IMG/VR virus record: IMGVR_UViG_3300022198_001097
Location: 1-39,607 of that record
Origin: a virus
Strand: one strand, 5' to 3'
DNA length: 39,607 nt
A model generated the notes under the pieces. That model was not told the origin of the DNA and did not search any database. It saw only the letters and a list, made by a program, of their open reading frames with translations. This document shows positions 1 through 39,607 of the stretch, piece after piece. How positions within the stretch are numbered: position 1 is the first letter of the stretch; the number at the start of each line of letters is the position of its first letter. A program made the translations under genes and the position numbers.

Positions 1-1
1 T

Positions 2-445
2 ATGTATACTACTCTAGCTGGTTCAGGTGGGGCAGCAGCAGGAAATATTTATCTTGCCAATGCAGGAGCAACTGCAGGTGTGCCTACTGGTACTGTCTAT
101 GCTTCTATTCTTTTAGGGGCAGGACAAACAGAAATGGCTGTATATACAGTACCTGCAGGATATACTCTTTACTTAGATGATATTAACTTTACTGCGGCTA
201 TTTCACAGGCAAACTCATATTGTCAGGTTAGGTTTATATTACGTAACTTTGGAACAAATGTATTTCGTGAACAACTTAGAATTGTATTACAGTCTAATAC
301 CTTTATTGATAAGTTTAATTATCCTTTAAGCATACCAGAAAAAACTGATATTGAAGCACGTGGTATTAGTGTAGGAAGTTCTAACAATCCTATATCTGCA
401 TCATGGCAGGGTTTGTTAATTAAGAATGAAATACCAACTAGCTAA
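2..445 (+). CDS. C-terminal part of a virion/tail protein (5' end outside window)
   Basis: The frame is open to the left edge, so the ATG at position 2 may be internal and the true start outside. The visible 147 residues are Gly/Ala/Ser-rich at the start (LAGSGGAAAGN) and then become beta-rich with alternating hydrophobics (MAVYTVPAGYTLYLDDINF). This is typical of phage structural or tip proteins. It is followed 36 nt later by the holin-like gene on the same strand, so it probably ends the late structural operon whose beginning lies at the right side of the genome. I recognise no named family. The structural assignment rests on composition and position. Confidence 0.5.
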   Translation: MYTTLAGSGGAAAGNIYLANAGATAGVPTGTVYASILLGAGQTEMAVYTVPAGYTLYLDDINFTAAISQANSYCQVRFILRNFGTNVFREQLRIVLQSNTFIDKFNYPLSIPEKTDIEARGISVGSSNNPISASWQGLLIKNEIPTS

Positions 446-481
446 TGTTTGGACAAGTATTACAAGTAACAGGAGAAGCTT

Positions 482-868
482 ATGTTAAACCTTCTGATAG
501 GCCCGATTGCAGATTTAGCAGGTACTTGGTTAAAAGGTTCTGTAGAAAAGTCAAAGGCAAACACAGAAGCAAAGGTAGCCCAAGCAAAAGCTGAAGCTAC
601 TATCATGCAGAAGAAAGCCACTGGTGAGATTGATTGGGATCTCAAGATGGCTGATGCATCTGCATCTAGTTGGAAAGATGAATGGTTAACAATTATATTT
701 TCAGTACCACTTATACTAGCATTCTGTGGTGATTGGGGAAGAGAAATAGTAGATGATGGATTTGCTGCTCTTATGGGTATGCCTGAATGGTATCAGTATA
801 CTTTAGGTGTCATCGTTGCTGCCAGCTTCGGTGTCCGTAGTGCGAGTAAGTTCTTCGGTAAGAAGTAA
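482..868 (+). CDS. Holin-like protein (GTA_holin_3TM type)
   Basis: The protein has 128 residues and a GGAG ribosome binding site 6 nt before the ATG. The N-terminal half is an amphipathic, Ala/Lys-rich helix (residues about 20-50). It is followed by DWDLKMADASASSWKDEW (51-68), a hydrophobic segment (about 69-82), a second hydrophobic segment (about 104-118) and a basic tail ending FGKK. This order, including the DW...A..S..SWKDE pattern just before the first membrane segment, is that of 3-TM holin-like proteins of gene transfer agents and marine phages. The expected role is to permeabilise the inner membrane at lysis. No endolysin or spanin is visible in the window. The last 66 nt are antisense to the terS gene. 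Confidence 0.65.
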   Translation: MLNLLIGPIADLAGTWLKGSVEKSKANTEAKVAQAKAEATIMQKKATGEIDWDLKMADASASSWKDEWLTIIFSVPLILAFCGDWGREIVDDGFAALMGMPEWYQYTLGVIVAASFGVRSASKFFGKK

Positions 869-1318
869 CTCTTCGTCATCCTCATATTCTTCTTCGTCAT
901 CCGCAAACTGATCTGGAAAAGCTTGGGCAGCAAGTTCAAATACTTTTTCAAATCCAATTATTTTCATGGAATCAATTATCTCTTTTTCAAGAGATTCAGA
1001 AGAGACATCTTCTGTCTCAGAATTATTTCCCCTTACACGAGAAAGAAGTTCAAGAGCCTTTAGTGCAGTAGTTCCATTACCTGCATTACGAGCAACTTCA
1101 TACTGTTTTTCTATCTCAGATATAACATCTACATCAGTAACAATCTGACTTCGTAACTCTTCGATACGTTCAAGAATTGCAGTTTCCTGTAGTAGTCTAT
1201 ATCCTTGATTGTGTGCAGAAGCTTCACTATATCCTGCATCCTTTGCCGCCCTTGTAGCATTGTTATGCAGGATATAGTTTTGACAGAACTTCTCTTGCTT
1301 TTCTTTAAGCTGCGTCAT
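803..1318 (-). CDS. terS: Terminase small subunit (Terminase_2-like)
   Basis: The protein has 171 residues. The N-terminus reads LKEKQEKFCQNYI, then NATRAAKDAGYSEASA and a LL hydrophobic turn (residues 4-45), the classic DNA-binding helix-turn-helix of the Terminase_2 small subunits. A helical middle (about 50-110) would form the oligomerisation core. The tail is strongly acidic (about 138-150, many D/E). TerS recognises the packaging site on concatemeric DNA and hands it to TerL. The start overlaps the end of the 762-residue gene upstream by 14 nt, indicating translational coupling. It is on the opposite strand to, and about 21 kb from, terL, which is unusual. The 3' end overlaps the holin gene tail to tail by 66 nt. 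Confidence 0.8.
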   Translation of the reverse strand: MTQLKEKQEKFCQNYILHNNATRAAKDAGYSEASAHNQGYRLLQETAILERIEELRSQIVTDVDVISEIEKQYEVARNAGNGTTALKALELLSRVRGNNSETEDVSSESLEKEIIDSMKIIGFEKVFELAAQAFPDQFADDEEEYEDDEELLLTEELTRTTDTEAGSNDDT

Positions 1319-3593
1319 TCAATAACTCTGTATAGTATTTTTCCTGACCACGTTTAGATTGCTTCCAAACTGCTGCAGCTAGAGTTCCTTCACCATGGAA
1401 GTTAATACCCATGTCCATGTCTACATTATCAAACAGCTTCTCACAGTCTTGTGCCATAGCAAGTAGTTCACCTGTAGTCCAGAACTTATGACCACCTGTT
1501 TCTACCTGCATATACTTAGGCTTAGTCTTTTCTGTGTCAGTCTTTTCCTTTTTCATTTCCTCTGTCATAGTTGGAACAGAACAATCAAAACCAAACAGTT
1601 CAAAGTTTCTAAAGCCTAGTGTATGTGCAATGGCAATGGTACGCATAGCTGCACAAGTGCCACCAGTAATAAGTGTAGAGCCTTCCTCTATACCTGTAGA
1701 CTTGTCTACTACAATCTTATCCTTTACATTCATGTCACGTAGTGCATCTGAATAAGCTTGCCATCCCTTTATATTAGCACCTTGCTCAAGCAAATATTTA
1801 GTAACAGATGGGTCAGTCATAGAAGCAACAAGCATGATAGTCTTATCGTCCACTGTCTTAAACAAATCCTTACGTACTACACCATGTGTACTTGTTCCAT
1901 CAATAGGACGTGGATCTAGAATAACACAGGCAAATGGTTGGATGCCATTCTCAAGCAACTTGGGATAGCTATGCTTAACACAGAATACTTTACCTTTAGT
2001 TTGCTTGATTGTCTTCTTAACCAATTTCCAGTTAACACTATCACCGCCAGAGATAATAATAGCAGTTTCATTATTGATCTTACTAGTTTTAATCCAGTCG
2101 AAATCTTTAATAAGCTTTTTATTTTCTTTTACATTATTAATGATCTCTTCTTTAGGCCGTGAATCTTTAGGTGTAACAACAATAGGTACACGTGTTAATT
2201 CATCAGGCAGTTTAGGCAGTCCTTCTTTCATAGCAACAAAGCATAGGTGTGTAACACCACCATCCTTTACCATGTCACTGCTAGGTAGCACTACTTTAGC
2301 ATATGCCACAACCTCTTTCATTAACTGATTAACGCCATCATTCTCAGGCATACGTCCTTCTTTGTCTTTAGAAAAGTAATCATCAAAGACAAGAACAGGA
2401 ATATGTTTTAGATTTTCAAAGTCAGCTTTAACTGTTTCATATGAATGACCGCCATCAATGTATGCAAAGTCTGCACCTTTAACTGATTCACAATCTTTAA
2501 GAGTTTGTTTGGTGTCTCCTTTATATAATTCAAATGTAAACTCTTTTCCTTTTTCAAACATCTTACCACCGAACTCTTCCAGTCGTTTAGTAACGGCGGC
2601 AAGTGTATTGTGTGGTTTAGAGTTTAATTCTATATGGTCTAGTTCAGGTGTAGCTTCCTCAAATAAATCAAAGCCTACATAATGTACACTGTCTGTGTAC
2701 TGGAATGCAGCCATAGCCATTTGAATAGCACGTCCACCATTCCAAGTACCTGTCTCTACAATAGTACTTGGTCTGTAAAACCCAATCATATCAAGCAATT
2801 GCTTGTATCTCTTAGGGCCATTAACATCAGGTGCTACCTGAGTATCACTAAGTTTCTTCTTTAGATTACCCTTGAAGTGGTCGAAGTATTCTGCCAATGG
2901 AGACTGAGCAAATGCTGCAAGACCTTTTACTCCTTGTGACAGATTGTTTGTTACCATACCATGTGCTTTGTAAATATTTAACAAACGTTCAAAGATAAAT
3001 CCGTCATGCCATTCACGATAAGCAACAACCTCACCTATAGTGTAACAGCCACGAAGGTCAGCAAGTAAGCTACAAGTGTTATGAGAACTAAGGTTAAAGC
3101 CCATAAAACTTGTTTCGCTATAGTCAACGTCCATTCTACCAAGGTGGACAAGATCTGCTTTGTCTGGTAACCATTGCTTAAACTTTTCAATATCCAATCT
3201 CCTTGTGGTTACTGTGTCTGCGTCCAACCAGATCATCCAGTTGCTTTCGTCATAGACATCTTCCATCATTTCAAAAGCTAGATCGGTCATGGCATATACT
3301 TTGTGACACCATTTGATAGCATCAAGCCGCCAGTTATATGGCATATTACCACCTTCAGTACCATCGTGAAGCTTCATACGTTCACGATACTCAAGCATTT
3401 CTTCAACATCATTTAGATTACGATACTCAATTGTATCACAAACAGGATGCTCTACATTTTTAATGTCAAAGTCATGGTAGTATGCAATTAGTTTAAAATG
3501 TTTTGGATTCCATTTATCCATAACACTTTCAAGCATTTTCTTGGCATACTCATGGTAGCCTTGTTCACTGAACGATGTTACAAAAACATACAT
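1305..3593 (-). CDS. Three-domain protein: GT-A glycosyltransferase + SAM methyltransferase + MptE/DUF115-like
   Basis: The protein has 762 residues. Domain 1 (about 1-235) resembles a nucleotide-sugar glycosyltransferase with a DxD metal site at D124/D126 (MIWLDADTV). Domain 2 (about 260-455) is a class I SAM-dependent methyltransferase: motif I is IVETGTWNGG (278-287), with an acidic strand YVGFDLFEE and the YIDGGHSYE motif (378-386) of the Methyltransf_24/cephalosporin hydroxylase type. Domain 3 (about 508-760) has AIIISGGDS, then CVKHSYPKLLENGIQPFACVILDPR (538-562) and GTCAAMRTIAIAHTLGF (646-661), the pattern of MptE-like/DUF115 domains found in motility-accessory and glycan proteins. The sequence suggests a sugar-transferring and methylating enzyme that modifies phage or host glycans, or possibly DNA; the substrate is unknown. 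It starts at the stop (TAATG) of a second glycosyltransferase gene and overlaps terS. Confidence 0.7.
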   Translation of the reverse strand: MYVFVTSFSEQGYHEYAKKMLESVMDKWNPKHFKLIAYYHDFDIKNVEHPVCDTIEYRNLNDVEEMLEYRERMKLHDGTEGGNMPYNWRLDAIKWCHKVYAMTDLAFEMMEDVYDESNWMIWLDADTVTTRRLDIEKFKQWLPDKADLVHLGRMDVDYSETSFMGFNLSSHNTCSLLADLRGCYTIGEVVAYREWHDGFIFERLLNIYKAHGMVTNNLSQGVKGLAAFAQSPLAEYFDHFKGNLKKKLSDTQVAPDVNGPKRYKQLLDMIGFYRPSTIVETGTWNGGRAIQMAMAAFQYTDSVHYVGFDLFEEATPELDHIELNSKPHNTLAAVTKRLEEFGGKMFEKGKEFTFELYKGDTKQTLKDCESVKGADFAYIDGGHSYETVKADFENLKHIPVLVFDDYFSKDKEGRMPENDGVNQLMKEVVAYAKVVLPSSDMVKDGGVTHLCFVAMKEGLPKLPDELTRVPIVVTPKDSRPKEEIINNVKENKKLIKDFDWIKTSKINNETAIIISGGDSVNWKLVKKTIKQTKGKVFCVKHSYPKLLENGIQPFACVILDPRPIDGTSTHGVVRKDLFKTVDDKTIMLVASMTDPSVTKYLLEQGANIKGWQAYSDALRDMNVKDKIVVDKSTGIEEGSTLITGGTCAAMRTIAIAHTLGFRNFELFGFDCSVPTMTEEMKKEKTDTEKTKPKYMQVETGGHKFWTTGELLAMAQDCEKLFDNVDMDMGINFHGEGTLAAAVWKQSKRGQEKYYTELLNDAA

Positions 3594-4357
3594 TATATTA
3601 CATCTCCTATTGCATTATCGTAAAAAATCTTATTGGCTCTTACGTGCCAGTCACCTGCATACTCTGCATCTATCTGGCGTTTTGGTTCCCATTCTTTAAA
3701 CCAAGGACCGCCAGTAGTAAAGTGTACATTCTTTGGAGATATAGATTCACTTGACCAACCATCAAGCCAGTTCCATTCCTCATGTATGCCACCGATCTCT
3801 TCGTCTTCTAACCAAGAAAAACCATGTAACCAAGATCCAGACTTTGTGTTTACATCATCAACTGTAAGTCGTAAGTTTCCTTCGTGACCACAGTTCCATA
3901 ACACAAAGCTGGACCAGTTCTTTCTATTATATTGTTGTTGTATTTGTCCGTCCATTTTAACAGTTGCTGATGGATTGTAGTTATGCTTTACGCATTGAAT
4001 AGCATAGTCTCTATTACCATACTCTTCAAACAATTCATTTATGTTTGTACGTACAAGCATATCTGAATCCATGAACAATGCCAAACCTTCATATTGGTTT
4101 AAGGCAGGGATAAGAAAACGTGTGAATGTAAACTCTGTGCTGAAAGGTCTTCCATCGAAGACATCAACCATCACACGTTTTCCATCAATACTATCAAGCC
4201 TAGCAGACCTGCGATAAAGATTTGCTCTACGAAGAGCCTGTTGTTTAAGTGGTACAATATCATATTCCTTATTGTATTCACGTATCGAATCATGCAAGAC
4301 CTCATATGCTTCGCTTTCCCTGCCATCAAAGCCAATATAAATTACTGGACGTTTCAT
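3593..4357 (-). CDS. Glycosyltransferase (GT8-like, DxD)
   Basis: With the start at the ATG immediately after the preceding gene's stop (MKRPVIYIGFDGRES), the protein has 254 residues. VIYIGFDGRES is the first Rossmann-like strand. ALFMDSDMLV carries the DxD that binds the metal and nucleotide-sugar diphosphate. The middle FTRFLIPAL and the later SSFVLWNCGH fit GT-A fold sugar transferases of the kind common in marine phages. A longer reading frame adds eight residues upstream, but these overlap the previous gene. The gene abuts the three-domain glycosyltransferase/methyltransferase gene, suggesting a joint glycan-modifying pathway. Donor and acceptor cannot be read from the sequence. Confidence 0.7.
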   Translation of the reverse strand: MKRPVIYIGFDGRESEAYEVLHDSIREYNKEYDIVPLKQQALRRANLYRRSARLDSIDGKRVMVDVFDGRPFSTEFTFTRFLIPALNQYEGLALFMDSDMLVRTNINELFEEYGNRDYAIQCVKHNYNPSATVKMDGQIQQQYNRKNWSSFVLWNCGHEGNLRLTVDDVNTKSGSWLHGFSWLEDEEIGGIHEEWNWLDGWSSESISPKNVHFTTGGPWFKEWEPKRQIDAEYAGDWHVRANKIFYDNAIGDVI

Positions 4358-4358
4358 T

Positions 4359-4562
4359 TTACCGAATCCAGAAAGGTGCAAGAGAACTCGTGTTCCTATA
4401 ACCTAACGCTTTCAGTTCATCACGAATAGCCGCCTCTGCTTCGTTACGTGCAGCAATAGCATCACGAAGGCCAGCCGTGCGGCGTTCACGATATTCCTTA
4501 CGAAGTTCTGTCAAACGTTCTTCAGTCAGTTTGATCTCTTCTTGTAGTTCATCTAGTTCCAT
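4359..4562 (-). CDS. Small coiled-coil protein, unknown function
   Basis: The protein has 67 residues. It is highly charged and helical, with heptad-like spacing in residues 1-45 (ELDELQEEIKLTEERLTEL), then an Ala/Glu helix and a short non-helical tail. A good ribosome binding site (AAAGGAG) precedes the ATG. It ends 1 nt before the glycosyltransferase start, so the two are likely co-translated. No family is recognised; a small oligomeric or adaptor protein is possible. Confidence 0.6.
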   Translation of the reverse strand: MELDELQEEIKLTEERLTELRKEYRERRTAGLRDAIAARNEAEAAIRDELKALGYRNTSSLAPFWIR

Positions 4563-4576
4563 ATTTAACTCCTTTC

Positions 4577-4605
4577 ATAACAAAGACATAGCTATTTTAC
4601 TACAA
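4577..4605 (-). promoter_or_regulatory. Possible sigma70-type promoter (minus strand)
   Basis: On the minus strand TTGTAG is followed after 17 nt by TGTTAT in the 43-nt gap before the coiled-coil gene. The matches to TTGACA/TATAAT are partial, but the spacing is ideal and this is one of the few real gaps in the leftward operon. It would drive the coiled-coil, glycosyltransferase and terS genes. Confidence 0.3.
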
Positions 4606-5118
4606 TTAAGCCGCCATGTCAACAAGTATTTTATCAAAGTCAACAAGTTCTTTTTGTTCTGCAACAAAACATTTCTTCATAAACTTAGGTGGAAGGATGT
4701 ATCTTTCTGGTTTAAATAACTCCTTTGCTTCCATACCACCTACGATTGTGTATGATCCATATTCACCAGTAACAAGAACAAGAAGATCAATAGCTGGATT
4801 CTCTTTGTATGATATTAATCTTCCTGTCTTGTACCTTGTGTGTTTAATATCTATGGACACACCTTTATAGATGATGTCTCCGGGGTCTGTGCCACGATCA
4901 ATAGAGAAGTCACCACCAAGGAAGATTAGTTCTGGATAAACATTTAGATACTTACATACAGCAAGTTCTGCCATGTATCCTTCCCAATCTATCTTGGACT
5001 GATCCTGTGTCTTATCAACTATGCTTGGTGAATCCTGTCCATTAAACATATTACGTCTATGAACTGCACAGGTTTTTGCTACAGCCTTTTCTCTATCTGT
5101 AAGTTGTATGTTTATCAT
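4606..5118 (-). CDS. PD-(D/E)XK nuclease-like protein
   Basis: The protein has 170 residues. A conserved helix Glu (E51 in GYMAELAV) is followed by GTDPGDIIYKGVSIDIKHTR, with D81 and the D90-I-K92 pair. This is the E...D...(D/E)xK arrangement of PD-(D/E)XK nucleases. The C-terminal half alternates strand and helix with no extra motif. Proteins of this size and pattern are common in marine phages and may cut host DNA or process branched DNA. The start ATG overlaps the ribonucleotide reductase stop (ATGA), so the two genes are coupled. The assignment is from the active-site pattern only. Confidence 0.55.
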   Translation of the reverse strand: MINIQLTDREKAVAKTCAVHRRNMFNGQDSPSIVDKTQDQSKIDWEGYMAELAVCKYLNVYPELIFLGGDFSIDRGTDPGDIIYKGVSIDIKHTRYKTGRLISYKENPAIDLLVLVTGEYGSYTIVGGMEAKELFKPERYILPPKFMKKCFVAEQKELVDFDKILVDMAA

Positions 5119-7040
5119 GCCGCACTTAGATCCACGATTTCACATACACCTGCAGTACAGGCCAATTCACGTCCACCTGATGTAGTGTCTTCCTTTTCAA
5201 ACTCAGGAAGCAAAGACCAGTCCACATTCTTAGGCATCTTAGCTACCAGTTCTTTATACGTTTCAGCATCGATGTCCTGATAAGGTGCTTGCTGATATGT
5301 ATGTTCACTGAATGGTAAGAAGCTAATACCAGATACTTCATCGAAGTGTTTGTATACCCAAGCACCTACTTCCATCCATTCATTTTCCTTTACAGAAATA
5401 GTAACTGATGGTTTATGTTCACACCAATGACGCTGGTATAATAGCCACAGTTCAAGCTGTTCAATAGCAGTCATACCTGTACGTGTCACTGCATTCTTAG
5501 GTGACTTCATTGGAAAGCTAAACACTGTAGTACTATCTGGTTTAGTTACGTCTGGTTCATTAATGATACCTTGAGACTTCATAAACTCTGTCAATGGGTC
5601 TTTGTTATCACCACGAACAGTACGAATGTAGTACGGATTGTGACGTGCATGAATACCTGATGCACTATCTACTAACTGAGACACAGTACCACTAGGCTTT
5701 ACACAAGTAATGGCAGTTGATTGACTAATGCCAAGCTGTTGTGCCATAGATTTGTTAGCTTCAATAGCTGTAACACGAAGCATCTCAAGTGTGTCAGCTA
5801 CTTCTTTTCCTTTGTGAAGTATAGAACAGTCCATGATGCCTGTAAGAGACACGCCAAGCAGACGTTCTTCTTCCGTGTTCTGCTTCCAGATCTTACGGAG
5901 ATACTTGAAGTTAGTCAGAGTAGCTTGGAATGTACCAAGGATAGTTGCAAGACGTACCTTTTCTTTCAATGATAGAAGAGTATCAGTCTCACGTGCTACA
6001 ACCTCTGACAGATTACAGAACTGATAAGGACGTAGGATGATTTCAGAACAAGGGTTACAACCAAAGTCCTGATCAGCGTCACGTCTACCATTCTTAGCTG
6101 CTTGCTTCTTGGATGATTCACGGTTGAAGATACCACGTTCACCTGACTTACTGTCGTACAGTGACAACCATTCACGCATGAATGTACCCATTTCTGGCTT
6201 CTGTTTATAGGCCACAGAGTTATTAGCCAGCGCACGTTGACCTTCATTCTCCCACCACTGGCCTGACTTGGCGTGTGCCATCTGGTCATCATTAAGATTG
6301 GATAAGCTGATCAAAGCTGAACGGCGTACACCACCAACGACTACCACTTCACCAATCTTACACATGATGTCATGGCATTCAATAGGATAGAGCCTACGTC
6401 CTGCCGCACCCTTAAACTTCTCAATACAGAAGTTAAACAATTCGATCAGCGGTTGTGGGCCAGACGCACGTCCACCAAAGGTCTTCAGTCTTGCCCCTGC
6501 AGGACGAACTTCTGATACATCGAACTTAGGAACCTGACCAGTGTACAGCATAGCAATCAGTTCTTTCAATGACTTAGCCCAACCCGGACGACTATCACCT
6601 ACTTTAATTACTGTGTCTGTATTGTGAAACTCTTCATTCACTACAGGAAGTTTCTCAATGTTGTGTCGTTCCACAGAGAAGCCGACACCTGTACCACACA
6701 TAAGGATGTACATAGTTTCGTCAAATGCACGTGGACTATCCACTGGTAGATAAGAACAATTATATCCACCTACATGACAACGTTCCAATGCAGGGCCACT
6801 GGTCATCAGTGAACGCATACTTGGCATAATAGATTGGTTTAATACTGCTTCTTCCAGTTCACTTCTCAGTGAATCAGGAAGCTGATAGCCGTGATTACTA
6901 GACAGATGCCCAGCCATATAATCAAAATATCTTGATACTGTTTCATTCCATGTTTCTCGTCTTTGTTCATCTTCTTTCCACCTTGCATAACGTGATAGGG
7001 CTATAAAATTTTGATAGTCTGTAGGTAAATAATTATTCAT
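5115..7040 (-). CDS. nrdJ: Ribonucleoside-triphosphate reductase, class II, B12-dependent, monomeric
   Basis: With the start at MNNYLPTDYQ, preceded by AAAGGA 8 nt upstream, the protein has 641 residues. C88 (ALERCHVGGYNCS) is the first redox cysteine of the active-site pair. GCNPCSEI at 327-334 holds N329, C331 (thiyl radical) and E333, and C342 (QFCNLS) is the likely redox partner of C88. The C-terminus has the shuttle pair C628/C633 in CTAGVC, with the C-x4-C spacing of Lactobacillus-type RTPR. Such enzymes use adenosylcobalamin to reduce ribonucleotides to deoxyribonucleotides, feeding phage DNA synthesis in the host cytoplasm, so the host must supply or import B12. No second subunit is needed or seen. 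A likely promoter lies just upstream. Confidence 0.92.
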   Translation of the reverse strand: MNNYLPTDYQNFIALSRYARWKEDEQRRETWNETVSRYFDYMAGHLSSNHGYQLPDSLRSELEEAVLNQSIMPSMRSLMTSGPALERCHVGGYNCSYLPVDSPRAFDETMYILMCGTGVGFSVERHNIEKLPVVNEEFHNTDTVIKVGDSRPGWAKSLKELIAMLYTGQVPKFDVSEVRPAGARLKTFGGRASGPQPLIELFNFCIEKFKGAAGRRLYPIECHDIMCKIGEVVVVGGVRRSALISLSNLNDDQMAHAKSGQWWENEGQRALANNSVAYKQKPEMGTFMREWLSLYDSKSGERGIFNRESSKKQAAKNGRRDADQDFGCNPCSEIILRPYQFCNLSEVVARETDTLLSLKEKVRLATILGTFQATLTNFKYLRKIWKQNTEEERLLGVSLTGIMDCSILHKGKEVADTLEMLRVTAIEANKSMAQQLGISQSTAITCVKPSGTVSQLVDSASGIHARHNPYYIRTVRGDNKDPLTEFMKSQGIINEPDVTKPDSTTVFSFPMKSPKNAVTRTGMTAIEQLELWLLYQRHWCEHKPSVTISVKENEWMEVGAWVYKHFDEVSGISFLPFSEHTYQQAPYQDIDAETYKELVAKMPKNVDWSLLPEFEKEDTTSGGRELACTAGVCEIVDLSAA

Positions 7041-7075
7041 ATGTCGCTTCCTTTCTGAATAGTGAATAAGACTCA

Positions 7076-7104
7076 AGTGTACCACAACAGGGTCACAGTT
7101 GCAA
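7076..7104 (-). promoter_or_regulatory. Possible promoter for the ribonucleotide reductase gene
   Basis: Minus strand: TTGCAA, 17 nt, TACACT, in the 68-nt gap before nrdJ. Four of six bases match in each hexamer. The predicted start of transcription is about 30 nt before the ATG. Confidence 0.4.
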
Positions 7105-7108
7105 TAAT

Positions 7109-7435
7109 CTAATGCCCTAAAACTGCATTAATTCTTTTGCGAACATACTCTACTTCACCAGATTTAAGAACCTTGAAAGCAAAGTCACGCATATAAGAAG
7201 GATCAACGCCAGCATAGTCACAGACTACGGTGAAGTCTTCTGAAGTTACTCCGACTGATGCAAAGAACCAAGCAACTGCCCGATCTCTTTCAAGCACAGA
7301 TGAATCTGGTTCACCCATGTATGAAGGTTTCGTGGCATCAAGCAGTGCTTGTAGTATAACGCAGAGGAACAACGTCTTCTCAGGCGTTGTAACCTCATTG
7401 ATTATTTCATCTATTACTATTTCTTCTTTTTTCAT
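7109..7435 (-). CDS. Conserved phage protein, unknown function
   Basis: The protein has 108 residues. It has an acidic helical N-terminus, a hydrophobic helix TLFLCVILQALLDAT (about 19-33), then AWFFASVGVTSEDFTVVCDYAGVDPSYMRDF (about 54-84). That last part looks like a helix-turn-helix-type fold often seen in phages of marine bacteria near endonuclease I. It overlaps the end of the endonuclease I gene by 29 nt and has no strong ribosome binding site, so it depends on coupling. I recall similar proteins as hypothetical only. Confidence 0.6.
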   Translation of the reverse strand: MKKEEIVIDEIINEVTTPEKTLFLCVILQALLDATKPSYMGEPDSSVLERDRAVAWFFASVGVTSEDFTVVCDYAGVDPSYMRDFAFKVLKSGEVEYVRKRINAVLGH

Positions 7436-7829
7436 TCAGCCATTCTATTGGTATACCTTCGCCTTGCTTACAGTATTTGAAGTCATACTTCTCACACCAA
7501 TCGGCATAGGTCATCTTACCACCTTTGTATAGTTTACGATTAGGGTTATCAAATACAAATCTAATGTCATAGTCAGAACCATACTGGTCACGAATAAACA
7601 GATGTTTCTTTCTATCTTCCAACATAAACCTGCCCTTGACTTCAAGTATGACACCATTAGGTAAGATAAAATCAGGAATGTATTTTTTATCTTCAGTCCA
7701 TACATAACTGATTGGATCAGCCTCATACTTGAAATCAATCTTGTGTTTGATTAACACAGTGGCAGTATTATATTCTGAATTAGATCTGTACTTATGATCT
7801 ATGTCACGCTTTCTTCTTTTATGCGGCAT
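7407..7829 (-). CDS. Endonuclease I (T7 gp3-like Holliday junction resolvase)
   Basis: From the ATG overlapping the exonuclease stop by 11 nt, the protein has 140 residues, close to the 149 of T7 gp3. The catalytic set is present with T7 spacing: E19, D53 (YIPDFILPNG), E63 and K65 (ILEVKGRF), followed by DRKKHLFIRDQ and YDIRFVFDNPNRKLYKG, which mirror T7 gp3 almost word for word. It resolves four-way junctions and debranches replication intermediates before packaging, and may help degrade host DNA. It lies in a block with an exonuclease and SSB. The C-terminus (GEGIPIEWLNE) is also like T7. Confidence 0.93.
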   Translation of the reverse strand: MPHKRRKRDIDHKYRSNSEYNTATVLIKHKIDFKYEADPISYVWTEDKKYIPDFILPNGVILEVKGRFMLEDRKKHLFIRDQYGSDYDIRFVFDNPNRKLYKGGKMTYADWCEKYDFKYCKQGEGIPIEWLNEKRRNSNR

Positions 7830-8685
7830 CAGTAATCTCTTCAACGTTAGGTGTCTTTGCTACCTGTACTAGGTGACGGACACCATTAGAGTATTGAAAA
7901 GATCTGATACCTGTACCACCATTAGCATCGTCCCAGCATTTAAACTTGTATGGACAAAACACACATCCAATAGCAAGCTTCATATTACCAGACGTACCAT
8001 CAGGTTCTGGTTGATAACAACGTTCAGGTGGTGTTGAAGAAGAAATCATGCTCTTAACATTCCGAATACGTTCAGATGCATTGATCATATGTACAGGCTG
8101 TACTTCCATTAGTGCAAGATCTGCAGATGATTTATCAATAGCAAAGAATGCAGCTTTGTTGTCGTTACCTGCTTCAGCATATCCACTGATCTGAGCAATG
8201 TATCCGAAAGGATCATCAGAATGTAGTGTTCCTTCCTTAAACTTCTTAAAGGCGTATGGAGAAGCAGACTTGATATCTACAAGGACACCATCGATACGAC
8301 AGTCTTTGTGTCCCTTGATACCTTCAACCTCAACTTCCTCTTGTTTCTCTGTCACAGTGTGACCAGCCAGTTCTGTCAATGCAATCAACAGGGCTTCTAG
8401 GATATCTCCATATAGAAACTTGATACGAGTTTGACCGTTGATCATTTCTGCTTCAACATTTTCCTGCATATCATACCACAGTTGGCGATTAGGTTTACCT
8501 ACCTGTGACATACGCAGTCTTGGTTTTCTCCTTTCTGTTGATGGTTCTGATAATGCCTTGCGAAGAATCGAAGACATTTCACTACCAAAGTTATGTAGAA
8601 TATCTCTGTTCTGCACAGACGAAACGTTTGTACCATTCTCAAGAAGACTATATATGTCTTCAATAAGTGTATCTATCTTTTTCAT
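7819..8685 (-). CDS. RecB/Cas4-like PD-(D/E)XK exonuclease
   Basis: The protein has 288 residues. Active-site pattern: E97 (GDILEALL), D132 (DCRIDGVLV), D137-I-K139 (VDIKS) and the RecB-type Gln in YIAQISGY (Q165). The C-terminal part has CVFCPYKFKC, the C-x2-C-x5-C triplet of Cas4/AddB iron-sulfur nucleases. The partner cysteine normally found near the N-terminus before RxLWY is not present here (QVGKPNRQLWY, about 61-71), so the cluster may be incomplete. The likely role is 5'-3' or 3'-5' resection during phage recombination or host DNA degradation. The gene starts at the stop of the DUF3310 gene (TAATG) and overlaps the endonuclease I gene. Confidence 0.75.
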   Translation of the reverse strand: MKKIDTLIEDIYSLLENGTNVSSVQNRDILHNFGSEMSSILRKALSEPSTERRKPRLRMSQVGKPNRQLWYDMQENVEAEMINGQTRIKFLYGDILEALLIALTELAGHTVTEKQEEVEVEGIKGHKDCRIDGVLVDIKSASPYAFKKFKEGTLHSDDPFGYIAQISGYAEAGNDNKAAFFAIDKSSADLALMEVQPVHMINASERIRNVKSMISSSTPPERCYQPEPDGTSGNMKLAIGCVFCPYKFKCWDDANGGTGIRSFQYSNGVRHLVQVAKTPNVEEITDAA

Positions 8686-8999
8686 TACGATAGTTCCTTT
8701 CTGGTTTGTTCGTTAATAAGCTTGGCTAAATACCACTGTGCTTTCTGTAGATCTTCCATACCATTCTTATATCTATATCTCCAAAGATATTTAATTATGT
8801 TTCCTTGAAGATAATACTCAAAGCCATCACCACAAGCCGCTTCAATAGCATCAATACATTCTATACCTGAAGCATTGTAATGTGGTGGATGGTCTACCAT
8901 ATCCACATCTGATTGCTTGTTAGCTTGAACAGTTTTGGTATGCATCCACTGATCATTTAGTTCAGCTTGTTTAGCTTTCATAAAATCTTCATGTCTCAT
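8685..8999 (-). CDS. DUF3310 protein
   Basis: The protein has 104 residues. The central signature VDHPPHYNASGIECIDAIEA, then GFEYYLQGNIIKYLWRYRYKNGMEDLQKAQWYLAKLI (about 35-95), is that of the DUF3310 family of small phage proteins, sometimes annotated as nucleotide kinase-like. The biochemical role is not established. The N-terminal 30 residues are a variable helical extension. A ribosome binding site (GAAGGAG) precedes the ATG. The stop is shared with the exonuclease start. Confidence 0.8.
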   Translation of the reverse strand: MRHEDFMKAKQAELNDQWMHTKTVQANKQSDVDMVDHPPHYNASGIECIDAIEAACGDGFEYYLQGNIIKYLWRYRYKNGMEDLQKAQWYLAKLINEQTRKELS

Positions 9000-9029
9000 A
9001 AAGATGCTCCTTCTGTTTATTTAAAAGAT

Positions 9030-9060
9030 GCTGGCGTACCCACCGCTAACACAAGCCAGC
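9030..9060 (-). terminator. Weak hairpin between ssb and the DUF3310 gene
   Basis: GCTGGC (9030-9035) and GCCAGC (9055-9060) form a 6-bp GC-rich stem with a 19-nt loop. On the minus strand the stem is followed by ATCTTTT. It may attenuate transcription after the ssb gene; it is too weak to be sure. Confidence 0.3.
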
Positions 9061-9105
9061 CCACAGACATTAACTAAATGTTCTGCTCCCGATTGATGTT
9101 GTTAC

Positions 9106-9594
9106 TTAGGCTGCTGACGAAACACCAAAGTTAATGTCATCGTCATCGAAGGAAGCGTCTTCTGCATTGTAGCCGCCGGGAACAACATCAAAGTCATCGG
9201 CATCATCCTTGCCACCATAGGCCACAAGATTTACTACCTGTACAGCTTGAAGATCTGTACCGATTCCTTTGTTACCTGCATATTCCCATTCATAGGTTTT
9301 AAACAGGACGTTAACATCGGAACCATTACCAATAAGAGTACCGTGCATATCACGCTTCTGACCATCCTTCAGTGCTGGTGCAGAATTAACACCACCATCT
9401 TTACGATTTACCTTACGCTTGATACTTACAAAGTTACCACGGTCATCACCCTTGGATTTAATTTTAAGACCTAGCTTCTTGGCCTTCTCAACTTCACTTT
9501 CGTTCAAAGAAAGATCAACCTGATAGACAGGCTCATAAGTTGTGTTAGGTGTTGAGATAGATGCCCAATAAGCTTTTCCTGATAATACTGGCAT
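9106..9594 (-). CDS. Single-stranded DNA-binding protein (T7 gp2.5-like)
   Basis: The protein has 162 residues. The N-terminal two-thirds are beta-rich (YEPVYQVDLSL, VSIKRKV, VLFKTYEWEY, LQAVQVVNLVAY), as in an OB fold. The tail is strongly acidic with an aromatic (DDADDFDVV and SFDDDDINF, about 132-158), as in gp2.5-type proteins, which use the acidic C-terminus to contact polymerase and helicase. It follows DNA polymerase and precedes the nucleases in the operon. It has its own strong promoter in the 90-nt gap upstream and an AAAGGAG site, consistent with high expression. Identity to gp2.5 is by architecture, not by a long motif. Confidence 0.7.
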   Translation of the reverse strand: MPVLSGKAYWASISTPNTTYEPVYQVDLSLNESEVEKAKKLGLKIKSKGDDRGNFVSIKRKVNRKDGGVNSAPALKDGQKRDMHGTLIGNGSDVNVLFKTYEWEYAGNKGIGTDLQAVQVVNLVAYGGKDDADDFDVVPGGYNAEDASFDDDDINFGVSSAA

Positions 9595-9648
9595 GATAAA
9601 TGCTCCTTTCTTTCTATGTGGTCTTAGCCACTGTTGTATGATTTGTGA

Positions 9649-9677
9649 ATTATGACATAGGTAATTACATATGTCAA
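9649..9677 (-). promoter_or_regulatory. Strong sigma70 promoter overlapped by a 24-bp palindrome
   Basis: Minus strand: a perfect TTGACA (9677-9672), a 17-nt spacer, then CATAAT (9654-9649, five of six). It lies between the DNA polymerase stop and the ssb start. Almost the whole promoter core is occupied by the palindrome at 9653-9676: TGACATA arms around GTAATTAC, symmetric in 22 of 24 bases. This looks like an operator for a dimeric repressor or activator. Confidence 0.75.
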
Positions 9678-9684
9678 CATATAT

Positions 9685-11340
9685 TTAATGAGTTTCTGCC
9701 CAATTGTTTCCAATTTTAAATTCACTGTCCAATGGACACAGAACATTCAGTTCTTTTTCTACAAGCTTCATTGCTTTCTGTGTCATTTCACCAAAGCTTT
9801 GTGCTTGATCTTTCCGAACCTCAAACTGATACTCATCGTGGATACTAGCGACAAGGCTGTAATCAAAGCCCTGTCGTCTAGCCAATATTGTTATTTGCCT
9901 TAACCATTCTTTACAGATAATTGCACCTGCACCTTGTAACAAAAGATTAGCGGCGGCGTGTTGTTGTCGTACCTTTAGAAGTCTTCCATCAAGACCACGA
10001 ATATATCCAGTCTGTGCCGCCCTATCAATCTTATCACGCAATGATTTTAGGGCTGGCATATTAGACATAAACTTAGACATGATATCTTTACCTTCTTTAG
10101 CACCACCACCAACAATAGATCCGATCTTGAATGGCCCTGCGCCATAGATCAGAGCATATATAAAGGTCTTTGCCGCATCCCTAGTAGGAAGACCAGCGGC
10201 CTTTTGATTCGCAGTATGAATGTCACCATTCACAACCTCTTCGGTAAACCTTTTATCTCCCATGTAATGTGCGAGACACCGAAGTTCAAGAGAAGATGCA
10301 TCACACCCTAACAGTGAATACCTACTGTCTGTCGTAGTCCAAACGGCACGGCATTCCTTACCATATGGTGAGTATACCGCAGGGATTTGCGCCATGTTTG
10401 GACTGTGATGTGCCATCCTTCCTGAGATTGCTTTAAGGGTCATAACCCTACCATGAACCTTGTTGTCGTCAGCTACAACGTTAATCCATGATTTGATTTG
10501 TGATACCCTTTTTTGCAATAGCAGATATTGTGAAATCTTCTGAGCCTCTGGAATGTCTACACCATTCAGTGTACCTTCATCCACAATTGGATGTCCAGTA
10601 GGTGTGAAGCTTGTAGGCTTCCAGCCTTTTGCTATCAGACGCTTTGCAATCTGTTGGCGAGAAGCTGGATTAAAAATCTCCACATGGTCTTTCAATCTAT
10701 TACCTGTCTTTTCAGAATACCTTTCAGTAATGATAGGTGGGAAGATTGATTGCATCTCAGATTCAATATCTGCCGCTTCTTCCGAAAGCCTCGCCATTAG
10801 ACACGAAGCTTCTGGAACATTTAGTGTGAAGCCATTGCGTTCCTGTTGATCAACGATAGCCCTGATGGTGTGTTCAAGTTCGATACTCTTTGTCGAATAC
10901 TTCTGGATCATAGGCATCAAGTGATTGTACAGTTTCACTGTAAGCTTCACGTCATTCACACAGTATTCAAGCATCTGCTGATTGAAGTGTGTGAAATCTG
11001 AATAGTCTGTCTTTGGAAACCCAAGGCGTTTACCCCAAGCATCAAGAGAATGTCCATCTTCCATTGCTGGATCAACAAGCTGAGACAGGATCAGTGTATC
11101 CCGAACCTGTTTCAGTTTGATGTTACTTCCTGTCAGACGATTCAATGTAGGTGCATCGAAGGACACACCATTATGCATGATAAAAATATCATATCGTTCT
11201 GACCATTCAGGAAACTTCTTGATTGTGTCACCATGAAAAGCAAACACCTGATTGGTATCCAAATCTTGGGCAGCAATACAGTGGATGACTGTTGCGTTCA
11301 GATCATCTGTTTCTATATCTACTGCCACACGTTTATTCAT
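9685..11340 (-). CDS. DNA polymerase, family A (T7-like) with 3'-5' exonuclease
   Basis: The protein has 551 residues. Exonuclease domain: D8/E10 (VDIETD), N57/D62 (MHNGVSFD) and D130 (YCVND). Polymerase domain: GRMAHHSPNMAQIP (307-320), motif A with D347 (GCDASSLELRCLAHYM), motif B RDAAKTFIYALIYG (387-400) and motif C HDE (501-503). NGDIHTANQ and PTRDAAKTFIY match T7 polymerase very closely. The residue equivalent to E. coli Pol I F762 is Tyr395, as in T7. From exo III to the GRMAHHSPN motif there are about 80 fewer residues than in T7, about the size of the thioredoxin-binding loop, so this enzyme probably lacks it. The gene lies between a possible nuclease and ssb. It is the replicative polymerase of the phage. 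Confidence 0.95.
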   Translation of the reverse strand: MNKRVAVDIETDDLNATVIHCIAAQDLDTNQVFAFHGDTIKKFPEWSERYDIFIMHNGVSFDAPTLNRLTGSNIKLKQVRDTLILSQLVDPAMEDGHSLDAWGKRLGFPKTDYSDFTHFNQQMLEYCVNDVKLTVKLYNHLMPMIQKYSTKSIELEHTIRAIVDQQERNGFTLNVPEASCLMARLSEEAADIESEMQSIFPPIITERYSEKTGNRLKDHVEIFNPASRQQIAKRLIAKGWKPTSFTPTGHPIVDEGTLNGVDIPEAQKISQYLLLQKRVSQIKSWINVVADDNKVHGRVMTLKAISGRMAHHSPNMAQIPAVYSPYGKECRAVWTTTDSRYSLLGCDASSLELRCLAHYMGDKRFTEEVVNGDIHTANQKAAGLPTRDAAKTFIYALIYGAGPFKIGSIVGGGAKEGKDIMSKFMSNMPALKSLRDKIDRAAQTGYIRGLDGRLLKVRQQHAAANLLLQGAGAIICKEWLRQITILARRQGFDYSLVASIHDEYQFEVRKDQAQSFGEMTQKAMKLVEKELNVLCPLDSEFKIGNNWAETH

Positions 11341-11804
11341 AGTCTTATTAACTCCGCTTTATCTACAGGGATATGAAAGAAGTGTTCACCTTTCTTGATG
11401 TATCTTCCTTTTGCTTCCCTTACATCTGACTGTTCAACAATATAATCTTTAATACGCCAAGCATATTGAAGATCACCACGAAGGATATAGAAGTTAAAGA
11501 ACGGACGAGTATCCAACTGACGAACCTTATTGATAAGCTTGTGCTTACGATAAGGGATACGAATCTCTTTCCAATCTTTATTCCAATCTCCTTTCCAAGA
11601 GAACTTTATCTCTACCTCATTAAAGTAGATATTATCCGCTTTTTCGCTTTTGATGTCAACAGAAAAGTTTTCTTTGGCATCAAGTATTTTGTGCCCATTA
11701 CGAGTAAGATAACCGATAAGCTTTTTCTTAGCTGGATTATCAGCCATCTCATATCTCTGCCGTGAGAACGGAATGTTTACGGCTCCTTGTATTGGTTGTA
11801 ACAT
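11337..11804 (-). CDS. Protein of unknown function, possible PD-(D/E)XK fold
   Basis: The protein has 155 residues. After a basic N-terminal part comes NFSVDIKSEKAD followed by NEVEIKFSWKGDW and IRIPYRKHKL (about 42-90). A D, then an E-x-K on a strand (EVEIK), then a basic helix is the layout of PD-(D/E)XK nuclease folds. The rest (FFNFYILRGDLQYAWRIKDY) alternates strand and helix. It lies between primase-helicase and polymerase with 1-4 nt overlaps on both sides, so it is probably part of the replication machinery. A nuclease role is inference from one motif. Confidence 0.5.
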   Translation of the reverse strand: MLQPIQGAVNIPFSRQRYEMADNPAKKKLIGYLTRNGHKILDAKENFSVDIKSEKADNIYFNEVEIKFSWKGDWNKDWKEIRIPYRKHKLINKVRQLDTRPFFNFYILRGDLQYAWRIKDYIVEQSDVREAKGRYIKKGEHFFHIPVDKAELIRL

Positions 11805-13462
11805 TATAGAAAATCTCCTATGTCTGTTGGTTCATTACCTGTTTCAAATGGGTTCTCAATCTCAGACAACCTACCACTTTCTTTATCGTAAAGCAAGTAA
11901 CAAGCTATGCCTGTATCCCCTGCGTAACGGTTCTTCAGGACTCGTACAGCCGTTGTATTAGCTTCGATGGGGTCATCAGCCTGTTGGTTCCTTTCAAGGG
12001 CTATAACAGCGTCTGAAAGCTGGGCAATGCTATGTGATCCACGAAGCTGGCTAAGTGAGATAGCACCGCCTTGTTCCTGTCCTTTGTCACCAGACATACG
12101 GCGTAGGTGGGACACTAGAAGAAGACCACATTGAGTTTCCTCAACCAAACTACGAAGCTTGGTCATCAGCATATCAATGTTCCGGCGTTCATCCCCATCG
12201 TCCAGACCGGACACAAGGATAGACAGATGATCAATCACTACAAACTTACAGTCCATAGCCTTGACCATGTATCGAACCTTGGCAAGGATCTCATCTGTTG
12301 TGATAGAACCGAAGTGATTGAAAGCAATGATCCGTGGATTACTGATTGTGTCTTCAATGTATGGTTCCATTTCTTCACGGCTCATATTACTGCGAACCTC
12401 TTTGATGAACAGCCTTTTGTTTGCAGGGATGGACATCAGATGCCGCATGGTCTGCTTGTAGTTTTCTTCCAAGTGAATCAGACCAATGTTTGATTCGGTG
12501 TTCTTCAGCATATGGTATTCAAGTTCATACATCATGCTGGTCTTACCTGCACCAGTACCTGCCGTAATGGTTACAAGTTCACCAGTACGAATGCCGTACA
12601 GCTTCTCATTCAATCCATGATAGGGATAAAGAACAGTGTCCTGATCTTCTTCCTCAAACAGTTCGTCAATGTGATCACAAAGACGGATGATACCTGCAGG
12701 TGTGTATGGTTTAGCATTCCACCAATCCCTAGAGAATTGTTCACGCTTGTTTGCTTTCAGGTATTCGTTAGCATCCTTGAATGTCATTGACATTACCAAG
12801 CATTTGTTTGGTTCAAAGATCTGAGCCACCTGATTCGCAGCTTTCTGTCCATGCTCATCACTGTCAAAGCACAGTACAATCTTATCGAATCCATTCAGGT
12901 AATCGTAGTTAGCTTTTACATCACGGACTGCAGACTGTGCGCCGTTCTTGATAGAAACGACAGGCCACTTTGATCCAAGCATTTCATAAGCTGACATGGC
13001 ATCCAGTTCGCCTTCACAAACTGTCACAAACTTACCACCTGATTTGAATTTTTGTGAACCAAACAGGGATGCATCAGGTAGATTACCTTCTACATAAAAA
13101 CCTTTCCTGTTTACTTCTCTTACTTTGTTAGCAATAAACTTTTGATTGGCATCAAAGTAAGGATAGATATGTTTTGTAATTTTATTATCAGATGACCATA
13201 TAGTTTTAACATTATAAAACTTACAGGTATCTTCACTGATTGCACGATCCTGAATCGGGGTGATAGCACCATCAGAAAAATGTGGTTGTACTACGCCACG
13301 GATCGGGGCTTGTTGTTGTGGTTGCATACCATCTCCTTTCGTATAGGTTTGACATGAGAAACAATATTTACTGTTGTCATCGTATAACACATTGGCATCA
13401 GAAGATCCACACTGTGTGCATTCACCACGACTAACAACCCTTGCTTTATCAGAGGTATTCAT
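11804..13462 (-). CDS. Bifunctional primase-helicase (T7 gp4-like)
   Basis: The protein has 552 residues against 566 in T7 gp4. The N-terminal zinc finger is C15/C18/C34/C37 (CTQCG and YCFSC). The TOPRIM primase domain has E150 (VTVCEGELDAM) and D200/D202 (LCFDSDEHG). The RecA/DnaB-like helicase has Walker A AGTGAGKTS (301-309), Walker B FVVIDH with D411, LLLVSHLRR (447-455) and SQLRGSHSIAQLSDAVIALER (471-491). The end, TDIGDFL, is acidic with a terminal aromatic, as in T7 gp4, where this tail contacts the polymerase. It unwinds the fork in the cytoplasm and makes primers for the T7-like polymerase encoded two genes downstream. Confidence 0.95.
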   Translation of the reverse strand: MNTSDKARVVSRGECTQCGSSDANVLYDDNSKYCFSCQTYTKGDGMQPQQQAPIRGVVQPHFSDGAITPIQDRAISEDTCKFYNVKTIWSSDNKITKHIYPYFDANQKFIANKVREVNRKGFYVEGNLPDASLFGSQKFKSGGKFVTVCEGELDAMSAYEMLGSKWPVVSIKNGAQSAVRDVKANYDYLNGFDKIVLCFDSDEHGQKAANQVAQIFEPNKCLVMSMTFKDANEYLKANKREQFSRDWWNAKPYTPAGIIRLCDHIDELFEEEDQDTVLYPYHGLNEKLYGIRTGELVTITAGTGAGKTSMMYELEYHMLKNTESNIGLIHLEENYKQTMRHLMSIPANKRLFIKEVRSNMSREEMEPYIEDTISNPRIIAFNHFGSITTDEILAKVRYMVKAMDCKFVVIDHLSILVSGLDDGDERRNIDMLMTKLRSLVEETQCGLLLVSHLRRMSGDKGQEQGGAISLSQLRGSHSIAQLSDAVIALERNQQADDPIEANTTAVRVLKNRYAGDTGIACYLLYDKESGRLSEIENPFETGNEPTDIGDFL

Positions 13463-13679
13463 CTTTGATTATTAACTCCTCTTCTGTGTACTCACTATAG
13501 ATACATTTAAGATTATCGGATTGATCGTAGACAAATAACATATTTCCATCTGTTATTTCTGTCTTAAATCCGACTGCTTTTAGCATCCTTTGTCTATCTT
13601 CTAACCATTCGACAACATCATCTGTCTCTTCAAACCTGTATGGATGTTTGTCTTTGGTCTTCAGCATGATTTGTTTCAT
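13449..13679 (-). CDS. Small protein of unknown function
   Basis: The protein has 76 residues from the ATG preceded by AAGGA (8-nt spacer). A beta-alpha start (KTKDKHPYRFEETDDVVEWLEDRQRMLKAV) is followed by short strands and an acidic tail (EEELIIKDEYL). It begins 1 nt after the zinc-ribbon gene stop and overlaps the primase-helicase start by 14 nt. No family is recognised. Confidence 0.6.
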   Translation of the reverse strand: MKQIMLKTKDKHPYRFEETDDVVEWLEDRQRMLKAVGFKTEITDGNMLFVYDQSDNLKCIYSEYTEEELIIKDEYL

Positions 13680-13680
13680 A

Positions 13681-13884
13681 TCAGTTTTCCTTTTCATCTG
13701 GAAAAAGTTCTTCCATAGTCAATCCTTCATCTTTAGGATCAAAGATTTCTTTTTCAGTTTTAACGTGACCACATTCAGTACATTCAAAATAATCAAATAC
13801 CTGCGCCAAGTTATTTTTAACTTTAAAAAATTCCTGACCAACAGTTATCATCGACATACCTTTACATTTAGGACATTTAAACAT
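13681..13884 (-). CDS. Zinc-ribbon protein
   Basis: The protein has 67 residues. Two CxxC knuckles, C4/C7 (CPKC) and C35/C38 (CTEC), are 27 residues apart, the spacing of a zinc ribbon. The C-terminus is acidic and ends LFPDEKEN. Such small proteins often bind nucleic acid or host RNA polymerase. Nothing in the sequence tells which. It shares its start with the MazG-like gene stop region. Confidence 0.65.
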   Translation of the reverse strand: MFKCPKCKGMSMITVGQEFFKVKNNLAQVFDYFECTECGHVKTEKEIFDPKDEGLTMEELFPDEKEN

Positions 13885-14213
13885 TATCTTTTATCTCCTG
13901 ATCCTGTAAGCGTACCTTTTACCTGACGTTCAGCCAGCTTGTGTATGTTACTCTTAGCAACCTGCTCCAATGTAGTGTCTAAAACTTGAGCCATAGCCGC
14001 AACGTACCACAACACATCACCAAGTTCATCACGCAAGTCATTGATTTTATAAGGTAATTCCTCAACATCATACCCATCACGAATAAACTTCTTAACTTTA
14101 TTTGCAATCTCGCCAGCTTCACCAGCAAGACCAAGGGCAGTATATGCATAGCCATCTCTTTTAGGGAAGATAGCAGTCTTCATTGCAAGTTTCTGATAAT
14201 CATTTAGTTCCAT
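13884..14213 (-). CDS. mazG: MazG-like nucleotide pyrophosphohydrolase
   Basis: The protein has 109 residues. ALGLAGEAGEIANKVKKFIRDG (about 27-48) and LRDELGDVLWYVAAMAQ (about 60-76) give the ExxE..(12-28 residues)..ExxD metal-binding pattern of all-alpha NTP pyrophosphohydrolases. LAERQVKGTLTGSGDKR is a typical C-terminus of the phage form. MazG-type enzymes hydrolyse dNTPs or NTPs. In marine phages they are thought to adjust the nucleotide pool or alarmone signalling, but this is debated. It is part of the small-gene cassette upstream of the replication genes. Confidence 0.85.
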   Translation of the reverse strand: MELNDYQKLAMKTAIFPKRDGYAYTALGLAGEAGEIANKVKKFIRDGYDVEELPYKINDLRDELGDVLWYVAAMAQVLDTTLEQVAKSNIHKLAERQVKGTLTGSGDKR

Positions 14214-14421
14214 GTGTAAGTTCTCCTTCCTTGATCCATTTATGTGCTAACAACCTAGCGTGTTCTAAAAAATCTGTGACGTGTCTGCCAATGATTTTAC
14301 CATTCTTTGCAAACAAAACTTCATAGGTATGCTTCCACATACTTAGCCTTGTGTTGATGATTGAGATAGTACATTCACGTCCATCAGCACCATCATATTC
14401 CTCAAGCAACTCATTCGTCAT
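14200..14421 (-). CDS. Small protein of unknown function
   Basis: The protein has 73 residues. A beta-hairpin-like first half (CTISIINTRLSMWKHTYEVLFAKNGK) is followed by a helix RHVTDFLEHARLLAHKWIKEG. It overlaps mazG by 14 nt and its own start overlaps the preceding gene by 11 nt. No family is recognised. Confidence 0.55.
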   Translation of the reverse strand: MTNELLEEYDGADGRECTISIINTRLSMWKHTYEVLFAKNGKIIGRHVTDFLEHARLLAHKWIKEGELTHGTK

Positions 14422-14596
14422 CTAAGTTCTCCTTTTCAAGTACACTAAAAGCAAACGATTCACTTTCAGAAATCATTTCATCTGCTTCCATCTTTGCTAA
14501 TTTCTTAGCCTCTTTCTGATCATAGCCTTCATCAAGGTACTGATGGTACAGTTCCCGAAACAATCCCTTACGTTCTTTTTCCCACAAATTCTGCAT
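14411..14596 (-). CDS. Small helical acidic protein
   Basis: The protein has 61 residues, almost all helix-forming and charged (LFRELYHQYLDEGYDQKEAKKLAKMEADEM). A GGAG-type site (AAAGGAG) precedes the ATG. Function unknown. It overlaps the next gene by 11 nt, as is usual in this cassette. Confidence 0.55.
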   Translation of the reverse strand: MQNLWEKERKGLFRELYHQYLDEGYDQKEAKKLAKMEADEMISESESFAFSVLEKENLDDE

Positions 14597-14610
14597 GATA
14601 ACTCCTTTCC

Positions 14611-14811
14611 TTAATCCTCGTTGTGAAGAACAATTCCTTTTACTTTTATACCTTCTTCATGTGAATCATTATTGAATGCAGCATCCTTTCCCTGCCACGC
14701 TTGTTTGATTGCTATGTATTCCGCATCAGCTTCGCTGTTTGCACGAACCGTTTCATACACACGGACAGTCCTGACGTGTTCAACTAATACACGATACTTG
14801 TTCATGTCCAT
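14611..14811 (-). CDS. Small protein of unknown function
   Basis: The protein has 66 residues, or 64 if the second ATG (MNKYRVLVEH) is used; GAGG lies 4 nt before the first ATG and 10 nt before the second. It has an N-terminal strand pattern (YRVLVEHVRTVRVYETVRANSEADAEYIAIKQ) that looks like a beta-beta-alpha fold. The first ATG overlaps the stop of the 59-residue gene upstream by 10 nt. Confidence 0.55.
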   Translation of the reverse strand: MDMNKYRVLVEHVRTVRVYETVRANSEADAEYIAIKQAWQGKDAAFNNDSHEEGIKVKGIVLHNED

Positions 14812-14981
14812 GATTCCTCTGATTCATTCTCACACTTAGCAACGAATTCTAGAAACTCATTGATCTCCTCAATACTGATGTCATCCACACATGAACTGGA
14901 TACCGTTTCTATATACTCACGATCCAAGATATGGATCTCTGAATGGTTGTTGTATGGTGTGATATAGTTGAACTTCGACAT
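14802..14981 (-). CDS. Small acidic protein (59 aa), unknown function
   Basis: Found by translating the gap. It starts MSKFNYITPYNNHSEIHIL and ends in an acidic Ser/Glu-rich tail (CENESEESWT). GGAG lies about 5 nt before the ATG (AGGAGAAAAGGA region), and the stop TGA lies inside the start of the following gene. The overlap with coupled starts supports it as real. No family is recognised. Confidence 0.5.
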   Translation of the reverse strand: MSKFNYITPYNNHSEIHILDREYIETVSSSCVDDISIEEINEFLEFVAKCENESEESWT

Positions 14982-14991
14982 TCCTTTTCTC

Positions 14992-15267
14992 CTAGTTTGT
15001 TAAGTTGAATTGAAATTGTAATGTGTCCTTTGCATCGGACAGTTCCTGTAGTTCATAGGCTGATACCATTTTAATGCCGCCCATATCTGGATATAGTGCG
15101 GTATCTATAACCCTGTTCAGCCAGTTACTCACTTCAACGATTGCCATGCGCTGTTCAAAAGATAAATGATTTATATTTACCGCACGTTCAGCCGCATCCT
15201 TTTCACGTTGCTTATGATAGTAGGCAATCTTTTCATCTGGTGTCATGTTCTCATATTTCTTAGCCAT
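14992..15267 (-). CDS. Small protein of unknown function
   Basis: The protein has 91 residues. The basic/acidic helix MTPDEKIAYYHKQREKDAAERA is followed by FEQRMAIVEVSNWLNRVIDTALYPD and a C-terminal helix. A strong GAAAGGAG site precedes the ATG. It ends with three polar residues (LTN) and sits 10 nt before the next small gene. No family is recognised. Confidence 0.6.
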   Translation of the reverse strand: MAKKYENMTPDEKIAYYHKQREKDAAERAVNINHLSFEQRMAIVEVSNWLNRVIDTALYPDMGGIKMVSAYELQELSDAKDTLQFQFNLTN

Positions 15268-15269
15268 GT

Positions 15270-15791
15270 TTATTCTCCTTTCATCCAGCTAGGTTTTTGT
15301 CGGCCTTTATTATAACGAGCAATTTTAGTTTTGGCAACAACATAAAAAGAACGATACGCCATGACAGGCCACTTCTCATCTGTCTTACATTCATCGTGAC
15401 CACTGAAGCACTGTGGATGTGGTGTCATCTGTCCTTCAGGTATGTAGTGTCTAGCATACAGTAAATGTTGTGGCCTAGCGTTGGGGTTGGTTGTGCTAGG
15501 GTTGCCAGCCCCATGCCACTTACCATATCTATGATGGTATTCTGCAAGCATAGATGTGTATAGATTGAAAGCGTACACAAAGTTGGCACGAGTTTCCATA
15601 GCCCATCGTGTACACGGATGATTCTTATGCGCTGGTTTGTATAGTTCGTGATGCTCTGCATACTCAGGTGCATGATGCCATATAGCAGTGCATAGCATCT
15701 GTGCTTCTTCCAAAGGCATCTTGACTATGTGCTTGTCGCATAGCTGTTTAGCTATTGCGTCAGGGTGGTGGTCAATTATGAATCTATTCAT
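15270..15791 (-). CDS. Conserved phage protein of the CDKHxVKM..AQML type
   Basis: With the start at MNRFIIDHHPD, where AGGAG lies 7 nt upstream, the protein has 173 residues. The frame extends seven codons further, but that stretch contains the ribosome binding site. Key motifs: LCDKHIVKMPLEEAQMLCTA (about 17-36), HPCTRWAMETRANFVYAFNLY and a C-terminal KWPVMAYRSFYVVAK. The His/Cys-rich core (CDKH, HH, HPC, CFSGHDEC) suggests metal binding. I recall this family as widespread in phages and uncharacterised. The start A overlaps the preceding stop (TAATG). Confidence 0.65.
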   Translation of the reverse strand: MNRFIIDHHPDAIAKQLCDKHIVKMPLEEAQMLCTAIWHHAPEYAEHHELYKPAHKNHPCTRWAMETRANFVYAFNLYTSMLAEYHHRYGKWHGAGNPSTTNPNARPQHLLYARHYIPEGQMTPHPQCFSGHDECKTDEKWPVMAYRSFYVVAKTKIARYNKGRQKPSWMKGE

Positions 15792-15997
15792 TATATAACT
15801 CCTAATACCCAATTTTCTGCACAGTTTTCGGCATACACCTCACTGTGTCCTTTGAGGTTACGTTCTTCTTTTACCTCGCCATCCTGTATCATGTAAACAG
15901 TATAACTACCATCTGGCTCAACAAAGACAGTCGCTTTGCGGTATGCACCCATGCCACGACTGCAATCTTCATCACTGTAAAACTCATGCAACAGCAT
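15791..15997 (-). CDS. Small protein of unknown function
   Basis: The protein has 68 residues from the ATG 7 nt after AGGAG (MLLHEFYSDEDC); an in-frame ATG two codons earlier is too close to the site. Strand-rich middle ATVFVEPDGSYTVYMIQDGEVKEE. Stop and next start share TAATG. No family is recognised. Confidence 0.55.
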   Translation of the reverse strand: MLLHEFYSDEDCSRGMGAYRKATVFVEPDGSYTVYMIQDGEVKEERNLKGHSEVYAENCAENWVLGVI

Positions 15998-16157
15998 CTT
16001 CATTCTCCTCTAACAATTCTGGTGTGATTACACAATGCACCATGTTTTCATCTAACAAGACACCATCTTGTGCTAACTCACGAGCAGTGTCTTGGTCAGG
16101 TGCTTCCACCTCTACTCTGTACGTTAAGTCATACCATACTACCCATGTCTTACTCAT
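15984..16157 (-). CDS. Small protein (57 aa), unknown function
   Basis: Read by hand from the gap. It starts MSKTWVVWYDLTYRVEVEAPD; three consecutive ATG codons occur and the third is spaced 7 nt from AAGGAG. A strand-strand-helix pattern (YRVEVEAPDQDTARELAQDG) like a small alpha/beta fold is followed by an acidic tail (LLEENEDAVA). It overlaps genes on both sides by 8-20 nt. Confidence 0.5.
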   Translation of the reverse strand: MSKTWVVWYDLTYRVEVEAPDQDTARELAQDGVLLDENMVHCVITPELLEENEDAVA

Positions 16158-16305
16158 CATCATGCTCCTTTGGATACCAGACTTCTACATCGCACCCACA
16201 ACTAGGGCAATGTAATGCAGTCATCATTGAATAGTTTTCATTCTCATGGTCAATGTCAAAGTCATTGCCCCATGTCAGTTCTGTGTTACAGTGCCAGCAG
16301 TTCAT
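16150..16305 (-). CDS. Small zinc-ribbon protein (51 aa)
   Basis: Read by hand from the gap. C3-x2-C6 (NCWHCN) and C33-x2-C36 followed by C38 (HCPSCGC) form a zinc ribbon; the rest is acidic. GGAG lies 8 nt before the ATG. Small single-ribbon proteins of this type are common in phage accessory cassettes; the function is unknown. Confidence 0.55.
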   Translation of the reverse strand: MNCWHCNTELTWGNDFDIDHENENYSMMTALHCPSCGCDVEVWYPKEHDDE

Positions 16306-16308
16306 GTG

Positions 16309-16536
16309 TCATTCTCCTTCAAATAGTTGATGTGATATCTTGTCCCATTCACTACGCTTCATGCGCCACTTGTCATGCTGAATCGGTGTGCAGATTCGTA
16401 CCCACTTCCATCCGACAACAGCCCATATCAAACGTGTGCCACACACAGGCCAGCGTGTATCATACAGGTCAGCCCTGTACAACTTGGCATCAGCCCACGT
16501 TGCTTCTGGTGGTCTTGGTACACTGTGACTAGACAT
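16309..16536 (-). CDS. Small Trp-rich basic protein, unknown function
   Basis: The protein has 75 residues from the ATG 7 nt after AGGAG (MSSHSVPRPPEATWADAKLYRADLY). It is rich in Trp and Arg (WAVVGWKWVRICTP, KWRMKRSEWDK). The first 18 nt of the longer frame contain the ribosome binding site and are excluded. No family is recognised. Confidence 0.55.
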   Translation of the reverse strand: MSSHSVPRPPEATWADAKLYRADLYDTRWPVCGTRLIWAVVGWKWVRICTPIQHDKWRMKRSEWDKISHQLFEGE

Positions 16537-16711
16537 ATAATATCTCCTCTGCATCCTGATAGGCTTCCTCTACCAGTTCAGATGATAGAGGATGCTCCAT
16601 TTCCATTGCGATTTCCAATGCTTCTTCTTTTGAATCAGCATCAATGATGTAGGTGTTGAGCATCACCTTATAGCCCAACACCTCATAAGTTTTCTTTTTA
16701 GTCTTTGGCAT
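16529..16711 (-). CDS. Small protein of unknown function
   Basis: The protein has 60 residues from MPKTKKKTYEVLGYKVML. Beta-beta then DADSKEEALEIAMEMEHP, a strand-helix pattern also seen in other short genes of this cassette. An alternative ATG lies six codons earlier inside the previous gene, with no ribosome binding site. It is acidic at the end (EEAYQDAEEILYV). Confidence 0.5.
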   Translation of the reverse strand: MPKTKKKTYEVLGYKVMLNTYIIDADSKEEALEIAMEMEHPLSSELVEEAYQDAEEILYV

Positions 16712-16979
16712 AAGCTTTTTTCCATTCATCAGTGGAATCGATCAAAGCCGCACCAGTGTCCAGTATGTCATTGATGTATGTGTCACCATACTCCCACCTG
16801 TCGTCAGTGTATGGTGATTTGACTGCACACATCCAACGTGCATAGGGATTTTGTTCTTCCTTGTGCGGTAGTTGGTATGTCTTTAACACTTTCCACATGA
16901 AATACATTGATCCATTCTCAACATAGAATGTTGCGTATGCATTGTCAGGCGTTCTTGATTTTGCTAATGGATTAGCCAC
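16698..16979 (-). CDS. Small protein of unknown function (GTG start)
   Basis: The start chosen is GTG (VANPLAKSRTPD), because AAGGAG is exactly 7 nt upstream; the open frame extends seven codons further but the ribosome binding site lies inside that part. The protein has 93 residues with a strand-rich core (NAYATFYVENGSMYFMWKVLKTY) and a helical end. It overlaps the next gene by 14 nt. No family is recognised. Confidence 0.55.
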   Translation of the reverse strand: MANPLAKSRTPDNAYATFYVENGSMYFMWKVLKTYQLPHKEEQNPYARWMCAVKSPYTDDRWEYGDTYINDILDTGAALIDSTDEWKKAYAKD

Positions 16980-16992
16980 TGATATTCTCCTT

Positions 16993-17166
16993 TCAATCAC
17001 AAGATGTTAGACGTGTGAATGTCAGATCGAATGATCCGTCATCCTGTTTTCTTACACTGTCAAGCCGTGTGTCATATCCCAAAGGCGGATACTGTCTATA
17101 ATACCACTGCTTGACTGGTTCGATTTCAGATTCATCTTTTACGTTGTATACGATTACGTTTTGCAT
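16993..17166 (-). CDS. Small protein (57 aa), unknown function
   Basis: Read by hand. It starts MQNVIVYNVKDESEIEPVKQWYYRQYPPLGYDTR and ends DLTFTRLTSCD. Its strand-helix-strand layout resembles other tiny genes here. The upstream site is AAGGAAG at a rather long distance (13 nt). It overlaps the small membrane protein gene upstream by 35 nt in another frame, so one of these two starts may be wrong. Confidence 0.45.
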   Translation of the reverse strand: MQNVIVYNVKDESEIEPVKQWYYRQYPPLGYDTRLDSVRKQDDGSFDLTFTRLTSCD

Positions 17167-17272
17167 GATTGTGTTTAACTTCCTTCGTAGTTATTTTTCC
17201 AAAGATTACTATGGATAGTACGATGACTATCCATAGTGCCATAGGTGCAACAGATCGAATGATAGTATCCAA
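17132..17272 (-). CDS. Possible tiny membrane protein (46 aa, TTG start)
   Basis: Read by hand. The TTG start lies 8 nt after the previous stop with TAGG upstream. Residues 8-25 (APMALWIVIVLSIVIFGK) form one hydrophobic helix, followed by a strongly basic tail (AKRNRIQRKR). This is the plan of small single-pass proteins with a positive cytoplasmic end. The gap between neighbours is otherwise unexplained. The weak start codon and the 35-nt overlap with the next gene make it uncertain. Confidence 0.35.
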   Translation of the reverse strand: MDTIIRSVAPMALWIVIVLSIVIFGKITTKEVKHNHAKRNRIQRKR

Positions 17273-17281
17273 TGTTCGATC

Positions 17282-17524
17282 CTATAGGAAATGTGAGATG
17301 CGTGTAACACCAGTACGATTGTTCTCGTACATGAATTTTACACCAGACTTAGCACTTCTCACAATAGACTTCCAGCCTAAACCTGTAGTGTCACCATCAA
17401 AGACTGACACGGATACATATGGTGCATCAAAACGTGTGCCAGTTTTCAGCTTGGTGAAACCCAAACCATACTTGTTACCATAATAGTTTTTACGGATGCT
17501 CACTTTGATTGTAGATTTAGCCAT
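17282..17524 (-). CDS. Small basic protein of unknown function
   Basis: From MAKSTIKVSIRKNYYGNKYG, with AGGAG 8 nt upstream, the protein has 80 residues. It is rich in Lys/Arg/Tyr/Gly and beta-forming (STIKVSIRKNYYG, APYVSVSVFDGDTTGLGWKS). The 18 extra N-terminal codons of the open frame contain the ribosome binding site. Possibly a small nucleic-acid-binding protein; no family is recognised. Confidence 0.55.
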   Translation of the reverse strand: MAKSTIKVSIRKNYYGNKYGLGFTKLKTGTRFDAPYVSVSVFDGDTTGLGWKSIVRSAKSGVKFMYENNRTGVTRISHFL

Positions 17525-17529
17525 GTCAA

Positions 17530-17691
17530 TTACTCCTTTTCTGTTGTTGATACTGATGCTTGATCTTCCAGATCCCATAAGAACTTTATGAGATCTGTTG
17601 TGCTTGATGGTACATATGCAACGTGATCGGTAGTCTTGATCAGGTTGTCGTTGTCATCGTATTCTTCTATTTGAAATCTTTTCACTTCCAT
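17530..17691 (-). CDS. Small acidic protein (53 aa), unknown function
   Basis: Read by hand. It starts MEVKRFQIEEYDDNDNLIKT, then DHVAYVPSSTTDLIKFLWDLEDQ. The start A is shared with the stop of the preceding gene (TAATG) and its end contains the ribosome binding site of the next gene. No family is recognised. Confidence 0.5.
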   Translation of the reverse strand: MEVKRFQIEEYDDNDNLIKTTDHVAYVPSSTTDLIKFLWDLEDQASVSTTEKE

Positions 17692-17834
17692 TATGACATC
17701 TCCTCAAACCATTCTTGTGCTTGCCTGATACAGGCTTCATGCAGTTCGCTTTCGATGTGTATCTGTGGATGCAACATCTCCCACGCCTGATCGTATAGCT
17801 GTTCAAGCAATTGTTCATTGTGAATATTAGACAT
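17691..17834 (-). CDS. Small helical acidic protein (47 aa), unknown function
   Basis: Read by hand. MSNIHNEQLLEQLYDQAWEM followed by HIESELHEACIRQAQEWFEEMS: two amphipathic helices. AGGAGAT lies before the ATG. It overlaps the previous gene by 8 nt and the next by 1 nt. No family is recognised. Confidence 0.5.
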   Translation of the reverse strand: MSNIHNEQLLEQLYDQAWEMLHPQIHIESELHEACIRQAQEWFEEMS

Positions 17835-18042
17835 ATCCCATCTCCTCTTTAAACTCATACAGTAAATAGTTTACTTCTTCTTCCATGTCAATGACCCGAC
17901 TGAAATCATCATCGGATAATTTATCTTTTTGTTTCGGTGTCATCCACATGAATGATTCAGATAACACATCGTAGTCCACGTCACCATTATCGTAACGTGG
18001 CAGATCTCTGAATTCCTGATCCGTATAATGTTTTGTTCTCAT
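17827..18042 (-). CDS. Small acidic protein of unknown function
   Basis: The protein has 71 residues. MRTKHYTDQEFRDLPRYDNGDVDYDVLSES is followed by MTPKQKDKLSDDDFSRVIDMEEEVNYLLYEF, mostly helix. Its start overlaps the stop of the membrane-protein gene upstream (ATGA). No family is recognised. Confidence 0.55.
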   Translation of the reverse strand: MRTKHYTDQEFRDLPRYDNGDVDYDVLSESFMWMTPKQKDKLSDDDFSRVIDMEEEVNYLLYEFKEEMGYV

Positions 18043-18212
18043 CTCTTTAACACCTCTTCAATTATTAACCATGTTGATCCAATGAAACACGCAACACATC
18101 CAAACAGGATAAGCCCTGCGAATTCTTTTGTGCTAGTCAGTGCCAATGTACCAACGATCAGGCTGGTACATGACACATAAAGATATGCTAGAAAGTTTGG
18201 TATTATGGACAT
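18039..18212 (-). CDS. Small membrane protein with two hydrophobic helices
   Basis: The start is MSIIPNFLAYLY, the second of two adjacent ATGs, 7 nt after AGGAG. In 57 residues there are two hydrophobic stretches, about 7-26 (FLAYLYVSCTSLIVGTLALT) and about 32-51 (GLILFGCVACFIGSTWLII), joined by a polar TKE turn, with a charged end (EEVLKR). A small hairpin inner-membrane protein: superinfection exclusion, holin or antiholin are all possible. Position in the early-type cassette argues against a main holin role. Confidence 0.5.
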   Translation of the reverse strand: MSIIPNFLAYLYVSCTSLIVGTLALTSTKEFAGLILFGCVACFIGSTWLIIEEVLKR

Positions 18213-18222
18213 CATTTTTCTC

Positions 18223-18681
18223 CTAGTAATTATATCCGTTGTGAATTCTGATATGAAAATCGTAGGCATCTGCCCCAATGCCATCGGCACTGGTTAATGG
18301 ACTAGACCAGTTCTTGATGACCTTGTGACGGATGTCCACGTTGGCGGTAAACTTGTGACCGCAACAGTCATAAGAACATCCGCACCGATAGTGCCGGAAG
18401 AAATCATCGATGATTGCATTCACGAAATCATACACATCCTTTTCACTGTATTTGGTTCCGTGCCTTGTCAACACAGTCAGATCAAGTTGGATTGTTTCGC
18501 CAGTCTGATCCTGACTGTCTGGATCTTCCAGCCAGTTGGATAGTTCGCAGTATCTGTCAATCCAAAATCCATCCTCTGGAATAAAGTTACTGCCAAACAT
18601 ATCTTGTATTAGTCGTTTGGCATGAGGATAGATTTCTTCCTCTATGAATTCAGTGACCATACGATGTTTATCTTTTCCCAT
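18223..18681 (-). CDS. Protein of unknown function with Cys cluster
   Basis: From MGKDKHRMVTEFIEEE, with AAAGGAG 7 nt upstream, the protein has 152 residues. Middle part helical and acidic; CELSNWLEDPDSQ then DLTVLTRHGTKYSEKDVYDFVNAIIDDFFRHYRCGCSYDCCGHKF, where the CxCxxxCC-G-H cluster could bind a metal. C-terminus FHIRIHNGYNY. It overlaps the following basic gene by 14 nt. No family is recognised. Confidence 0.55.
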   Translation of the reverse strand: MGKDKHRMVTEFIEEEIYPHAKRLIQDMFGSNFIPEDGFWIDRYCELSNWLEDPDSQDQTGETIQLDLTVLTRHGTKYSEKDVYDFVNAIIDDFFRHYRCGCSYDCCGHKFTANVDIRHKVIKNWSSPLTSADGIGADAYDFHIRIHNGYNY

Positions 18682-18793
18682 TTGATTGCTCCTTTGCAGT
18701 ATGGGTTGCCCAAACAAAACTGTATTTATCCTTCCGCTTTTGATTGCGTTCAATCTTCCACGGCTTTTTGATTTTTGTGCGTTTGATCTTCAT
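18668..18793 (-). CDS. Tiny strongly basic protein (41 aa)
   Basis: Start taken at MKIKRTKIKKPWKIERNQKR, 4 nt after the previous gene's stop; the open frame upstream overlaps that gene. Half the residues in the first 22 are Lys or Arg. It ends inside the next gene. Possibly nucleic-acid binding; a chance frame cannot be excluded, but it fills the gap exactly. Confidence 0.4.
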   Translation of the reverse strand: MKIKRTKIKKPWKIERNQKRKDKYSFVWATHTAKEQSNGKR

Positions 18794-18797
18794 GGTC

Positions 18798-19172
18798 TTA
18801 CCATCCCTTTCCGAATGATTGTTGATCTTCATCCTGACGTATAGCGTCAAGTTCTTCTTGATGCAATATGTCTGATAGTTCTGCATCCTGATAGTACGAT
18901 TCCGCATACATCTTTTCGTCCTCTTCCCACTGTTCGATGGTCTGCTTCATCACGCCATGGTCAATGATTTCATTCAACGCATCACGCAATTCTATCAAGC
19001 TGAGATATCCTTTACAGGTATTGCCATCGGATATCTCAACCAGTCCTTTTTTACGACTGCTCATACTGCCCATGCCACTGTCAGGCATCTGAGAAATCTT
19101 AACGATATTGAAACGTCCTTCACTATCTTGAGGCCAGATTTCAATTGTGTTTGGTCTGGTATATTTAGCCAT
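18798..19172 (-). CDS. Protein of unknown function
   Basis: From MAKYTRPNTIEIWPQ, with AAGGAG 7 nt upstream, the protein has 124 residues. The first half is strand-rich (IEIWPQDSEGRFNIVKISQ, KGLVEISDG) with a Met/Ser/Gly-rich loop (SGMGSMSSRKKG). The second half is acidic helix (IEQWEEDEKMYAESYYQDAEL). No family is recognised. Confidence 0.55.
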   Translation of the reverse strand: MAKYTRPNTIEIWPQDSEGRFNIVKISQMPDSGMGSMSSRKKGLVEISDGNTCKGYLSLIELRDALNEIIDHGVMKQTIEQWEEDEKMYAESYYQDAELSDILHQEELDAIRQDEDQQSFGKGW

Positions 19173-19407
19173 TGCTTTGCTCCTTCGCTTTTTGGCTGGC
19201 ATCGTTTGCCATGGAATTCAACATCTTCACAACATATATTTTTGTATAGATAAGATCGAGTTCCTTTTCATAACGTTCAACGCTACTGGCATACGCTTCG
19301 TTTTGATACTGTTGTGCTATGAATTCGATCATCTCTTCAGCTTCTTTGACTCGTTCAACATAATCAGCCACGGACATTGGATGTTCTTTTTCTGCATCAA
19401 ACATCAT
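19165..19407 (-). CDS. Small helical protein
   Basis: Start at the ATG six nt after GAGG (MMFDAEKEHPMSVADYVERV); 80 residues, almost entirely charged helix (KEAEEMIEFIAQQYQNEAYA), suggesting a coiled coil. It overlaps both neighbours by about 8-11 nt. No family is recognised. Confidence 0.5.
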   Translation of the reverse strand: MMFDAEKEHPMSVADYVERVKEAEEMIEFIAQQYQNEAYASSVERYEKELDLIYTKIYVVKMLNSMANDASQKAKEQSNG

Positions 19408-19540
19408 CGTTTTCCTCTTCAAAGTAAAAGAATATTCTAGCGTCAGTACCGCCATCATTTGCAACAAACCAACCTGATGCGTCAGCATTTTCTTTTGCTG
19501 GACAGGTTGCCATCCATTCCCAAAATTCTTGTCTGGTCAT
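19397..19540 (-). CDS. Small acidic protein (47 aa), unknown function
   Basis: Read by hand. MTRQEFWEWMATCPAKENAD then GWFVANDGGTDARIFFYFEEENDDV. TAGGAAAATAAA lies before the ATG. It sits between two other short genes with 1-11 nt spacing and fills the gap. The pattern F-W-x-W...C-P-A looks like a short helix-strand protein; no family is recognised. Confidence 0.5.
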   Translation of the reverse strand: MTRQEFWEWMATCPAKENADASGWFVANDGGTDARIFFYFEEENDDV

Positions 19541-19541
19541 T

Positions 19542-19760
19542 TTATTTTCCTACTCTTTTGATTTGAGTTGATAAAGTTTTGACAAGGCCAAGTTTTTTGA
19601 ATTCGATCACGGCAACCCTTGGTTTACCGATCAGGAATTCTTGATCTTCTATGGCCTTGATCGTTCCGATTTTACCACGCACGTCCAATGGTGCTAGTGT
19701 GTTGTCACCATCGGAAACGTCACGGAATTTTACACGATCACCAATTTGAAAAGCTGACAT
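19542..19760 (-). CDS. Small SH3/KOW-like barrel protein
   Basis: The protein has 72 residues. FQIGDRVKFRDVSDGDNT, GKIGTIKAIEDQEFLIG, RVAVIEFKKLGLVKTL: short beta strands with conserved Gly, as in SH3-like or KOW barrels that bind nucleic acids or proteins. AAGGAAAAATCA lies before the ATG. The fold suggestion is from pattern only. Confidence 0.55.
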   Translation of the reverse strand: MSAFQIGDRVKFRDVSDGDNTLAPLDVRGKIGTIKAIEDQEFLIGKPRVAVIEFKKLGLVKTLSTQIKRVGK

Positions 19761-19775
19761 TGATTTTTCCTTTCC

Positions 19776-20480
19776 TTACTCAACATCGACTACGAAACCA
19801 GAAGCATCATGCTTCGCCTTGCCCTTGGCATATAGGGCAACCACCACGCCTTGTGGATCTAGGAAACGCAAATCATCTTTGTCACCATCGATGACAGGCA
19901 TACCATGAAACACAGGCGGTATCTTGTCCTTGTGCCTGAACACAACAGCCAGATTATGTCCTTGCTTCGCCGCATCCAAACACATCTGAGCATAACGATC
20001 ATTGGCCTGACTATAGGATAGCGTCAGATGATAGTTAGCTGGACGTGGTTTATTCATCCGGCTAACATTCTTTGTGTAGTCGTAAAACTGCACGTCTGAG
20101 AATTCGCCAGCCATATCTACATGGCGTTCCCAATTTACATCTGACGTGCCATTAATCCTGACTACAGGCTGAATGCCCTTTTTCTGACAGTATTTTCTAA
20201 ACTGCCGGATATCGTTATGAAGATCAGCCAGAAACAAATCAGGATGATCACGCCAATAAATGGTTTTACGCATTCTGGCTTGTTGCACCGAATTCATAGC
20301 ACCACGTCCGGCGGTATTTAAACAGCCAGCTTTACAGCCAGCCATAACAGCCATAGGGCATAGGTTAATACCATCAACGCTATCGGCTGGGGCAAGGTAA
20401 AGGATAGCGGTTAAATATTCTGATCCGTCACCTTTGACAGTTTTTGCATTGTTGCCAACGCCTAGCAGTTTTAGTTTCAT
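19776..20480 (-). CDS. Conserved phage protein with CPxA...GCKAGCLNTAGRG motif
   Basis: The protein has 234 residues. The N-terminus KLLGVGNNAKTVKGDGSEYLTAILYLAPADS is followed by the cysteine motif NLCPMAVMAGCKAGCLNTAGRGAM (about 40-62) and QQARMRKTIYWRDHPDLFLADL. Cysteines C41, C49 and C53 are placed like a radical-SAM or iron-sulfur binding loop. Later strand-rich parts (PVVRINGTSDVNW, VQFYDYTKN, YHLTLSYSQAND, NLAVVFRHKDKIP, MPVIDGDKDDLRFLDPQGVVVALYAKGKAK) fit a TIM-barrel-like order. I know this motif from many phages, where it is uncharacterised. The ribosome binding site GAAGGG and leader are nearly repeated before the next gene upstream. Confidence 0.7.
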   Translation of the reverse strand: MKLKLLGVGNNAKTVKGDGSEYLTAILYLAPADSVDGINLCPMAVMAGCKAGCLNTAGRGAMNSVQQARMRKTIYWRDHPDLFLADLHNDIRQFRKYCQKKGIQPVVRINGTSDVNWERHVDMAGEFSDVQFYDYTKNVSRMNKPRPANYHLTLSYSQANDRYAQMCLDAAKQGHNLAVVFRHKDKIPPVFHGMPVIDGDKDDLRFLDPQGVVVALYAKGKAKHDASGFVVDVE

Positions 20481-20498
20481 GGCAATGATCCCTTCTAA

Positions 20499-20693
20499 TC
20501 AATTAGCCGTTGAGTTAAGGCGAATGAATTTACCATTGTGATTGATAAATTTTTCGCCGTCTAATCCACTAACAACATATCCAAAAAGATATTCATATTT
20601 GTCAGCGAATTTATCAAGCCGTTCTAATGTATCAAGCTTTTGATAGCAAGCATTAGAAAGCTTTCTTTTTTCTTTTGAACAAACATACATCAT
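20499..20693 (-). CDS. Small basic protein of unknown function
   Basis: Start at MMYVCSKEKRKLSN, 8 nt after GAAGGG; 64 residues, with a helical basic start and a strand-rich end (YLFGYVVSGLDGEKFINHNGKFIRLN). The frame is open for 25 more codons upstream through the repeat region, but no ribosome binding site supports that. Its leader resembles that of the 234-residue gene downstream. Confidence 0.5.
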   Translation of the reverse strand: MMYVCSKEKRKLSNACYQKLDTLERLDKFADKYEYLFGYVVSGLDGEKFINHNGKFIRLNSTAN

Positions 20694-20722
20694 GGCATGA
20701 TCCCTTCTAATCGTTGCCGTTG

Positions 20723-20818
20723 TTGTGATGATCAGTTTTACATCGTGATCAGGATGTAGTCCATGCAAGTTAGGCCTTGCTTCGCCTTGTGATGATCAGT
20801 TTTACTTCGTGATCAGGA
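20723..20818. repeat. Two 32-bp direct repeats with a 32-bp spacer
   Basis: Copies at 20723-20754 and 20787-20818 start TTGTGATGATCAGTTTTAC and end CGTGATCAGGA; they differ at one base. Each holds two TGATCA sites. The 32-nt spacer contains a small inverted repeat GCAAG/CTTGC. A further TGATCA is at 20854-20859, about one period on. It lies in the untranslated stretch before the 64-residue gene. The geometry is CRISPR-like, but with two copies and no cas genes an operator or duplication is more likely. Confidence 0.8.
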
Positions 20819-20911
20819 AGTGTCGTCAGTACACTACGCCTACCAACCGTGGCTGATCATGGTACAAAGCCCCATGAGGATAGGCTATTCGGAAAATGAA
20901 AAAATGAATAT

Positions 20912-20965
20912 TTAGAACAGGGAATAATATATATACCCTAAAGGGTATATTATTCCCTGTTCTAA
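20912..20965. terminator. Long hairpin 1 (asymmetric palindrome), possible terminator
   Basis: Left arm 20912-20939 starts TTAGAACAGGGAATAATAT, right arm 20942-20965 ends ATTATTCCCTGTTCTAA, with a 2-nt loop. The left arm has 4 extra nt (an additional ATAT). It sits between the stop of the 105-residue gene and the next leftward gene. On the minus strand it is followed by an AT-rich run with TTTTTT about 10 nt on. It may stop or process leftward transcripts. Confidence 0.6.
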
Positions 20966-20978
20966 TTGTTACCGGATT

Positions 20979-21296
20979 TTACCAATATTCAGGATCATTC
21001 CAGAATGTATCAATCCAATTGGCATAGTCGCTACCGGAATAATCCGATACAGTTTCATTCGGCTGATTGCCATGTATCAGGCTTGCCCAGCCAGCATAGG
21101 TTTCTTCACCGGATATCGGATCGATATGGTAAAATTCCAACGCTATCCAATCCATGCATTGTGCCTCTTCCCATGCCTTGGCAATGCTTTTGCCACGATA
21201 GAAAACATTGTCGCAATCTTCAGGATCTTGAACGGATACTTCAAAACCCATGTGATTGATTGCGTATTTGATCAATTGATAACCTGAATTTTTCAT
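20979..21296 (-). CDS. Protein of unknown function, first gene of the leftward block
   Basis: Start taken at MKNSGYQLIKYAINHMGF, after AAAGGA at a 10-nt distance; 105 residues. An alpha/beta start is followed by GFEVSVQDPEDCDNVFYRGKSIAKAWEEAQCMDWIALEFYH and an aromatic, acidic end (NWIDTFWNDPEYW). The gene is flanked on both sides by long hairpins (20912-20965 and 21351-21401), so it may be expressed as its own transcript. No family is recognised. Confidence 0.55.
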   Translation of the reverse strand: MKNSGYQLIKYAINHMGFEVSVQDPEDCDNVFYRGKSIAKAWEEAQCMDWIALEFYHIDPISGEETYAGWASLIHGNQPNETVSDYSGSDYANWIDTFWNDPEYW

Positions 21297-21350
21297 GTCG
21301 TTGTGTTCCTTTCGCAAACATGATTGATTGAATAAATTTTTCGGCAATTT

Positions 21351-21401
21351 AAAACCCCTATTTAATTTATTCATACTTCGTATGAATTAAATAGGGGTTT
21401 T
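21351..21401. terminator. Long hairpin 2 (AAAACCCC...GGGGTTTT)
   Basis: Left arm 21351-21376 and right arm 21380-21401 around a TTC loop. The arms begin AAAACCCCTATTTAATT and match except for 4 extra nt (TTAT) in the left arm. Read rightwards the stem ends GGGGTTTT followed by ATTTTT, as in an intrinsic terminator; read leftwards it ends GGGGTTTTAAA. It lies 55 nt before the leftward 105-residue gene. Confidence 0.6.
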
Positions 21402-21456
21402 ATTTTTGGTTGTCAAACGATTTTTTCGATGATGATTTGCCGGGTGAAAACACAAC

Positions 21457-21480
21457 AAAACGATCATCAAAACGATCATC
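21457..21480. repeat. Tandem 12-bp repeat, iteron-like
   Basis: AAAACGATCATC occurs twice head to tail. Related, more degenerate units follow (ACGGATCGTC, AAAAGCTTGTC), and the inverse CGATGATGAT lies at 21427-21436. Iteron-like arrays are typical of origins or operators; here there are too few copies to decide. Confidence 0.6.
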
Positions 21481-21498
21481 ACGGATCGTCAAAAGCTT

Positions 21499-21512
21499 GT
21501 CAAAGATTTGAC
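21499..21512. promoter_or_regulatory. Operator-like inverted repeat GTCAAA-GA-TTTGAC
   Basis: A perfect 6-bp inverted repeat with a 2-nt centre. The half-site GTCAA returns in the two inverted repeats near 21.73-21.77 kb. Confidence 0.4.
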
Positions 21513-21538
21513 GGAATGATGATTGAGTTTTGCCAATT

Positions 21539-21591
21539 CAATAGATTATTTAATTTATTCATAACTCTGTTATGAATTAAATAATCTATTG
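21539..21591. terminator. Long hairpin 3
   Basis: Left arm 21539-21565, loop TCT, right arm 21569-21591. The outer arms read CAATAGATTATTTAATT; the left arm has 4 extra nt (TTAT), at the same inner place as in hairpin 2, and the inner arm (TTTAATT...CATA / TATGAATTAAA) is nearly the same as hairpin 2 while the outer arm differs. No run of T follows directly, so a terminator is only one option; RNA processing or a mobile repeat is possible. Confidence 0.55.
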
Positions 21592-21662
21592 TTTTCAGTG
21601 ATTTGGGGATGGATACCATGGGGATTTGGATAGACCGGATAGCCTTTGGCTATGTCATGTTT

Positions 21663-21690
21663 TTGACATTATCAACACTTTGTCTATGAA
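21663..21690 (+). promoter_or_regulatory. Possible rightward promoter
   Basis: A perfect TTGACA (21663-21668), 16 nt, then TATGAA (21685-21690, four of six). It would start rightward transcription about 380 nt before the first rightward gene, reading through the operator-like repeats. Confidence 0.35.
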
Positions 21691-21725
21691 AACTAACCAA
21701 AAACTAGTTAATCTTTGCCAATCTG

Positions 21726-21743
21726 CTGTCAATTCCTTGACAG
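21726..21743. promoter_or_regulatory. Operator-like inverted repeat CTGTCAA-TTCC-TTGACAG
   Basis: A perfect 7-bp inverted repeat with a 4-nt centre. The half-site (T)GTCAA is shared with the neighbouring repeats; a dimeric regulator is a simple explanation. Confidence 0.45.
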
Positions 21744-21753
21744 AAAAGGATTC

Positions 21754-21773
21754 TTTGTCAATTTTCTGACAAA
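21754..21773. promoter_or_regulatory. Operator-like inverted repeat TTTGTCA-ATTTTC-TGACAAA
   Basis: A perfect 7-bp inverted repeat with a 6-nt centre, its midpoint about 29 bp (some three helical turns) from that of the previous inverted repeat. Same TGTCA half-site. Confidence 0.45.
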
Positions 21774-21911
21774 TCTATAAAGATTTGTTCAGAACCCCCA
21801 CCAAAAAAATGCAGGTTTATTTATATTATATATATGACCCTGACATATATTTAAAAAAATTAAAGGGACTTTCATCGGGGCTAATTAGTTGGTAGGAAAA
21901 GATTATAAAAA

Positions 21912-21946
21912 AAGTTCGTACAAGTTTAATTAACTTATACGAACTT
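21912..21946. repeat. Inverted repeat with 15-bp arms
   Basis: AAGTTCGTACAAGTT and AACTTATACGAACTT around TAATT, one mismatch in 15. It could form a hairpin in RNA from either strand or be a binding site. No T run follows. It lies 130 nt before the rightward block. Confidence 0.55.
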
Positions 21947-22044
21947 CACTTAACTATATAACTATGTGTGTTGCTGTGTCGGGTAGGTATTTACCTTTGG
22001 AAACTTAGTAGTAAAATAACATATTTTTAAAACTTATGCAAGTG

Positions 22045-22053
22045 TGTTACAAT
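22045..22053 (+). promoter_or_regulatory. Extended -10 promoter for the rightward block
   Basis: TGT followed by TACAAT (22048-22053) makes a TGnTANAAT extended -10; the -35 region (TTTTAA) is weak, as allowed for this class. Expected start near 22060, with AAAGGA about 8 nt before the first ATG at 22079. Confidence 0.5.
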
Positions 22054-22078
22054 AAAAAAATCAAGAAAGGAATAAAAA

Positions 22079-22279
22079 ATGTACAAAGCAATAATTATAG
22101 TTTGCATGATCAACACAGAATGTGTAGAATTGCATGATAAACGTGGGCCTTACAAAACACAGGTAGAATGTATGGCACGTAGTGCAGAAATGATGCAGGA
22201 TTTTGTGTCTGAAGAAAGCACACCACCAGTAATAACTTTAGAAGTACAGTGTAATATAGAAAAAGGTACAGCAGCATAA
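22079..22279 (+). CDS. Small Cys-containing protein before terL
   Basis: The protein has 66 residues. A hydrophobic N-terminus (MYKAIIIVCMINTECVEL) is followed by YKTQVECMARSAEMMQDF and VITLEVQCNIEK. Cysteines lie at about 9, 15, 31 and 58. The first segment could be a short signal or membrane-associated strand. First gene of the rightward block, preceded by an extended -10 promoter and AAAGGA. Its layout resembles the 53-residue protein at 35.1 kb. No family is recognised. Confidence 0.55.
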   Translation: MYKAIIIVCMINTECVELHDKRGPYKTQVECMARSAEMMQDFVSEESTPPVITLEVQCNIEKGTAA

Positions 22280-23845
22280 ATGTTAGATACACATGATACA
22301 GGAGTATTACCAGAACTATCTGGTATGGGGTCTTATATTAATTTAAAAGATTCTATGAATAAGTATATACATAAAGCAGCACGTGACGACTTTTTGACAT
22401 TTGTAAAGTTATTTGCGCCTACACTTGTGTCTGACTTTGAAATGGGTAGGCATATTGAACTATTGTGTTCAAAGTTACAAGGTGTGGTAGAAGGGAATGT
22501 AAAAAGACTTATGGTCTTTCTGCCACCACGTTCATCTAAATCACTTATATGCAGCAAGCTATTTCCTGCATGGTACATAGGAAACTATGCTAATCACGAG
22601 ATTATGTCGGTATCACACAGTGATCAGCTTGCCAGTGACTTTGGTAGATCGGTAAGAGACATAGTAAACACAGAAAAGTTTCAAAGGATCTTTCGTGGTG
22701 TGTCCCTTCGCAGTGACGTTAAGGCAGCAGGTAAGTGGAAGACGAATAAGAATGGTTCTTACTATGCAGCAGGTGTACGTAGTCAGGTTGCAGGTCGTGG
22801 CGCACACGTAGCATTACTTGATGACGTGATGTCTGAAGAAGACAGCTTCAGTGAAGCAGGACGTAGATATATTAAGGAATGGTATCCTGCAGGTTTACGT
22901 ACACGTATCATGCCCAATGGAGCCATCATTATTATCAACACACGGTATCATTATGATGACCTGTGTGGATGGTTGTTAAAGCAGGAATCAGCAGTAGAAG
23001 AATCCAAGTATCCTTGGGAAGTTATATCTATACCTGCATGGCTAGATGAGCCAGCAGCAGAGTTACTTGGTTTACCAGTAGGAACTTCATACTTTCCAGA
23101 ATGGAAATCAGATGAAATACTAAAACTGGATGAGCAGGAAATACGTGCATCTAATGGTAGTAGATACTGGAATGCTTTGTATATGCAAGATCCAAGTCCT
23201 GATGATGGTGGTATTATTAAAAAGAAATGGTTTAAGTGGTGGGATTATGAAGATCCACCAAGCTGTGACTTTATTATTCAGACATATGATACAGCATTTA
23301 GTACAAGTAGAACGGCTGACTATAGTGTAATTCAGACTTGGGGTATCTTTAATAATTATGAAGAAGATGGATATGGTGGTGAATATGTTACTTCTAATCT
23401 TATTCTATTAGGAAATGTAAGAGGAAGATTTGAATATCCTGAACTTCGTAGGCTGGCACAGGAACTATACGCACAGTACAGACCGGATATTTGTATTATA
23501 GAAAAGAAAGCTTCGGGTCAGTCTTTGCTGCAGGATATGCGTAGGGCAGGGCTTCCTGTGCTTGACTATCTTCCAGACAGGGACAAGGTGGCACGTGTAT
23601 ACGCATCTACACCAATGATGGAAGCAGGACGTGTATGGTTACCTAATGACAGAGTATGGGCAGACGATTTGTTTTCAGAATGTATGTCATTTCCGAATGG
23701 CGCACATGATGACCAAGTTGACTGTATGACTATGGCTATTCATTATATGAAAGATAGCTGGAACCTTAGACATCCAGAAGATCCTGATTGGGAAGACGAT
23801 GTTAATTATAGAAGACAAAAGCGTGTTGCATATTGGAGAACTTGA
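22280..23845 (+). CDS. terL: Terminase large subunit
   Basis: The protein has 521 residues. ATPase: Walker A-like LPPRSSKSL (81-89), MSVSHSDQLASDFGRSVRD (109-127) and Walker B VALLDDVMSEEDS (177-189). RNase H-like nuclease: IIQTYDTAFSTSRTADYSV with the first Asp, IIEKKASGQSLLQDM with the Glu, and GAHDDQVDCMTMAIHYM with the last Asp. Together this is the motor that cuts concatemers and pumps DNA through the portal. It follows the small Cys gene directly (stop then ATG), with only a weak ribosome binding site of its own. The likely partner TerS is on the other strand about 21 kb away. Confidence 0.93.
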   Translation: MLDTHDTGVLPELSGMGSYINLKDSMNKYIHKAARDDFLTFVKLFAPTLVSDFEMGRHIELLCSKLQGVVEGNVKRLMVFLPPRSSKSLICSKLFPAWYIGNYANHEIMSVSHSDQLASDFGRSVRDIVNTEKFQRIFRGVSLRSDVKAAGKWKTNKNGSYYAAGVRSQVAGRGAHVALLDDVMSEEDSFSEAGRRYIKEWYPAGLRTRIMPNGAIIIINTRYHYDDLCGWLLKQESAVEESKYPWEVISIPAWLDEPAAELLGLPVGTSYFPEWKSDEILKLDEQEIRASNGSRYWNALYMQDPSPDDGGIIKKKWFKWWDYEDPPSCDFIIQTYDTAFSTSRTADYSVIQTWGIFNNYEEDGYGGEYVTSNLILLGNVRGRFEYPELRRLAQELYAQYRPDICIIEKKASGQSLLQDMRRAGLPVLDYLPDRDKVARVYASTPMMEAGRVWLPNDRVWADDLFSECMSFPNGAHDDQVDCMTMAIHYMKDSWNLRHPEDPDWEDDVNYRRQKRVAYWRT

Positions 23846-23854
23846 GTATATAAT
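23826..23854 (+). promoter_or_regulatory. Promoter before the portal gene
   Basis: TTGCAT (23826-23831), 17 nt, then a perfect TATAAT (23849-23854) followed by ATAGG. The -35 lies in the last terL codons. Expected start about 35 nt before the portal ATG. The TATAATATAGG string returns before the 101-residue gene after the capsid gene. Confidence 0.55.
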
Positions 23855-23895
23855 ATAGGGATAGTTGAATATTAACTTTATAAGCAGGGAAAACT

Positions 23896-26385
23896 ATGGC
23901 TACAGAAAAAAATCCAAACGATCAAATTCCAACAGATAATATTATCAATGTGGACTTTGAAACAAATATGGACTCAAATGTTAATTTTGAAGTCGATCCA
24001 GATACAGGTGAAATAGAAGTTGAATTTACTTCAGACGATAATGTTGTTGAAGTAGATTTTAGTTTAGATGATTCAGACTTCTATGCTAACCTAGCTGAAG
24101 AACTAGATGAAGATATCCTTTCTTCTATCGGTCAAGAAATCTATGATAATTATGAAGCAGATAGAAGTTCACGTTCTGAATGGGAATCCATGTTTGAACG
24201 TGGCTTTGATTTGCTTGGCCTCAAACTACAGGAAACCACAGAACCGTTTGAAGGCGCAGCAACTGCTGTACACCCATTGCTGATCGAATCAGCAGTCAAG
24301 TTCCAATCAAGGGCAAGTCAAGAACTATTCCCTGCTTCCGGGCCTGTAAAGACCCAAGTTCTCGGTGATATTACGGAAGACCGTCAGCGTCAGGCTAACC
24401 GTGTTCGCAACTTTATGAATTACCAGTTGACTGAACAGATGCCTGAATACTTTGACGAGTTTGAACGTATGCTATTTCACCTGCCCTTGATTGGTTCAGC
24501 TTTTAAAAAGATTTACTTTGATGCATCTGTAGATCGTCCTGTCAGTGAGTTTGTACCCATTGACCAGTTCTATGTGTCTTATTATGCTACAGATCTACGC
24601 CGTGCTGATCGATATACCCATGTGTTGTATCGCAGCCCTGTAGAACTGTCACGTCAAATTAATGCAGGTATGTATCTGGATAATGATCTTCCCGATCCTT
24701 ATTTACCAGAACAATCTGCTCTTACAGAAAAAATGGATACAGTTTTAGGACTGTCACCTTCTTCAGATAGTGATATGCAGTATGTTCTACTAGAACAACA
24801 CTGCTATCTGGACATTGAAGAAGAAGGTGTGGCTTGTCCTTACATTGTAACTATTGAAGAAAGTTCACGTCAAGTTCTTTCTATTCGCCGCAACTGGGAC
24901 CCAGAAGACGAAACAAAACAAAAGAAAATGTTCTTTACTCATTATCGTTTTGTACCGGGCTTTGGGTTCTATGGTCTTGGTCTTATTCACTTCCTTGGTA
25001 ATCTTACTATGTCTGCTACGGCAGCTATGCGTAACCTTATTGATGCTGGTCAGTTTGCTAACTTGCCCGGTGGCTTTAAGGCAAAAGGTGTACGTATTGT
25101 AGGTGATAATGATCCTGTTGCTCCCGGTGAGTTTAAAGAAGTTGAAGCAACTGGTATGGACCTTACTAAATCTATTGTGCCTTTACCATATAAAGAACCA
25201 TCAGGAACTTTGTTCCAGATGCTACAGTTTGTAGCAGCAGCAGGACAAAAGTTTGCAGATACCACTGAGCAAGTAATCAGTGAAGGTTCTAACTATGGGC
25301 CTGTAGGTACAACCATGGCACTGCTTGAAGCTTCTAGTAAGTTCTTTAGTGCTATCCATAAGCGTTTGCACAAGTCACAAAAAGATGAATTTAAAATTTT
25401 GGCACGTATTGATTACGAAAGTTTGCCAGATGAATACCCCTACGATGTCCCCGGTGTTACAGAAAAGATTTTCAAATACGACTTTGATGGTCGTGTAGAT
25501 GTCTTGCCTGTATCAGATCCAAACATTCCTTCTTCTGCACACCGACTTATGATGACGCAGATGGCTGTACAAATGGCACAGACAGCCCCACCGGGAATGT
25601 TTAATATGGAAGAACTAAACCGTACTTTATTGAATGCGGCTAATATTCCTAATCTAGATCGCATTCTACCTAAGAAGCCTGAACCACAGCCTCTTGATCC
25701 TGTTACGGATATTGAAGCTGCAACTAAAGGCTTGCCTATTAAAGCATTTGCTGGACAAAACCATGATGCACATATTCAAGTTAAGACAATGTTCTTACAA
25801 GATCCTGCTAATGGTGGTAATCCTATGATGCAACGTATTGCACCTGTATTGCAAGCAAATATTCAAGAACATATTGTAATGAAGTATGAGGAGCAAGTTA
25901 ATGGTCTAACACGTCAAATGATGGCAGAAGCACCTCCGGGTGATCCTAATGCACAGAATCCACAAGTAATCGAACAAGTAATGGCTGCTGCTGCACAACA
26001 AGTCATGCAAGCTAACATGGCTGCAGCACAACAAGGAGGTGGTCCAGAACAACAAATGGTTGCTATTGAAGCACAACGTCTTGAAATTGAAAAACAAAAG
26101 ATTCAGGCGCAACTTGCAAAAGAAGCTTCTGAAGGTGCGTTGAAGAACCGTGACCTTGATCTAAAAGAACAGAAGATTGCGCTTGATGCTTACAAAGTGG
26201 GAGCAGAGAATACTCTGAAGTCTGATGAAAAAGAGAAAGATCGAAATACAAAAACGGCTATCAAGGCTGTCGAAATCCTCGCAGACCTTATCAAACAAGA
26301 AGATAACATCAAAAACTCCGAAACGCTTAAAGCGGCAGACATGATTACCAAACTATTAGCAGATGCTAAAAAAGGAAAGGCATAA
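23896..26385 (+). CDS. Portal protein (podovirus type)
   Basis: The protein has 829 residues. An acidic, low-complexity N-terminus (about 1-90) is followed by the portal core: FEGAATAVHPLLIESAVKFQSRASQELFPASGPVKTQV, RQANRVRNFMNYQLTEQMPEYFDEFERMLFHLPLIGSAFKKIYFD, FVPIDQFYVSYYATDLRRADRYTHVLYRS. The long Gln/Ala-rich coiled-coil C-terminus (about 670-829) would form the barrel/crown helix seen in long portals such as P22 gp1. Twelve copies form the DNA entry channel. It lies between terL and the head genes, with its own promoter upstream. Confidence 0.88.
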   Translation: MATEKNPNDQIPTDNIINVDFETNMDSNVNFEVDPDTGEIEVEFTSDDNVVEVDFSLDDSDFYANLAEELDEDILSSIGQEIYDNYEADRSSRSEWESMFERGFDLLGLKLQETTEPFEGAATAVHPLLIESAVKFQSRASQELFPASGPVKTQVLGDITEDRQRQANRVRNFMNYQLTEQMPEYFDEFERMLFHLPLIGSAFKKIYFDASVDRPVSEFVPIDQFYVSYYATDLRRADRYTHVLYRSPVELSRQINAGMYLDNDLPDPYLPEQSALTEKMDTVLGLSPSSDSDMQYVLLEQHCYLDIEEEGVACPYIVTIEESSRQVLSIRRNWDPEDETKQKKMFFTHYRFVPGFGFYGLGLIHFLGNLTMSATAAMRNLIDAGQFANLPGGFKAKGVRIVGDNDPVAPGEFKEVEATGMDLTKSIVPLPYKEPSGTLFQMLQFVAAAGQKFADTTEQVISEGSNYGPVGTTMALLEASSKFFSAIHKRLHKSQKDEFKILARIDYESLPDEYPYDVPGVTEKIFKYDFDGRVDVLPVSDPNIPSSAHRLMMTQMAVQMAQTAPPGMFNMEELNRTLLNAANIPNLDRILPKKPEPQPLDPVTDIEAATKGLPIKAFAGQNHDAHIQVKTMFLQDPANGGNPMMQRIAPVLQANIQEHIVMKYEEQVNGLTRQMMAEAPPGDPNAQNPQVIEQVMAAAAQQVMQANMAAAQQGGGPEQQMVAIEAQRLEIEKQKIQAQLAKEASEGALKNRDLDLKEQKIALDAYKVGAENTLKSDEKEKDRNTKTAIKAVEILADLIKQEDNIKNSETLKAADMITKLLADAKKGKA

Positions 26386-26388
26386 ATT

Positions 26389-27360
26389 ATGGCTGGCGGT
26401 TTACAACAAGTATTAAAGCTTGCGGCAAGGTCTGGACTAAAAGAGTTTGCCACACCAATTAAAACTACTGGACGTGGTTCAGCAAAAAAGTTTATTCCTG
26501 AAGATGAACCTATTATGCGTATGGAAGAAAGTGTAGAAGAATCACTTTCTCCACGCATGAAACGAGCAATGGATACAGAAAAGTTTCCTGAAGCTGCTTC
26601 TATTTTACCAGCACCCGGAAGATTTTTCAATCCTGCAAGTCGTGACTATAAAAAAGAAATAGCAGAAGGATTATCTAAAGCAGGTATTGAACTTGATTTA
26701 GATTTTGGTAATTACATTATGATGGGTAAAGGTAAGCCTACTGATGTATCTAATCAAACTTTTGAAAATCTTTTTATTAGTCCTCGCACTTCATTTAAAA
26801 AAAGTAGTGAAAGATTGCCTAATACTCCAACACAGAATAAAGCTGTGGCTAGGGCTAACACACTTTCTGAAAATTTAAGCATTGAAGATATGCAAAAAAA
26901 CTATAAACAAAATACAGGAAAAGCTGGTAAAGAAATAAATACAAATCTTTTACAACCAGAAAAATTTACAATTATGGTTGATGGAAAAGGAAGAAGACTA
27001 GATCATCCTATTGTAGCAGTACAACCTAAAAGTGGAAAACATTATTATACATTAGACACACAGTTTGTTGGTCCTGTTAATATGAAACGTATGACAGACA
27101 AAATAAATAGAAAAATGAAGTCTGGTGAAATTAAAGAAGAAGTACCGCAGCCTAATCTACGTCCTGCAACTGTAGGTGATATTAGATTAGGAAATCAAGT
27201 AGGAGAAATAAAAATAGGAAATAATATGCATCCTTTATATGATTACATTGAAGTAGATGCTATTCCTGCTTTTTCTAAAGGTGTAGGCCAAATTGAAAAA
27301 TTTAAATCAGGTGGTAGTATAGAACGTAATCCATATAACTATGAGCCAAAGGCTATTTAA
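26389..27360 (+). CDS. Virion-associated protein with GGS-type C-terminal tail, unknown function
   Basis: The protein has 323 residues, basic and helical at the N-terminus (LQQVLKLAARSGLKEFATPI). The middle has mixed alpha/beta, including VDGKGRRLDHPIVAVQPKSGKHYYTLDTQFVGPVNMKRM. The end, KFKSGGSIERNPYNYEPKAI, has a K-x-GG-x-I tail of the kind seen on other proteins of this module. It starts 3 nt after the portal stop. Probably a structural or ejected protein; family not recognised. Confidence 0.6.
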   Translation: MAGGLQQVLKLAARSGLKEFATPIKTTGRGSAKKFIPEDEPIMRMEESVEESLSPRMKRAMDTEKFPEAASILPAPGRFFNPASRDYKKEIAEGLSKAGIELDLDFGNYIMMGKGKPTDVSNQTFENLFISPRTSFKKSSERLPNTPTQNKAVARANTLSENLSIEDMQKNYKQNTGKAGKEINTNLLQPEKFTIMVDGKGRRLDHPIVAVQPKSGKHYYTLDTQFVGPVNMKRMTDKINRKMKSGEIKEEVPQPNLRPATVGDIRLGNQVGEIKIGNNMHPLYDYIEVDAIPAFSKGVGQIEKFKSGGSIERNPYNYEPKAI

Positions 27361-27552
27361 ATGCTTTGGGAAGAAATAGATCGTGTACTGCAAAAAGAAA
27401 TGCAGTCTTTAAAAAATTCGCTTGCATCTGGATCAGCTTCAGATTATCATTCGTATACAAATGCAGTTGGTAGAATCGCTGGCATAGAATGGGCCAGAGA
27501 AGAAATCAAGCATATAGTAAACACAATGATATATGAAGACGATGAGGAGTAA
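27361..27552 (+). CDS. Small helical protein of the head module
   Basis: The protein has 63 residues. LQKEMQSLKNSLASGSASDYHSYTNAVGRIAGIEWAREEIKHIVNTM, then an acidic end. The ATG directly follows the preceding stop. Small proteins with the Y..xVGRIxGxExA pattern are common in marine podovirus head operons; function unknown. Confidence 0.6.
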   Translation: MLWEEIDRVLQKEMQSLKNSLASGSASDYHSYTNAVGRIAGIEWAREEIKHIVNTMIYEDDEE

Positions 27553-27554
27553 AA

Positions 27555-27971
27555 ATGCAAGCAGTATCAATGGGCAATTCAATTAAGAATGACGAATGGA
27601 TTACAGCAGGTGATGCACCAGATCCATCCGTGTTGCCACACATTCCGGGATACCACATTTTGGTACGTCCTGTTTCTGTAAAAGAACAAACTAAAGGTGG
27701 TATTATTCTACCTGATTCAACAAAGAATGACATTGCTTATCTTACAACGGTAGGTAAGGTTCTTAAAGTTGGTGACTGTGCTTATCAAGATACAAGCAAG
27801 TTTCCCAATGGGGCATGGTGTTCCGAAGGAGATTATGTGTGTTATGGTAAACATACTGGTCATAAGTTCTTTTATAAAGGTATTCGTCTTATTCTTTTGT
27901 TTGATGACCAGATTTCTATGGTTGTTGAAGATCCAAAAGAACTAGACCCAACCTATAATTTGTCACACTAA
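27555..27971 (+). CDS. GroES-like co-chaperonin
   Basis: The protein has 138 residues. After a 30-residue extension comes the Cpn10 core: GYHILVRPVSVKEQTKGGIILPDS (32-55), with the mobile loop and the GroEL-binding I50-I51-L52 (IVL in E. coli GroES), then GKVLKVGDCAY, EGDYVCYGKHTGHKFFYKGIRLILLFDDQISMVVE. Cysteines (C75, C89, C96) are extra. The position between portal and scaffold suggests help in folding capsid protein with host GroEL, as gp31 does in T4. GAGGAG precedes the ATG. The next ATG overlaps its stop (TAATG). Confidence 0.85.
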   Translation: MQAVSMGNSIKNDEWITAGDAPDPSVLPHIPGYHILVRPVSVKEQTKGGIILPDSTKNDIAYLTTVGKVLKVGDCAYQDTSKFPNGAWCSEGDYVCYGKHTGHKFFYKGIRLILLFDDQISMVVEDPKELDPTYNLSH

Positions 27972-28087
27972 TGGCAAAAACATATACATTGGCGGTAGCT
28001 TCTTATGGCAAACCTAAGAAGCGTAGGCCGGGAAGACACAAGAAAAGGTTAAATAAACGCAATAAACCTAAGATTTTCTTTGGATAG
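27971..28087 (+). CDS. Tiny basic protein (38 aa) with RPGRHKKRxNKR motif
   Basis: Found by hand. MAKTYTLAVASYGKPKKRRP, then GRHKKRLNKRNKPKIFFG, ending at a TAG. Overlap TAATG with the GroES-like gene and the family-like motif (RPGRH.K..NKR.K) support it. I have seen such very short Arg/Lys peptides in several groups of marine phages, always without a function. Possible nucleic-acid binding or internal virion peptide. Confidence 0.6.
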   Translation: MAKTYTLAVASYGKPKKRRPGRHKKRLNKRNKPKIFFG

Positions 28088-28090
28088 CTA

Positions 28091-28119
28091 TTGTATATAT
28101 CTAACTTATCTTGTATTAT
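28091..28119 (+). promoter_or_regulatory. Promoter before the scaffold gene
   Basis: TTGTAT (28091-28096), exactly 17 nt, then TATTAT (28114-28119, five of six). It begins 3 nt after the tiny basic gene. The leader to 28175 contains GTCA/TGAC arms (CGTCA...TGACG) that could form a small hairpin, and an AAAGGAG site. Good candidate for strong late expression of scaffold and capsid. Confidence 0.55.
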
Positions 28120-28174
28120 AAAAACAATTGCGTAACTCGTCAGCTTCGCAAATGACGTTAAAGGAGAAATATAA

Positions 28175-29140
28175 ATGTCAGATAATGACTGGACAACGGT
28201 AAATACTTCCAAAGCCGAAAAAGAGGAAGAACGTGTAGAGTTTGAAATTGAAGGTGAAGAAGAACAACCAGAAGTTGAAACTCAACAGGAAAAGGTAGCT
28301 GAAGCACGAGCAGAAGCTATAGAAGATCAGAAGCCTGATCAGGAAGAACAACAACAATCTGGCGCACAAAAGCGTATTCGTCAATTAGTACGTCAGAAAA
28401 AAGAACGTGAAGAACAAATTGCTGAATTAATTGCTCGTCAAAAAGAACTTGAAGATCAATTAAAGAATAAGCAAAAAGAAATTGAAACTTCTGTTGAAAA
28501 GAATTTTGAAACATCAGAAGCAAGCATTAATAACCGTATTGACATTGCTAAACAAGCTTATCGTCAAGCTTTGGAATCAGGTGATACGGATCGCATTGTA
28601 GAAGCGCAGGAACATTTAAGTCGGGCGCAAAACGATGCATCAATGCTTCAGATGAATAAACAGCAGTTTACAATGTCTCAGCAGCAAGCTGTTCAACAAA
28701 CTGAAAGATCTGTTCAACAAGAAGCCGCACAATATGATCGTTTGGCAGTTGAATGGGCAGGTAGAAATCCTTGGTTTGGTCAAGATTCCGTAATGACTAC
28801 ACTAGCATTGGAAATTGACAATGAACTAAAAGGAGAAGGCTTTGATCCTTCAGATACAGATTTTTACCAAGAAATTGATTCTAGACTTCGGCAACGATTT
28901 CCAGAACGTTTTGGTGAAGCACCTGTAACACAACGGACGCAGGAAACGTCATCACCTGCTCAAGTGGTTGGTGGAGCATCACGCACTTCAACCTCTTCAT
29001 CTAATAGCAAGAAAGTAAAACTTTCAAAAGAAGATATTCGTCTTGCTGAAAAATGGGGTATACCACTTGAACAATACGCCGCAGAAAAACTAAAAGTGGA
29101 ACGATCCGATGGTGAGTACACTTCTGTTTATGGTAATTAA
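28175..29140 (+). CDS. Head scaffolding protein
   Basis: The protein has 321 residues and is very polar. The acidic N-terminus (about 1-60, E/Q-rich) is followed by a long coiled coil (about 65-190, KKEREEQIAELIARQKELEDQL and similar), RNPWFGQDSVMTTLALEIDNELKGEGFDPSD (about 198-228), a Ser/Thr linker, and a helical C-terminus LSKEDIRLAEKWGIPLEQYA. This composition and the place before the capsid gene are those of scaffolding proteins, which guide capsid assembly and leave the prohead. AAAGGAG precedes the ATG. Confidence 0.75.
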   Translation: MSDNDWTTVNTSKAEKEEERVEFEIEGEEEQPEVETQQEKVAEARAEAIEDQKPDQEEQQQSGAQKRIRQLVRQKKEREEQIAELIARQKELEDQLKNKQKEIETSVEKNFETSEASINNRIDIAKQAYRQALESGDTDRIVEAQEHLSRAQNDASMLQMNKQQFTMSQQQAVQQTERSVQQEAAQYDRLAVEWAGRNPWFGQDSVMTTLALEIDNELKGEGFDPSDTDFYQEIDSRLRQRFPERFGEAPVTQRTQETSSPAQVVGGASRTSTSSSNSKKVKLSKEDIRLAEKWGIPLEQYAAEKLKVERSDGEYTSVYGN

Positions 29141-29160
29141 TAGCGTGGAGGTAAACTAAA

Positions 29161-29655
29161 ATGGCACGTAATACAACAACATCACGTAGTGCAGAGTCTC
29201 GTGAACTTAATTCTAGGGAAATGGAATACGAATATAGAGAACCAAATCTATTAGATATTCCAGAGGATGTAGAAAATCGTTTTGCTGATCAAGGTTTAAA
29301 GTTACGTTGGATCCGCATTACTAGCCGTGGTCAAGACGATTACAAAAATATCGGAAAGAAACTCCAAGAAGGTTGGCAGTTTGTTTCTGTAGATGAAGTT
29401 CCCGAACTAATGCATTCGTCCATCGTGAAGGACAGTGGTCGGTATGAAGGTACAATCTGTCGTGGAGATTTGGCCTTGGCTAAAATACCTTTAGCAAAAG
29501 CTAAAAGCCGACAAAGGTATTTTGAGAATCAAAGTCGTGAAATGGTTGAAGCTGTTAATGCTCAACTTATGAACTCAAGTGATTCAAGAATGCCAATTCG
29601 TAATAATAGTAAGACCCAAGTTACAAGGGGTCGATCACCTAGATTTCAAGATTAA
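29161..29655 (+). CDS. Conserved head-module protein, unknown function
   Basis: The protein has 164 residues. Polar N-terminus with RSAESRELNSREMEYEYREP, then LKLRWIRITSRGQDDYKNIGKKLQEGWQFVSVDEVPEL and YEGTICRGDLALAKIPLAKAKSRQRYFENQS. The LRWIR...G..D..NI..KL.EGW..V pattern is one I associate with a marine podovirus family between scaffold and capsid. GGAGG lies before the ATG. Possibly a minor head protein. Confidence 0.65.
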   Translation: MARNTTTSRSAESRELNSREMEYEYREPNLLDIPEDVENRFADQGLKLRWIRITSRGQDDYKNIGKKLQEGWQFVSVDEVPELMHSSIVKDSGRYEGTICRGDLALAKIPLAKAKSRQRYFENQSREMVEAVNAQLMNSSDSRMPIRNNSKTQVTRGRSPRFQD

Positions 29656-29714
29656 TTGAAACTAATGGTCGGAACTTTTTTCTTGGTGTGCAATTTTAAA
29701 AAGGGAGAAATAAA

Positions 29715-30329
29715 ATGACTGCAACTAAAGCATTGTCAGGCTTCCGACCTTCTCGTAAACGTGGTAGTGGCTCAAACAGCACTGGTACTAATGAGTATCC
29801 AATTGCTTCAGCCTACGCTGCTAATATTTTTACAGGCGATCTTGTCCGTATAAATGCAGGGAATTTGGAAGTTATTACGACAGTAACTGAAATTGTTCAG
29901 GGCGTATTTATGGGTTGCCGTTACGAAGCTAACGGTGAGCAGAAGTTCAGCAAGTACTGGCCTTCTGGAACATCAGCTACTAATGCTGTAGCTATCGTTG
30001 CTGACGATTCACGTACCGTGTTTGAAGTACAAGCAGATGCATCTGTAACTGCTGGTGACCTACACGGCTCACAAAACTTTGCTGTAACACTTGGAACAGG
30101 CTCAACCTTTACTGGTATGTCTGGTCACGGTGTAGAGGCTGCAACTCGTACAACTGGTATTGCAATGTGTCGCACATTGGATTCAGTTGATGAACCGGGC
30201 AACGATGTGGCTGTAGCTGCTGAGAACGCTTATTTGAAGTTGAATGTACAACTCATTCAGCATACAGATAACTTCTTGACTGCTGCTGTTACTGCCCCTG
30301 CAACCATTACTGCATACCTATTAGGTTAA
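29715..30329 (+). CDS. Head protein, possible decoration protein
   Basis: The protein has 204 residues, Gly/Ala/Thr/Ser-rich and strand-rich (ATKALSGFRPSRKRGSGSNS, YAANIFTGDLVRINAGNLEV, VQGVFMGCRYEANGEQKFSKYWPSG, AVAIVADDSRTVFEVQADAS). It is directly before the major capsid gene, AAGGGAG lies before the ATG and codon use looks like that of the capsid gene, as expected of an abundant virion protein. A decoration or stabilisation role is inferred from position. Confidence 0.6.
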   Translation: MTATKALSGFRPSRKRGSGSNSTGTNEYPIASAYAANIFTGDLVRINAGNLEVITTVTEIVQGVFMGCRYEANGEQKFSKYWPSGTSATNAVAIVADDSRTVFEVQADASVTAGDLHGSQNFAVTLGTGSTFTGMSGHGVEAATRTTGIAMCRTLDSVDEPGNDVAVAAENAYLKLNVQLIQHTDNFLTAAVTAPATITAYLLG

Positions 30330-30345
30330 TAAGGGAGATTAAAGA

Positions 30346-31278
30346 ATGGCTATTAATAGAGCAAGTATTGCAAAAGAGCTTCTCCCCGGTCTTAATGCCG
30401 TATTCGGTATGGAATATGGGGAAGTTGCTGACGAACACGCACCGCTTTTTGAAACTGAAAATTCAGATCGTGCGTTTGAAGAAGAAGTATTGTTCACAGG
30501 TTTCGGTACTGCACCTGTTAAAGGTGAAGGTTCAGCCGTTACTTATGACGATGCACAGGAAAGCTACACTTCACGCTATACACATGAAACCATTGCACTT
30601 GCATTTGCAGTGACAGAAGAGGCTATGGAAGATAACCTCTATGACACATTTGCAAAACTTCGTGCAAGAGGTTTGGCACGTGCTATGGCGAACACCAAGC
30701 AAGTTAAAGCTGCTGACGTATTTAACAACGGCTTCAGCGCAGCTTACGTTGGTGGCGATGGCGTAGCACTGTTCTCTGCTTCTCACCCAACAGCTTCTGC
30801 TGGTAATCAGTCAAACTACATTGGTGCTTCTGATCTTGCAGAATCATCTTTGGAAGCTGCACTGATTCAGATCTCAAAAGCAAAAGATGACCGTGGTATT
30901 CTGATTGGTCTGCAAGCTAAGTCTTTGCACATTCCATCAGACCTCGCATTTACTGCTGACCAGATTCTGAACAGCACACTGTCAACTTCTACTGCTACCT
31001 TCGGTACAGATGGTATCACGCAGACTAATGACATCAACTCAATCCGTAATCAGGGTCTGGTTCCCGGTGGCTTCTACGTAAACCGCCGCTTCACAGACAC
31101 TGACGCTTGGTTTATCAAAACTGATTGTCCAAACGGTACAAAGATGTTTGTACGTGCGCCGCTTCAAACCAAAATGGAACCAGATTTCGATACTGGCAAC
31201 CTGCGGTTTAAGGCTCGTGAACGTTACAGCTTCGGTTGGTCAGACTGGCGTGGGTTCTACGGCTCAGACGGTGCATAA
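30346..31278 (+). CDS. Major capsid protein (Mu gpT-like, HK97 fold)
   Basis: The protein has 310 residues. MAINRASIAKELLPGLNAVF, then PVKGEGSAVTYDDAQESYTSRYTHETIALAFAVTEEAMEDNLYDTF (about 57-102), NTKQVKAADVFNNGF, SASHPTASAGNQSN and a C-terminal KTDCPNGTKMFVRAPLQTKMEPDFDTGNLRFKARERYSFGWSDWRGFYGS. These are the landmarks of Mu-type major head subunits, which have the HK97 fold and build the icosahedral shell. A terminator follows 30 nt after the stop, matching the need for a high and bounded transcript. AAGGGAG precedes the ATG. Confidence 0.88.
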   Translation: MAINRASIAKELLPGLNAVFGMEYGEVADEHAPLFETENSDRAFEEEVLFTGFGTAPVKGEGSAVTYDDAQESYTSRYTHETIALAFAVTEEAMEDNLYDTFAKLRARGLARAMANTKQVKAADVFNNGFSAAYVGGDGVALFSASHPTASAGNQSNYIGASDLAESSLEAALIQISKAKDDRGILIGLQAKSLHIPSDLAFTADQILNSTLSTSTATFGTDGITQTNDINSIRNQGLVPGGFYVNRRFTDTDAWFIKTDCPNGTKMFVRAPLQTKMEPDFDTGNLRFKARERYSFGWSDWRGFYGSDGA

Positions 31279-31307
31279 GGTTAATTTAAATTAATCTGAA
31301 AAAAGTA

Positions 31308-31338
31308 GGGGAAGGGTCTTTGATCCTTCTCCTTTTTT
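31308..31338 (+). terminator. Intrinsic terminator after the capsid gene
   Basis: GGGGAAGGGTC, a TTT loop and GATCCTTCTCC make an 11-bp stem with two G-U pairs, followed directly by TTTTTT. An A run before the stem could lengthen it. Confidence 0.85.
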
Positions 31339-31347
31339 GTGTATAAT
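31320..31347 (+). promoter_or_regulatory. Promoter overlapping the capsid terminator
   Basis: TTGATC (31320-31325, inside the terminator stem), 16 nt, then a perfect TATAAT (31342-31347) followed by ATAGG. It would restart transcription for the adaptor and basic-protein genes. Shares TATAATATAGG with the portal promoter. Confidence 0.5.
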
Positions 31348-31396
31348 ATAGGTAACGAACCACAACTAACTAATTAACAAATATAGGTGACGTGAT

Positions 31397-31702
31397 ATGG
31401 CAAGTAATATTAGAACTGCTCATCAAGTAGGCAGTGGTGCATTTGTAGATTCAATCACAAGCACAACAATTTCAAATACTCGTATTAAAGGTCTAACATT
31501 TTCAGGCGTTGGTACATTTACCATTACAGGTTCTGAAACCGATGAGTATGGTAATGCACGTGGAAGCAATATTAAATTTGTAGGAACAACTGCAAACGAT
31601 GCAGGTGACGTAATGATCCCAGACTTTGGTGTTCGCATGGTCGGTTCTGTAAAAGTTTCTGCTCCTACATCAGCAGCTACTGTGACAATTTATTATGGCT
31701 AA
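31397..31702 (+). CDS. Small structural protein, unknown function
   Basis: The protein has 101 residues, Gly/Ser/Thr/Val-rich beta protein (TISNTRIKGLTFSGVGTFTI, SVKVSAPTSAATVTIYYG). It may be a head-surface or joining protein. Ribosome site AGGTGA. The stop overlaps the next gene by 8 nt. Confidence 0.5.
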   Translation: MASNIRTAHQVGSGAFVDSITSTTISNTRIKGLTFSGVGTFTITGSETDEYGNARGSNIKFVGTTANDAGDVMIPDFGVRMVGSVKVSAPTSAATVTIYYG

Positions 31703-32369
31703 TTATACTTATCTGGTTGAGGACTTAATTGGTGCTACTGAAAATGATGGCGCAGAGTTCTTAGCATATATTCCAAAAATTGTAAATCGAGCAGAAGAAC
31801 GTCTGACAAGGGTACTAGACGACTATGGTCTTGTAACTTATACGTCAGTCGCTGTATCTGCAGATAACAATCGTATTACTTTAGTATCAGGTACACGTAT
31901 AGTAAAGAATTTTAATATTACTACTTCTGCAACAAGTACAACTGATCCAACACGTATTCACCTATTACAACGTACTGATGAGTACATTAAAGATTATTGG
32001 CCTGTAAGTGCAAGCACAGGTACACCAGTATATTATGGTAGGCGTGATAATACTACAGTTATTATTGCTCCTACACCTGTATCTACATTGAATGGTGAAA
32101 TTGCATATGTAGCTAAACCAGTTGCTCTTACATCAGCAACACCTAATAATTATTTTTCTGACTATTGTTATGATGCTTTGTTTAATGCATCTATGGTAGA
32201 AGCAATGGTATTTATGAAAGACTACCAAGCAAGTCAACTGTTTGAACAACGCTATCAAGCAGCAGTTGAATCATTACGTAACCAAGCAAGACGCACTAGA
32301 AGGGACGATATGGAAGCTGCTACAAGTCCCGGTGGTGCAGATAATCCAGTTATACCGGGAGCAAACTAA
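31695..32369 (+). CDS. Head-tail adaptor-like protein
   Basis: The protein has 224 residues. LVEDLIGATENDGAEFLAYIPKIVNRAEERLTRVLDD at the start, a beta middle (SADNNRITLVSGTRIVKNF, TTVIIAPTPVSTLNGEIAYVAKPVAL) and YDALFNASMVEAMVFMKDYQASQLFEQRYQAAVESLRNQARR. Helix start, beta centre and C-terminal helix bundle recall the gp4-type adaptor encoded at 37.1 kb, of nearly equal length. Probably a connector-ring protein; the family is inferred. Confidence 0.55.
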   Translation: MANYTYLVEDLIGATENDGAEFLAYIPKIVNRAEERLTRVLDDYGLVTYTSVAVSADNNRITLVSGTRIVKNFNITTSATSTTDPTRIHLLQRTDEYIKDYWPVSASTGTPVYYGRRDNTTVIIAPTPVSTLNGEIAYVAKPVALTSATPNNYFSDYCYDALFNASMVEAMVFMKDYQASQLFEQRYQAAVESLRNQARRTRRDDMEAATSPGGADNPVIPGAN

Positions 32370-33661
32370 TGGGACTTTTTACAATTGTAGGTGGTAAAAT
32401 TTTAAAGAAAGGTGCTAGTGAGGCTGCAAAAAAAGCTGCCCCTAAAGTTGCAAAGAAAGCTGCTGCACCAAAGCGTGGACGTTTAACCAAACAACAAAAG
32501 GCTGCACAGACACGTGCTAAGAAGAAAGCACCTGTTGCTAAAAAACCTGCACCAAGTAAAACAAGTGCATCAGCAACTCGTGCAAAGTCTACTCCACGTG
32601 GAACACTTGCAGGAATGACTGATAAACAAAAGCAAGAACGTAATAATCTGCTTACTAAATTCCGTCAAGCATACGGAATTAAAAAAATGGCAGATCTAAA
32701 AAATATGACTTTAAAAGAACTTAAAGATATTGATGCAAGACGTAAGCCAAAAGAAATAATTGAAAGTCGTATTCCTACAAAAACTCCACCACAACCAAAG
32801 CAAATGACTAAAGAGGAGTTAGCTGCTGAAGGACGTAGACGTGGTGCAAGAGATGATTATACTGGAAGAATGCAACAACCGCAAGTTGCAGAAGGAGCAT
32901 ATCAAGAAGGACCCAATACTGTACTTCCTTCTATTATTGAACTTCCTGAAAAACTTAAAGACTATTCACGTAAAGAACTTAGAAGACTTATTAAAAGTGG
33001 ACAGGCTCGTATTGTTAAAACGAAAAAAGGTTCTAAAGTTCAAACAACTGGACGATTTTCACCACCTGCTTCTATGATCTCTGAAAAAATGGGAACAGGA
33101 AAAGCTACTAATGCAATGAGAAATAAAGTTACAAAAGAAGTTGATTTAACAAAAGTTGCAGATCCTAGACCAATGCGTATTAGAAAGCCTAGCTTTGGTC
33201 AACGTTTAAAACAAGCTATGCGTTCTGGTGAACCTACTACACTTGAAGAAGTTCGTAAACGTAAAAAAGCTTCTGAGTCTTTGGATAAAGCTTTCTTTGT
33301 AGATGCTAAACAAGCAACAAAAGAAGCTGGTAAAGAAATTCGTCAACGAATTGATATGGTTCAAAAACAATTACAAGATAAAAAAATTACCAAGACTCAG
33401 GCTAAACAAAAAATTAGACAAATTAAAAAGTCTGCTACAGAAATTATTGAACAGAAACAAGGTAGAGGTAAAGGTGGATTTGAAAAATCTCCTACATCTA
33501 TGCAAAGATACACATCACCTTCTGCTAGATTTACACCAAGCACAGGTAAATTGTTTAATAAAGGCGGTAGAATTAAATCAAATAAACAAATGAAAAAGTC
33601 TTCTCCACGAGGATGCGGTAAAGCTTTACGTGGTTATGGCAAAGCAATGAAAGGTAAATAA
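32369..33661 (+). CDS. Large Lys-rich virion protein with KGGRI tail
   Basis: The protein has 430 residues. Almost the whole is basic and Ala/Lys/Thr-rich (KKGASEAAKKAAPKVAKKAA, RAKKKAPVAKKPAPSK), with coiled-coil segments about 315-370. The C-terminus has FNKGGRIKSN, then RGCGKALRGYGKAMKGK. Such composition suggests DNA binding inside the head, or a protein ejected with the DNA. The start overlaps the previous stop (TAATG). I recognise no enzymatic domain. Function inferred from composition and place only. Confidence 0.55.
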   Translation: MGLFTIVGGKILKKGASEAAKKAAPKVAKKAAAPKRGRLTKQQKAAQTRAKKKAPVAKKPAPSKTSASATRAKSTPRGTLAGMTDKQKQERNNLLTKFRQAYGIKKMADLKNMTLKELKDIDARRKPKEIIESRIPTKTPPQPKQMTKEELAAEGRRRGARDDYTGRMQQPQVAEGAYQEGPNTVLPSIIELPEKLKDYSRKELRRLIKSGQARIVKTKKGSKVQTTGRFSPPASMISEKMGTGKATNAMRNKVTKEVDLTKVADPRPMRIRKPSFGQRLKQAMRSGEPTTLEEVRKRKKASESLDKAFFVDAKQATKEAGKEIRQRIDMVQKQLQDKKITKTQAKQKIRQIKKSATEIIEQKQGRGKGGFEKSPTSMQRYTSPSARFTPSTGKLFNKGGRIKSNKQMKKSSPRGCGKALRGYGKAMKGK

Positions 33662-33663
33662 TC

Positions 33664-34704
33664 ATGGCACTTCCTCTTTTATTTATGATTGGTGGTACAC
33701 TAGTTAGAGCAGCAGGTCCAACAATTGCTAGAGAATTAGCTAAGTTAGGAGCAAAAAAATTAGCTGGTAAAGCTGCTACTGAAGCAGCTAAAAAGGGTAC
33801 AGCTAAACTTATTAATAATTCTAATCTTGGTGTAGTAAGAACTCTTGCACGTCCCGGTACTAAAGTAGCAGATAAAGTAGATGACTTAGCAGCAGGTGTA
33901 ACACGTACTATCGGTCGTGGTAATAAAATTAAACCACCTAAACCAAGTAGTACAACAACACCTAAACCTAGTGCTACTGCTAAACCAAAACCTAGTACTA
34001 CAGCTAAACCAAAAACTGCTACTGGTGCAGGTAAACCTACTATGGCTAAACCTAAACCAACAACTAAACCTAGTACTACAGCTAAACCAAAAACAAGACC
34101 AACTACTCCACCACCACGTCCTGCAACTGGTGGACCAAAAAGTGTAGTCAAGCCTTTATTAGGTGCTGCAGGTGTAGCAGGAACAATGTTAGGTGTTAGT
34201 ACACTTGGTAAAGATGATAAAGGTAAATCTAAAGCAATGCCTTTGCCTAAACCAAAACCAAAAGTACAAGGTCCACCTATGGGACCACCACGTGTATCTG
34301 GTTCTGATACAGAAGCAGGTAGACCAAAAGTTCCTGTTCCAACATCTTTTAATAAAGGTGCTAATACTGGCTTTGGTATTAATGCAAGCACTTTTGTTGG
34401 CGGTCCAGAAGAACGTGCCGTTATGATGAAGTATTATGGTGGTACAGGTAAAGAAGCAGCAAAGGCAGCTATGGCAGGTACTCAAGGTAAATTAAAAGAA
34501 CTTGGCATGGATGCACTTAAAAAAGAATTAGCTGCTGCTAAAGCAATTCGTTTTAAACGTGATGCTGCAAAAACTAAAAATAATAAGACTGGTGGTAAAA
34601 TGAAATCTTACAGTAAAGGTGGTAAGATTGGCATGAAGAAAAAACCAGAAGTAGTTGCTCGTCAAATGCGTGGTTGGGGTAAGGCTCGTAAACCAAAGCG
34701 GTAA
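33664..34704 (+). CDS. Lys/Pro/Thr-repeat virion protein with KGGKI tail
   Basis: The protein has 346 residues. A hydrophobic start (MALPLLFMIGGTLVRAAGPT) and a basic helix lead into a repeat of KPKPSTTAKPK type (about 97-155), a Gly/Pro/Ala middle (GGPKSVVKPLLGAAGVAGTMLG, a possible membrane-active helix about 158-179), and the tail SKGGKIGMKKKPEVVARQ, then MRGWGKARKPKR. The hydrophobic segments could matter for ejection through the membrane. Its end resembles that of the preceding protein. Confidence 0.55.
   Translation: MALPLLFMIGGTLVRAAGPTIARELAKLGAKKLAGKAATEAAKKGTAKLINNSNLGVVRTLARPGTKVADKVDDLAAGVTRTIGRGNKIKPPKPSSTTTPKPSATAKPKPSTTAKPKTATGAGKPTMAKPKPTTKPSTTAKPKTRPTTPPPRPATGGPKSVVKPLLGAAGVAGTMLGVSTLGKDDKGKSKAMPLPKPKPKVQGPPMGPPRVSGSDTEAGRPKVPVPTSFNKGANTGFGINASTFVGGPEERAVMMKYYGGTGKEAAKAAMAGTQGKLKELGMDALKKELAAAKAIRFKRDAAKTKNNKTGGKMKSYSKGGKIGMKKKPEVVARQMRGWGKARKPKR
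33991..34094 (+). repeat. Coding repeat in the Lys/Pro/Thr linker
   Basis: A 26-nt sequence beginning CCTAGTACTACAGCTAAACC occurs at 33991-34016 and 34069-34094; shorter KPK-coding versions lie around them. It reflects the KPSTTAKPK protein repeat and could expand or shrink by slippage. Confidence 0.75.
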
Positions 34705-34715
34705 GGAGATCTACA

Positions 34716-35126
34716 ATGCCATTGACAAAAGGTAGGTCTGCCAAAGTAATTAGCAAAAATATTAAAAAGCTAAAGAAAGAAGGCAGACCTCAAAAGCAAG
34801 CGGTAGCGATTGCACTATCCTCTGCAGGTAAATCTAATCCTGTAGCTAAAGGTTTAAAGGATGGTAAGTTTAAACCCAAAATTGTTAAGCCTAAAAAAGG
34901 AAAGGGATCTTACACAAGAAAGAATGTAAGATCTCTTTCTACAGGTGGTAAACCTAAATCTACTGTCAATAAGGCAGGTAATTATACCAAGCCAACTATG
35001 CGTAAGCGTCTATTTGAAAAGATAAAAGCTGGTAATAAAGGTGGCGCACCGGGTCAATGGTCTGCTCGTAAGGCTCAACTACTAGCAACTGAATATAAGA
35101 AAGCTGGCGGTGGTTACAAATCTTAG
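34716..35126 (+). CDS. Basic protein with EGRPQKQAVAIALSxAGKS motif
   Basis: The protein has 136 residues and is basic. KNIKKLKKEGRPQKQAVAIALSSAGKS (about 10-36) is a motif that recurs at the start of short basic proteins of phages and some bacteria (of DUF6496-like style, from memory). The rest is Lys/Gly-rich with SLSTGGKPKS and NKGGAPGQWSARKAQLLATEYKKAGGGYKS. AAGGAG lies before the ATG. Function unknown; nucleic-acid binding is likely from charge. Confidence 0.6.
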   Translation: MPLTKGRSAKVISKNIKKLKKEGRPQKQAVAIALSSAGKSNPVAKGLKDGKFKPKIVKPKKGKGSYTRKNVRSLSTGGKPKSTVNKAGNYTKPTMRKRLFEKIKAGNKGGAPGQWSARKAQLLATEYKKAGGGYKS

Positions 35127-35133
35127 TGTAGTA

Positions 35134-35295
35134 ATGTTTTGCATTATTACTGCTAACAATATAGAGGTAAAAACAAAGGTCCATGATACACATGAATGGA
35201 TTTCTAAATGTCATATGGCATTAACTGAACATAATTTTAAAAATCCAAACGATAAATGTTTTTGTGTAGAAGTAAGTAATGTACAAGGAAAGTAG
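35134..35295 (+). CDS. Small Cys-containing protein
   Basis: From ATG at 35134 the protein has 53 residues; a GTG eight codons upstream would overlap the previous gene. MFCIITANNIEVKTKVHDTHEWISKCHMALTEH, then KCFCVEVSN. The ribosome binding site is weak. Its hydrophobic start, central Cys-Met-Ala helix and final C-x-VEV strand look like the 66-residue protein before terL, so the two may be distant relatives. Confidence 0.45.
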   Translation: MFCIITANNIEVKTKVHDTHEWISKCHMALTEHNFKNPNDKCFCVEVSNVQGK

Positions 35296-35297
35296 TT

Positions 35298-35750
35298 ATG
35301 GACCCAATTACAGCAATAGCCGCAGCAACGACTGCCTACAATGCAATCAAGAAAGGCTTTGAAGTAGGTAAGGAAGTTGAATCAATGGCTGGTGATTTAG
35401 GTCGTTGGATGAATGCCATTCACCATGTTAAGAAAGAACACAATGTTGCAAAGGGTCGTAGGTTTGGTAGCGTAGAAGAGGAAGCATTAGAAACATTTGC
35501 TGCTAAGAAAAAAGCAGAGCAAATGGAAAACGAATTACGTAACTTTATTATAGGCCAATATGGTATGAATGCGTGGCAAGAAATTATACGTATTCAAGGT
35601 GAGATTAGAAAAAGACAAAGGGCAGAAGCTGCTAGAATAGCACAAGAACGTGAGCAGTTAATATATAACGCTACTATTATAGGTTTAATTTTATTCTTTT
35701 TATCTTTTCTTATACCATTTATTTGGTTTGTATATGAAGGATTACAGTGA
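35298..35750 (+). CDS. Coiled-coil protein with C-terminal membrane helix
   Basis: The protein has 150 residues. A small-residue start (DPITAIAAATTAYNAIKKGFEVG, about 2-24), GDLGRWMNAIHHVKKEH, a long charged helix (about 56-125) and one strong membrane segment IIGLILFFLSFLIPFIWFVYEG (about 127-148). This plan suits a virion protein inserted in the membrane during ejection or a lysis accessory protein. I recall similar proteins in marine podoviruses without a function. AAGGAAA lies before the ATG. Confidence 0.6.
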   Translation: MDPITAIAAATTAYNAIKKGFEVGKEVESMAGDLGRWMNAIHHVKKEHNVAKGRRFGSVEEEALETFAAKKKAEQMENELRNFIIGQYGMNAWQEIIRIQGEIRKRQRAEAARIAQEREQLIYNATIIGLILFFLSFLIPFIWFVYEGLQ

Positions 35751-35768
35751 TATAATAAGGAATGTTGA

Positions 35769-36032
35769 ATGGCAAACTTAAAAAAACCTCAAAGGAGTTT
35801 AAAAGCTTGGACAAAACAAAAGTGGAGAACCAAAAGTGGTAAGCCATCCACGCAGGGTCCAAAAGCTACAGGAGAACGTTACTTACCAGCGAAAGCGATT
35901 AAAGCATTATCCGCAAAAGAATACGCAAAGACTTCGGCAGCTAAAAGAAAAGGATCTAAACAAGGAAAACAATTTGTTAAGCAGCCTAAAACTATCGCAA
36001 AGAAAGTTAGAAAATATAGGAAGGTCAAGTAA
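35769..36032 (+). CDS. Small basic protein, DUF5872-like
   Basis: The protein has 87 residues. LKAWTKQKWRTKSGKPS, then GERYLPAKAIKALSAKEYA, then GKQFVKQPKTIAKKVRKYR: this agrees well with what I remember of DUF5872, a family of short basic proteins in phages and giant viruses with no known role. AAGGA precedes the ATG; a TTGTAT-17-TATAAT pair just upstream (35728-35756) might be a promoter but leaves almost no leader. Confidence 0.65.
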   Translation: MANLKKPQRSLKAWTKQKWRTKSGKPSTQGPKATGERYLPAKAIKALSAKEYAKTSAAKRKGSKQGKQFVKQPKTIAKKVRKYRKVK

Positions 36033-36397
36033 TGGCAGGTAAATCTTCTAAATATCCCGGCGTAAAACGTCTGCCATCAGGAGGCATAGAATATCGTGGT
36101 ACTAAATTTGCAGGGTTTAATAAACCTAAAAGATCTAATCGTCCAGAAAAAAAGGGAATGGTTCTCGCAAAGGACGGAGACACAATTAAGCTTATTCACT
36201 TTGGAGCAAAAGGATATGGACATAACTATTCACCAACGGCTCGTAAATCTTTTAAAAGCCGCCACGCACAAAATATTAGTAAGGGCAAGCTTAGTGCTGC
36301 TTATTGGGCCGATAAAGTATTATGGGCTGGCCCCGGTAAATCGAAAAAAAGTCCACCAAAAACTCAGCAACATAAGAAGTATGGTAAGGGGAAGTAA
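36032..36397 (+). CDS. Small basic protein of the KxRHxxNIxKGKxSAAYWADK type
   Basis: The protein has 121 residues. FAGFNKPKRSNRPEKKGMVLAKDGDTIKLIHFGAKGYGHN, then SFKSRHAQNISKGKLSAAYWADKVLWAGPGK. The FGxxG...SFKxRHxxNIxKGK.SAAYW pattern is common in marine phage genomes near such basic proteins. Function unknown; the composition suggests nucleic-acid binding. The start overlaps the DUF5872-like stop (TAATG). Confidence 0.65.
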   Translation: MAGKSSKYPGVKRLPSGGIEYRGTKFAGFNKPKRSNRPEKKGMVLAKDGDTIKLIHFGAKGYGHNYSPTARKSFKSRHAQNISKGKLSAAYWADKVLWAGPGKSKKSPPKTQQHKKYGKGK

Positions 36398-36400
36398 ATA

Positions 36401-36949
36401 ATGGGTATCAAATTAACACCACCAAAAAACAAAATGCCAGCTAAGTCACCAGTAAGAATGATGGCTAATATGGATGATAAGCAGTTTAAACAATTTGAAA
36501 AAAAAGTAAATGCTATGGGGACATCTGCAGGTCCTATAAAGGTTGCTGCTTTATTTAAAGCTTTTAGTCAAGGTGATATTGATCCTACTGCTTATTTTAA
36601 ACAAGCTGATATTGCTAAACAACTTGTACCTATGGTTCAAAAAGAAAGACTTAAACGTGATAAAGGCAGATCAATGCCTGATGAATCAGTAAGTCCTAAA
36701 CCTAAAAAAACAAAGTTCGGTGAAAATATAAAAAGGTCAGTGAATAAAAAAGCAGGACAACAAGTAGGTTTATCTTCTACTAAAGCAGTTAAACAAATTA
36801 AAAAAACTACAGATGAAGAAAAGAAACGTAAGTATAAACAATTTAGAAATAACAATCCCAGTACTCCACCAAGTGTTATGAAAAAAGGTGGTAAGGTTAG
36901 TTATAAAAAGGGTGGGAAAATTGGTTGCTCACATAATAGGTTATATTAA
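36401..36949 (+). CDS. Basic protein with two KGGK tails
   Basis: The protein has 182 residues. A helical start (DDKQFKQFEKKVNAMGTSAG) and a central KVAALFKAFSQGDIDPTAYFKQADIAKQ lead to a Lys/Pro-rich linker and a C-terminus with two tandem copies, MKKGGKVSYKKGGKIGCSHNRLY without a break. Shares the KGGK-hydrophobic tail with three other proteins of this module. Function unknown; probably virion-associated. Confidence 0.55.
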   Translation: MGIKLTPPKNKMPAKSPVRMMANMDDKQFKQFEKKVNAMGTSAGPIKVAALFKAFSQGDIDPTAYFKQADIAKQLVPMVQKERLKRDKGRSMPDESVSPKPKKTKFGENIKRSVNKKAGQQVGLSSTKAVKQIKKTTDEEKKRKYKQFRNNNPSTPPSVMKKGGKVSYKKGGKIGCSHNRLY

Positions 36950-36951
36950 GA

Positions 36952-37113
36952 ATGTCTATCAATCGTGCAAGTGTTGGACAGCAAATCATAAAAGCCCCAT
37001 CGAAAAGACGATTGAAGAGGACTTCTGGCAACAGGAATGGCGCAAAGCCTATGATCCGATTAAAAGACCTTAAACTAAGATTAAAAAAAAGTAAAAAGAG
37101 TAGGTTGTATTAA
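36952..37113 (+). CDS. Small Arg/Lys-rich protein (53 aa)
   Basis: Found by hand. MSINRASVGQQIIKAPSKRR, then LKRTSGNRNGAKPMIRLKDL and a basic end KKSRLY. The start (SINRAS) resembles that of the capsid protein (AINRAS). The stop overlaps the next ATG (TAATG), and the frame fills the gap exactly, which supports it over an overlapping frame. Function unknown, probably nucleic-acid binding. Confidence 0.6.
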   Translation: MSINRASVGQQIIKAPSKRRLKRTSGNRNGAKPMIRLKDLKLRLKKSKKSRLY

Positions 37114-37784
37114 TGGCTACTTCAGGTACATTTAACTTCAATATGGATATAGATGAAGTTATTCAAGAAGCAATGGAGATGATTGGTGGCGAAGAAACTC
37201 TTGGTCACGAGCCTAAGTCTGCACGGCGTTCTATTAACCTTATCCTTCAAGACTGGCAGAACCGTGGCGTTATGCTATGGACTGCCAATACTTCTGCTGT
37301 TACATTGGCAACTAGTGTAACTACCTTTGCACTTGCTTCTTCTACTATTGATGTGCTTGAAGCTGTACATAATCGTAATGATACAGATGTTCAGCTTGAA
37401 CGTATTTCTATGCAGGAATATTTAAAGATACCTAATAAGGGACAGACAGGACGTACAACACAATATGCAGTACGGCATGAACGTGGCAACCCTGTGGTCC
37501 ATTTGTGGCCTATTCCAGAAAATAATACTGATCAAATAAAATTAGAATTAGTTCGTTATATGGAAGATGTAAATAAATCTGCTATTCAAAATGCAGATAT
37601 TTCTCGTAGGTTTCTTCCGTGTTTAACTGCAGGTCTTGCATATCAAATGTCTATTAAACGTCCTAATGTTGATATGAATAGAATTCAAATGATTAAGACA
37701 GAGTATGAAGAAAGACTTGGACGTGCAATGGAAGAAGACAGAGAACGTGTAAGTATATTCTTTAAACCAAAGGTAACTGTTTAA
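37113..37784 (+). CDS. Head-tail adaptor, P22 gp4-like tail accessory factor
   Basis: The protein has 223 residues. DEVIQEAMEMIGGEETLGHEPKSARRSINLILQDWQNRGVMLWTAN (about 14-59) is the marker of the gp4 family (helix, then ARRSxNLxLxxWxNRGxxLW), followed by a beta middle (VTLATSVTTFALASSTIDVLEAV) and VRHERGNPVVHLWPIPENN and a helical end. It forms the ring under the portal that closes the filled head and carries the short tail. This supports a podovirus. The stop overlaps the next ATG. Confidence 0.8.
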   Translation: MATSGTFNFNMDIDEVIQEAMEMIGGEETLGHEPKSARRSINLILQDWQNRGVMLWTANTSAVTLATSVTTFALASSTIDVLEAVHNRNDTDVQLERISMQEYLKIPNKGQTGRTTQYAVRHERGNPVVHLWPIPENNTDQIKLELVRYMEDVNKSAIQNADISRRFLPCLTAGLAYQMSIKRPNVDMNRIQMIKTEYEERLGRAMEEDRERVSIFFKPKVTV

Positions 37785-38062
37785 TGGCTACACGAAGAGA
37801 TGTATATGGTCTTTGTGATACTTGTGGATTCAGATATAAATTAAACCAGCTAAAGAAAAATAGTTATGGTTTAATGGTATGTCCTACCGATTATGATTAT
37901 AGTTACGATTTAAAAAATCATCCACAAAACAAATCACCAAGAATAGATGAAAAAGAATTTATTCGTGATATACGTCCTGACCCTAATACAGACCGTAACG
38001 GTGCATGGACTGCAGTAACCATTACATTTAATAATAACCTCAAGTATTGGAATTTGATATAA
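37784..38062 (+). CDS. Cys-motif phage protein, tail-module associated
   Basis: The protein has 92 residues. GLCDTCGFRYKLNQLKKNSYGLMVCPTDYDY (about 9-39) has a CxxC and a later CP, close to half a zinc ribbon; many marine phages carry this LCDxCGFRYxLxxLKKxxxGLMVCPxD protein next to the adaptor gene. Then NHPQNKSPRIDEKEFIRDIRPDPN and a hydrophobic end. Function unknown. Confidence 0.65.
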   Translation: MATRRDVYGLCDTCGFRYKLNQLKKNSYGLMVCPTDYDYSYDLKNHPQNKSPRIDEKEFIRDIRPDPNTDRNGAWTAVTITFNNNLKYWNLI

Positions 38063-39607
38063 TGGCAGATTTAACTGGAAAACTCATAGCAGATTCGTAC
38101 AAGAATCTTTTACAAACATCTGATACAAACAGTAATGGTTTAGGGTCAGGTCAGTTTGTTTACATTCAAGATGGTGCAGGACGTAACTCTACACTGCAAA
38201 TTTCACAGTCAGGTATTAATCTTACTGGCACTATTCAAATTAATGGAACACAACTTGTAGCAACTGCAGAGCAACTTAATACTGCCGCAGCAGGTGCAAC
38301 ATCTGTTACAGGTATTGTAGTTGAATCAGGTGACAGTAAATATGGTCGTACACTAACAGGTACTGCAGGTGTTACTATTACCAATGCTAATGGTACTGCA
38401 GGTAATCCTACATTTGCTCTGACACAGACAAGTGTATCTGCAGGTACTTATGGGTTAAGTCAGTTTACAGTAGATGCCTATGGTCGTATTACAGATGTAA
38501 CAGTTGCCAATACTGTATCAGCTAATTCATTTGTAGGTGGTACATTTAGTGGTTCTTCACTTACAATAGAAAACAACGTATCAGTAAGTGGTACACTTGA
38601 TGTTGTAGGTGCTGCTAATATTGATGGTAAGTTGTCTGTATCAAACGATATTAATAGTACTGGTACTCTTACAGTTGCAGGTGCTACGTCTGTAGGTGGT
38701 AAACTTACTGCAGGTAATATTTCAACAAGTGTAGTTAGTGCTACATATTTGTATGGTGATGGTTCTAACATTACAGGTCTTGCAGGTGCAGGTACAATGA
38801 CTGCCTTAACTGCAGGTACAGGTATTCACATTCTTGAAAATGCTACAACTGTAACAGGCATTACTGGTTCTGGTACAATTGTTGTAAATGCTAATCAATC
38901 TTTTGATACTGTGTCAGCTACTTCCTTTGTTATTGGTGGTGACAATGTTGCAATGTCTGCAACTGTAGCTACACTGTCTGCAACAATGGCTACCAGCATT
39001 GACAACTCTAATACAAACATTACAACAAATACAAATGCCATTACGTCAATCAATAGTGTCATTACTGCATTGTCTGCAACTATGGCAACTTCTATTGATA
39101 ATAGCAATACAGTTATTGCAGCAGTTAGTGCATTAACATCAGTTAATAAAGCAGCCATTACTTCTATTAATGCAGTTATAGGTGACGGTACAGGATATGC
39201 TACAGTATCTCAATTAGAAACAGTTTCAGCCGCACTAGCAACATCTATTGGCAATCATCTGCCACTTGCTGGTGGAACTATGACTGGTGCAATTACACTG
39301 CCGGGTAATCCTTCTGCAAACCTTGAAGCCGCAACAAAGCAATATGTAGATAACCTTACTGCAGCAGCTATTCACTTCCATGATGCAGTTCGTGTAGAAT
39401 CACCTATTAATCTTAATGCTACTTATAATAATGGTACTGCAGGTGTAGGTGCAACACTTACCAATGCAGGTACTCAAGCAGCTTTGGTAATTGATGGTGT
39501 AACTCTTAACACATCTGACCGTGTGCTTGTATATGAACAAACAGACCAAACACAAAATGGTGTTTATACAGTTACTGATGTAGGTTCTGGTTCTACTAAT
39601 TGGGTAC
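38062..39607 (+). CDS. Tail fibre protein (3' end outside window)
   Basis: The 515 visible residues start MADLTGKLIADSYKNLLQTS. It is Gly/Thr/Ser/Asn-rich with many short beta repeats: GLSQFTVDAYGRITDV, the YGDGSNITGL motif of fibre shafts, repeats of TLSATMATSIDNSNT (about 300-350), and the classical fibre turn LPLAGGTMTGAITLPGNPS...AATKQYVD (about 407-433). Trimeric fibres of this type bind the host surface. The start shares TAATG with the preceding stop. The receptor-binding end lies beyond the right edge. Internal repeats make recombination and variation likely. Confidence 0.85.
   Translation, partial: MADLTGKLIADSYKNLLQTSDTNSNGLGSGQFVYIQDGAGRNSTLQISQSGINLTGTIQINGTQLVATAEQLNTAAAGATSVTGIVVESGDSKYGRTLTGTAGVTITNANGTAGNPTFALTQTSVSAGTYGLSQFTVDAYGRITDVTVANTVSANSFVGGTFSGSSLTIENNVSVSGTLDVVGAANIDGKLSVSNDINSTGTLTVAGATSVGGKLTAGNISTSVVSATYLYGDGSNITGLAGAGTMTALTAGTGIHILENATTVTGITGSGTIVVNANQSFDTVSATSFVIGGDNVAMSATVATLSATMATSIDNSNTNITTNTNAITSINSVITALSATMATSIDNSNTVIAAVSALTSVNKAAITSINAVIGDGTGYATVSQLETVSAALATSIGNHLPLAGGTMTGAITLPGNPSANLEAATKQYVDNLTAAAIHFHDAVRVESPINLNATYNNGTAGVGATLTNAGTQAALVIDGVTLNTSDRVLVYEQTDQTQNGVYTVTDVGSGSTNWV

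Follow-up and report, generated by a model that had tools for sequence, protein, structure and literature searches.

A glycosyltransferase-methyltransferase-MptE fusion in an uncultivated marine phage lineage: a candidate protein glycosylation pathway

Introduction

What would a bacteriophage do with a protein that joins a sugar transferase, a methyltransferase and a relative of flagellin glycosylation enzymes in one polypeptide? The question is raised by a stretch of viral DNA of 39,607 nucleotides (IMG/VR record IMGVR_UViG_3300022198_001097), referred to here as the window. From its sequence, one gene was predicted to encode a fusion of a GT-A glycosyltransferase, a SAM-dependent methyltransferase and an MptE/DUF115-like domain, and to form a two-gene glycan pathway with the glycosyltransferase gene beside it (GT2); virions, host surface sugars and DNA were all named as possible substrates. 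We put at about even chances the reading that the two proteins act in the cytoplasm and build a short methylated glycan on a protein produced in the infected cell, with a structural protein of the virion as the likeliest target. If this is right, a lineage of uncultivated marine phages encodes a compact pathway for sugar-coating and methylating an infection-stage protein.

Known parts in a new architecture

The three-domain gene (GT-A/O-methyltransferase/MptE-DUF115) is an ORF encoding 762 aa at positions 1305–3593; the gene, its domains and motifs and its two flanking genes all lie on the minus strand. Genome mining for the same domain order, which the original prediction had proposed as a check, yielded 101 distinct full-length three-domain sequences, and the architecture is therefore not a product of chance. 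All three domain assignments were borne out by Pfam matches or AlphaFold2 folds. The model of the whole protein, computed from 31 aligned sequences of the window and the loci, has a mean pLDDT of 86.7, and the relative placement of its domains is uncertain, since the pTM is 0.54. A single Foldseek run of this model against the PDB, again a check proposed beforehand, returned the Maf structure 5mu5, GT-A enzymes, O-methyltransferases of the COMT/TrmR type and 8sd5, upholding the three assignments. The DxD motif and SAM motif I, whose loss from all homologues had been named as evidence against the fusion, are kept in nearly all of them. Purifying selection acts on each of the three domains (median dN/dS about 0.05–0.16). 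Hydropathy analysis finds no membrane-spanning segment in either protein of the pair (highest 19-residue values 1.13 and 0.77), which fits cytoplasmic protein glycosylation.

The 762-aa protein is made of known parts in a new architecture. No paper describing this architecture was found in the open-licence literature, the scope of which makes this weak evidence. A BFVD entry from an uncultured Caudovirales phage, A0A6J7X5Q0 ("Methyltransferase domain containing protein"), aligns at 33% identity over 761 alignment columns and apparently has the same architecture; it is uncharacterised, and its name covers one domain only. We know of no homologue with this domain combination whose activity is known.

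The N-terminal domain (residues 1–250; 2844–3593) gave no match in a Pfam scan. Its model resembles GT-A enzymes of the GT6, LARGE1 and GT8 kinds in the PDB, including α1,3-galactosyltransferase (a1,3-GalT), LARGE1 and XXYLT1 by Foldseek, and both the GT-A fold and a DxD motif are present. With GT8 and GT6-type enzymes it shares this fold, the DxD and a His-x-Lys-Gly motif near the domain end, and it differs from them in matching no Pfam family. The predicted DxD (D124-A-D126; 3216–3224) proved to be conserved: in the active-site alignment (126 sequences in all), 121 of 124 homologues have Asp at both positions and three (L164, L215, L220) have Asn. Stand-alone homologues of this domain occur in Pelagibacter phage Mosig and in MW202713 (28–29% identity), and a search of cultured phage records with the whole protein found only two stand-alone GT relatives.

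The middle domain (residues 251–462; 2208–2843) matches PF13578 (Methyltransf_24) at residues 279–398 with an E-value of 7.1e-11, above the curated cut-off, and has COMT-like folds among its structural matches; 12 of 31 homologues also match TylF (PF05711). By motif, Pfam family and modelled fold it is predicted to be a TylF/COMT-type O-methyltransferase. SAM motif I, VETGTWNGGRA (279–289; 2727–2759), includes E280 and G282, which are unchanged in every aligned homologue that has the domain. The YIDGGHS motif (378–384; 2442–2462) is present as first described, and its D380 would be the first residue of a putative acidic metal site completed by D404 and D405 of VFDDY (402–406; 2376–2390). Like the window domain, TylF and COMT-type enzymes have SAM motif I, D380, the D404/D405 motif and the fold; unlike them, the window domain is part of a larger protein, and in some homologues its metal site has decayed.

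How far does this decay go? The putative metal site is intact in the window and changed in 24 of about 114 domain-bearing homologues, with D380G in 18 aligned homologues and D405H or D405N in 24. The combination D380G/H383N/D405H is found in 15 of the 24 and D404N/D405N in six, which form two groups; the remaining three carry D380G/H383N/D405N and are the same three that lack the DxD. Methyltransferase domains with a decayed site nevertheless remain under purifying selection, the median dN/dS being 0.125 in the large decayed group (27 pairs), compared to 0.158 among intact sequences (600 pairs), and 0.075 in the small decayed groups (3 pairs). Catalytic methylation thus looks optional while the domain is retained. 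The original picture of a three-part enzyme stands as regards its domains; the methyltransferase, on the other hand, is dispensable, since some fusions lack it and others have lost its metal site, and in the alignments the glycosyltransferase and MptE parts look like the core.

The MptE/DUF115 domain and its relation to Maf

The C-terminal domain (residues 463–762; 1308–2207) matches PF01973 (MptE-like) at residues 483–673 (E 1.2e-15; 58.2 bits against a cut-off of 34.6). Its conserved features include the LDPRP...STHG motif (559–571; 1881–1919), in which D560, R562, T569 and H570 are invariant in 119 sequences, and FWTTGE (704–709; 1467–1484), in which T707 and E709 are invariant in 116. The checked residues of the LDPRP, STHG, GGT and FWTTGE motifs show no departures in the alignment, and D670 is replaced by Glu in seven aligned sequences. 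Two loci, L019 and L148, have an in-frame gap of about 27 aa spanning LDPRP and STHG, which is either a real deletion or an assembly error.

PF01973 includes both the Maf flagellin glycosyltransferases and the archaeal 6-hydroxymethylpterin diphosphokinase MptE. Is the phage domain closer to the latter? It is not. Modelled alone (pLDDT 88.7), it matches Maf from Magnetospirillum first among PDB folds (5mu5, E 5.3e-8) and the M. jannaschii HPPK second (8sd5, E 9.3e-6), and a sequence profile run against the PDB up to an E-value of 10 found a single chain, Maf 5mu5 (E 0.015), in two collinear stretches, one a GxGPS-type motif and the other an LGFRxxxLFGxD motif. Comparison to bacterial Maf sequences with hhalign gave a probability of 82% and an E-value of 1e-5. 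The predicted kinship with flagellin glycosylation proteins was therefore well placed, Maf being the closest relative in both fold and sequence. The window domain shares PF01973 and the overall fold with MptE; unlike MptE, it has glycan genes both as fusion partners and as neighbours. For these phage genes, the name "MptE-like, pterin diphosphokinase" is probably misleading.

Maf enzymes glycosylate Ser and Thr residues of flagellin (PMC11339370). They have, like the window protein, a PF01973 core with a Rossmann-type domain ahead of it; unlike them, the window protein has an extra GT-A domain and lacks a flagellin context, and no counterpart of the C-terminal helical bundle of Maf was seen in it. 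The Maf_flag10_N family (PF20157) occurs neither in the window protein nor among the families listed for 31 homologues, whereas an identical scan found it in two bacterial Maf proteins. The window protein, judged by this missing family, is not a Maf in the strict sense. The Rossmann-type domain of Maf has itself been reported to bear weak similarity to methyltransferase motifs (PMC11339370). One might suppose that marine phages have protein O-glycosylation machinery of their own, in which the methyltransferase joined to a DUF115 glycosyltransferase has time and again lost its catalysis and is maintained by selection as a scaffold. Maf may itself descend from such a fusion, since its N-terminal domain is likewise a degenerate Rossmann fold with weak motifs of this kind; we consider this whole scenario quite unlikely. 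A direct sequence link between the window methyltransferase domain and the Maf N-terminal domain was sought and not found, as the methyltransferase profile matches COMT-like enzymes and not 5mu5.

Gene pairing and the path from separate genes to a fusion

GT2 (3593–4357) encodes a GT8-like glycosyltransferase of 254 aa, whose match to PF01501 (E 1.6e-4) is below the curated cut-off and whose D97xD99 motif is conserved among GT2 homologues. The start of the three-domain gene overlaps it by 1 nt (TAATG). GT2 lies directly upstream of the GT domain in 203 of the 205 loci having room for it, a count in which redundant and overlapping loci appear repeatedly; among 99 distinct junctions, the two are within 30 nt of each other in 86, of which 37 have the 1-nt overlap. 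With the domain matches, the folds and this pairing, the interpretation as a two-gene glycan pathway holds. On the other side, the 3' end of the three-domain gene overlaps by 14 nt the gene for the terminase small subunit (803–1318; PF03592, E 1.2e-15, and synteny), a conserved neighbour outside the glycan pathway.

How did the fusion arise? In the basal relatives, GT2, GT and MptE are separate genes in operons. Six distinct MptE sequences are of this separate type (L158/L166, L167, L168, L169, L170 and L171); that of L158 had no match among cultured phage records. Between these genes lie methyltransferase genes (Methyltransf_23, and Methyltransf_24 or TylF), a further GT-like gene and, in some operons, a cytidylyltransferase-mannose-isomerase cupin gene. 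Ten distinct sequences are GT-MptE fusions without a methyltransferase, and three-domain proteins account for 91 distinct MptE domains. In the terminase tree, the separate type is outermost, followed by the GT-MptE type and then the three-domain clade (support 84/86), the GT-MptE type being represented by a single row and the branches being long. In the MptE tree, the GT-MptE fusions of L182 and L190 fall within the three-domain proteins, suggesting secondary loss of the methyltransferase. The separate MptE scored for L044 comes from a truncated contig, and a frameshift may explain why L187 is split into GT-MT and MptE. Since the genes fused here are neighbours elsewhere, their functions are linked. 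If this reconstruction is right, the relatives preserve a series from separate genes to one polypeptide, which makes it possible to test what each part does and why they were fused.

Distribution and phage lineage

The three-domain gene is no one-off; it is widespread among the members of a lineage of uncultivated marine phages. In scans of viral contigs, the whole protein had 44 relatives, the GT domain at least 535 and the MptE domain at least 569. The usual order in contigs with the three-domain gene is ribonucleotide reductase (RNR), GT2, the three-domain gene and the terminase small subunit, and in the window lineage the pair sits in a replication and packaging block and not beside the capsid gene, which is a point against a virion target. 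By capsid and terminase, the lineage is distantly related to DSL-LC04, CRP-902 and HTVC023P: the best listed matches are HTVC023P for the terminase (39% identity), DSL-LC04 for the capsid (56%) and HTVC115P for the polymerase (45%). The capsid is common to 15 of 18 related records and the large terminase to 14.

The B12-dependent RNR of the window (5115–7085) is 82% identical to that of HMO-2011 and is the only compared gene near that phage. Assignment to the HMO-2011 type from the RNR was rejected, HMO-2011 being absent among the best matches listed for terminase, capsid and polymerase. An HMO-2011-like RNR beside a terminase and capsid of another group likely reflects gene exchange. A homologue in a contig of a Sneathiella MAG (L164; 47% to the window protein) has phage-like neighbours and has lost both the DxD and the metal site; the contig may represent a prophage or else a phage contig that was binned with the MAG.

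What is glycosylated?

The domain folds, conserved motifs, gene pairing, separate-to-fused series and purifying selection are computed results; which reactions take place, in what order, with which donor sugars and on which target is inferred. A glycan pathway best accounts for the co-occurrence with a glycosyltransferase, with sugar O-methyltransferases and with a nucleotidyltransferase. In this pathway, the upstream GT8-like enzyme and the GT-A domain at the N-terminus would each add one sugar, taken from a nucleotide sugar that the host makes. O-methylation of a sugar, with SAM and a divalent metal, would fall to the middle domain, and the Maf-like MptE/DUF115 domain would attach or cap the glycan at Ser/Thr of an infection-stage protein. 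Ten related records searched for a nucleotide-sugar dehydratase (PF16363) contained none, and the donors are for this reason assumed to be supplied by the host.

Distant MptE genes within structural modules point to a virion protein as the target. In L163, such a gene (24% identity) adjoins that for the major head protein; in L271, one lies near an SU10-type adaptor; and in L270, a bacterial genome, a cassette lying between terminase and portal (5150–13578) includes an MptE-like gene along with a ConA-like lectin fold, two sulfotransferases and a TPR protein. These cases are, however, distant relatives, and such positions can also host lysogenic-conversion genes. The L163 gene is itself an MptE-Methyltransf_23 fusion, in a region (1257–8348) that also has radical SAM and sulfotransferase genes. 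An ORF in the structural region of the window (33664–34704) has a Lys/Pro/Thr-rich repeat (KPSTTAKPK) and is a conceivable O-glycan acceptor. As the acceptor, this Thr/Pro-rich linker protein was rejected, with matches in only three of 18 related records.

Might the pair instead alter the host surface, for instance as a block to superinfection? The glycan would then be built on LPS or capsule precursors, with MptE as another glycosyltransferase, which we regard as possible but rather unlikely. The separate-gene operons do resemble small polysaccharide loci, with their several sugar O-methyltransferases and glycosyltransferases and, in some, a cytidylyltransferase-cupin, and sulfotransferases accompany distant MptE genes. 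The known PF01973 glycosyltransferases, the Maf proteins, are however cytoplasmic and act on protein, and the genes examined included no recognisable membrane segment, flippase or lipid-linked enzyme. Pelagiphage glycosyltransferases were associated with LPS modification in an earlier study, according to PMC9599517, which counts for a surface role.

The second-best structural match, to HPPK, means that the fold alone is no proof of glycosyl transfer, and it is the point in favour of taking MptE as a pterin or other pyrophosphokinase and the fusion as one of cofactor metabolism. Such a role is very unlikely, given the precedence of Maf in structure and profile, the glycosyltransferases that accompany the gene throughout the lineage and the lack of any folate or pterin gene among those examined. 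Glycosylation and methylation of phage DNA bases, the third of the substrates first suggested, appears highly improbable and found no support. Glycosyltransferases acting on DNA are known from phages, and PHROG 2675, labelled DNA methyltransferase, weakly matches the methyltransferase domain (E 4.9e-6); this domain, however, groups with TylF/COMT-type small-molecule O-methyltransferases, and the window ORFs scanned against families include no match to an enzyme that would provide an acceptor, such as a base hydroxylase or hydroxymethylase.

Elsewhere in the window, an ORF at 15270–15812 resembles pyrimidine dimer DNA glycosylases (PF03013), and positions 20723–20970 hold a pair of 35-nt direct repeats (94% alike) separated by 64 nt, and after them a 25-nt inverted repeat whose loop is 14 nt long.

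Follow-up and report, generated by a model that had tools for sequence, protein, structure and literature searches.

In phage T4, gene 32, which encodes the single-stranded DNA-binding protein Ssb, is controlled by an autogenous translational operator with a pseudoknot (PMC535899, PMC3014915), and gene 43, which encodes the DNA polymerase, likewise has a translational operator (PMC3014915). Here we describe the ssb locus on a 39.6-kb contig from an uncultured virus (IMG/VR record IMGVR_UViG_3300022198_001097, positions 1 to 39,607; the whole stretch is called the window below). As with T4 gene 32, ssb lies in a replication cluster, a structured 5′ leader element precedes an unstructured, A-rich ribosome site, and relatives diverge in sequence while keeping the structure, here by compensation. 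Unlike the T4 case, the window has a predicted 14-nt hairpin in place of a pseudoknot, and its SSB is gp2.5-like by PHROG match. The layout of the leader also resembles that of the T4 gene 43 operator, although gene and loop differ.

The locus has a second likeness, to operators of dimeric repressors that overlap a promoter, in that a symmetric repeat covers the −35 to −10 region of a single promoter. In contrast to such operators, its spacing is variable, its centre and outer arm bases are unconserved, and there are no further copies. A literature search returned no paper on the promoter repeat or the leader element and no precedent for this exact arrangement; a survey of HMO-2011-type phages makes no mention of promoters (PMC9038755).

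Gene neighbourhood of ssb

The ssb gene (9106..9594, minus strand) encodes a gp2.5-like single-stranded DNA-binding protein of 162 aa (PHROG 112, E 2.9e-11). Directly upstream lies a polA-type DNA polymerase gene (9685..11340, minus strand; PHROG 17, E 7e-144). Downstream of ssb are genes for a Cas4-domain exonuclease (7819..8685), phage endonuclease I (7407..7844; Pfam PF05367) and a ribonucleotide reductase (5115..7085; PHROG 367), all on the minus strand, together with a small protein from a family annotated as nucleotide kinase (8685-8999). The original prediction, which grouped ssb with nuclease and ribonucleotide reductase genes under control separate from the polymerase, was thus borne out in its gene context. 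Further along, a 762-aa protein (1305-3593, minus strand) joins methyltransferase-24 and MptE-like domains, an unusual fusion for a phage.

The nearest cultured relatives of PolA and SSB are the pelagiphages HTVC115P, HTVC103P and HTVC104P (SSB 40-50% and PolA ~45% identical), and the window terminase is nearest to that of HTVC023P, pointing to mosaic affinities. On these grounds we dropped an identity as an HMO-2011-type phage. In HTVC115P ssb comes before primase and polA, unlike the order in the window. Scanning genome contigs yielded no host assignment. A search for a phage T7-type RNA polymerase found no match, which is a weak negative, as control genomes also gave none.

A predicted promoter for ssb inside the operon

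Within this co-directional replication operon, ssb has its own predicted sigma-70-type promoter, TTGACA-17-CATAAT with an extended −10 TG (11/12 matches), at 9677-9649 on the minus strand, as originally proposed. The −35 box TTGACA occupies 9672..9677 and the −10 box CATAAT 9649..9654, with the TG at 9656-9657 in the 17-base spacer; promoter geometry would place the transcript start in the region 9640..9644, ~7 bases past the −10 box. To describe this promoter as the strongest one is a slight exaggeration: a score of 11/12 is reached at four sites of the first 20 kb, among which only the ssb promoter carries the TG, and the remainder of the window has no promoter-like site above 10. Another promoter-like site, TTGACA-17-TAAAAT (4594-4622, minus strand), overlaps the end of gene 4606-5118 and is kept in locus L079 (at 15457), where it has no inverted repeat.

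We collected relatives by scanning IMG/VR with the SSB protein, an SSB profile and single relatives, which gave >200 uncultured phage loci, several of them the same contig; one of these scans kept 80 of 573 ssb loci. A sigma-70-type promoter precedes ssb in 61 distinct sequence variants, and boxes resembling TTGAC(A/T)-16/17/18-(T/C/G)ATAAT are found in most loci with enough upstream sequence, the −35 box and the position of the −10 box both being kept. The 36 loci without a promoter by the rule used include several incomplete ones and others with a weaker −10. The promoter is retained even where the stop codon of a different upstream gene falls inside the repeat (L019, L020, L044, L067 and L102). 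Its presence across relatives, irrespective of the upstream gene, makes it the most conserved feature of the locus.

An inverted repeat spans the promoter

Superimposed on the promoter is TGACATAGGTAATTACATATGTCA, an inverted repeat at 9653-9676 (minus-strand reading) with arms TGACATA and TATGTCA. Its first base is base 2 of the −35 box, the last five bases of which open the repeat, and its last is base 2 of the −10 box; the end of polA lies 8 bases upstream and the start of ssb 58 bases downstream. The predicted 24-bp near-perfect palindrome over −35 to −10 is therefore real: 22/24 bases (11/12 pairs) are symmetric, which ranks it first for symmetry among all 24-mers of the window. Allowing ≤3 mismatches, the palindrome pattern has a single match in the window and 0 in shuffled sequences, and there is no second copy in the window or its record. 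A rough hand estimate from base composition puts the number of 24-bp palindromes of such symmetry expected in the whole window at ~0.14, so that comparison with relatives, and not symmetry alone, has to bear the case. The exact palindrome recurs in IMG/VR in four near-identical relatives only, which is uninformative on constraint. A perfect palindrome at L102:457 was discarded, as it sits within coding sequence.

The original prediction saw a likely operator in the repeat. On an operator reading, the repeat would be a double-stranded DNA site at which a dimeric regulator of phage or host would bind the arms and block RNA polymerase at the ssb promoter. We regard this as a possibility to be taken seriously, though with a chance clearly below even. 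The position of the repeat coincides with −35 to −10, where repressors classically act, and its symmetry is near perfect in the window, L012 and L047. Of what is expected for a dimeric-repressor operator, the dyad over the promoter is there (11/12 pairs), but fixed half-site spacing is not.

The arms of the repeat change together

Comparison of relatives indicates that pairing between the −35-side and −10-side arms is conserved, whereas sequence and spacing are not. The centre, GTAATTAC, is confined to the nearest relatives. Both arms vary in step: TGACATA/TATGTCA in the window and L047 corresponds to TGACACA/TGTGTCA in L012, TGACAC/GTGTCA in L019, TGACAG/CTGTCA in L020 and ACAGGA/TCCTGT in L168, and a 20-bp class has TGACATAC/GTGTGTCA versus TGACATAG/CTGTGTCA (L033, L084). 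Across nine distinct 24-bp forms, arm covariation was 0.313 compared with 0.114 ± 0.046 after shuffling (0/500 shuffles as high), and sliding the partner arm abolished it. In 13 arm classes, with registers set by eye, three positions outside the hexamers pair in 27/39 cells against 13.8 expected. G-T mismatches are frequent, yet not above the expectation from column composition. In total the repeat measures 20, 22, 24 or ~25 bp, against a promoter spacing that is constantly 17, and the length classes are intermixed on the SSB tree.

The refuting condition named with the original prediction, a palindrome lost in close relatives that keep the promoter hexamers, therefore has a mixed outcome: in the nearest relatives that differ from the window, promoter and arms have been kept, the latter through compensating changes, and the exact palindrome has not. 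The ssb promoter of HTVC115P also carries an inverted repeat able to fold, with arms different from those of the window (ACACTT/AAGTGT). In distant relatives the repeat signal is weak or absent and the promoter is kept. The association with ssb is specific: in an unguided scan of every distinct promoter-like site in the loci assembled by that stage, 23 had arms matching in at least 6 of 8 positions, all but two of them before ssb, and after clustering such arms were found at 10/22 ssb promoters versus 1/34 other promoter-like sites (P = 1.5e-4).

These data lend no support to an operator of fixed sequence, since GTAATTAC is unconserved, the distance between the arms shifts repeatedly and the window and record hold a single copy. 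What survives of the operator proposal is constraint beyond the hexamers and specificity for the ssb promoter. Matched changes in both arms would also arise if operator and regulator diverged together among lineages, and the 20-bp class keeps TGTCA despite having lost the overlap with the −10 box. Weighing against a dimer-binding site are differences of 2 to 5 bp in arm spacing among close relatives, the occurrence of one copy per record, and the different arms of L035 and L044, whose SSBs are very similar.

A further explanation needs no function at all. By their nature, −35 and extended −10 sequences can pair in part (TTGACA versus TRTGTCA), and template switching during replication could have perfected the resulting quasi-palindrome. 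The invariant core TGACA/TGTCA is indeed largely promoter sequence, and the fading of the repeat in distant relatives that retain the promoter fits a by-product of this kind. However, a folding excess persists relative to spacer shuffles that retain the hexamers and the TG, other promoter-like sites of the same genomes are without the repeat, and near relatives differ in their loops with the arms kept. We therefore consider a by-product unlikely.

Folding is biased towards the sense strand

Folding was scored as z values against spacer shuffles in which the hexamers and the TG were held fixed. On the sense strand, mean z was −1.39 for ssb promoters and −0.10 for others (P = 5e-4); on the antisense strand the corresponding values were −0.79 and −0.24 (P = 0.07). 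In a paired comparison at ssb promoters, sense values were below antisense values (P = 0.0013). These statistics rest on related sequences and the bias is moderate, and both strands fold equally well in several classes, that of the window included. A duplex operator gives no reason for a strand bias, so the preference for the sense strand speaks against a rigid dimer site, as does the variable repeat length at constant promoter spacing. On these two grounds we rate a hairpin somewhat above an operator; put mildly, an RNA hairpin seems to suit the repeat no less well than a classic site for a repressor.

Our working model, which we hold tentatively and at a little short of an even chance, is that the hairpin-forming repeat superimposed on the ssb promoter acts in RNA read through from polA or another upstream gene, beside a leader hairpin that tunes ssb. 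In the polA read-through RNA, the stem of the repeat is predicted to form with pair probabilities of 0.80-0.98. Such a hairpin would serve as an end mark on the upstream message, for pausing, processing or protection. RNA begun at the ssb promoter would be without it and would open instead with a hairpin at 9618-9631, after which the ribosome site lies in A-rich, unpaired sequence; this second hairpin probably tunes translation or stability of the ssb message, perhaps through SSB itself. The formation of this RNA in the cell, its role and its binding partner are all inferred.

Two other roles for a folded repeat were rejected. An ordinary intrinsic terminator does not fit because no U-run follows the repeat, and a terminator scan made no call at 9653-9676. 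A promoter in single-stranded DNA, as in F-plasmid Frpo or N4, was set aside because the −35 and −10 sides of the same strand pair with each other, which gives no duplex promoter. A single-stranded DNA hairpin serving replication, for example as a priming or loading site beside polA and ssb, would yield the same covariation, variable loop and strand bias. Yet cumulative GC skew reaches its minimum near 21 kb, away from the repeat (though this may merely reflect gene direction), and the element accompanies ssb also in loci with a different gene upstream, suggesting a connection with the expression of ssb. We judge a replication hairpin very improbable.

Candidate regulators and known host operators

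Small unknown proteins of the leftward cassette had been named as candidates for a regulator of the repeat. Among the cassette proteins scanned, all but a few small ORFs, none was recognisable as a member of a helix-turn-helix or other regulator family, which may count against an operator; most small proteins matched no family at all and the record is possibly partial, so that a regulator may have escaped recognition. One search of the whole window for a helix-turn-helix family was also negative, and the LexA-like protein of HTVC103P and HTVC104P has no homologue in the window. One protein of the small-gene cassette (15270-15812, minus strand) weakly matches the Pfam family of pyrimidine dimer DNA glycosylase (PF03013).

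Known host sites were compared with the repeat by inspection. The alphaproteobacterial LexA site has the form GTTC-N7-GTTC, which is absent. PhoB boxes are direct repeats, a form that does not fit, and MerR-type sites were rejected because they require a longer spacer. NrdR boxes measure 16 bp, which suits only the class of L033 and L084, and an NrdR box was rejected as well.

A covarying hairpin in the ssb leader

The leader hairpin (GTGG-CTAAGA-CCAC; 9618..9631, minus strand) has a 4-bp stem and a loop of the form C-NNN-G-A/T, which we take to be the pseudo-triloop pattern seen in iron-responsive elements. Its 3′ end is ~23 bases ahead of the start codon, and the ribosome-binding site AAGGAG (9603..9608, minus strand) sits in an A-rich, predicted mostly unpaired stretch. 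The 4-bp stem and the inner pair are formed in 18/18 distinct variants, and four of the five pairs have changed on both sides: stems include GTGG/CCAC, GCGT/ACGC, GCGG/CCGC, GCGA/TCGC, GCAA/TTGC and GGGG/CCCC, to which L168 adds GCAG/CTGC. Covariation was 0.603 compared with 0.231 after shuffling (0/500 as high). In single-sequence folding of the window, the inner C-G pair has low probability.

This hairpin probably acts as a regulatory RNA element for ssb, and it is better supported than the promoter repeat. It occurs once in the window, and searches for further copies elsewhere gave few matches, at about chance level; Rfam has no match in the window at the gathering threshold. We found no pseudoknot in the leader, where a simple hairpin is predicted and, by inspection, the loop has no complement. 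In distant relatives (L231, L108-L117 and L144), other ssb-leader hairpins replace the C-NNN-G form, for example GTAGT-ATTTAA-ACTAC and TTCGTA-GTTAA-TACGAA.

Implications for the control of SSB supply

Taken in full, our reading would give the promoter a dual use, with its two sides also forming the arms of a selected hairpin in the upstream message and the leader hairpin serving self-control of a gp2.5-like SSB; we regard this full combination as doubtful. If it is true, two overlapping layers would set the supply of SSB in an uncultured marine phage group. Where phages of this kind lack a recognisable RNA polymerase, they depend on host machinery to time gene expression, and little is known outside model phages about how they do so. 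At a single replication gene, the evolutionary signal is strong in two small elements. Should SSB bind its leader, autogenous control of ssb would extend from T4-like gp32 (and M13 gp5) to gp2.5-like SSB. For a palindrome over a promoter, the locus argues for checking spacing and strand bias in relatives before the label of operator is applied.

Other hairpins in the window

Between the leftward and rightward gene blocks lie three long A+T-rich hairpins (20907-20970, 21350-21402 and 21539-21591), all bulged by 4 nt at a similar position, with a loop of 3-4 nt and a predicted energy of ~−20 to −33 kcal/mol. One top is common to the second and third, whose base stems differ; the first two are also present in the near-identical locus L004 and nowhere else among the loci compared. 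At the head of the leftward block, a 16-pair hairpin with a T-run behind it (21911-21947, minus strand) resembles a terminator and is a possible attenuator. Among the rightward genes, a strong terminator-like hairpin (31307-31333, plus strand) consists of 12 pairs followed by TTTTTG.
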